The translations under genes were made by a program, and so were the position numbers. Positions 1 through 37,445 of a stretch of 37,445 nt of DNA are shown in pieces (position 1 is the stretch's first letter; every line of letters starts with the position of its first letter). Under the pieces are notes generated by a model. That model searched no databases, had not been told where the DNA came from, and saw nothing but the letters and a program-made list of their open reading frames with translations. Source of the stretch: an uncultured Methylococcaceae bacterium (lineage in GTDB: Bacteria; Pseudomonadota; Gammaproteobacteria; Methylococcales; Methylococcaceae); assembly GCA_903911305.1 (NCBI GenBank), contig CAIWDB010000206.1, forward strand, positions 1 through 37,445, in the 5' to 3' direction.

Positions 1-2642
1 CGGTTGCCATAGACACCCACGGGAAGCCCGAATCTAGCCTAGTGGCAGCGCTACAAATCGTGGTGACCAACATCAAAGCCATGGTCAAAGACGCCAACAC
101 ACTGTCCAAGGCGGCGGTGGAAGGCAAGCTGGCGACCCGGGCGGACTCGACCAAACACCAAGGCGAGTACCGCAACATTATCCAAGGCGTCAACGACACG
201 CTGGACGCGGTCATCAGCCCGCTGAACGTGGCGGCGGACTATGTGGACCGGATCGCCAAGGGCGACATCCCGCCGAAAATCACCGACACCTACCACGGCG
301 ACTTCAACACCATCAAGAACAACCTCAACCTGGCTGTCGATACCTTCAACGGCTTTGCCGCCGAGCAGCAGCGCATGTGGGAGCAACATGAGCTTGGCAT
401 GATTAAGGAAATGATGCCCGTCGACAAGTTCCAAGGCGTGTACGCGAAAATGGCAAAAAATGTCAACGATCTTGTCAATTCGCATATTGCTGTGAAAATG
501 CGGGTCGTCGACATAGTGAGCGAATATTCGCAGGGCAACTTCAGTGCGCAAATGGAGCGGCTGCCCGGCGAAAAGGCAAAAATCACCGCTGCCGTCGATG
601 CCGTCAAAGCCAGTCTGGAGGCCATACAGGCGGAAATCATGGCCCTCGTGCAAGCCGCCGTGCAAGGCAAGCTCGCCGCCCGGGCGGATGCCAGCAAATT
701 CAAATACAGTTTCAAGGACATGGTGGAAGGCATCAACCAGACCTTGGACGCGGTCATCGGGCCGCTGAACGTGGCGGCGGACTATGTGGACCGCATCAGT
801 AAGGGCGCGATCCCGCCGAAGATCACCGACAACTACAACGGCGACTTCAACGCCATCAAGAACAACCTCAACCTCGCCATCGACAACGTCAACGCGCTGA
901 CGACCGACGCCCTGATGCTGTCCAAGGCGGCGGTGGAAGGCAAGCTGGACACCCGTGCCGACGCCACCAAGCACCAGGGCGACTACCGCAAGATCGTCGA
1001 GGGCGTCAACCAGACCCTGGACGCGGTCATCGGGCCGCTGAACGTGGCGGCAAACTATGTGGACCGCATTGCCAAGGGCGACATCCCGCCGAAGATCGCC
1101 GACAGCTACAACGGCGACTTCAACGCCATCAAGAACAACCTCAACACCGCCATCGGCAACGTCAACGCGCTGGTCGCCGACGCCCTGATGCTGTCCAAGG
1201 CGGCGGTGGAGGGCAAGCTGTCCACCCGCGCCGACGCCTCGCAACACCACGGCGACTACCGCAAGATCGTGCAGGGGGTCAACGACACCCTGGATGCGAT
1301 TGTCGACCCGGTCGGACAGGTCCAGCGGGTGCTGGGCGCGCTGGCGAAGGGCGATTTGACCGAGAAGATCAGCCAGAACTACCAGGGCGACTTCGCCAAG
1401 CTGCGCGACGACGCCAACACCACGGTGGACACCCTCGCGCACAGCGTCACCACCATCAAGGAAGCCTCCGACGCGATCAACTCGGCGTCCAAGGAAATCG
1501 CCTCGGGCAACTCCGACCTGTCGCAAAGGACCGAGGAGCAGGCGTCCAGTTTGGAGGAGACCGCCTCCAGCATGGAAGAGCTGGCCTCCACCGTCAAGCA
1601 GAACGCCGACAACGCCAAGCAGGCCAACCAGATGTCCGCCGCCGCCTCCGAGGTGGCGATGAAGGGCGGCATGGTGGTGCAGCAGGTGGTGGGCACGATG
1701 AGCGACATCAACGAAAGCTCGCGCAAGATCGTCGACATCATCAGCGTGATCGACGGCATCGCCTTCCAGACCAACATCCTCGCCCTCAACGCGGCGGTGG
1801 AGGCGGCGCGTGCGGGCGAGCAGGGCCGAGGGTTCGCCGTGGTCGCCAGCGAGGTGCGCAACTTGGCGCAGCGCTCCGCCGCCGCCGCCAAGGAGATCAA
1901 GTCGCTGATCGGCGACTCGGTGGACAAGGTCGAGAACGGCTCCAAGCTGGTGGCAGAAGCGGGGCGGACGATGGACGAGATCGTCGCCTCGGTGAAGCGG
2001 GTCACCGACATCATGGGCGAGATCGCCTCCGCGTCGCTGGAGCAGAGCACCGGCATCGAGCAAGTCAACCAGGCCATCACCCAGATGGACGACGTGACCC
2101 AGCAGAACGCCGCCTTGGTGGAACAGGCGGCCGCCGCCGCCGAGTCCTTGGAGGACCAGGCCGAGCAGTTGACCACATTGATGGGCCGCTTCCGGCTGAT
2201 TGGCGGCAGCGCGATTGTAAAAAAACTGAGTAGCCAGAATAGTGTCACATCCAACCAGTTGAGTAATGTGAATTATATATCTTTGAAAGAACATATTGAG
2301 CAGGCCCAGTTGGCGCATGGTGCCTGGAAGCATCGCCTCAATGAAGCCATAGTCAATTCCAATAGTACGTTTAACGTGCCTCAGGTCCGTCAGGATAATT
2401 GCTGTGACTTCGGCAAGTGGTTTTACGGCTTGCCCCATAAAATTCGTGGGACTGACCATGCCAAGAAAATCCAACATCTCCATGCCGACTTTCATGTCGA
2501 GGCGGCCCGTATATTGGAATTAGCCCTTAGCGGCAGGAAGGAGAAAGCTTCTGAGTTAATTAACAATAACGGAAATTATATAAATATCAGCAGAAAACTA
2601 AATATGGCACTTAATCAATGGAAGACAGCATTAGTCGGCTGA
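1..2642 (+). CDS. Methyl-accepting chemotaxis protein with poly-HAMP repeats and C-terminal CZB domain (5' end outside window)
   Basis: A chemoreceptor that would control the CheA kinase. The frame is open to the left edge, so the GTG at 42 is probably not the start and the true N-terminus lies upstream. Counting from that GTG, four HAMP-like modules of about 90 residues (near 23-103, 199-296, 297-387, 388-470) share the phrases AVEGKL.TRAD, LNVAA.YVDRI and DFN.IKNNLN. The signalling hairpin tip ([20 protein letters not shown]) is intact near residue 575. The last 120 residues form a chemoreceptor zinc-binding (CZB) domain, with [15 protein letters not shown] and HADFH supplying the expected His and Cys ligands. 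No membrane segment is visible in the part present. The sequence is GC-rich to about 2215 and AT-richer over the CZB part. CZB receptors in other bacteria respond to zinc or oxidants; the ligand here is unknown. A hemerythrin gene follows. Confidence 0.93.
108..1440 (+). repeat. Four tandem HAMP-coding repeats of about 270 bp inside the chemoreceptor gene
   Basis: Near-identical DNA recurs at roughly 108-345, 640-900, 927-1197 and 1197-1440, for example the stretches coding for [11 protein letters not shown] and PPKITD. The first and second copies are separated by a divergent HAMP/linker of about 95 residues. The second to fourth are directly adjacent. Copy number could change by homologous recombination. 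Confidence 0.75.
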
Positions 2643-2715
2643 TTAAATGAATTACGGTTATGCGACGTTGGCCGCTCCGCCACCGCCGTGCTGAAGCCTG
2701 CGCATACCTAGAGAT

Positions 2716-2741
2716 CAAGCAGTCAACTTCCAAACTGCTTG
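2716..2741. repeat. Perfect 8-bp inverted repeat between chemoreceptor and hemerythrin genes
   Basis: CAAGCAGT (2716-2723) and ACTGCTTG (2734-2741) are exact reverse complements around a 10-nt loop, 74 bp after the chemoreceptor stop. No T-run follows, so it is not a classic intrinsic terminator. It could be a processing or attenuation hairpin, or an operator for the hemerythrin gene. Confidence 0.5.
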
Positions 2742-2816
2742 CCTCAGGTGGGCTTGAAAACTGGAACAAATTCCAAATTCGCCATTTAAAATACACTTAT
2801 AACAGGAGAATTAAAC

Positions 2817-3224
2817 ATGTCTTTAATAACTTGGAGCGATAATTTGTCCGTAGGGGTTGAGGAAATTGACAACCAACACAAGAAGCTGATTCAACTCATC
2901 AACGGTTTGCATGATCATTTGCTGGCGGGCGACGCCAACGAGATTATGGGCAAAGTGCTCGAAAGGGTTATCGATTACACCAGCTTCCATTTCGGCACTG
3001 AAGAAAAGTTGATGGAGAAATATGACTATTCCTTTTCAAGCGCCCATAGGCGCGAGCATAAGAAGTTGGTTGAAACCGCTTTGGATCTGCAAAGCAAACT
3101 GAACAGCGGAAATACCCATATCACCGCTGAGACAATGACCTTTTTGAAGGATTGGCTTTACCATCATATTCTCGAAGTAGACAAGTTATTTGGAAAACAC
3201 CTCAATTCTCACGGAGTCCGATAA
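2817..3224 (+). CDS. Bacteriohemerythrin (non-haem di-iron O2-binding protein)
   Basis: A 135-residue single-domain hemerythrin, the usual length for the bacterial family. The di-iron ligand motifs are in order: H in EIDNQHKKL, H..E in FHFGTEEKLM, HRREH, and the late H..H..D pattern in WLYHHILEVDK. Such proteins bind O2 reversibly in the cytoplasm and act as carriers, stores or oxygen sensors. The start is supported by AGGAG at 2804-2808. It lies 174 bp after a CZB chemoreceptor on the same strand, which fits a link between oxygen sensing and taxis, although that link is inferred. It is followed by a minus-strand terminator belonging to flgA. Confidence 0.93.
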   Translation: MSLITWSDNLSVGVEEIDNQHKKLIQLINGLHDHLLAGDANEIMGKVLERVIDYTSFHFGTEEKLMEKYDYSFSSAHRREHKKLVETALDLQSKLNSGNTHITAETMTFLKDWLYHHILEVDKLFGKHLNSHGVR

Positions 3225-3237
3225 GAGCGATTCATCT

Positions 3238-3296
3238 AGCAAAAAATGTAGCCACCTCTGAGCTTTGGGCTTCATCCACAGGTGAGGGGTGGCTTC
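3238..3296 (-). terminator. Intrinsic terminator downstream of flgA
   Basis: AGCCACCTC (3250-3258) pairs with GAGGGGTGGCT (3284-3294). Read on the minus strand, the stem is followed by ACATTTTTT, giving a hairpin plus U-run just past the flgA stop at 3301. It could also slow transcription arriving from the hemerythrin side. Confidence 0.6.
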
Positions 3297-3300
3297 CCAA

Positions 3301-4065
3301 CTAATGGGACAGTTCGACAATACCGCCCGACCGGGCAGTAGCTGTCAACATGCGCCCCGCCTTGGTTTTGACTTGCACCGATTCACCCTCGCTGGCATTG
3401 GCCATGGCTTTCACTTCCAACGATATCCGAAACCCCGTACCCGTGGTGTATAAACGCACTGCCTGCCCTTGATGCACCACCCAGTCCTTGCGAAACAAAT
3501 TGGCTCTGATAGGCGCACCGGCGGCGACCGGCGCCGCCACCGTCCGCCCAACTGCTTGCGCTATGTCGGTGAGTAATCCAGCGGAGCTTGGGCCAAGTTC
3601 ACCTGTCGCCATTTTGACATCGTCTGCGGTAATGACGTGACCTGTAAGCAATGGAACTATGGCTACTACATAGCGTGTTAAACTAGCTATTTGGGCTTGT
3701 ACATAGATTGTCCACGGGCTTGGCTCAAAGCAACGCACACCGGCAGTGACCCTGCCCTGAAGTTTTGAGCCTGCCGGCAAAAACACTTCCATCTTTGCGC
3801 AAGCGGGTAACTCCAAGCGCGAGTCAGGCGGTTTCACGGTGATTGCCGATTGTTCCGAGGGATTGCCTATCTGGGATCGGAGGAAGGTTTCCACTATGGG
3901 GACAATAGCAGTCAAATCCTGGCGCGCCGCCTGCTCAGTGGCAAAACTAAAAGCGGGGATTAATAGGAAACTTACATGGAATATAAAAGCCAACTTGAAC
4001 GTGACCGGCCAAAATCCGAAGCAGTGCTTCTGGCTTTGGGTGATATCGTATTCGAAGCGGCGCAT
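3301..4065 (-). CDS. flgA: Flagellar basal body P-ring formation protein FlgA
   Basis: A periplasmic chaperone that helps FlgI assemble the P ring around the rod. The C-terminal half has the SAF-domain pattern of the family (VTAGVRCF, PWTIYVQAQI, LTGHVITADDVK, APIRANLFRKDWVVHQGQ, VKTKAGRMLTATA). I chose the ATG at 4065 (254 residues), which gives a hydrophobic export signal (KLAFIFHVSFLLIPAFSFA, cleavage after FSFA) behind a rather long 24-residue leader. The frame also allows an ATG at 4134 or GTG at 4179, and no start has a clear ribosome site. It is a single gene, divergent from the diguanylate cyclase and separated from the other flagellar genes, which is common for flgA. Confidence 0.88.
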   Translation of the reverse strand: MRRFEYDITQSQKHCFGFWPVTFKLAFIFHVSFLLIPAFSFATEQAARQDLTAIVPIVETFLRSQIGNPSEQSAITVKPPDSRLELPACAKMEVFLPAGSKLQGRVTAGVRCFEPSPWTIYVQAQIASLTRYVVAIVPLLTGHVITADDVKMATGELGPSSAGLLTDIAQAVGRTVAAPVAAGAPIRANLFRKDWVVHQGQAVRLYTTGTGFRISLEVKAMANASEGESVQVKTKAGRMLTATARSGGIVELSH

Positions 4066-4179
4066 TGTAAAGTCAATCACGTGGTCAATCCATAAAGTGT
4101 TAATTGAAGGCTTATTTTTACCGACACTGCGCATAATAACGAAATAACACCGATATGAGTGAATTAAACAATGTGGCAC

Positions 4180-4206
4180 TTAAGTATAGCGTTCTGTTTC
4201 CGATAA
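4180..4206 (+). promoter_or_regulatory. Sigma-28 (FliA) type promoter for the diguanylate cyclase gene
   Basis: TTAAGTAT (4180-4187), an 11-nt spacer, and TCCGATAA (4199-4206) match the class 3 flagellar consensus TAAAGTTT-N11-GCCGATAA closely, above all in the -10 box. It sits 35 bp before the GTG start at 4241 and points toward it. Confidence 0.7.
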
Positions 4207-4240
4207 AGACTACAGGATCGCCATGTTAGGAGATCCCTAA

Positions 4241-5167
4241 GTGTTGAATGTTACGAAATTTCTCAACCAGCATTTGGATGCATTTCGTTGGCTTATCGTC
4301 TTAGGCGCGTGGTTTGGTATAGTAATTCTCGATTACGAGTCTGGCTCGCTAATCGGCATGAGCGGTTTTTACTTTTCGCCTATCGGTTTGGCTATCTGGT
4401 ATTTTGGAAAAATCCCTGGCTATTCCCTTGCAATATTGGCGATTGCCAGCCGACTTTATGTGACATGGTTAGCTCCTCCCTTAGAGAAAAACATGATCAC
4501 GGGTACGATGGAAGCCGTTTCGATTGCCATCGTCATGTTTGTCTTCTGCTATTTGGTGTCGCGTGAAAAGGACAGGATTGCAGAATTTAAAACCCAATCC
4601 GAGACTGATTTTTTGACCAATGCCAAGATACGGGGGGCATTTATGAAACAGTCCGCGATCGAGTTGACACGCGCGGAAAGAATGGGACATCCTGTCAGCC
4701 TGATCTACATTGATGTCGATAAGTTCAAGGCCATCAATGACAACCACGGTCATCAGGCCGGTGATAAATTGCTCAACGAAATGGGTTCCACTATACTGAA
4801 TTCCTTAAGGCCATATGACATATTTGGTCGAATTGGGGGCGACGAGTTTGCAGTTTTGCTTCCAGAAACTGATCGACGGGGGGCATCATCGGTGGCAAGA
4901 AGGATTCACCGCCTAGCCGACTCCATAGGCGGGAAACTTGGGTTGCCTGTCTCTGTCAGCATTGGCATCGCCACGACCGGCCTTGACTCGACCGCCACCA
5001 TTGACGATCTTTTGCATAAAGCCGATCTGATGATGTATTCAGCCAAAAATGGGCGGGCGAAAGCTGGCAATTCCCTCGCAACGGGTGCCACGACAAACGA
5101 TATTATAGGCACTACAGATTCAACACCTGCAAAAAGGAATAAAGATAAGGTGACAGAATCAATATAA
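4241..5167 (+). CDS. Membrane-bound diguanylate cyclase (GGDEF)
   Basis: Makes cyclic di-GMP from two GTP. The first 110 residues hold about four membrane segments with short loops and no recognised sensor domain. The GGDEF domain covers roughly residues 125-285, with the active-site motif GGDEF at 199-203 and the inhibitory site RPYD at 190-193, exactly five residues upstream, so product feedback is expected. The GTG start at 4241 is set by AGGAGA at 4228-4233. The sigma-28 type promoter just upstream and motA-motB just downstream imply expression together with the flagellar late genes and a role in tuning motility. The last 25 residues are a polar tail. Confidence 0.93.
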   Translation: MLNVTKFLNQHLDAFRWLIVLGAWFGIVILDYESGSLIGMSGFYFSPIGLAIWYFGKIPGYSLAILAIASRLYVTWLAPPLEKNMITGTMEAVSIAIVMFVFCYLVSREKDRIAEFKTQSETDFLTNAKIRGAFMKQSAIELTRAERMGHPVSLIYIDVDKFKAINDNHGHQAGDKLLNEMGSTILNSLRPYDIFGRIGGDEFAVLLPETDRRGASSVARRIHRLADSIGGKLGLPVSVSIGIATTGLDSTATIDDLLHKADLMMYSAKNGRAKAGNSLATGATTNDIIGTTDSTPAKRNKDKVTESI

Positions 5168-5268
5168 ACCACTATTGGTTACAATAATATTTATGATTTA
5201 ATTAATTATATTATCTGAAAACAAACCCTCCATTTAACTTTAATATAGTTTGATATCGGAAAATTCTT

Positions 5269-6138
5269 GTGCTAATTGTCATCGGATATTTTATTGTATT
5301 ATTATCTGTTTTTGGTTGTTTCGCGCTTGAAGGCGGGCATCTGGCTGTTCTGTTTCAGCCTTTGGAGTTTTTACTAATTATGGGATGTGCAATTGGCGCA
5401 TTTTTATGTGGAAACAGCTCTAAAGCGATCAATGCAACAATCAAGGCATTGCCGTCGTTATTTAAAAAGTCAAAATATACCCAAGACTTATACATGGAAC
5501 TGATGTCGCTGCTTTATGAATTGCTAGTGACCATCCGGCGCGACGGCATTATGGCCATCGAAGATGATATTGACACCCCCCCCAATAGCGCTATTTTCAG
5601 TAAATACACCAATGTGTTGTCTCATCCACATATGTTGGAGTTTATCACCGATTATCTAAGGCTGATGCTGTCAGGTAAAATGGAAGTCTTTCAAATTGAA
5701 GCCTTGATGGATGAAGAAATTGAAACCCATCACGAAGAAGGGATGGTACCCGTGCATTGCATCAGCAAAATGGGCGATGGCATGCCCGCATTTGGCATCG
5801 TGGCCGCCGTCATGGGCGTAGTCAATACCATGGGTTCGATTGGCAAGCCGCCCGCTGAACTGGGTCATTTAATCGGTGCAGCCCTCGTGGGTACGTTTCT
5901 GGGCATTTTGATTTCATATGGGTTTATCGGCCCGCTCTCGTCTGTGCTTGAGCAAAATCAGAATGAATCGAGCAAATCACTTAACTGTATCAAGGCCACC
6001 CTGATCGCCAGCCTCAACGGATATGCCCCGTCAATTGCCGTCGAATTTGGCCGAAAGGTTCTATTTTCAACCGAGCGCCCCACCTGTAAGGAGTTGGAAG
6101 AATATGTCAAGCGCCCGCCAATTAAGATTGATCGCTAG
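5269..6138 (+). CDS. motA: Flagellar motor stator protein MotA
   Basis: The proton-conducting stator subunit that forms a ring around MotB and pushes on FliG. Its 289 residues match the usual length. Four membrane segments are visible, two at the N-terminus (LIVIGYFIVLLSVFGCFALEG and LEFLLIMGCAIGAFLCG) and two after residue 165 (FGIVAAVMGVVNTMGS and LVGTFLGILISYGFIGPL). The cytoplasmic loop carries TIRRDGIMAIEDD, where the charged residues that contact FliG are expected. It starts at a GTG with only a weak GGA upstream. The 101-bp leader is very AT-rich and I see no convincing flagellar promoter in it, so it may be read from the cyclase promoter. motB follows 56 bp later. Confidence 0.96.
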   Translation: MLIVIGYFIVLLSVFGCFALEGGHLAVLFQPLEFLLIMGCAIGAFLCGNSSKAINATIKALPSLFKKSKYTQDLYMELMSLLYELLVTIRRDGIMAIEDDIDTPPNSAIFSKYTNVLSHPHMLEFITDYLRLMLSGKMEVFQIEALMDEEIETHHEEGMVPVHCISKMGDGMPAFGIVAAVMGVVNTMGSIGKPPAELGHLIGAALVGTFLGILISYGFIGPLSSVLEQNQNESSKSLNCIKATLIASLNGYAPSIAVEFGRKVLFSTERPTCKELEEYVKRPPIKIDR

Positions 6139-6194
6139 GGCCATTATGCTGAATAATCCATGGCACATTCAGTAAGTACGGGAAGAACTTAAAC

Positions 6195-7325
6195 ATGGCC
6201 GAAAAAAACATCATCATAAAGCGGATCAAAAAGTCACAGGCCGCCCATCACACCGGGGCATGGAAAATCGCCTACGCTGACTTTGTAACCGCCTTGATGG
6301 CGTTTTTTCTTCTGATGTGGCTTTTGGAAACCATGACCAACTACGAACGCCAAGGCATCGCGGAATACTTCAACACTTCACTCGCCGATGCCGTAAGAAA
6401 AGGCTTAAGCAGCAAAAAAAGCGAGGCCACCGAATCGAAGGGCGATACGGTGCAGAGCGAAACCAATGTCCCGATTGATTTGGCGGAAGCCAAGAGCCAG
6501 CTTGAACACCTTGAAACCGAAAACCTCAGATCCTTGAAAAGCCGAATTGAAGACGAAATCAGCTCCAATCCACAATTGAAGCAGTTTCAAAAGCAATTGT
6601 TGCTCGATATGACATCGGAAGGATTGCGCATCCAGATTGTCGACGAACAGAACCGGGCCATGTTCGAAATCTCCCAAGCCGAATTAATGCCCTACACCAA
6701 AATCATTTTGCGGGAAATCGGACACACCCTGAACGGCGTGCCAAATCGCATCACACTTTCGGGGCATACCGATGCGACCCCGTTTGCCTCAGGCAGTACC
6801 GGATACTCCAATTGGGAACTTTCAACCGAACGCGCCAACGCCGCCCGCCGGGAGCTGATACTCGGCGGCATGGACAATGACAAGGTGTTGCAAGTCGTCG
6901 GACTTGCCGAAGCCGTGCCAATCGATAAGAACGATCCGCTAAATGCCGCCAATCGACGCATCAGCATCGTTGTCATGAATAGCCAGGCCGAGGAGTCCAT
7001 CATTCATCATGGAAGCGGCGGGAAATCGAACCCGCAAGATGTCCTTAATTTACAGAAAAAACTCAATGCAGAGTTAGACGGTAAGCAACAAATGGCAAAC
7101 CCGAACGCCGTCAACGAAAAACCCAAGACGACCGGGCAAGACACTAATGCCCCGCAAAACGGCGAGGCCGAAAAGAAAACAGATAACCCCGCCAAGCCTG
7201 CCGAAGAAGTCAAGCCCGAAGTACAGGGCATGCCTGCGGAGGAACAGGGCAAACCTGAAGAACAAAACACTGAAAAGAAAGAAGGATGGCTTGAATGGCT
7301 GTCCAAAAAGATAGGCATCGAGTAG
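6195..7325 (+). CDS. motB: Flagellar motor stator protein MotB with long charged C-terminal tail
   Basis: Pairs with MotA and anchors the stator to peptidoglycan. The single membrane helix (YADFVTALMAFFLLMWLLE) contains the proton-carrying aspartate as D29. An OmpA-like peptidoglycan-binding domain spans about residues 150-265 (LSGHTDATPF, NWELSTERANAARREL, NRRISIVV). The remaining 110 residues are a low-complexity tail rich in Lys, Glu, Pro and Asn with repeats of PEEQGKPEEQ type, making the protein longer (376 residues) than most MotB. A good ribosome site (GGAAGA) precedes the ATG. The gene converges with cheZ, leaving only 35 bp between stops. Confidence 0.96.
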   Translation: MAEKNIIIKRIKKSQAAHHTGAWKIAYADFVTALMAFFLLMWLLETMTNYERQGIAEYFNTSLADAVRKGLSSKKSEATESKGDTVQSETNVPIDLAEAKSQLEHLETENLRSLKSRIEDEISSNPQLKQFQKQLLLDMTSEGLRIQIVDEQNRAMFEISQAELMPYTKIILREIGHTLNGVPNRITLSGHTDATPFASGSTGYSNWELSTERANAARRELILGGMDNDKVLQVVGLAEAVPIDKNDPLNAANRRISIVVMNSQAEESIIHHGSGGKSNPQDVLNLQKKLNAELDGKQQMANPNAVNEKPKTTGQDTNAPQNGEAEKKTDNPAKPAEEVKPEVQGMPAEEQGKPEEQNTEKKEGWLEWLSKKIGIE

Positions 7326-7343
7326 CCCTAGATGGGCTTCTCG
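7319..7343. terminator. Hairpin in the motB/cheZ convergent gap
   Basis: CGAGTAGCCC (7319-7328) pairs with GGGCTTCTCG (7334-7343), nine of ten positions, around a 5-nt loop. It overlaps the motB stop and lies between two converging operons, where a two-way terminator is expected. There is no T-run, so termination would need help. Confidence 0.4.
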
Positions 7344-7360
7344 ATTCACCGAATTGCGAA

Positions 7361-8005
7361 TTAAAACCCCAAACTGTCCAGTAGACTGTCCACCTGTTCC
7401 TGACTGGTGACAACATCAGATTTGCCTTCCGGCTTCACTTGAGGCCCGTCAAGGGAACATATCTTGGCCTCAACTTCCGGGGAGTAATCAATTAGGAATT
7501 GGATCAGTTGTTTTTCCATCTCTTGGATCAATTGTGTGACCCGCTTGACGACTTGTCCGGTCAGGTCCTGGAAATCTTGCGCCATCATGATCTCGAACAA
7601 TTGCTGCCGGGTCAATTGCGCGTTATTTTGTGTGTCGGCCAGATAGCCTTGGGTTTTTTCAGCAAGGTCGCGATAGACGGAATATTGTGACCGGGCCGAT
7701 AGCACGGCATCCCACTCTTGGGATAAAGTCGCCGTATTCGCGATGATTTTGTCCTGCAGAGGGCTGGCCACGTCCGTCGCGTTCAGCACCCGCTGGGCGG
7801 CCTGCTCGGTCATTTGTGCGACGTAATTCAGCCTGTCCTGCACATCGGGGATTTCATTGGCCACTTTTTCCAAAACCTTGTCATACCCAAGCGTCCTCAG
7901 ATTCTCATGCAAACTGCGGGTAATTTGACCCACACGCGCCAACATTTCGTCATGGACAGCATTACTTTTCGCTAACTCAGCTCCCATATGGATCTTCCCC
8001 TTCAT
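7361..8005 (-). CDS. cheZ: Chemotaxis phosphatase CheZ
   Basis: Removes the phosphate from CheY-P and so resets the flagellar switch. The family's catalytic Gln lies in [16 protein letters not shown], and the extreme C-terminus [14 protein letters not shown] is the CheY-tethering helix found in all CheZ. The 214-residue length is normal. The first ATG overlaps the cheY stop (ATGA), which suggests coupled translation. A second ATG at 7987 has a better ribosome site (AAGGGGAAG) and may be the real start, giving 208 residues. It is the last gene of the cheR-D-B-Y-Z run. Confidence 0.96.
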
Positions 8006-8397
8006 CCGCTTTTTATCGTTTTATCGAGAATTTTGTTAATTTTTTCATCCAATGTACTGACACTGAATGGTTTGACCACATAGCCGCTCGCACCCGACTG
8101 CGCGGCTTCGATGATGTTTTCCTTTTTGGCTTCCGCCGTGACCATCAATACCGGCAGTTTGGCGAGCGCGGCATCTGCCCGGATGCTCCTTAACAATTCC
8201 ATGCCATCCATGACGGGCATGTTCCAGTCCGATATGACGAAGTCAAAATTCCCATTTCTGAGCTTCTTCAAGGCAACGGAACCATCCTCCGCCTCGTCGA
8301 CATTGGAATAGCCTAGTTCCTTCAACAGATTCCGAATAATGCGCCGCATGGTTGGGAAATCATCGACAACCAGAAAATTAAGATTTATATCAGCCAT
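8002..8397 (-). CDS. cheY: Chemotaxis response regulator CheY
   Basis: A single receiver domain that carries the signal from CheA to the FliM/FliN switch. All key residues are in E. coli positions: D12 and D13 (metal), D57 (phosphorylated, in SDWNMP), T87, Y106 and K109 (KPF). It overlaps cheZ by 3 bp and follows cheB by 25 bp, so it is part of the sigma-28-driven operon starting at cheR. The ribosome site is weak. Confidence 0.97.
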
Positions 8398-8422
8398 GGC
8401 AGACTTAAACTTACTTTAATGT

Positions 8423-9493
8423 TCATACACGTAAAACAGACTTGTTATGAGTTGATAAATAATTCAATACCCGGGCAGGCAAATCATCCAGCGATGCGAT
8501 TTCGTTGACGCCGCCCAACAATACGGCCTCCTTGGGCATGCCATAAACCACACAACTGGACTCGTCCTGCGCAAACGTGTAGGCGCCGGCGTCATGCATT
8601 TCGAGCATGCCGTATGCGCCATCCTTGCCCATCCCCGTCATGATCACACCCACGCAGTTTTTACCTGCATTCGTAGCCGCCGAGTTAAACAACACATCAA
8701 CCGAGGGTCTATGGCGGTTAACCAGCGGCCCAGTGTCCAGCTTCGTGACGTAATTGGCCCCGCTGCGCGTCAGCATCAGGTGGGAATGGCCTGGTGCTAT
8801 GTAGGCATTTCCAGGCAATATGCGTTCGCCATTTTCGGCCTCCTTGACGGCAATGCTGCACAGACTGTCAAGCCGTTGGGCGAATGAGCGGGTAAAGCCT
8901 TCAGGCATGTGTTGCGTCACCAAAATGCCCGGGCAATCCAATGGCATGCGCAACAGAAAGCTCTTAATAGCTTCCGTGCCCCCTGTCGAGGCCCCGATGA
9001 TGATCAGTTTTTCGCTGCTAGTCAGTTTGTTGCGGACAGCCGCCAAAGGCTCTTTCCGCGATTTTCCTGCCGGTGAGGCTTGATTGCGTCTGATGTTGGC
9101 ACCCGCAACAAGGCGGATTTTATCGGCAATCATATTGGCATATTCTAACATGCCGGCTTGTATGCTCAATTTGGGTTTTGTGACAAAATCGACAGCACCC
9201 AATTCCAATGCCCGCAAGGTCACTTCCGACCCTTTTTCCGTCAGGGATGAAACCATGAGCACCGGCATAGGCCGCAGATGCATCAACCTTTCCAAAAAAT
9301 CGAGCCCGTCCATTTTCGGCATTTCCACATCCAAGGTAAGCACATCCGGGTTCGTCTGCTTGATCATATCCCTGGCGATGATAGGATCTGGAGCCGCACC
9401 GACTAACACCATGTCGGGTTGACTGTTAATGATCTCCTTCATGAGACCACGTATCAATGCCGAATCATCAATGACTAAAACTTTTAATTTCAT
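8423..9493 (-). CDS. cheB: Protein-glutamate methylesterase/deamidase CheB
   Basis: Removes methyl groups from chemoreceptor glutamates and can deamidate glutamines. The N-terminal receiver domain has D9, D10 and the phosphoacceptor D55 (LDVEMP). A linker near 135-160 leads to the esterase domain, with the catalytic triad visible as S170 (GASTGGT), H196 (TQHMPEG) and the Asp in TGMGKDGA near residue 290. Its 356 residues match the family. It sits 16 bp after cheD. No odd features. Confidence 0.97.
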
Positions 9494-9509
9494 CTGGTAT
9501 GTTTGATGG

Positions 9510-10103
9510 TTAAAACAAGTCGATGTCGTTGCTCACTGCTTTTGGCTTATTGACACTAATCGACTCAAGGTAATCCTTTTCCATGTTAATGATTGAAGAG
9601 GTGACAATCTCAATTTTCTTCACCATTACCTTTCCCGTCAAAGGAAAAAAATAAACCTTTCGGGCATAACGATCGGAAAGATCTTCGCCAACAATTCGAA
9701 TTTCTTCATTCTTTAAATATTTGCGCACAAAATCCGCGTTCCGGTCACCTATGTTGATCACTGAAAGATTGCGCAATACGTTTCCTCCGCCAAAAACCTT
9801 GGCTTCCAGATTTCTCCTGATGGCCCCCATTTTCATGAGTTGGTTCACCAGCAATTCCATGGCGTAGGCACCGTAGCGAGCCGATTCTGAAACCGGGCTG
9901 TTTTGATCGCTTCCGGCATTCGGAAGCATGAAATGATTCATGCCGCCAATGCCCGAATTTCTATCCCGTATGCAGGCAGACACGCAGGAACCCAACACCG
10001 TTCCAATCATCATCCCTTTATTTGTAACATAATATTCCCCAGGCAATATCTTGACTGCCTCACAATCGAATAAATTATCATAATATAATCTTGATGCTAA
10101 CAT
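9510..10103 (-). CDS. cheD: Chemoreceptor glutamine deamidase CheD
   Basis: Deamidates specific receptor glutamines and, in other bacteria, works with CheY-P or CheC in adaptation. The catalytic Cys is C40 ([10 protein letters not shown]) and the catalytic His is H57 (GGMNHFMLP), with the usual [10 protein letters not shown] and [12 protein letters not shown] blocks downstream. At 197 residues it has a somewhat longer C-terminal tail than the shortest family members. It lies between cheR and cheB. The 125-bp gap to cheR holds two hairpins, one followed by seven T on the plus strand. Confidence 0.95.
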
Positions 10104-10147
10104 TTTTATTCTTATCCAATTGTAAAGTAGCCCATGATTGCCTTGGC

Positions 10148-10202
10148 AGACATTGCCTTTGTATGTCTTTTTTTAATGCTGATCAACTGATACACATCAG
10201 TT
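10148..10202. repeat. Two hairpins in the cheR-cheD gap
   Basis: AGACAT (10148-10153) pairs with ATGTCT (10163-10168), and on the plus strand runs straight into seven T, like an intrinsic terminator facing against the operon. A second perfect stem, AACTGAT/ATCAGTT (10185-10202), has a 4-nt loop. In the operon's direction they could moderate read-through from cheR to cheD. No plus-strand gene upstream needs a terminator here. Confidence 0.45.
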
Positions 10203-10228
10203 CATAAAATCAATAAATCGTATTATTA

Positions 10229-11101
10229 TCATTTAGTTGAGTGTATTTTTGAAGGGTTGGCTTTGTTGGAATTCGACGGTTTCAATTGATAGACTGTCCT
10301 GCCGCAGGGCATGAAAGCATTCGTGATTGTCTGAAAATTTTCCGAATGGCCGGCAAACAACAACCCGTTCGGCGCCATCAGATGCACAAACCGATCCAGT
10401 ATTTTTTTTTGCGTGGGCTTGTCGAAATAAATCATTACATTCCGACAGAATATGGCGTCAAAGGGCCCTCTCAGTAACCACTTGTCATCTAGAAGATTCA
10501 GTTGGCGGAATGTGATCATATCTTGCAACTCTTGGCGAATTTTGACAGTCCCATCGTTGCTTCCCCTGCCCCTCAAAAAAAAACGCTTAAGCTGCGACGA
10601 TGTCAGTTGCCCAACCCTGTCCACGCTGTAAACCCCCCTTCGTGCCGTTTCCAACACTTGCGTGTCTATGTCGGTTGCTATGATGCGGACAGAAGGTGTG
10701 TAGGTGCGGAAAAGATCGACCATCGTCATCGCCATCGAGTATGTCTCTTCGCCCGTGGAGGCGGCGGAGCACCAAAGATTTATGTTTTTTTGCGCACCCA
10801 ATTTCTTGATATGCTCGGCCAAGATGGGGAAATGATGCTGTTCCCGAAAAAAGGAAGTCAAATTAGTGGTGAGCGAATTGATAAAAGGCTGCCACTCGTC
10901 CTCATTGCTTTCGAGGAGAGACAAATAGTCCGAGAAACGGGTAAGTCCATGGGTGCGCAAACGCCTGCTAATCCGGCTGTAAACCAAGTTTCGTTTGGTG
11001 TCACTCAAGGAAATTCCCGCATGAGTATGGATCAATTGTTTGATCGAACGAAAATCCTTTTCCGTAAAATGAAATTCCTGATTGATTTGCATAGGTTCCA
11101 T
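10229..11101 (-). CDS. cheR: Chemotaxis protein methyltransferase CheR
   Basis: Methylates chemoreceptor glutamates using S-adenosylmethionine. An N-terminal helical domain (FRSIKQLIHTHAGISLSDTK) precedes the SAM-binding fold (NLWCSAASTGEETYSMAM, RIIATDIDTQVLETA, FDAIFCRNVMIYFD, LLFAGHSE). I start at the ATG at 11101 (290 residues), or equally at 11092, which has GGA just upstream. The frame is open to 11206, but those extra residues do not resemble CheR. It is the first gene of the operon that continues through cheD, cheB, cheY and cheZ, and it is preceded by a sigma-28 type promoter. Confidence 0.95.
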   Translation of the reverse strand: MEPMQINQEFHFTEKDFRSIKQLIHTHAGISLSDTKRNLVYSRISRRLRTHGLTRFSDYLSLLESNEDEWQPFINSLTTNLTSFFREQHHFPILAEHIKKLGAQKNINLWCSAASTGEETYSMAMTMVDLFRTYTPSVRIIATDIDTQVLETARRGVYSVDRVGQLTSSQLKRFFLRGRGSNDGTVKIRQELQDMITFRQLNLLDDKWLLRGPFDAIFCRNVMIYFDKPTQKKILDRFVHLMAPNGLLFAGHSENFQTITNAFMPCGRTVYQLKPSNSNKANPSKIHSTK

Positions 11102-11298
11102 GGGATTCAACCTGCTTCGCCCAAAGAGGCCAGGAGTCCGGTTATGGAAACATGTTTCGACACGATAATCAGCATGAAGCCATGGGTTACTGAGGTGTAA
11201 AAGCATTGTGCCATGTCCGTCCCCTCAAATAGTTCATCGGATAGACTGCTTGGCTGTACCGTCTTCCGGTTTTAACCAGCCAAATGATTCTGGATATT

Positions 11299-11325
11299 CT
11301 ATCGGCAGGTTTTTGGAAATCTTTA
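11299..11325 (-). promoter_or_regulatory. Sigma-28 (FliA) type promoter of the cheR-cheD-cheB-cheY-cheZ operon
   Basis: Read on the minus strand: TAAAGATT (11325-11318), exactly 11 nt, then GCCGATAG (11306-11299). This differs from TAAAGTTT-N11-GCCGATAA at two positions only. It lies about 200 bp before the cheR start and has the same polarity, so the chemotaxis operon should be a late flagellar gene set. Confidence 0.8.
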
Positions 11326-11457
11326 GCGGATATTATTAAATGAGCGATTAATCGCTATTTAATCGAAATGACTGAAACCATCGAATTAACCGCCTCATAG
11401 TCCGAAAAATTCAAGCCGAACAGGTTAAATCAACAGTATTTAGGGAGGAACAACGGG

Positions 11458-11487
11458 GAAAAAACGACCAGGTAGATCAATCTGCCA
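11458..11487 (-). terminator. Possible intrinsic terminator after flgC
   Basis: On the minus strand, 27 bp past the flgC stop, a short imperfect stem (GGCAGAT/ATCTACC) is followed within a few bases by six T (complement of the A-run at 11458-11464). The stem is weak. It would separate the flagellar operon from the downstream cheR promoter. Confidence 0.35.
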
Positions 11488-11513
11488 TCAGAAAATTGGC
11501 ATCGATTGGATAC

Positions 11514-11918
11514 TTACTGGCCAATTGTCAATGTTTTCAATACCAGGGACTTGGCGGTGTTCATCACTTCCACATTGGTCTGATAAGACCGCGAAGCGGA
11601 GATCATATCGACCATTTCGTCGGCGACGTTGATGTTGGGCAGGGTGACATAGCCTCTTTTATCTGCGGCAGGATGCCTTGGATCGTAGATCATTCTGGGA
11701 GGGGACTGATCTTCGATGACACTGTCGACTTTCACGCCTGTTGCCGTGGCATCGCCCATCGGAACGGCAGTGAAAACAACCTGCTTGGCTTGATAAGGGG
11801 TGCCGTCCGGCCCGGTCACGCTGTCGGCGTTGGCAATATTGCTGGCCACCGTGTTCAGTCGCTGGGACTGGGCGACCAGAGCCGAACCCGAAATGTCAAA
11901 TATAGTGAGCAATGACAT
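11514..11918 (-). CDS. flgC: Flagellar proximal rod protein FlgC
   Basis: A rod subunit exported by the flagellar type III apparatus and placed above the MS ring. It has the N-terminal rod signature ([27 protein letters not shown]) and the C-terminal one ([32 protein letters not shown]), with 134 residues as usual. It is separated from flgB by 3 bp and is the last gene of the long minus-strand operon. FliE, which often follows flgC, is not found after it. Confidence 0.97.
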
Positions 11919-11921
11919 GGC

Positions 11922-12338
11922 TTACCCTTGGAGTACGTTGAGCATGCCTTTGACATCACCGCTTGCTTGCATGACACTCACTTGGTAGTGCAGGGCGTTT
12001 TCGGCAAACTGGGCTCTTTCGACATCCATGTCCACCGTGTTGTCGTCCGCGCTGGCTTGATGGACCCGGCGATAGAGTAAGGGCATGGCATCGGACGACT
12101 GGCCTGACGACAAATGGGACTCGTCGGTCTTCTTCAAACTCAACGCCGCTTGGCTTAAGCCCACCGTTTGGGTTTGTGAAAGCCGGTCTTGCAGCACTTG
12201 GTTAAAATCAATATCCTTGGCCTTGTAGCGAGGCGTATCGGCATTGGCAATGTTGGATGATAATATTTCTTGGCGCTGGGCGCGCAAATGCAGCTCCGTC
12301 TGGTAAAACCGAAAATATTCATCAAGCTTTGATAACAA
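11922..12338 (-). CDS. flgB: Flagellar proximal rod protein FlgB
   Basis: A rod subunit with the family motif LRAQRQEILSSNIANADTPRYKAKDIDF near the N-terminus and VDMDVERAQFAENALHYQVSVM near the C-terminus. It has 138 residues. The start is a TTG at 12338, chosen because GGAGG (complement of 12344-12348) lies 5 nt upstream and no ATG or GTG is available before the conserved region. It follows fliR by 61 bp. Confidence 0.95.
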   Translation of the reverse strand: MLSKLDEYFRFYQTELHLRAQRQEILSSNIANADTPRYKAKDIDFNQVLQDRLSQTQTVGLSQAALSLKKTDESHLSSGQSSDAMPLLYRRVHQASADDNTVDMDVERAQFAENALHYQVSVMQASGDVKGMLNVLQG

Positions 12339-12399
12339 AAGAACCTCCCATTAAAGTTTAAATCTTCCCGTCTGGCGGTCATCATCAGTTGGGCCGGGT

Positions 12400-13173
12400 T
12401 TAGTGGGCAATCTGCCCCAGCATCTCAATGCCTTCTTGGAACAAATGTTCAATTGGTGTCAGCAAATAAGGAATGGCAATCGCAAGGGCAACAAATGCAA
12501 TGCCCAGCGTCAACGAAAAACCGATATTAAACAGATTAAGCTGGGGGGCCGCCCGCGTCAAAATTCCCAACGCCAAATTACCAATTAGTATAGCAGTAAT
12601 GACAGGCAATCCAATTTGCAATCCGGATCTGAAAATGGCCCTTCCCCATAGGGCCAATTGCCACAAACCCGCTTTTCCCATGGAATCGGGAGCCACCGGA
12701 AGCGTGTAAAAACTATCCACCAACGCTGCGATCAAAGCCAAATGCCCATTCAGCGATAGGAAAGCGGTCGTCGCCGACATCATTAGGAGTTGGCTTATCG
12801 GATTGGTCTGGGCGCGGGTCTGGAAATCAAAAAAGGAGGCAAAGCCCAACCCCGAGGTTACACTAATGGACTCGCCGGCCATTTCCACGGCGGACAGGAC
12901 AACCTGAAAGACAAAGCCCAGCGCCAATCCGACCACCCATTGCTGCATGAGAATGAACAGGCCGGCCAACGATGCCGGGTCGGTGGCGGGCATGGCGGGA
13001 ACCATTGGGACTATCATCAAGGTCAATGCGATGACCACACATGCCTTCACCATGCCCGGCACAACCTGACTGCCAAATAACGGAGAGGCCATGACGATGC
13101 CTAATACACGGGCCAAAGGCCAAATGAAAGCCGCAATCCAAGCATTGATTTGATCGCTAGTCAGCGTGACCAT
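12400..13173 (-). CDS. fliR: Flagellar export gate protein FliR
   Basis: An inner-membrane component of the type III export gate with FliP and FliQ. It has about six hydrophobic segments, including WIAAFIWPLARVLGIVMASPLFG at the N-terminus, and the conserved VVLSAVEMAGESISVTSGLGFASFFD block. Its 257 residues match the family. The gene begins 5 bp after fliQ ends, which suggests translational coupling. Confidence 0.96.
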   Translation of the reverse strand: MVTLTSDQINAWIAAFIWPLARVLGIVMASPLFGSQVVPGMVKACVVIALTLMIVPMVPAMPATDPASLAGLFILMQQWVVGLALGFVFQVVLSAVEMAGESISVTSGLGFASFFDFQTRAQTNPISQLLMMSATTAFLSLNGHLALIAALVDSFYTLPVAPDSMGKAGLWQLALWGRAIFRSGLQIGLPVITAILIGNLALGILTRAAPQLNLFNIGFSLTLGIAFVALAIAIPYLLTPIEHLFQEGIEMLGQIAH

Positions 13174-13178
13174 GGGGA

Positions 13179-13448
13179 TCAGCGGGTGACATTGGCGATA
13201 TTGGTAAAAACCACTCTCATATAATCAAGAATGATATTGAGCATCCATGGTCCCGTCAATAAAAATGCGACCATGACGCCAATAATCTTAGGGACAAAGG
13301 AAAGTGTGGCTTCGTTGATTTGGGTGGCCGCCTGAAATATGCCCACAACCAGTCCCACGCCCAAGGCTGTCAGCAGCAAAGGGGCCATCAGCATCACGCT
13401 GACCTCTATGGCCTCGCGGGCAATCGTCATGACAGTTTCAGGGCCCAT
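13179..13448 (-). CDS. fliQ: Flagellar export gate protein FliQ
   Basis: A small (89-residue) export gate protein with two membrane helices (VMLMAPLLLTALGVGLVVGIFQAATQ and IIGVMVAFLLTGPWMLNIILDYM). The QAATQINEATLSFVPKI segment between them is the family hallmark. It lies 12 bp after fliP and 5 bp before fliR. Confidence 0.96.
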   Translation of the reverse strand: MGPETVMTIAREAIEVSVMLMAPLLLTALGVGLVVGIFQAATQINEATLSFVPKIIGVMVAFLLTGPWMLNIILDYMRVVFTNIANVTR

Positions 13449-13460
13449 TTTGACTCATTG

Positions 13461-14237
13461 TCAGTAAAAACTCTGGGCCAGCGAACCTATCACCAATTGC
13501 CAGCCATCGACCAAGACAAACAGCATGAGCTTGAACGGCAGCGCAACGATGGAAGGCGACATCATCATCATACCCATCGACATCAACAAGGTAGCCACAA
13601 CCATGTCTATAATCAGGAATGGAATATAAATGCTAAACCCGATTTGGAATGCGGTCTTGAGTTCGCTGGTCAGATAAGCCGGGACTAAAATGCGAAACCC
13701 CACGTTCTCCGGACCTTGCAATGGCGGGGATTTTGAGAGCTTAAGAAATAAAGCCAAATCGGCTTGACGCGTTTGCCGAAGCATGAACTCTTTAATCGGA
13801 CCCCCGCCTTTTTCGACCGCGTCCATGAAAGAAATCTTGCTGTCAGAATAAGGCTGGACGGCATTTTTATAGACTTGCTCAAACACCGGACCCATCACAA
13901 ACAGGGTCAAAAAAAACGCCAAACCAACCAGCGCCTGATTAGGGGGCGCCGATTGCGTACCCAATGCCTGCCGCAAGAATGACAACACGATGACGATGCG
14001 CGTAAAGCTGGTCATCATCAATAACGCAGTCGGAAGAAACGACAGCGAAGTAAGTATCAGCAGGGTTTCCAGAGACAGCGAAAAGCTTTGCCCGCCACCC
14101 GGCAGCGGTTTGCTAGTAAACCCCGGCAAGGCATAAGGGTCGGCGAATGCCGCAAGGGGGAACGCGAACACCACCAGCACACACATCCAACGCGTAACAG
14201 ACATGGCTTCCCGCCTAGGCATGTCAGTCATCATCAT
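13461..14237 (-). CDS. fliP: Flagellar export gate protein FliP
   Basis: The core gate subunit of the flagellar export apparatus. The mature part has the family signatures LTSLSFLPTALLMMTSFTRI, FLRQALGTQSAPPNQ and FQIGFSIYIPFLIIDMVV, with four membrane segments. A cleavable signal (WMCVLVVFAFPLAAFA) lies at the N-terminus as in other FliP. The frame opens with ATGs at 14237, 14222 and 14204. The last has GGCGGGAAG just upstream and places the signal at the very start, so it may be the true one. The longest form overlaps fliO by 14 bp. Confidence 0.96.
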   Translation of the reverse strand: MMMTDMPRREAMSVTRWMCVLVVFAFPLAAFADPYALPGFTSKPLPGGGQSFSLSLETLLILTSLSFLPTALLMMTSFTRIVIVLSFLRQALGTQSAPPNQALVGLAFFLTLFVMGPVFEQVYKNAVQPYSDSKISFMDAVEKGGGPIKEFMLRQTRQADLALFLKLSKSPPLQGPENVGFRILVPAYLTSELKTAFQIGFSIYIPFLIIDMVVATLLMSMGMMMMSPSIVALPFKLMLFVLVDGWQLVIGSLAQSFY

Positions 14238-14586
14238 GTGCTGCTTGTGTGCTTTTTAGTTGCCCGGGAAGGTTGCCTTCATCCTCCGAGCCGTTGCGTC
14301 CATCCTCATTTGGGGATGGCTTTTTATGCAATGTCGCGAGAACATCCATCCGGCTGGAGGTGACCCCAACGACTAGCCACTGGCCGCCGACCTCAATGAC
14401 GACTATGCGCCCTTGGGGCCCCACGCCGACACTCCCGAGAATTTTTATAATCCCGCCTTGCCGCAACTGGACGGACTGCAACCGCTTCAAAGCCCATGCC
14501 GCCGCCGCCATCAAACCCATGACTAGAATCAAGCCGAGCAACATCTGCCCGCTGCCTATGAGGGGTGTGTCTGCGGGAGAGATCAT
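14224..14586 (-). CDS. fliO: Flagellar biosynthesis protein FliO
   Basis: Helps FliP assemble in the membrane. A single helix (MLLGLILVMGLMAAAAWALKRL) is followed by the FliO cytoplasmic domain (GGIIKILGSVGVGPQGRIVVIEV, QWLVVGVT) and a polar tail ending in HDDD. At 120 residues it is within the family range. Its ATG overlaps the fliN stop by 4 bp. Assignment rests on domain pattern plus position between fliN and fliP. Confidence 0.9.
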   Translation of the reverse strand: MISPADTPLIGSGQMLLGLILVMGLMAAAAWALKRLQSVQLRQGGIIKILGSVGVGPQGRIVVIEVGGQWLVVGVTSSRMDVLATLHKKPSPNEDGRNGSEDEGNLPGQLKSTQAAHDDD

Positions 14587-14984
14587 TTATGGAGCTTTCT
14601 GAGGCGTTCAGGCGGGGTGACGATGTCAGTCATGCGGATGCCGAACTTGTCGTTGACGACAACGACCTCGCCTTGGGCGATTAAATAACCATTGATCAAC
14701 ACATCCATGGGTTCCCCGGCCAATCCATCCAATTCAACCACCGAACCTTGCGCCAATTGTAATAAGTTTTTAATGGTGATCTTGGTCCGTCCCAGCTCCA
14801 CGGTCATTTGCACCGGGATTTCCAAGATGAAGTCGAGATCCTGATGAGTCTCTGACTGGATGGTTTTAGCGCCTAATTCCTTAAATCGCATGATTTTAAG
14901 GTCAGTTTGCGCCGATTCCGCCGCCTGCTGTTCGGCCACAGCCTGGGCAAACTCATCGTCTATGTTCAACGTATCTTCAGCCAT
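14583..14984 (-). CDS. fliN: Flagellar motor switch protein FliN
   Basis: Forms the base of the C-ring with FliM and binds CheY-P. A variable acidic N-terminus of about 45 residues precedes the SpoA domain (DFILEIPVQMTVELGRTKITIKN, ELDGLAGEPMDVLINGYLIAQGEVVVV, FGIRMTDIV). It has 133 residues. It overlaps fliM by 8 bp and fliO by 4 bp. Confidence 0.96.
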   Translation of the reverse strand: MAEDTLNIDDEFAQAVAEQQAAESAQTDLKIMRFKELGAKTIQSETHQDLDFILEIPVQMTVELGRTKITIKNLLQLAQGSVVELDGLAGEPMDVLINGYLIAQGEVVVVNDKFGIRMTDIVTPPERLRKLHK

Positions 14985-15993
14985 GATGGGTTTCCCCTGT
15001 GAATTGTTTTGCGGTCACTTTATCGCTCTGAATGGATAGCATCTTTTCTACGCGCAAGGCGCGCCGGCCATTGAAGGCACCGAAAGCGCACTCCATGACA
15101 GGAATTGCATCAACTTTCGCGATGACTGTGCTGGGAACAGTAAACGGCACAATATCGCCCACTTTCAGTTTGATGACATCACTCAATTTAAGGTCGATCG
15201 TGCCTAAGTTAGCCACGATTTCCAATTCGGCGGACTGAATTTGTCGCGAAATTTGGTTCATCCACCGATTGTCCCCTGTCATATTCTCGCCCTGGATGCT
15301 GCTGCAAAGCAATTCCCGAATAGGCTCTATCATCGTGTAAGGAATGCAGATATGCATCTGACCGCTTAGGCTGCCTATTTCCACAGTAAAGCTTGAGGCT
15401 ATGACCACTTCCTTTGGCGTGGCAATATTGGTGAACTGGGTATGCATTTCCGAGCGGAGATGACTAAATTCAATCGGATAAATCGGTGCCCATGCCCGCG
15501 TATAGGTATCAAAGAAAATACTGAGAATATGTTGAACGATGCGTTGTTCCGTATCAGTGAAACTACGGCCTTCGATGCGGACGTGGAATCGGCCGTCGCC
15601 GCCGAACAAAACATCCACAACCATATAGATCAGGTGAGGGTCTAAAACAACCAACGCATTGCCAAACAATGGCTTCATTTGGACTAAGTTAAGGTTGGTG
15701 GGAACCACCAAGTTGCGGACAAAGTCGCCGTATTTAATAATGTTAATGGGCCCCCTGGAAACCTCCACGTTTCGCCTAAGGGTATTGAACATCTCGGTTT
15801 TGAACAATCGGTCGAAGCGCTCATGTATGATCTCCAAGGTAGGCATTCTCCCGCGGACTATACGTTCTTGGGTAGCCAAGTTATAGGGGCGTACACCGGA
15901 CGTGTCCTCTTGGGAGGTTTTTTCGTCCTTTTCAATCGACATCCCCTTAAGCAGGAGATCGACTTCTTCTTGGGTAAGGAATTCTTCCGTCAT
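14977..15993 (-). CDS. fliM: Flagellar motor switch protein FliM
   Basis: The central C-ring subunit and main CheY-P target. The N-terminus FLTQEEVDLLLKGM is the CheY-binding peptide. The middle CheC-like domain has the ring contact region VVDVLFGGDGRF, and the C-terminal SpoA domain (LKLKVGDIVPF type) interacts with FliN. It has 338 residues. It follows fliK by 24 bp with no fliL between them, whereas in many gammaproteobacteria fliL sits directly before fliM. Confidence 0.97.
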   Translation of the reverse strand: MTEEFLTQEEVDLLLKGMSIEKDEKTSQEDTSGVRPYNLATQERIVRGRMPTLEIIHERFDRLFKTEMFNTLRRNVEVSRGPINIIKYGDFVRNLVVPTNLNLVQMKPLFGNALVVLDPHLIYMVVDVLFGGDGRFHVRIEGRSFTDTEQRIVQHILSIFFDTYTRAWAPIYPIEFSHLRSEMHTQFTNIATPKEVVIASSFTVEIGSLSGQMHICIPYTMIEPIRELLCSSIQGENMTGDNRWMNQISRQIQSAELEIVANLGTIDLKLSDVIKLKVGDIVPFTVPSTVIAKVDAIPVMECAFGAFNGRRALRVEKMLSIQSDKVTAKQFTGETHHG

Positions 15994-16017
15994 ACTGTGA
16001 CACTAAGCTTCATATCA

Positions 16018-17373
16018 TCAAACATGGGCATCAATGATGCCTTGCCCCACAGATATAGTCGCGCCCGATGCCAATGTCCCTACCACAGGCTCAAGCTGAT
16101 TTGCGCCCCGTCCGTCGCGCCCTTCCTGCCGGTATCCCTGTCCGCCACCGCCCCTATCGGGATGGGACGCCCCCGAACCGATATTGCTCCCGCTCATCTG
16201 CAAGCCGAGACTTTCCATCATTTCGTGCAACCTAGGCATGGCGGCTTCAATGGCGGCCCGCACTTCCGGTTGGGCGGAAATGAAAGTAGCGCCCACTTGA
16301 TTGTCATTGACATTCAGCACAATCCGCATCGGGCCAAGATCCGGCGGATTGAGTGTGAGCGTGGCGGTTTGATGCGTGCCTTCAACCATCCACACCACTT
16401 TTTGCCCTAGGGCATGGCTCCAATCCGGGGACCCGACACGCGGTGGCAAGCTGTCGCTTACATCCATTTGGCTACCCACTCTGTATGAATGACTTGCTGG
16501 AAGCATTTGTGCCACGCCAAACGGCTCCACTCCGGGCGTGGCTTGCTTCGCCAAGCCAGACCCTACGTCGGGGTGGGCGGCACCGTATCCGTCTGAAAAG
16601 GCCACAGAAGTAGCCATGTCGTTGACGCTGGCAGCGTCGCGACCAAGAACCATTGGGGAATCTTGGAATAATGCGCTGTCTGGCGACATGCCTGGATCGG
16701 CGGACATCGTTGCCGATGGCTTTGCATGTTTAAGCACAGCGCTTTCGCCATGATCATTATTCAATGTAGAGGTCGGCACAACTGGAATTTCCGGGCTTGA
16801 TCGCTGGAGTGCGGGCTGGGCAGTGGAAACGGCATCTTTCAGGATATATTGTCCAAACGCCAATAGGCTAGCCTCGAAGGTGGGGGTACCTTCAGATATA
16901 AGGCTGGATTCACCGCCGCCGGCCAAAGTCGCGGGGGTCACGGATTGTCCCAACAGGTGTGGCGGAGGGAGGTCATCAAGAGCCTTGCCTGAAACACCTT
17001 CGGCCTTCGCATGGGTGGCATCCTGCTTCGATTCCGTCTGACCGGTTTGCGCGGCCACCAAACTCAACAGTGTCGCCACAATGGAAGACGTGTCGATGAG
17101 CGCGGTATCAGGGGTGTCTTCAGGCTTGGAAAGACTGGCTGCGTCGTGATCGTCTTTATCTTCCCGGGACGGGGAACTGACTTTCCCAAGTTTGGGCATC
17201 CCCGTCTTTGGCAAGGTGGCATTGTCGCTGCGCGTATCGGCGGGCATGACGCGACTATCAATCTCGGAAGACAACATGTTTTGGAAAGCAGTATCAGGCG
17301 TTGTCACGTTGCGGTTCGTTGCCGCCAATTGCACAGGCTCCTTTTTCACAATCAAAGGATTCACGGAATTCAT
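16018..17373 (-). CDS. fliK: Flagellar hook-length control protein FliK
   Basis: Acts as a molecular ruler and switches export specificity when the hook is complete. As usual the first 290 residues are low-complexity and poorly conserved. The C-terminal Flg_hook domain is recognisable (WSHALGQKVVWMVEGTHQTA, TLTLNPPDLGPMRIVLNV, FISAQPEVRAAIEAAMPRLHEMMESLGL). It has 451 residues. It ends in a glycine- and arginine-rich tail. It lies 21 bp after fliJ. Confidence 0.93.
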   Translation of the reverse strand: MNSVNPLIVKKEPVQLAATNRNVTTPDTAFQNMLSSEIDSRVMPADTRSDNATLPKTGMPKLGKVSSPSREDKDDHDAASLSKPEDTPDTALIDTSSIVATLLSLVAAQTGQTESKQDATHAKAEGVSGKALDDLPPPHLLGQSVTPATLAGGGESSLISEGTPTFEASLLAFGQYILKDAVSTAQPALQRSSPEIPVVPTSTLNNDHGESAVLKHAKPSATMSADPGMSPDSALFQDSPMVLGRDAASVNDMATSVAFSDGYGAAHPDVGSGLAKQATPGVEPFGVAQMLPASHSYRVGSQMDVSDSLPPRVGSPDWSHALGQKVVWMVEGTHQTATLTLNPPDLGPMRIVLNVNDNQVGATFISAQPEVRAAIEAAMPRLHEMMESLGLQMSGSNIGSGASHPDRGGGGQGYRQEGRDGRGANQLEPVVGTLASGATISVGQGIIDAHV

Positions 17374-17394
17374 CGCACAGCCTCCAAGGGAATG

Positions 17395-17835
17395 TCAGAA
17401 CTTATGGTGATGTTGGCGCGTAGCATGTTCATCCGTCAGTTTCTGTTCTTGTTTGTTCTCCATGTACAGTTTCCTCTGTGCGGCTTGCTCGTCCAATACT
17501 TTGTAAGACAACCGTTTTCGCTCGATGACTTGCCAAGCTTCGCGTTCCACCATAACACGCTCGTGCGCTCTGCGCACAATTTCTTTTTGGCTCAGAATAG
17601 CGCGTTCTATATTTTCTAGGAATACCTGAAAATTTTGATATTTCCAAATCGACAAGCCGTTCGCCATGCTCTTCTGATAGTCCGCCGCGTAATTTTCCCG
17701 GTAATGTTCAAGCAATGCAAGTTTTTGGGCCGCTTCCTCCCTCGACTGGGTAGCCACGCCCAACCGGGTAGTGGCGTTGTCTGCCTCACGGGTTGCCAGT
17801 TCGATCAATATGGCGAGAGAAGATTGATTGGACAT
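17395..17835 (-). CDS. fliJ: Flagellar export chaperone-escort protein FliJ
   Basis: A coiled-coil protein of 146 residues, the standard FliJ size, which binds the FliI hexamer and recycles export chaperones. Nearly the whole protein is predicted helix with heptads (for example ENIERAILSQKEIVRRAHERVMVEREAWQ), and it contains the FliJ-like ATRLGVATQSREEAAQKLALLEHYRENY block. Primary sequence conservation is low in the family, and the position between fliI and fliK makes the call secure. Unlike its neighbours it is not close to the gene before it: 175 bp with a REP doublet lie between fliI and fliJ. Confidence 0.92.
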   Translation of the reverse strand: MSNQSSLAILIELATREADNATTRLGVATQSREEAAQKLALLEHYRENYAADYQKSMANGLSIWKYQNFQVFLENIERAILSQKEIVRRAHERVMVEREAWQVIERKRLSYKVLDEQAAQRKLYMENKQEQKLTDEHATRQHHHKF

Positions 17836-17888
17836 ACAGCGTTTTCTATATTTATTTGTTACTTACCTTTATACGCCCATGTCGGCAA

Positions 17889-17942
17889 AGGGTTGCCGAC
17901 CTACTGCGTATCAAGGACTGTAGGGCGGCAACCCTTTGCCGC
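17889..17942. repeat. REP-type palindrome doublet between fliI and fliJ
   Basis: GTCGGCAA-AGGG-TTGCCGAC type hairpin (from 17880s) and GGCGGCAA-CCCT-TTGCCGCC are each palindromic, and are also near reverse complements of each other in head-to-head order. Each is led by GTAGG when read outward, like the GTAG tetranucleotide of REP sequences moved by RAYT (TnpA-REP) proteins. It could stabilise the upstream fliF-fliI part of the mRNA. Confidence 0.7.
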
Positions 17943-17963
17943 CAACTATTCAAAAACTTGAAC

Positions 17964-17995
17964 AAAGTAATCAATTGACATTAAAAACGCTGTAA
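17964..17995 (+). repeat. 32-bp repeat flanking the REP doublet (copy 1)
   Basis: Begins AAAGTAATCAATTGACATT and ends AACGCTGTAA. The same 32 bases occur on the minus strand at 37339-37308 with two substitutions. In both places it follows a REP doublet in the same relative orientation, so it is part of a larger composite repeat. It ends 16 bp from the fliI stop. Confidence 0.75.
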
Positions 17996-18010
17996 GGGTT
18001 GATTCGACGG

Positions 18011-19420
18011 TCAAGCAAACAAAACTGAAAGTTGTTCCAGACTATGACTTATATTAGCCCTTTCTAGTATAGCCTGTTGCAAAAATTTTTCGACTTGGAT
18101 CCGCAAGTTGATGGCTTCGTCCAGCACCGGGTCGCTTCCCGGAGAATAAGCGCCCACCCGGATCAAGTCACGGCTTTTTTCGTAACGCGAATAAAGCTGC
18201 TTGAGGTGGCGCGCCCATGCCAGATGTTCGGGCGATGCGATAGTGTGCATGACCCGGCTGATTGATTGCTCAATGTCAATCGCCGGGTAATGGCCACTCT
18301 CGGCTAAGGTCCGGCTCAATACGACATGCCCGTCCAAAATCGCGCGCGCCGAATCGGCGATGGGGTCTTGCATATCGTCCCCCTCGCTCAACACCGAATA
18401 AAAGGCAGTGATCGAACCCATGCCGTCGGTTCCGTTTCCGGCACGCTCCACCAAGGCAGGCAACTTGGCAAACACAGATGGCGGATAGCCTTTGGTGGCG
18501 GGCGGCTCGCCCAAGGAAAGCGCCACTTCGCGCTGGGCCATGGCATAGCGTGTCAGCGAATCCATGATAAGCAACACGTTACATCCCTCGTCACGAAAAT
18601 ACTCGGCAATGGCCGTGGCATAACTGGCCCCCTGAATGCGCAACAACGGCGGGGTGTCGGCCGGCGCGGCCACCACCACCGATCGCGCCAACCCTTCGGC
18701 CCCCAGATTTTGTTCGATAAATTCCTTTACTTCACGTCCGCGCTCGCCAATCAAACCGACGACAATCACATCCGCACTGGTGTAACGCGCCATCATCCCC
18801 AACAATACGCTTTTGCCCACGCCGGACCCGGCAAAAAGCCCCATGCGCTGGCCTCGCCCTATGGTCAATAATGCATTGATCGCACGGATGCCAACGTCAA
18901 TGGGTTCGGTGATTGGCGACCTCGCCAGCGGATTAATGACACGCCCGACCAGTTGCGCCATCTGCGTGGTATGCACTGGCCCGAAACCATCCAAGGGTTT
19001 CCCCGCCCCATCCAATACCCGACCGAGCAACTCAGGGCCTACCGGCAAACGCCGCGCATGCGGATCGAAAATGTTAGCGCCTTCACTCAATTCGCGGGTT
19101 AAGATCGGGGCGGACAAAAATTCAGGGATGTAAACCAATGCGCCCGGCTCAACCCCCTCGATACTGCTCTGCGGTATCAAAAACAGTACGTTCCTCTCAA
19201 AGCCTACGACCTCGGCATCCAAGGTATTGCCATTGGGGATAGAAATCGAGCAAGCCGCGCCAACCGGCAGTTGCAAGCCTACCGCTTCCATGACCATGCC
19301 TGTCACCCGCGTAATTCGGCCCGAACAGCGCAAGGGCTGGCAGCGTCCAAGGCGCATCCTCGCCGCACGCAAGCATGAACACCAATGGTCGGCTGGATTG
19401 TCCATCATGGTGCCAGCCAT
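18011..19420 (-). CDS. fliI: Flagellar export ATPase FliI
   Basis: A hexameric ATPase that powers or assists unfolding and export of flagellar proteins. The Walker A site is GSGVGKS at about residues 198-204, Walker B is in [19 protein letters not shown], and the family signature [20 protein letters not shown] is intact. I start at the ATG at 19420 (469 residues, normal for FliI) because AAGGAG lies five bases upstream, inside the end of fliH. The frame stays open to 19549, but that extension is unlike FliI. A second ATG at 19408 overlaps the fliH stop. Confidence 0.96.
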
Positions 19421-20088
19421 TCGGACTCCTTGCCCAAAGCCAACCCAATGCGTTGCCAGCGCGTCGGCAGCGAAGCATCGATTTGCGTGGTCGATGTCTC
19501 CACCAAGCACCCGCCCGGTTCGAGTTGGGCATTGGCGACAATTTGCCAATTCAAATCAGCCAGCGATTCGGAGAATTCTTTTTTTATCCATTCGGCATCC
19601 GTAGGATTGAGGTGTAAGCGGGCAGATGATTCTTCGCCATAAGATTCGCGGATGATTTCACTGACTAGCACGGACATTAAATCCCGACGCACCGGAAGCG
19701 CTGTCTTGAGCATGGCTTTGGCGACATCCATGGCGAGTTCCAAGACCTCTTGGGAGATTTGTTCACTGGCTTGGTGAAGTTGCCTACTAAAGTCGTTGGC
19801 GATTTCCACCAAACGCGCCGAGGCTTCCTCCCCTTCCTTGCGACCCATTCCCATGCCTTGCCGATACCCCTCTTCGTGCCCCTTCGCCAAGCCCTCCTCA
19901 TAACCCTTCGCCAAACCCTCCCCATACCCCTTCGCCATGCCACTCTCATACCCTTTTTCCAAACCTTCCGAGTATGCCCGTCGCTGTGTTTCGTTGATCC
20001 TTCTTTCGACTTTTTCGCCAAACTCGGCAGAGGAGTCTTCTTTGGGAGGCGCCAAGCTTTGCAATTCCCAGCGAACATAGTTAGACAT
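19405..20088 (-). CDS. fliH: Flagellar export stator protein FliH
   Basis: Binds and regulates FliI and links it to FliN at the C-ring. Residues about 40-85 form the GxxxG/AxxxG repeat helix typical of FliH ([21 protein letters not shown] and onward). The C-terminal domain ([50 protein letters not shown]) resembles the V-type ATPase E-subunit fold. It has 227 residues. It overlaps fliG by 8 bp and the fliI start by about 16 bp. Confidence 0.95.
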
Positions 20089-21073
20089 AAGTTTCTTCGG
20101 CGCCGCGGGTTATGGTTATTCTCCCTTCATCGGCAAGCATTCTGGTCAACTTCAAAATTTCACGCTGCTTTTCCTCGACATCCGCCAAACGCACCGGCCC
20201 TAATGACTCCAGATCGTCCCGCATGCCCTGCGCGGCACGTTGCGACATGTTTTTAAAGAATTTGGTACGCAACTCGTCGGTGGCCCCCTTCATCGCCACC
20301 ACCAAAACCTCTGGCGATACTTCGCGGATGATGGTTTGCAGGTTGCGGTCATCAATATTCAATAGATTTTCAAACACGAACATCTGATCAATCACGGTTT
20401 GCGCCATATTCTCACTGAACGCTTTTAAGTGGGCAATGACTGAATTTTCCATTTCTCCAGGCGCAAAGTTTAAGATTTCCGCCACGGCTTTTGTCCCCCC
20501 TTTTTGGCTTTTTGAGACGCCACCGCCCGAAGTCAGCAACTTGGTCATCACATCGTTCAATTCGCGCAGGGCGACAGGCTGTATCGATTCAAGCGTTGCG
20601 ATGCGTAAAATGACATCATTGCGCAAGCGGTCAGAAAGATGAGCCAGTATTTCGCTGGCATGCGAACGTTCCAGATGAACAAGGATGGTCGCTATGATTT
20701 GGGGGTGTTCCTGCGAGGCCAGTTCGGCAACGCTGACCGCATCCATCCATTTGAGGCTCTCAATTCCGCTAATATCGTTGCTACGGCCCAATATTCGGCT
20801 TAACACGGACGATGCCTTGTCGTCGCCGAGCGCCTGGGTCAGAACTGTGCGAATGAAATCATCCGAGTCTACGGGCATCGTGACCAAGCCCTGAACTTGG
20901 TCGTGAAGCTCGTGAACGACACTTTCCATCTGTTCATGCAGCACTGACTTAAGCCCGGCCATCGCCTCACCCAATCGCTGAACCTCTTTTGGCGACAGGA
21001 ATTTGATGACTTTGGCGGCATCCTCCTGTCCCAGCATGAGCATCAGGATCGCACTTTTTTGAGCGCCATCCAT
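20081..21073 (-). CDS. fliG: Flagellar motor switch protein FliG
   Basis: The C-ring subunit that joins the FliF ring to FliM and receives torque from MotA. The three helical domains are recognisable: an N-terminal part that starts directly at KSAILMLMLGQEDAAKVIKF, the middle EHPQIIATILVHL motif, and the C-terminal charged torque helix region (LQTIIREVSPEVLVVAMKGATDELRTKFFKNMSQRAA). It has 330 residues. It begins 4 bp after fliF ends. Confidence 0.97.
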   Translation of the reverse strand: MDGAQKSAILMLMLGQEDAAKVIKFLSPKEVQRLGEAMAGLKSVLHEQMESVVHELHDQVQGLVTMPVDSDDFIRTVLTQALGDDKASSVLSRILGRSNDISGIESLKWMDAVSVAELASQEHPQIIATILVHLERSHASEILAHLSDRLRNDVILRIATLESIQPVALRELNDVMTKLLTSGGGVSKSQKGGTKAVAEILNFAPGEMENSVIAHLKAFSENMAQTVIDQMFVFENLLNIDDRNLQTIIREVSPEVLVVAMKGATDELRTKFFKNMSQRAAQGMRDDLESLGPVRLADVEEKQREILKLTRMLADEGRITITRGAEETYV

Positions 21074-21077
21074 TCAG

Positions 21078-22739
21078 TTATTCGTCTTTCTTTTGAACGC
21101 CAAGCCATGATTGAATCACCGTTGCGATCAGCTTGGGATCTTGACTGGCCAATTTTTTCACCGTCATCACCTTTGCTTGGTATTCCTTGCGAGCTTCTTC
21201 TTGAGCATTGAGTGGTTTGGTGGCTGCATGCCCATCCTCGGATTTACCCCCAATTAGCTCCGCCATCTCTCCAGTGGGCGAAATGGCGGGAGGGGGGGGT
21301 GGGATCAATTTATCCAACACTGGCTTCACAATGCGGAAATATATAAACGCAAGTATAAGCATTATGATGGCATAGCGCCCCATGTCTTTAATTAATTGGA
21401 TGTTGTCAGATTGACTCCAAAACGGAGGCTCCGGTATCACTTCGCGGGGCGGTGACAGGAAGGGGCTGTTCACAATGCTCACTGAGTCGCCCCGGTCTTT
21501 ATTGTACCCCATGGACTCTTTCACCAATTCAGAAATTTGGCTTAATTCTTGTTCGCTTAGCGGCTCTGGCTCTCCATCTTGCTTATTGGCAGGTTTACGG
21601 TAATTGACGACGACGGCCACCGTTAAGCGCCTAATCGAACCCATGGGTTGCTGAGTATAGCGAATGGTTTTGTCCACCTCGTAGTTGACCGTCGAATCCT
21701 TGCGCGAAGAACCTTGGACGACTTGGGCGCTCGCTGCGTTATTGGCCGGCGGATTGTTAATAAGGGCGGCCGATGGGTTGGGGGGTTGGTTGGAAAGCGC
21801 ACCTGGAACTCCCGATGCGGGGGCACCGGCCGGGCCGATTGATTCTGAACTCTGCTGGCTCCGAATGGTGGATGCCTCCGGTGGCTTATTGGGTTTATAG
21901 AACTCGGCCGCCTGTTCGCTTTGGCTAAAATCCACCTCCACCGTCGCTTCTGCGCGGACATTGCCGACACCCAGAATGGGGGTCAGAATCGACTCAATCC
22001 GCTTGATGGTATCTTGCTGAAAGGACTGGATATATTTGATCTGCATTGAGTTAGGCTCGCCGCTGCCGCGCTCATTGGACTGTTCGCTCAGCAAGTCGCC
22101 GTTCTGATCAACGATGGTCACCGCTTTGGATGCCAAATCAGGAACGCTGCTGGCAACGAGATGGGTAATGGCATCCACCTGGCTATTGTCGAGTGTGCGC
22201 CCTGGAAGCAAGTTTATCAACACCGACGCCGTGGGTTTCTGCTGTTCGCGTGCAAACACCGAAGGCTTCGGCATAGCCAAGTGTACGCGCGCCCCTTGAA
22301 TGGAGGAAATGGTTTCTATGGAACGCGCCAATTCCCCTTCCAGCGCACGCTGGAAATTGACCTGCTCCAGAAACTGTGAAGTCCCCATTTTCTGGTTGGC
22401 CATCAACTCAAACCCGACGTTCCCCCCTTTGGGCAGACCCTGGGCTGCCAGTTTTAGGCGAACATCATGAACCCGATTGGCCGGAACCAGTATAGCCCCC
22501 CCTCCTTCTGCATATCGATAGGGAATGTTCAACTTCTGTAATTCACTCACAATGGCACCGCCGTCCCGGTCGGTGAAGTTTGAGAACAGCACACGGTATT
22601 CCGGCTCTTGGCCCCACAACCAGATAACTGCGACGATTGCGGCGATACCGGCAATCCCTAGCATTAGCAACAACTGCCGTTTACTTGGGTCTTGTAAAAA
22701 CCCGAAAACTGGATTTTTCGTATCGCTTATTTCAGGCAT
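21078..22739 (-). CDS. fliF: Flagellar MS-ring protein FliF
   Basis: Forms the inner-membrane ring on which the flagellum is built. Two membrane helices are visible, near residues 21-45 (LLLMLGIAGIAAIVAVIWLWG) and 452-472 (YAIIMLILAFIYFRIVKPV). Between them are the ring-building domains (VLFSNFTDRDGGAIVSELQKLNIPY, GPKGGNVGFELM type, VHLAMPKPSVF) and a Gly/Ser/Pro-rich loop near 310-345. The C-terminal FliG-binding tail (LIATVIQSWL) is present. It has 553 residues. It is the first gene of the long operon ending at flgC. Confidence 0.97.
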   Translation of the reverse strand: MPEISDTKNPVFGFLQDPSKRQLLLMLGIAGIAAIVAVIWLWGQEPEYRVLFSNFTDRDGGAIVSELQKLNIPYRYAEGGGAILVPANRVHDVRLKLAAQGLPKGGNVGFELMANQKMGTSQFLEQVNFQRALEGELARSIETISSIQGARVHLAMPKPSVFAREQQKPTASVLINLLPGRTLDNSQVDAITHLVASSVPDLASKAVTIVDQNGDLLSEQSNERGSGEPNSMQIKYIQSFQQDTIKRIESILTPILGVGNVRAEATVEVDFSQSEQAAEFYKPNKPPEASTIRSQQSSESIGPAGAPASGVPGALSNQPPNPSAALINNPPANNAASAQVVQGSSRKDSTVNYEVDKTIRYTQQPMGSIRRLTVAVVVNYRKPANKQDGEPEPLSEQELSQISELVKESMGYNKDRGDSVSIVNSPFLSPPREVIPEPPFWSQSDNIQLIKDMGRYAIIMLILAFIYFRIVKPVLDKLIPPPPPAISPTGEMAELIGGKSEDGHAATKPLNAQEEARKEYQAKVMTVKKLASQDPKLIATVIQSWLGVQKKDE

Positions 22740-22981
22740 GGTCGATATTTAAATTCAGAATGCTCAAGACAATAAAGTTTGCCATTTGGCAAAATACTTT
22801 GGAATCAACCATTACCTGCGCAAACAGCAAATGTGAAGATTTTAATATTATATTTGAAACAGCATTGGCGTGGGACGAAGGTGGGGTAGGAAGCCCCTGC
22901 GTCGACCAGCCGGTTACGGGCAGTCCAGATAGTAGTGATCTGCGGGGGTCAACTGCAGCGACTTAGCAAGTTGAACGCCTA
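22740..22981. promoter_or_regulatory. Leader region of the fliF operon with a TTTGCCA palindrome
   Basis: 242 bp without a gene. The half next to fliF is AT-rich and contains TTTGCCA-TT-TGGCAAA (about 22779-22794), a compact palindrome suited to a dimeric regulator, 40-55 bp before the fliF ATG. I looked for sigma-54 (GG-N10-GC) and sigma-28 boxes facing fliF and found no good match. The half next to the HDOD gene is GC-richer and shows nothing recognisable. Confidence 0.4.
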
Positions 22982-24367
22982 TCAAAGTCTCAATAAATTT
23001 TCCGCCATACTAACCTTGTTCTTTGCGGAATTAAGCACATTGAGCGAATAATACACAGGATTATCCGGGCATAAATGGCAATCTTTCAGTTTTCCGAAGG
23101 CTGGTATCGAATTTATGGGGGGTAAGGATGGCATCTTGGGCGTACCAATATAAGCATGCAGTTTTGATAAAATAACTATATCGCTAACCTTAAGTTGAGG
23201 CGACGTATCGTTAAACCAGTTTTCCGCCAATAAAGGTATTTTCACAAGTTCGTCTGAAAATCCCCAGCTTTTTAGTACCTCAACTCCGATTTTTGGGCCT
23301 ATATATGGAAGGACTAGCGAGATTTCATCTGCCGAAATATACTCTTTTTCAATGTTAACTAGACTGGTAAAGAAAGGTATGTTTCCAATTTCACTGACGA
23401 GTCCGGCTAATTGCGCCTCCTCTGGATTTATCCCCCCATTTTCCGAGGCTAGAACCCAGCATAAGCAGGATAGATAGATACTTTTCGTCCATTCTTCTTT
23501 CAAAAGTTCGTTAATTTGAGAATTATCGCAGTAAAAAACATGTCTCAAACTTTCAATGAACACAAAGTTTCTCGTCGCAGTCAAACCAATGTGCAAAATT
23601 GCGTCCTTACAATTAGTGAACGATGTCCAAGGATTATATAAGACACTGTTTGAAATTTGAACTAATTTTCCTGCTATTGCTGGATCCATTTGAATTATTT
23701 CGGCTACCTCATTAATCCCAACATCCTTTGATTGCAGAGCTTGCCGTAATTGAAATATTATTGATGGTAAAGTTGGTATCGGCAACTCTCCATTCGAATA
23801 CACTTGACAAAACGCTTTGAATAATTTGCTTTCTCGCACCTCTGTTGGAATATGTGGATCGGCAGGGTCAAATGGATTTATATCATATGAATAATAGTTT
23901 AACATGACATCAGGTGACACTCGCAATACTTGAATATCTGTCATCGCATAGGCGGAAACACTGTAATGATTACCAGAACAAAGAGGAAACCAAACATCGG
24001 CTTTAACTGAATTTATTTCACAAATCTTTTCATCATATATGTATAACGATATAGTTCCTTCTAACAAATAATACAGGCTATTAATTGGCTCCCCTTGCTT
24101 AAAAACAACCGATCCTTGACCCATACTTAAGGTAGTTTTATCCTGAATAAAACCTAGACGTTCTTCTCTGTCAAGAATATTTAATGGAACCAAATAATCT
24201 ATTATATCAGGACTAACTTCAATCGGCTGATGCGATGAAGGATATATTTCATCACCTTTATTGACACCTTTTTCCTCTGGCTTTTTGATTTTTCCTGCCA
24301 ATGCCGGATCGTTTTGGTGTGTTGCTGTATTTGAAGAATTAATAAAACCAAATAATTGCTTAAACAT
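22982..24367 (-). CDS. Cyclic-nucleotide-binding-like and HDOD domain protein
   Basis: A putative signalling protein. About residues 75-155 form a cNMP-binding-like beta-roll (GQGSVVFKQGEPINSLYYLLEG), and about 190-390 an HDOD domain (LPTLPSIIFQLRQAL, INEVAEIIQMDPAIAGKLVQISNS, and a degenerate LAGLVSEIGNIPFF in place of the usual HD). HDOD proteins lack the phosphohydrolase residues of true HD domains and often act in motility or c-di-GMP control. The ATG at 24367 (461 residues) has GAGG 5-8 bases upstream; the frame is open to 24469. It lies upstream of fliF on the same strand. The gene is AT-rich compared with the flagellar cluster, which may indicate separate acquisition. Confidence 0.82.
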   Translation of the reverse strand: MFKQLFGFINSSNTATHQNDPALAGKIKKPEEKGVNKGDEIYPSSHQPIEVSPDIIDYLVPLNILDREERLGFIQDKTTLSMGQGSVVFKQGEPINSLYYLLEGTISLYIYDEKICEINSVKADVWFPLCSGNHYSVSAYAMTDIQVLRVSPDVMLNYYSYDINPFDPADPHIPTEVRESKLFKAFCQVYSNGELPIPTLPSIIFQLRQALQSKDVGINEVAEIIQMDPAIAGKLVQISNSVLYNPWTSFTNCKDAILHIGLTATRNFVFIESLRHVFYCDNSQINELLKEEWTKSIYLSCLCWVLASENGGINPEEAQLAGLVSEIGNIPFFTSLVNIEKEYISADEISLVLPYIGPKIGVEVLKSWGFSDELVKIPLLAENWFNDTSPQLKVSDIVILSKLHAYIGTPKMPSLPPINSIPAFGKLKDCHLCPDNPVYYSLNVLNSAKNKVSMAENLLRL

Positions 24368-25037
24368 TTTAACCTCATTAAAATTGGAATAGCTATTTTC
24401 CCCGACCGTCACCCATTTGATCAAGCACTGGTTACCTTGGAACACTACGGTCAAATTATCCGTGCGCACAGACTACAATTTCACAATTTAAACTCTCTTC
24501 TGGAACTTGATGGTTGTGCGCCGTTGTGCCTAGGATACATTTTAAACCTTCTTTGCCGTGAATGATTCTACGCTGATTCAATTGCCTCATGCTTCACTTA
24601 CGCCTGCCATGGAATTGTGCAGGCTGCTACAAAACATCCATTGCTTCATCGGATGGCAATGCTGTCGAGATGAACTGTCTATGTTGGGCTTGTTGAAGCG
24701 TGAATAGCTTAGGGAACCTCGAAAAACCGCTGATGTTCATGCTTCGACAGGCTCAGCACGAACGGAAAAGATTGATTTTACTGAATCCGTTCGCACTGAG
24801 AGCTTGTCGAAGTGCGAGGTTTTTCGAGATACCCCTTAGTTCCAGCTATTTTATGATGGTTTATAAGTGTGCCGTTAGCAAATTAAAGCTTCGCCGACAA
24901 ACACTTCCGTCAGGGATTAAAATGCATGCAGAGCGGGTTTGGGAGAGTCAATGCCATCGAATAAAGCCGTTCATGCCCACCCCATCGTTGCATTGACAGT
25001 TTAATTTGCACGCAGTTGCATGGTTATAATGTTGCGC
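24368..25037. other. 670-bp gap without a gene
   Basis: No open frame here looks like a protein. The leader of the HDOD gene occupies the left end and a palindromic repeat occupies 24711-24835. The rest, to the end of the small unknown gene at 25038, shows no RNA gene or terminator I can recognise. Confidence 0.6.
24711..24835. repeat. Palindromic MITE-like element
   Basis: Outer arms CTCGAAAAACC (24718-24728) and GGTTTTTCGAG (24818-24828) are exact reverse complements, and imperfect pairing extends to 24711 and 24835. Inner arms at 24743-24765 (TTCGACAGGCTCAGCACG...) and 24787-24811 also pair with a few mismatches. The whole 125-bp unit can fold as one long cruciform and carries no gene. 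This is the shape of a small non-autonomous mobile repeat. Confidence 0.7.
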
Positions 25038-25322
25038 TTAAATAGCGGGATTTCCCGTTTGTGCTTCACGCACTAAATCATTAATGCGATATAACACAGC
25101 TTGGTCAAGTGCTAGGTTTGAATCTAAAAAGAAAATACGAATATCACCTTCGTAACTGAAGGCAATCCATATCGAATAAGGCATAGCATGGCTATCAATC
25201 TTATAAGTATATGAGTGAATAAGGCTTGCATAGTTAATTGAATCCATAGAGCCGGAAAAATCCTTAATTTTAACTAAGCGGTCCTTCATTTTGTCGTAAA
25301 AACAAACTTTATATCTTTTCAT
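25038..25322 (-). CDS. Hypothetical protein of 94 residues
   Basis: I do not recognise this protein. It is rich in Tyr, Ile, Asp and Ser, contains no membrane segment or cysteine cluster, and has one Cys (KVCFYDK). A GAGG box lies just upstream of the ATG (complement of about 25328-25333), supporting a real gene. It stands alone between two non-coding stretches, on the same strand as the phosphate genes but 286 bp after them. The sequence pattern (alternating hydrophobic residues near both ends) suggests a small alpha/beta fold; that is a guess. Confidence 0.6.
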   Translation of the reverse strand: MKRYKVCFYDKMKDRLVKIKDFSGSMDSINYASLIHSYTYKIDSHAMPYSIWIAFSYEGDIRIFFLDSNLALDQAVLYRINDLVREAQTGNPAI

Positions 25323-25608
25323 GGTCTAGCCTCATTTTAGTATTAGCCTAAACACCGTAAAAGAATGCCATATCTTCGGAGACTCTATGTTATTAACCCT
25401 TAGTGAAAGCTTCATAGGGTAAGTTTATTTCGATCATGGCAATCGCAGCCACCTATGCTAGCAAGTGATTTTTAGGCAACCACCTTTCCAATCGTTTAAA
25501 GAGCCTATATCTTTATCGGAGATAGCTTTGAATTCTTAAGCATTCCCGGAAAATGACAGGAAAATCTTTACAGATTTCGGAGAAAAATTATTGAACGGTT
25601 TACATTGA

Positions 25609-26721
25609 TTATTGCAACCTAAGCAATAGGCTAACCAAACTCCAAGAGACTATCCCCGCCGCTGGAATCGTCAATATCCATGCCCAGACAATCCTTTCGA
25701 TCACAGAAAGTTTAAGCGCATGTGGATTTTTGGCAAAACCAACTCCCATAATCGCTGTAGAGATGCTATGTGTAGTCGAAACCGGCATCCCGAAATGGGC
25801 GGCAGTCAATAGGATTGTGGCTGAACTGGTTTCCGCAGCGAAGCCGTGTATGGGATGTAACTTCACCATCTTATGGCCAAGCGTTCTGATAATGCGCCAC
25901 CCGCCAACCGCCGTCCCCATCGCCATGACCGTCGCGCAGGTGAATGCAATCCAAGTGTCAATGTCCTTTTCCCCCCCGTTCGGCCGCAAGAATTCAGCCC
26001 AGTGCGGTAACTGATCGAGCGTGCCGGCACTATTCGCGGTATAAATTGCCAAAGCAATGATTCCCATGGTTTTTTGCGCATCGTTGCTGCCGTGCGCAAA
26101 TCCCATGTAACCGGCCGACAAAAGCTGTGCCTTACCGAATATCGCATTTATCCATTTTGGCCGGGCCATCCGTTCCATCAGACCACCGGCCGAATTCATA
26201 CCGCTGACGATAGCCATCAAACCGCCCATGATGATGATGCCTAAGGCAAAACCGGCCACTGGCGAACTGACCATGGGAATGACCACTTTCCAGAGCAAGC
26301 CTTTGTTTTCGGTCCAGACCGCCGCAGTTTTTGACCATATCAACACATCGAAATTATTGTCCCCGGCGGCTAGCGCCGCGCCGCATAAACCGCCGATCAA
26401 GGCATGGCTGGAAGATGACGGCAACCCCAAAGCCCAAGTAATGAGGTTCCAGACAATTGCACCAACCAGTGCGCAGATCAATATTTCGGAAGTGATATTC
26501 ACCATGCCTGTATCCACCAACCCGGACGAAATGGTCTTGGCAACTGCCGTACCCGATAAAGCGCCAACTAAGTTGGTGACGGCGGCAAGCAATACCGCCT
26601 TGGTTGGGGTTAATACTTTTGTGGCTACCACAGTGGCAATGGAATTGGCAGTATCGTGGAAACCATTGATAAACTCGAATACCAGTGCGACAAAAATCAC
26701 AAGCAAGAGCAAGGTCAGCAT
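25609..26721 (-). CDS. pit: Low-affinity inorganic phosphate transporter, Pit family
   Basis: A membrane symporter that imports phosphate (as metal-phosphate with H+ in E. coli Pit). The two inverted PHO4 halves carry the signatures FINGFHDTANSIATVVATKVL near residue 20 and GFAHGSNDAQKTMGII near 210, and SHALIGGLCG and STTHSIST mark the two half-repeats. About ten membrane segments fit the 370-residue length. An AGG box lies 7 bases before the ATG. It follows the DUF47/PhoU-like gene by 10 bp, the usual pairing for this subfamily. Confidence 0.94.
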   Translation of the reverse strand: MLTLLLLVIFVALVFEFINGFHDTANSIATVVATKVLTPTKAVLLAAVTNLVGALSGTAVAKTISSGLVDTGMVNITSEILICALVGAIVWNLITWALGLPSSSSHALIGGLCGAALAAGDNNFDVLIWSKTAAVWTENKGLLWKVVIPMVSSPVAGFALGIIIMGGLMAIVSGMNSAGGLMERMARPKWINAIFGKAQLLSAGYMGFAHGSNDAQKTMGIIALAIYTANSAGTLDQLPHWAEFLRPNGGEKDIDTWIAFTCATVMAMGTAVGGWRIIRTLGHKMVKLHPIHGFAAETSSATILLTAAHFGMPVSTTHSISTAIMGVGFAKNPHALKLSVIERIVWAWILTIPAAGIVSWSLVSLLLRLQ

Positions 26722-26731
26722 GATAAACCTT

Positions 26732-27361
26732 TTATGAATTCTTTAAGACGATGTGATAAATGACATTACCCACATTTCGGCAGCGATCAATCGCCTTTTC
26801 GAGTATTTCAAATAAATCCATTTTCACTAAGTAGCGGATTGGGTCTGTTTCGTTGACATAGACATCTCGATATAGCTCAAGTATTTCGCGATCAGCTTCG
26901 GCCTCAATCGATTGCAACTGGTCGTTTAATTTTTTGACTTCATCCAAATCCATGCCTTTACGCAACTGTCCAACCATTTGTTCCAAGACTTCGCATGCTT
27001 GATTTAACATTACAGCACGGCTGATGAAGTCCACCTCGCCAATACGGACCATCGCCAACTTATACCGTTCTGCAAACTTTTCAACGACTTTAGGTATTTT
27101 GTAAAGCGCGTTGTTAAGGGCTTCAATATCTTCACGATCAAGCACGGTGACGAAAGTATTGACTAATTCCTTGCTAATTTGCGTATATAATTCTTTTTCA
27201 TGCCGGCGCACCTGCTTAAGCTTTTCCATTGATTGTTGCGTTGCCGGAACACTTAGAAGCTCAATCAATGCCTTAGCCGACGAACACGCGGAACCGGCAC
27301 TGCTTTCAAGTAAATCGAAAAATTTATCGCCTTTGCCGAAGATTGTTTGCAATGAGAACAT
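26732..27361 (-). CDS. DUF47 / PhoU-like protein paired with Pit
   Basis: A 209-residue all-helical protein of the DUF47 (TIGR00153) family, distantly related to PhoU, almost always found beside a Pit transporter and thought to regulate it. Typical phrases are FFDLLESSAGSACSSAKALIELL, RRHEKELYTQISKELVNTFVTVLDREDIEALNNALYKI and LFEILEKAIDRCRNVGNVI. AAGGAA lies 7 bases before the ATG. It is the first gene of a two-gene unit. I saw no clear Pho box upstream. Confidence 0.9.
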   Translation of the reverse strand: MFSLQTIFGKGDKFFDLLESSAGSACSSAKALIELLSVPATQQSMEKLKQVRRHEKELYTQISKELVNTFVTVLDREDIEALNNALYKIPKVVEKFAERYKLAMVRIGEVDFISRAVMLNQACEVLEQMVGQLRKGMDLDEVKKLNDQLQSIEAEADREILELYRDVYVNETDPIRYLVKMDLFEILEKAIDRCRNVGNVIYHIVLKNS

Positions 27362-27404
27362 AATGTTTCCTTAATTTAATTTGCCATAAGCATCTATCAA
27401 TGTG

Positions 27405-27677
27405 GCTAATTATCGCATAACAGCCAAGTTTAGCGAGATTAGCATTATTGCTGCAACGGGTTGCAGTTAGCTGTAACCCTAGACAAGTGCTAATGGTCGT
27501 GAATGCCGGGCGAATTATTAGCGCATCCAATAATTAATTTCAGCCGATAAAAAATTACCTGAAGGGTGCATAAATTAGCGGAATAGAATGCCCAGAACCC
27601 GCTATGGCATAACTCGGATTATCTGCTTCTAAGTGATGAACGGAAGTTGAAATATACCTATACAGGTTATCGCTAAA
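27405..27677. promoter_or_regulatory. Repeat-rich region upstream of parA: seven WTTAGC boxes
   Basis: In the 389-bp gap between the phosphate genes and parA, ATTAGC or TTTAGC occurs at 27429, 27438, 27517 and 27574 on the plus strand and inverted (GCTAAT/GCTAAA) at 27405, 27489 and 27672. At 27451-27479 two mutually exclusive hairpins overlap: CTGCAAC-GG-GTTGCAG and GGGTTGCAG-TTAG-CTGTAACCC. This could be a partition-site or ParA operator region. No standard parS (TGTTTCACGTGAAACA) is present. Confidence 0.45.
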
Positions 27678-27686
27678 TTAAAAAGC

Positions 27687-27714
27687 TTGCATAATTTTGT
27701 TGTGTTTCTATAAA
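27687..27714 (+). promoter_or_regulatory. Sigma-70-like promoter for parA-parB
   Basis: TTGCAT (27687-27692), a 16-bp spacer, and TATAAA (27709-27714) lie 37 bp before the parA ATG. The last WTTAGC box (27672-27677) sits just upstream of the -35, a good place for autoregulation. Confidence 0.5.
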
Positions 27715-27750
27715 ATGTAGGAATTATTATATTTTACGATAACTTTCCAT

Positions 27751-28914
27751 ATGTTGAATAAATCACTACATCTTGATACGTCCGGTTTTTTTTCCAGTCT
27801 CGCACAGCGTGGGGCTGAAGCGCTTGACATGTTGATGATGCACACTCACACAGCGGCGACCGAAAAAACGCTCCCGTTGTTAGGGATTTCAGAGGCAGCC
27901 CGCTTGATCGGAATTAGCACGGTCTATTTGAGGAAACTGGAAACCAACGGGGAAGTTTTGCCGCCTGCCAAAGATGAAGCCGGTCGCCGGGCGTATACAA
28001 TGGAACACATCAATAAAATCAGGGGGGCTTTGGGTAGACTGCCGCAAAATAGCAGCCGTCAAGGCTTGGTGATCGCTTTTGCCAACCTTAAAGGGGGTTC
28101 TGCCAAGACCACTACCTCAGCCCATTTCGCCCAATACGCTGTCCGGCAAGGCTACCGCGTTTTATTGATCGACATGGACCCTCAGGCCAGCATGACAAGT
28201 TTGTTCGGCTACAACCCCCAACTCCATATCGCTGCAGAAGAAACTTGTGCGCCTGCCCTAACCCAGGATAGTGATAATATCCGGCAGTCCATTCGTAAGA
28301 CTTACTGGAATCGACTGGATTTGATACCGTCCAACTTAAATTTGGTCGGTGCCGAGATGGCATTGCTAAACATGGATGAAAACAGCACTCGCTTGCGGAA
28401 TGCGATAGACAGCGTCGCGGCCGACTATGACATTATCGTGGTTGACGCTCCGCCTGCCTTGGGCCTTCTATCCATCAACGTCCTGTGCGCCGCCGATTAC
28501 ATCGTGACTCCCATCATTCCAACGATGGTGGATATCAGCTCCAGCATTCAGTTTTTTCATATTTTGGAAAGTTTGGACAATTTGAGGCTTGCCCGTATAT
28601 CTCTGTTGATTACCCGTTTTAATGGCGGGTCCGAGCATGTGCGTGCAGCGTCAATGTTGCGAAGCATTTATGGCGACACTATCCTGACTAACCAAATGAT
28701 CGAAAGTGCTGAACTGTTGAAATCTGGCAATGACATGGTTAGCGTGTATGAAATCACCGAAGTCCGGGGTAGCCGGGAAACCTATCGGCGTGCCATCAGC
28801 GCTTTCGATTCGGTCAATCAGGAAATATTAATTCACGCCAAATCATTATGGGATTCGGATGCCGTCACCACAGCAAGGGATAACAAACAACCGAAAATAA
28901 AGGGGGCGGTCTGA
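27751..28914 (+). CDS. parA: ParA-type partition ATPase with N-terminal MerR-like helix-turn-helix (plasmid type Ia)
   Basis: Moves DNA cargo by ATP-dependent binding to the nucleoid. Residues about 40-95 are a MerR-like DNA-binding domain (LLGISEAARLIGISTVYLRKLE, EAGRRAYTMEHINKIRGAL), which marks the larger plasmid-type ParA that represses its own operon. The deviant Walker A site is KGGSAKTTTS near residue 115, followed by RVLLIDMDPQASMTSLFG and DIIVVDAPPALG. It has 387 residues, longer than chromosomal ParA/Soj. No good ribosome site precedes the ATG at 27751. parB follows with a 1-bp overlap. It is not accompanied by gid or other genes of the usual chromosomal parAB locus. Confidence 0.93.
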   Translation: MLNKSLHLDTSGFFSSLAQRGAEALDMLMMHTHTAATEKTLPLLGISEAARLIGISTVYLRKLETNGEVLPPAKDEAGRRAYTMEHINKIRGALGRLPQNSSRQGLVIAFANLKGGSAKTTTSAHFAQYAVRQGYRVLLIDMDPQASMTSLFGYNPQLHIAAEETCAPALTQDSDNIRQSIRKTYWNRLDLIPSNLNLVGAEMALLNMDENSTRLRNAIDSVAADYDIIVVDAPPALGLLSINVLCAADYIVTPIIPTMVDISSSIQFFHILESLDNLRLARISLLITRFNGGSEHVRAASMLRSIYGDTILTNQMIESAELLKSGNDMVSVYEITEVRGSRETYRRAISAFDSVNQEILIHAKSLWDSDAVTTARDNKQPKIKGAV

Positions 28915-30038
28915 TGCAAAAGCCCAAAAAACTAGTGGCAATGGACTTGCTAGTCAAAAGCGCATCCTTAAAGCCTGCCTTGTCTCAAGACAGTCTGTTG
29001 TCACGCAGCCCTCTCACTAATTTGCAAAACGGTGTTCCTGTCGAAATCTCACCTGACGCCTGCCAAGCATGGCGATTGGCTGACAGGCCACTCAACGAGG
29101 CATTGCATAAAGATGACCTAGTCGCATCTTTCCAAGAGGGTGGGGTCGGGCAGATTCAGCCGATTGTGGTTCGTCAAATCAAAGATGCCAATGCCCCCGG
29201 CATTCAATACGAAATTATTTGTGGCATGGTAAGATGGCTGGCTGCCAAAACCTTGGGGATACCTATAAAGGCTATCGTAAGGGAATTGAGCGATCAGGAA
29301 GCCTATGTGCTGATGTCGACTGAAAACAAGCAACGCCGCAACCTCTCTGATTATGCAAAAGCGAAAAGTTATCAAAAAGCCTTGGCCTTGGGTGTGTTTG
29401 ACAGTGCGCAAGATTTGGCCGATGCCGAGGGCATATCCAAATCAAAATTAAGTTTGTATCTTGGTTTTGCCGAACTGTCAGATTTACTGGTGAAGGAATT
29501 TTCTGACATTACCAAAGTACCCTATCGGTTGGGTTATGAAATCAACAAAACCAGCAAACTAATAGGGGTCGAAGAAACCCTGAAAATCATCCCCGGCATT
29601 GAATCTGGCAGCTTGTCCCGATCTGATGTACAGAACATGCAGGCACACATAGTGATGTCCTCTGTAAGCCAGACGGACGATCAGGCCCCCATTGCGAAGA
29701 CAGACTCTGGAACCAGTCCACCGACTAATAACGATGCGGACAAGCTTGATTTCATTGATCAAACGCCCATTATTAATAAAGATAAAACCATAGAATCCAA
29801 CACTATGTCGGCAGATGAATTACCCAACACTGAAACGCTGCCGCAATCAATCATCCAGATACCATCCGCACCGAAAAACATTTTCCTGTCACCTTCGGGG
29901 CGTAAACTATTCACCTATAATCATGCTTCACGCGGCTTATTGATTAGGATAGCCCCCGAGGTTTCTACTCTAATGAGCGATGCCTTCATTCAAGACTTGG
30001 GAAAACTGATAGAAGCTTACCGAATAAAAGCAGTTTGA
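28914..30038 (+). CDS. parB: ParB-type partition protein, variant nucleotide-site motif
   Basis: The DNA-binding partner of ParA. An N-terminal ParB/Srx-like domain is seen at about residues 55-150 (VGQIQPIVVRQI, YEIICGMVRWLAAKTLG, ENKQRRNLSDYAKAKSYQKAL), followed by a helix-turn-helix (SAQDLADAEGISKSKLSLYLGFAEL). The usual GERR box of the CTP site reads GMVR here, keeping only the last Arg. A linker of about 90 residues leads to a C-terminal segment (GRKLFTYNHASRGLLIRIAPEV) that is typical of plasmid ParB. Its 374 residues and plasmid-like partner suggest an integrated or plasmid-derived partition system. AAAGGGGG lies before the ATG, which shares its A with the parA stop. Confidence 0.9.
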   Translation: MQKPKKLVAMDLLVKSASLKPALSQDSLLSRSPLTNLQNGVPVEISPDACQAWRLADRPLNEALHKDDLVASFQEGGVGQIQPIVVRQIKDANAPGIQYEIICGMVRWLAAKTLGIPIKAIVRELSDQEAYVLMSTENKQRRNLSDYAKAKSYQKALALGVFDSAQDLADAEGISKSKLSLYLGFAELSDLLVKEFSDITKVPYRLGYEINKTSKLIGVEETLKIIPGIESGSLSRSDVQNMQAHIVMSSVSQTDDQAPIAKTDSGTSPPTNNDADKLDFIDQTPIINKDKTIESNTMSADELPNTETLPQSIIQIPSAPKNIFLSPSGRKLFTYNHASRGLLIRIAPEVSTLMSDAFIQDLGKLIEAYRIKAV

Positions 30039-30057
30039 CCGGTCAAACTGCTTTTAT
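30024..30057. terminator. Perfect 34-bp palindrome overlapping the parB stop
   Basis: ATAAAAGCAGTTTGACC (30024-30040) is followed at once by its exact reverse complement. As RNA it forms a stem with an ACCGGT tip, A-rich on one side and CTTTTAT on the other, like a two-way intrinsic terminator. It could also be a protein-binding site of the partition system. Confidence 0.65.
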
Positions 30058-30106
30058 AGGCAGGAGCGGCTCGCGACCGAGAGGTAGGGTTGGCATCAAG
30101 GCTTTC

Positions 30107-30630
30107 TCATAAAAAATTCACTTGCAAAAGCATTGATTCCAAGGCATCGGTTGAATCCACAAATTTATCGATGGCTGCTTGGAAGTTCTTGTGCATCGTT
30201 TTCCAGATCAACTCAATGGCGAGCCCTCGCAACAGCCCCATGACTTGGGCCTGGTTGCCCGCCTTCGCTTTGACGCCATCCTCTTTGAAGGTGACATCCC
30301 GTATCCAGTTGTTGGATTCCACACCCCAGTGCCCTCGGATGGCCCTCGCCAGTTCCCCGGCGAGTGACTTGGCCTTGGAGGGTTCTGGCACTTGATTGCT
30401 GACATAATAGGAGGTCTCGAAGCTGGTTTTTTGCGTGGCAACCTCGAATGTCTCGCGCTCCACGACCATCAGCGCGGATAGTCCGCCGTCATTCCAGCGT
30501 GCGTCAAGGGCCAGCGACGCAAGGGAGAACAGTTGGGCGCGGCGCGTGGTGACGCGCCCGTGCGACCGCCGTATTGGCAATTCAACGACATAACGCTGGC
30601 CACCTATAAACGCGCTAGGTTAGGAATGCT
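30107..30630 (-). pseudogene. ISAs1-family transposase, C-terminal remnant
   Basis: The minus-strand frame ending at 30107 encodes the C-terminal part of an ISAs1-type DDE transposase: HGRVTTRRAQLFSL, then LARAIRGHWGVESNNWIRDVTFKEDGVKAKAGNQAQVMGLLRGLAIELIWKT. The frame runs back only to a stop near 30626 and includes a few more residues (FIGGQRYVVELPIRR) with no credible start. The N-terminal two-thirds and the other insertion-sequence end are missing. It lies 50 bp after parB, on the opposite strand, and marks the left edge of a region of mobile debris. Confidence 0.85.
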
Positions 30631-31260
30631 GTTGACGGACACCTACGACCGAGATGGCGGCCCCGAAATTTTTCAAGTCCGTCCTAAACCCCCACCAGAA
30701 TCCTGCGGGATCTCGTGCGTTTTCGGGAGCGTTTAGAGGCCAGGCAAATTCCCACAGTCAACGGCGTTGCACCGCTTGTAATGACCTTCCACGACCCCAA
30801 TGGCTTCACCGCGGAACACTTGACTGAATACCTCGCGTTACTGCCCAAAGTGGCACACGAGGCGGGACTCCAGGTTGCCAAGCATCCATTCTACACACAG
30901 CGCGCAACGCTTTGGCGGGCAGCCCGTAAAAGAGTGGGAACCACCTTTGGGCCGGGCTGATGCCAAACAGAGAGGTGGTGAGGTCGTAATAGAGTTTCTG
31001 AAAAAAACGTCGTTAAGGGATGGCATAAAAATCCGGGGGAGATGGCTTGCCAACTTCGGACGGCGGGGTGTGTTGGCTGGCGAAACACACTTGTTTTTCG
31101 CCGACCGACGGCACATTGTCTAGTTTCGCCCTAACGCCCTCCGCCTATTCATCGGACTCATCTCCCTTTATTCCTTGGATTTTTATGCTCTCCTACTAGG
31201 CGTGGCTCAAACGATGGTTACACTTTTGGCAAAGCGCCACAGGCCAAAGCCTTTAGTTTC
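30631..31260. other. Degraded stretch with unrecognised short frames
   Basis: Several overlapping short open frames occur (for example plus strand 30715-30960, GTG start, containing PLVMTFHDPNGFTAEHL, and plus 30875-31123). None has a ribosome site or a family I recognise. They may be frameshifted pieces of one decayed gene or of a mobile element. No hairpin or RNA gene stands out. Confidence 0.35.
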
Positions 31261-31347
31261 ATGGTGTCTAGCTTTCTGATCGCCGGAAAACGTGTTACCC
31301 TGAGACTTGGCAATTTGAACCATAGCCTAAAAAATTGGAGAGGATCA

Positions 31348-31548
31348 ATGCAAGACGATCAACACGAAAGCATGCTGAAACGCCTACTGCACACCACTAG
31401 CCAGCACATTATTCAGGATGTCCCCCCCGAACTGCATGCCTGCGAAATTTGCAGAAAAACAGAGTGTTTGCAGGACGAATGGATCACATGCGAGAACCGC
31501 CTTGTCCACGCCAAGTGCATCGGGGAAATTGAGGACAAGAAAGGCTAG
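31348..31548 (+). CDS. Small Cys-rich protein (66 residues)
   Basis: I do not recognise the family. The second half has five cysteines in the pattern C-x2-C-x4-C-x7-C-x8-C with a His three residues before the last (CEICRKTEC, WITCENRL, VHAKC), which looks like a metal- or zinc-binding knuckle. The first half is a polar helix (DDQHESMLKRLLHTTSQHII). The start at 31348 is set by GGAGAGG at 31337-31343, a strong ribosome site; the frame is open from 31261. It sits between the ISAs1 remnant and a toxin-antitoxin pair, with no partner gene of the same orientation. Confidence 0.7.
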   Translation: MQDDQHESMLKRLLHTTSQHIIQDVPPELHACEICRKTECLQDEWITCENRLVHAKCIGEIEDKKG

Positions 31549-31775
31549 CTTCGGGCATTTCGGCACGGGCTGTCCAATTTCAACTCGGACACACCATAAG
31601 GACTCTATCTACATGCGCCTATAAATTATAGGCAGACAATGGCCGTTGCTTGGCTATTGCCGCCACCTGCACTTTTTAGGCACTACGGACAAGGGTGCCA
31701 AAAACCCTGTGAGAGTTTACGTCCGTTTGTGCAAACTCACCCACTAACCATTTGCCATCAGCACGAACCTATGGT

Positions 31776-32102
31776 TTAACGGACCAAGCCTAGCACTTGG
31801 GCAATGCCAGCGCCGATGGAGGCCAAGTCGGATTCGGATATTTGACCAATGCGTTCGGTAAGCCTGGACTTGTCAACCGCCCTGACTTGGTCGCAAACCG
31901 CGACAGAACCAGCCCCGGCAGAAGGGGTGCTGACAACAATCGGAGGCCGTGGTGTGGCGGAACTTGAAAGGGGCACGACGACAACCGTCCGCCGCGCCCG
32001 ATTCAGGGCATTGACCGTCAGTATCACGGCGGGGCGTGTCTTCTGGATTTCACCTCCGCGTGTCGGATCGAGGTTGACCCACCAAACTTCACCGCGATTC
32101 AA
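31776..32102 (-). CDS. MazF/PemK-family toxin (mRNA endoribonuclease)
   Basis: The toxin of a type II toxin-antitoxin pair, expected to cleave mRNA at short sites. It has the MazF core LNRGEVWWVNLDPTRGGEIQ, then KTRPAVILTVN, RRTVVVVPLSSS and VAVCDQVRAVDKSRL, with the usual catalytic Arg in KTRPA. I choose the TTG at 32102 (108 residues): it is preceded by AGGGGA, overlaps the antitoxin stop by 14 bp, and starts exactly at the conserved domain. The frame is open to 32192 without family resemblance. It is flanked by insertion-sequence remnants. Confidence 0.92.
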   Translation of the reverse strand: MNRGEVWWVNLDPTRGGEIQKTRPAVILTVNALNRARRTVVVVPLSSSATPRPPIVVSTPSAGAGSVAVCDQVRAVDKSRLTERIGQISESDLASIGAGIAQVLGLVR

Positions 32103-32313
32103 TCCCGTCCCCTGCGGTTGAATCCCACTCGGATGCCATTTCGGATAGCTCAGGATCATCCTCCACAGCCAGTGCAAGGCGATACAAGGCATCGTCAGCC
32201 TCGGGCAGTGCCTTGGTCAGCAAATCCGCCACAAAGGCACTTCGGGACTTTTTCGGCACGACCGCCTTAAACCTAGTGGCAAGGTCGTCAGGAAGATGTA
32301 GCAAGACCTGCAT
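32089..32313 (-). CDS. Antitoxin of the MazF pair (ribbon-helix-helix type)
   Basis: A 74-residue protein directly upstream of and overlapping the toxin. The N-terminus (MQVLLHLPDDLATRFKAVVP, RSAFVADLLTKAL) fits a ribbon-helix-helix DNA-binding domain, and the acidic C-terminal half (VEDDPELSEMASEWDSTAGD) fits the segment that wraps the toxin. AGGT lies 8 bases before the ATG. Just upstream the direct repeat TATCAATATCAATATT may be the operator for autoregulation. Confidence 0.85.
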   Translation of the reverse strand: MQVLLHLPDDLATRFKAVVPKKSRSAFVADLLTKALPEADDALYRLALAVEDDPELSEMASEWDSTAGDGIESR

Positions 32314-32403
32314 GTTGTGTACCTACTTTAATATTGATATTGATAGCTTAACACACGCGACTGGTGGCGCTTCGTTTTTTTCGACGGTAATGGCTCCTTG
32401 AAA

Positions 32404-32492
32404 GTCGCACACGATGTGCGACGACCCCCGCGAAGCCGTAGGCGCCGGATGTTTTGTCCATGTCTGCTGCCCCATCGCAGGCATGGACAAAA
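32404..32492. repeat. Two adjacent hairpins between the toxin-antitoxin pair and an IS remnant
   Basis: GTCGCACA-CGA-TGTGCGAC (32404-32422) is a perfect 8-bp stem with a 3-nt loop. TTTTGTCCATGTCTGC (about 32452-32467) pairs with GCAGGCATGGACAAAA (about 32477-32492), 15 of 16 positions. On either strand the second stem has A/T-rich ends like a two-way terminator. They may also be the border of a mobile element. Confidence 0.5.
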
Positions 32493-32609
32493 TATAAGGC
32501 GAACGACACAGAGTCGAGTCATTTGTGGTAGCCATGGGGCGATGCGAGCGTAGCGAAGTATCGTTCTGGCCGAATGGCCGTGGATTGGGTGGCCGAATGG
32601 CGTGGAATA

Positions 32610-33109
32610 CGCACGCCTGCGGCGACGGGGCCAGAACGGTCAGGAACGGCAGCGCCCACGGGCGAGGGCTCCACGGCAGCGGAACCAGCACCGTCAGGCA
32701 GATCCATTTCAGCCCGAAGCACTTCACCACTTTGCTTTGCGTCGAGCGCATCGCGTCCCGGTAGCACCCCTTGGCCTTGATCCTCTTGCCCTTCCGCCGC
32801 TCCACGGTTTCGTCCACCAAGATGATCAACGGAAATCCATGGAGGGTGACCAGCGCAACCAGCAGCCCCAGCAGGATTTTCGACCCATGCAAGCCCGACC
32901 ACCGCGCCCTGCTCAACACCCGGTGGTATTTGCAGAACGCCTTCCCGGTCAGCCAACCCCAAAGTTCGCAACAGCCCTGCCACGGTGTGCGGGCCTCGGC
33001 ACAGGATCGCCCCCGTCACCAGCACCTGAACATGTTCCCACACCGGGCGCGTGAACATCGGCGAGAAGGAACCCAAAACCATCAACGCCATATCGGGAAG
33101 CATCAGCAC
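32610..33109 (-). pseudogene. IS701-like (DDE_5) transposase, frameshifted N-terminal remnant
   Basis: From the ATG at 33109 the minus strand encodes MLMLPDMALMVLGSFSPMFT and RPVWEHVQVLVTGAILCRGPHTVAGLLRTLGLADRE. Near 32945 the reading shifts to another frame that continues AFCKYHRVLSRARWSGLHGSKILLGLLVALV, IILVDETVERRKGKRIKAKG (first catalytic Asp) and LVPLPWSPRPWALPFLTVLAPSPQ. Homology stops near 32610, so at least the last half of the roughly 400-residue protein is gone. It lies just upstream of a sensor gene that lacks its 5' end. Confidence 0.82.
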
Positions 33110-33110
33110 T

Positions 33111-33273
33111 GCCTGTCATCTCTCGTAAGCCATCACCAGCCGGGTATTGTGCTACGAGAACGGTTCCCCTGCTTCACTGAAAAAGGCCAAAGTCGAGGGA
33201 TAAACTGTTATCCTGATTTGAACCACGCCGTGATTATTACAACAAGGCTGCCTAAAAAAGTGTCTGGTTTTAC
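33111..33273. other. 163-bp junction between IS remnant and truncated sensor gene
   Basis: No gene. In the sensor frame a stop occurs at 33253-33255, after which the frame is open. The rearrangement that removed the sensor's 5' end probably lies here. I could not see an intact insertion-sequence terminal repeat. Confidence 0.4.
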
Positions 33274-36200
33274 TTGACCATTACAGTCATTGAGGGGTTT
33301 GATTACCGTGGCATCCCCGTACTTGCGGCTTATCGGCCTGTGGCAGGCACAGACTGGATGATTGTCGCCAAAATTGACCGCGACGAGGTGCTGGCCCCCC
33401 TGCATACCTTGGTGCTATGGGTAAGCCTGATTGGCTTCGCAGCCCTTTTGGTTTTGGCGGCAGCCGGGTTGATACTTTGGCATCAGCAGAAGCGATTGCA
33501 AAGCCTGGCATTTGAAGTTCAAAAGTCCCAAACGGACACGTTGATCCGGCATTTTTTTGAACTGCCATTCATCGGCATGGCGATGATTTCACCTACAACC
33601 AAAAGCTGGATTCGTTTTAACGACCAATTATGTGCCATCCTAGGCTATTCCCGCGAAGAGTTGTCCCTGAAAAACTGGGCGGAGATGACCCACCCGGACG
33701 ATTTGGAAGATGACGTTGCACAGTTCGGGCGCGTGCTGCAAGGGGAATCCGAAGGCTATCGCATTGACAAACGCTTTATCCGAAAAGACGGCGAAGAAGT
33801 GCACACCACACTGGATGTCGAGTGTGTCCGCACACCCGACGGGACGGTGGACTATTTCGTTGCCACAATAGAAGACATCACAGAAAGACTCCATAAAGAA
33901 ACCGAAATTCTTGCCACACGTAACCAACTGCAAGCTACGCTCGATGCGATGCCCGACTTGTTGTTTGAAGTCGGGTTGGACGGCTTCCTGTACGACTATC
34001 ATTCCCCCCACACCGATCTTCTCGCGTTACCGCCCGAAGCCTTTTTAGGCAGACGGATTGCCGAAGTGCTGCCGCCCGATGTTGCGGAAACCATTATGGC
34101 TGCATTGCTCGAAGCTGATCGGCTAGGTTTCTCGGCAGGAAGGCAGTATGCATTGAACATTGCGGGCGCACAGCGTTGGTTCGAAATATCCATTGCCCGC
34201 AAGCTCACGGCAGACGGGCAGGAACCCCGCTTTGTCATGCTTGCCCGCGACATCACCGAACGTAAGCAGGCCGAAATTAAAATTAAACGACTGACCAATT
34301 TTTATGCAGCACTCAGTCAGTGCAACCAGTCCATTGTGCATTGCAAGGATGAGGCCGAACTCTTCACTGATATCTGCCGTGACGCAGTGGTTTTCGGCCA
34401 AATGAAAATGGCGTGGATCGGCGTTGTAGATTCCGAGTCACAGGAGGTCAGGCCGGTTGCCTCCTTTGGCGACGGAAGCGAGTATTTGCAGGGCATCCAG
34501 ATTTCGACCGATGCTGGCAGCCCGTATGGATGCGGCCCAACCGGCACGTCAATCCGTGATAACCAGCCTTTCTGGTGCCAAGACTTCATGCACGATCCGG
34601 CCACCACGCCATGGCATGAGCGTGACCTGTGCTTTAGCTGGGGCGCGTCGGCCGCGCTGCCCTTGCATCGAAACGGCATTGCCATCGGTGCATTCACCCT
34701 GTATGCGGCGGAAGCCAATGCGTTTGACAAGGCTGCCCAGAACCTGCTTGTGGAAATGTCGCTGGATATTGATTTCGCATTGGACAATTTCGATCGGGAG
34801 GCCGAACGCAAGCGCATTGACGAGAAGCTGCGAGACCGCGAGCGGCGGTTGAGCAACTTGTTTGAACAGGCGGGCGACGGCATCTTCGTCATCACGGCCG
34901 ATCATCGCTATCTCGATGTGAACGCCGAGGGGTTGAGAATGTTGGGGTACAGCCGCGACGAATTGCAGCAGTTGCGACTGCAGGATGTCCTCGCCCCCCA
35001 TGAACGCCCGCGCTTGGTCGAGGAAGTGCCGGCCATGATGGAAGGCACCCCGCATTTGGCAGAATGGGAGCATTTGCGCAAAGACGGTTCGACATTTCCG
35101 GCTGAAGTCAGTGCACGGCCACTCGCTGGAAATCAGTATTTGGCCATTGTGCGCGATCTAACCCAGCGCAAGGAAGCCGAAGCCCGCATCCAATGGCTGG
35201 CCCATTTCGATGCGTTGACAGGGCTGGCAAACCGCACATTGCTCAATGACCGTGCCAGCCATGCACTGGGCATGGCACACAGCAACGGCAGGCATTTGGC
35301 GGTGTTATGCCTTGACCTTGATCATTTCAAGCACATCAACGACACTTTGGGCCAACGCGCCGGTGACGCCTTCTTGATGGAAATAGGCAGGCGCATCGGT
35401 GCGATTGTGCGCCGTGAAGACACGGTTTCGCGCCAAGGCGGGGACGACTTCCTCCTCGTCTTGCCTGATACCGATGCTGAAGGGGTCTTGCCTGTGCTGG
35501 AAAAACTGCTGGAGACAGTTGCTAGTCCGTTTCAACTTGACGAACATGAATTGGTCGTCACCCTCTCCATTGGCGTTGCCATGTACCCGACAGACGGCAG
35601 CGATTTCGAGACATTGGCGAAGCATGCCGATGTGGCGATGTACCGCGCCAAACAATCGGGCCGAAACACCTACCGCTTCTTTAAAGAGGAAATGCAGATG
35701 CGATCTGCTCGCACCCTGCTATTGGAGAACGGCTTGCGCAGGGCATTGGGGCGTGACGAATTGCGCTTGCTCTATCAACCGCTGCTGTCAATGGATGGGA
35801 CTCGCGTCATTGGCGCAGAAGCCCTGCTGCGCTGGCAGTCATCCTCACTTGGTGAAGTCTGCCCTGCCGAGTTCATCCCCGCTGCCGAGCACAGTGGGCA
35901 GATTATCCCCATCGGCGAATGGGTGCTACGCACTGCCGTCCGGCAGATGAAGGCTTGGCTGGACACCGGCCTGCCACCCATGACCATTGCGGTAAACCTT
36001 TCCGCAGTCCAGTTTCGCCACCCCAATCTCCCTCACCTAGTCACCGCCATTCTTGATGAAATAGGTTTGCCGCCACATTGCTTGGAACTCGAACTCACCG
36101 AGGCGGTTGCAATGGACAATCCGATGGAAGCCATCCAAGTGATGGACAATTTGCATCAACACGGCATCCGCATGACAATTGACGACTTTGGCACGGGGTA

Positions 36201-36486
36201 TTCGTCGCTGAATTACCTCAAGCGCTTCCATGTCTACAAGCTCAAGATTGACCAGTCCTTTGTACGCGACATGGCCGAAGACTCGGAAGACAGGGCCATC
36301 GTCAGCGCCGTCATCAATTTGGCGAAAAGCCTGGGTTTGGTAACCATTGCCGAGGGCGTGGAAACAGCAGGGCAACTGGCCTTGTTGCGTGAAATGGGGT
36401 GTAACGAAATGCAGGGCTATTTCTTTAGCGAACCTCTGCCAGCATACCAGTTCAAAGCTTTCGTGGCAGGGCGTGAATTTGGTTGA
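33274..36486 (+). CDS. Membrane sensor with PAS, GAF, GGDEF and EAL domains, 5' truncated
   Basis: A putative bifunctional c-di-GMP enzyme. It opens at a TTG without a ribosome site, directly in the last strand of a periplasmic Cache domain (GFDYRGIPVLAAYRPVAGTDWMIVAKID). The first membrane helix and most of the sensor domain are absent. It then has one membrane helix (about 44-70), PAS (95-205), PAS (215-335), GAF (345-505), PAS (520-630), GGDEF (640-800) and EAL (815-1065). The cyclase motif is GGDDF near residue 723, a conservative change that may or may not keep activity. The phosphodiesterase part is complete: EALLRW, NLSAVQF, ELTEAV, DDFGTGYSSL, KIDQSFV, EGVET. It may be an expressed remnant or a pseudogene. 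Confidence 0.88.
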   Translation: MTITVIEGFDYRGIPVLAAYRPVAGTDWMIVAKIDRDEVLAPLHTLVLWVSLIGFAALLVLAAAGLILWHQQKRLQSLAFEVQKSQTDTLIRHFFELPFIGMAMISPTTKSWIRFNDQLCAILGYSREELSLKNWAEMTHPDDLEDDVAQFGRVLQGESEGYRIDKRFIRKDGEEVHTTLDVECVRTPDGTVDYFVATIEDITERLHKETEILATRNQLQATLDAMPDLLFEVGLDGFLYDYHSPHTDLLALPPEAFLGRRIAEVLPPDVAETIMAALLEADRLGFSAGRQYALNIAGAQRWFEISIARKLTADGQEPRFVMLARDITERKQAEIKIKRLTNFYAALSQCNQSIVHCKDEAELFTDICRDAVVFGQMKMAWIGVVDSESQEVRPVASFGDGSEYLQGIQISTDAGSPYGCGPTGTSIRDNQPFWCQDFMHDPATTPWHERDLCFSWGASAALPLHRNGIAIGAFTLYAAEANAFDKAAQNLLVEMSLDIDFALDNFDREAERKRIDEKLRDRERRLSNLFEQAGDGIFVITADHRYLDVNAEGLRMLGYSRDELQQLRLQDVLAPHERPRLVEEVPAMMEGTPHLAEWEHLRKDGSTFPAEVSARPLAGNQYLAIVRDLTQRKEAEARIQWLAHFDALTGLANRTLLNDRASHALGMAHSNGRHLAVLCLDLDHFKHINDTLGQRAGDAFLMEIGRRIGAIVRREDTVSRQGGDDFLLVLPDTDAEGVLPVLEKLLETVASPFQLDEHELVVTLSIGVAMYPTDGSDFETLAKHADVAMYRAKQSGRNTYRFFKEEMQMRSARTLLLENGLRRALGRDELRLLYQPLLSMDGTRVIGAEALLRWQSSSLGEVCPAEFIPAAEHSGQIIPIGEWVLRTAVRQMKAWLDTGLPPMTIAVNLSAVQFRHPNLPHLVTAILDEIGLPPHCLELELTEAVAMDNPMEAIQVMDNLHQHGIRMTIDDFGTGYSSLNYLKRFHVYKLKIDQSFVRDMAEDSEDRAIVSAVINLAKSLGLVTIAEGVETAGQLALLREMGCNEMQGYFFSEPLPAYQFKAFVAGREFG

Positions 36487-37189
36487 CATCGGCTATGCTA
36501 TTTTGGGCATCAGAGCATATCTTGTGAGAATCGTCCCGGATGGTTAATCAGTTGTTTAGGAATGGCGGGGACATTTGAACAGAAAATTACGGTTTAGAAA
36601 TCAATTCGAAAATTCATCGGGTGCGTTGCACAAGCGGATAAGAACATTTTCAGGGTTTCGGGCATTCCTTGCCGCAGTGCACCCGGATAATTGTTGTAAC
36701 CGCCAATGCCAGGCAAGGCGCGTTGTCTGGCGTTAATGGCCTGTCCGGTAACGTCTATCACTTACGCACTGATAAAAACCATGGGTCTTTAACCGTGCCG
36801 CAAGGCCGAACCCGCGCACGGGCAAATAAACCGCCATTCTGCGCCACTGGGCCCCCCCCAAGGTGTCCAGTTTTCGCGTAGGCGAAAAACGCCCGGATGG
36901 GCCGGGCCGGTTAAGGAAGCGGCCTTGTCTGGCGCAAGCCGCCATCGGCATTTTTACGGGTTCAAACGGCGGCAGAATCGCCAAAATTGAGGCGTTTTTA
37001 TCCATTTTGGCAAACGCCACCCGTCACCTAGGGCGATGTTACTCATTTACGAAGGAATCCTTACGCCTACCCTTTCACGGTTGACATTGGACTGTCCGTA
37101 TCTAAATGGCTGATTTTTTTCTACACTCTTCCGAGAAAAAGGCCATCTCAGTTTTCTTAGATGTCCTTTATATTTTTCTGATTGGCTAA
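36487..37189. other. 700-bp stretch without a recognised gene
   Basis: Short frames on both strands (for example minus 37020-36733) have no family resemblance or ribosome site. The left part shows a run of C at 36851-36858. A minus-strand terminator-like hairpin lies at 36884-36907. No RNA gene was recognised. Confidence 0.5.
36884..36907 (-). terminator. Terminator-like hairpin with T-run on the minus strand
   Basis: GCCCGG (36891-36896) pairs with CCGGGC (36902-36907) around a 5-nt loop. On the minus strand the stem is followed by GTTTTT. No minus-strand gene is visible just upstream, so it may be a leftover of a lost gene or the end of an unseen small RNA. Confidence 0.45.
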
Positions 37190-37307
37190 TTACGCAGCGC
37201 TTGTAATAGCCTTCCTTTGCTTGCGCTTGATCTGATAACCGACCATGCAGAATCCAATCAGCATCATGGCCCATTCTTCGGCTTCTGGTACTGTAGTAAT
37301 ACTGACA
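37190..37307 (-). pseudogene. Orphan PEP-CTERM sorting tail (3' end of a lost exoprotein gene)
   Basis: Minus-strand codons give TTVPEAEEWAMMLIGFCMVG followed by YQIKRKQRKAITSAA and a TAA stop at 37192-37190. This is a complete PEP-CTERM signal: a VPE motif with W, one hydrophobic helix and a basic tail, as recognised by exosortase systems. The frame has a stop at 37321-37319 and no start codon, so only about 40 C-terminal residues remain. The break coincides with the end of the 32-bp repeat at 37308. Confidence 0.75.
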
Positions 37308-37339
37308 TTACAGCGTTTTCAATATCAATTGATTACTTT
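37308..37339 (-). repeat. 32-bp repeat flanking the REP doublet (copy 2)
   Basis: Minus-strand copy of the sequence at 17964-17995, with 30 of 32 positions identical (C/T and A/G changes). It lies 9 bp from a REP palindrome on one side and directly at the broken PEP-CTERM frame on the other. Confidence 0.75.
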
Positions 37340-37348
37340 ATTTGATCC

Positions 37349-37429
37349 GTAGGAGCGGGCCATGCCCGCGATTGTTTGGGCCAAGTCTTCAAAAATAGGC
37401 TATTTATCGCGGGCGTGGCCCGCTCCTAC
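37349..37429. repeat. REP-type inverted doublet (GTAGGAGCGGGCC)
   Basis: GTAGGAGCGGGCCATGCCCG... (37349-37371) and its inverted copy (37407-37429) match at 22 of 23 positions around a 35-nt spacer. Each unit starts with the GTAG tetranucleotide and contains the stem GCGGGC/GCCCGC, as in REP sequences mobilised by RAYT transposases. No RAYT gene is in the window. Confidence 0.75.
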
Positions 37430-37445
37430 ATGTTGCATATATTCA

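Follow-up and report, generated by a model that had tools for sequence, protein, structure and literature searches.

REP elements are usually explained by mobility that is driven by RAYT transposases. In the available text of two reports, REPINs and GTAG REPs are inverted pairs of GTAG-tagged palindromes, the arrangement that is also seen here (PMC3116915, PMC3733652). The REP pairs described below differ from REPINs in lying inside a TA-inserting shell with IS630-type ends, and none was found near the four PF01797 matches of the genome. In Pseudomonas putida and P. fluorescens, REP units are joined to unrelated stem-loops that flank RAYT genes, so that GTAG units adjoin unrelated repeats, in hundreds; these REPs are degenerate and tied to tyrosine transposase genes, and the available text of the report describes neither TA insertion nor IS630 ends (PMC3733652). 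IS630-derived MITEs with TA ends are also known from the accessible parts of the literature, namely Correia and RUP (PMC2817692, PMC2229807), and the ends of RUP resemble those of IS630-Spn1 (PMC2229807, PMC2817692). Two sizes are mentioned for Correia elements, a 50-bp internal sequence being the difference between them (PMC2229807), and a minisatellite-bearing MITE, that is, a MITE with repeat cargo, is outlined for Porphyromonas gingivalis (PMC4596501).

The two loci examined here are explained best, and with high probability, as non-autonomous MITEs with IS630-type ends that carry a REP doublet as cargo. As far as the accessible descriptions go, they are like RUP of Streptococcus pneumoniae and Correia/NEMIS of Neisseria in size (about 100-200 bp), terminal inverted repeats (TIRs), TA ends and a hairpin transcript, but their core is a GTAG-REP doublet, which occurs in two unrelated versions beside REP-free forms. 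From the P. gingivalis MITE they differ in organism and in cargo (PMC4596501, as far as its text was available). Among the titles and beginnings of abstracts listed from one open-licence collection, none describes IS630-type MITEs with REP doublets in them, or MITEs in Methylumidiphilus. IS630-type MITEs are thus known as such; what would be new, no report of it having been found in the literature searched, is that they spread REP doublets as exchangeable cores.

Two elements with common ends in the window

The window, i.e., the whole stretch of DNA analyzed, is the entire 37,445-bp contig G000:C206 of a draft genome (G000) of 661 contigs. Across the whole window, exact copies of AAAGTAATCAATTGA are present at 17964-17978(+) and 37325-37339(-). 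A search that tolerates up to two mismatches gives two matches, against a shuffle mean of 0.13, and none of 100 shuffles reached two. The stretch common to both loci is 35 nt long, in inverted orientation and 91% alike (17961-17995 and 37308-37342). Beyond the REPs, the 32-bp tail at the first locus has an inverted partner (17835-17864 with 17965-17994, 77%), and the unit there spans 17835-17994, reading TA-CAGCGTTTT...REP doublet...AAAACGCTG-TA. The features of both loci are as follows.

17395-17835, minus: fliJ, its start codon abutting the MITE (PF02050, 86.6 bits)
17835-17994, no strand: complete MITE of the REP-B class, 160 bp including one TA per end (TIR pair; homologues at C388 and C312; table of core classes)
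17835-17836, no strand: TA, left end of the REP-B MITE (sequence; TA is the target at other sites)
17835-17865, plus: TIR2, left end, TACAGCGTTTTCTATATTTATTTGTTACTTA (inverted-repeat pair; 27/31 positions shared with the C-end TIRs of IS630 in both G028 and G027)
17880-17904, minus: REP-B arm, GTAGGTCGGCAACCCTTTGCCGAC on the minus strand (inverted-repeat and pattern search)
17920-17944, plus: REP-B arm, GTAGGGCGGCAACCCTTTGCCGCC (inverted-repeat and pattern search)
17964-17994, minus: TIR1, right end, the 32-bp tail of the initial annotation (pattern at 46 sites in the same genome)
17993-17994, no strand: TA, right end of the REP-B MITE (sequence)
18011-19549, minus: fliI, upstream of the MITE in transcription (PF00006 and PF18269)
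37309-37445, plus: truncated MITE of the REP-A class, its first 137 bp up to the end of the contig (complete copies 170-174 bp)
37309-37339, plus: TIR1 of the REP-A copy (pattern search)
37349-37372, plus: REP-A arm, GTAGGAGCGGGCCATGCCCGCGAT (inverted-repeat and pattern search)
37406-37429, minus: REP-A arm, GTAGGAGCGGGCCACGCCCGCGAT on the minus strand (inverted-repeat and pattern search)

The arms are 92% alike in the REP-B pair and 96% alike in the REP-A pair, and in the window they are separated by spacers of 15 nt (REP-B) and 33 nt (REP-A). The palindromes of the two classes are unlike each other (GTAGGAGCGGGC.. in REP-A versus GTAGGGCGGCAACC.. in REP-B) and, judged from the sequences, do not look like point-mutation variants. 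In the first copy the two GTAG tags are turned toward each other, whereas in the second they are turned outward; the outward arrangement of REP-A we take to be the REPIN layout. The initial annotation had described these loci as a REP doublet plus a 32-bp tail, repeated at two places. The repeat itself and the REP doublets with different cores beside it were confirmed, and its description of the palindromes as head-to-head holds for the first copy, but not for the second. The composite of doublet and tail has to be revised, the tail being one of two TIRs and the one at 17835-17865 having been overlooked.

Only one TIR is present at the second locus in the window, as would be expected if this were a truly broken or solo element that had lost its missing half by deletion. 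This reading has hardly any probability: the second copy lacks the other TIR because the contig, which is the whole window, ends inside the element, and a contig end within 200 bp likewise cuts 51 of the 60 loci that were examined for the two TIRs, many of them about 138 bp into the element. Such ends are as expected where an assembly breaks at near-identical repeats, and the MITE family accounts in part for the fragmented state of this draft assembly. A PEP-CTERM-like C-terminal tail (TTVPEAEEWAMMLIGFCMVGYQIKRKQRK, 37187-37308, minus) immediately adjoins the REP-A element, any N-terminal part being beyond the contig end. A broken gene at this position, as initially proposed, is plausible from the adjoining tail, but the best model reaches 29.5 bits, below the 35-bit cut-off, and the remainder of the gene lies off the contig.

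The first element is located in a flagellar operon, in which Pfam identified fliF, fliG, fliI, fliJ and fliK, and the earlier placement of this doublet between fliI and fliJ was borne out by the Pfam assignments. The T at 17835, part of the left TA of the MITE, doubles on the minus strand as the A of the fliJ start codon, ATG (17835-17833). As RNA of the coding strand, the REP-B MITE is predicted to fold into a hairpin of -66.6 kcal/mol (z -7.7), and transcription through a fliI-fliJ unit would place this strong hairpin immediately ahead of the start codon of fliJ. A polar or stabilizing effect of this transcript on the level of FliJ is possible. Rfam returned sub-threshold matches only (miRNA families, one scaRNA and one S. 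aureus sRNA), which is to be expected of a strong hairpin. Elsewhere in the window, four imperfect 24-bp tandem repeats (19844-19963) lie within an ORF between fliI and fliG (19405-20088, minus), the position of which suggests a putative fliH, and direct repeats with a spacing of 273 bp (68-1430) are found inside a long ORF (42-2642).

Copies, core classes and shared ends

Searches of the draft genome with up to three mismatches located the TIR1 pattern at 46 places and that of TIR2 at 42, and none with the reversed pattern as control. Each of the 46 TIR1 sites was classified by reading its sequence: 39 have a REP-A core and five a REP-B core, one is without a REP (C26) and one is cut too short (C15). 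The search for the tail and its neighboring cores, by which the initial annotation had proposed to check its reading, thus found a readable REP core beside 44 of the 46, and the reading survives this check. The REP-A halves, counted if within three mismatches of the REP-A type start, are near-identical, averaging 99.2% among 34 TIR1 halves (six sequence types) and 98.9% among 32 TIR2 halves (eight sequence types), and this near-identity suggests a recent burst of REP-A in the genome.

TIRs were found in six of 38 genomes of the same family, comprising six of the seven genomes of the genus of the window, one of methane-eating bacteria, and none of the 31 others. One exact pattern was found, among named records, in Candidatus Methylumidiphilus alinenensis AMbin10 and in two uncultured Methylococcaceae MAGs (12 stretches); no copy was present in IMG/VR, searched with the exact pattern, or in plasmids. 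At two places (L206 and L207), a complete element is followed directly by a solo TIR (AAAGTAACT..AAAA.GCTGTA), possibly a scar of nested insertion or of excision.

From the loci examined, 105 paired sites were obtained; ten exceed 180 bp, being nested, adjacent or chance pairs, and were left out of the class counts. The other 95, complete and no longer than 180 bp, comprise 56 with REP-B (142-164 bp), 26 without a recognized REP (117-153 bp, mostly 117-130, and including two overlapping pairs of 138 and 153 bp) and 13 with REP-A (170-174 bp); these counts are not genome-wide frequencies, the elements of G025 and G027 having been chosen from listed TIR sites and not at random. There are 90 distinct element sequences, 74 of which have TACAGCG exactly at both ends. 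At this size the elements hold no gene, and they have the form of MITEs, namely terminal inverted repeats on a short, gene-free element, with TIRs of about 31 bp that start TA|CAGCGTTTT and, in the REP-bearing classes, a hairpin core of two inverted GTAG-REPs.

The two window elements could also belong to two independent MITE families, with ends that are alike only through the use of the same transposase and with no exchange of cores. REP-A and REP-B elements are indeed of different total length, and their REPs are differently oriented and spaced; in 60 of 64 elements, moreover, half or more of the closest ends at each TIR come from the same core class. Set against this is the TIR1 difference, which averages 3.9 of 31 positions between REP-A and REP-B and is no larger than that within REP-B (4.0). 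In some elements the likeness also extends past the TIR and takes in GTTTAAG, and only then do the cores diverge, as at G000:C84, where it continues with REP-B elements to the start of the cores. Moreover, two elements are mosaics. That at G000:C84 has a REP-A core and a B-like TIR2, with two differences from the REP-B element of the window and eight from the A-type TIR2 of G027/G030, and the one at G025:C40 combines a REP-B core with exactly that A-type TIR2. Two separate families are, on balance, an unlikely explanation, and the evidence for core exchange consists mainly of these two mosaics, in ends of only 31 nt. Given the preponderance of same-class nearest ends, the acquisition of each core was probably a rare event, after which core and ends were mostly passed on together.

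Insertion at TA and a candidate IS630 partner

The joined flanks of a REP-B element at G027:C48 match G028 over 262 of 262 aligned bases (236 identical) with no gaps and a single TA, the one clean case among 74 sites compared with the available DNA. A further search of the genus with 13 joined-flank sites gave two clean empty sites; two others were spanned, and nine, including the fliI-fliJ site of the window, were without a spanning match in any other genome of the genus. One of the clean cases is a REP-A element (G000:C149), empty in G028:C231 (88.6%) and G029:C46 (86.7%), and the other a REP-B element (G027:C30), empty at four loci in G028 and G029 (86-89%); the TA is kept at all of these, and the alignments have one to three gap positions each, away from the junction. 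More distant loci lack the TA, both at the G000:C149 site (G027:C55, 69%) and at that of G027:C30 (G025:C41, 79%; G000:C519, 74%). The two other spanned sites show no conserved TA (three genomes) or a gap at the junction (one genome). The REP-A site at G000:C8 is spanned by repeated sequence only (73%), one locus of which reads TA and another AA.

By these alignments, insertion at TA is shown for both REP classes, in one REP-A and two REP-B elements, none of them the window copies. What differs between the filled and the empty site in all three pairs is the whole TIR-REP-TIR unit, and at none of them was the REP pair alone the unit of mobility; at these three other copies, sequence comparison shows that the REPs travel with their shell as a single unit that inserts at TA. 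With such empty sites present in related genomes, the insertion process also becomes datable. The initial annotation had envisaged a mobile unit, or cassette-like family, in which one end is constant and the REP cores vary. This is supported by the dozens of copies, the two unrelated cores with their REP-free relatives, and the empty sites. The annotation's suggestion that different REPs insert into the unit does not stand as a demonstrated mechanism, since REP and shell move together and the exchange of cores is only inferred. The comparison of empty sites that it had proposed was informative for the three elements elsewhere, but not for the fliI-fliJ site.

A candidate source of the transposition activity is found in G028:C149, where a 313-aa ORF encodes an IS630 transposase (NF033545, 168.3 bits with a cut-off of 100; DDE_3, 106.2 bits) with a stop codon that overlaps the inner edge of a TIR. 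Relatives of this protein occur in G025 (one 74% alike over the full length, others partial or broken) and at four places in G027, where a match of 79% over residues 279-311 adjoins a TIR. In G000, no more of it was seen than 22 residues at a contig edge: the first 22 aa, identical to those of the transposase, lie at the start of contig C548, with the outer TIR end about 170 bp upstream. Five DDE_3 matches in G000 are not shown to be partners, since the stretches examined around them contained no TACAGCGTTTT-like end (one mismatch allowed). The ends of REP-B MITEs share up to 29 of 31 positions with IS ends (27 of 31 in the window copy), and at G027:C406 (L224, about 110-298) the end of an IS630 and a REP-B MITE are directly adjacent, with one TA common to both. 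No IS copy with the transposase and both TIRs was found on one contig, and the two ends are known from different genomes. The elements have their ends in common with an IS630 transposon of the same lineage, as IS630-derived MITEs do.

REPs outside the shell and their mode of spread

The window elements could instead belong to a REP or REPIN family that is moved by RAYT transposases, the tail being just flanking sequence that is carried with the REP, as happens in BIMEs or REPINs. REP-A and REP-B are inverted pairs of GTAG-tagged palindromes, as REPINs are, though with tags inward in REP-B. REP doublets without these TIRs are present in the genome (e.g., at C108 and C541), as are four matches to PF01797 (Y1/RAYT-type transposase), which may be of RAYT or IS200 type. 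The initial annotation's proposal to look for RAYT genes did not produce a link, as the DNA up to about 1.5 kb away from each of these four loci in the draft genome contains nothing like REP-A or REP-B, so that a cognate RAYT flanked by the same REP was not found; all four stretches have inverted repeats of other sequence. Mobility by RAYT is further opposed by the three other copies that entered whole between two TAs, and by TIRs that are common to REP-free elements. It is also opposed by the placement of REP-A: of the 154 REP-A places, the 100 listed are free of mismatches, and 99 of these lie at most 170 bp from a TIR site, the exception being the doublet without a shell at C108. This origin is accordingly rated very improbable.

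For the MITEs with IS630-type ends and REP cargo, the proposed course of events begins with an IS630 transposase that would bind the TIRs in trans and move the unit into a TA. The shell may have acquired REP doublets at least twice, once with tags outward (REP-A) and once with tags inward (REP-B), whether through REPIN insertion, recombination between elements or capture between two ends. REP-A would then have been amplified recently in G000 as cargo, rather than by a RAYT. The broader proposal, that the IS630-type ends form a modular container with an exchangeable REPIN core and that REPs spread via a DDE transposase and not via RAYTs, is one on which we consider the evidence evenly balanced.

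A second, unrelated inverted-repeat container (AATGCTGTTGAATTAAG...CTTAATTCAACAGCATT, 122-143 bp) was also observed, with these copies:

L082 1479-1600, L135 1467-1589, L146 1467-1588 and L151 1435-1556: copies in G000, carrying REP doublets
L321 2790-2932: copy in G026, with a different palindrome as core

Given this second REP-carrying container in the same genome, the capture of REPs by MITE shells may be recurrent. The REP-A places beside IS630-type TIRs point to a second route for REP amplification, and by means of IS630-type MITEs, REPs may persist without a nearby RAYT.
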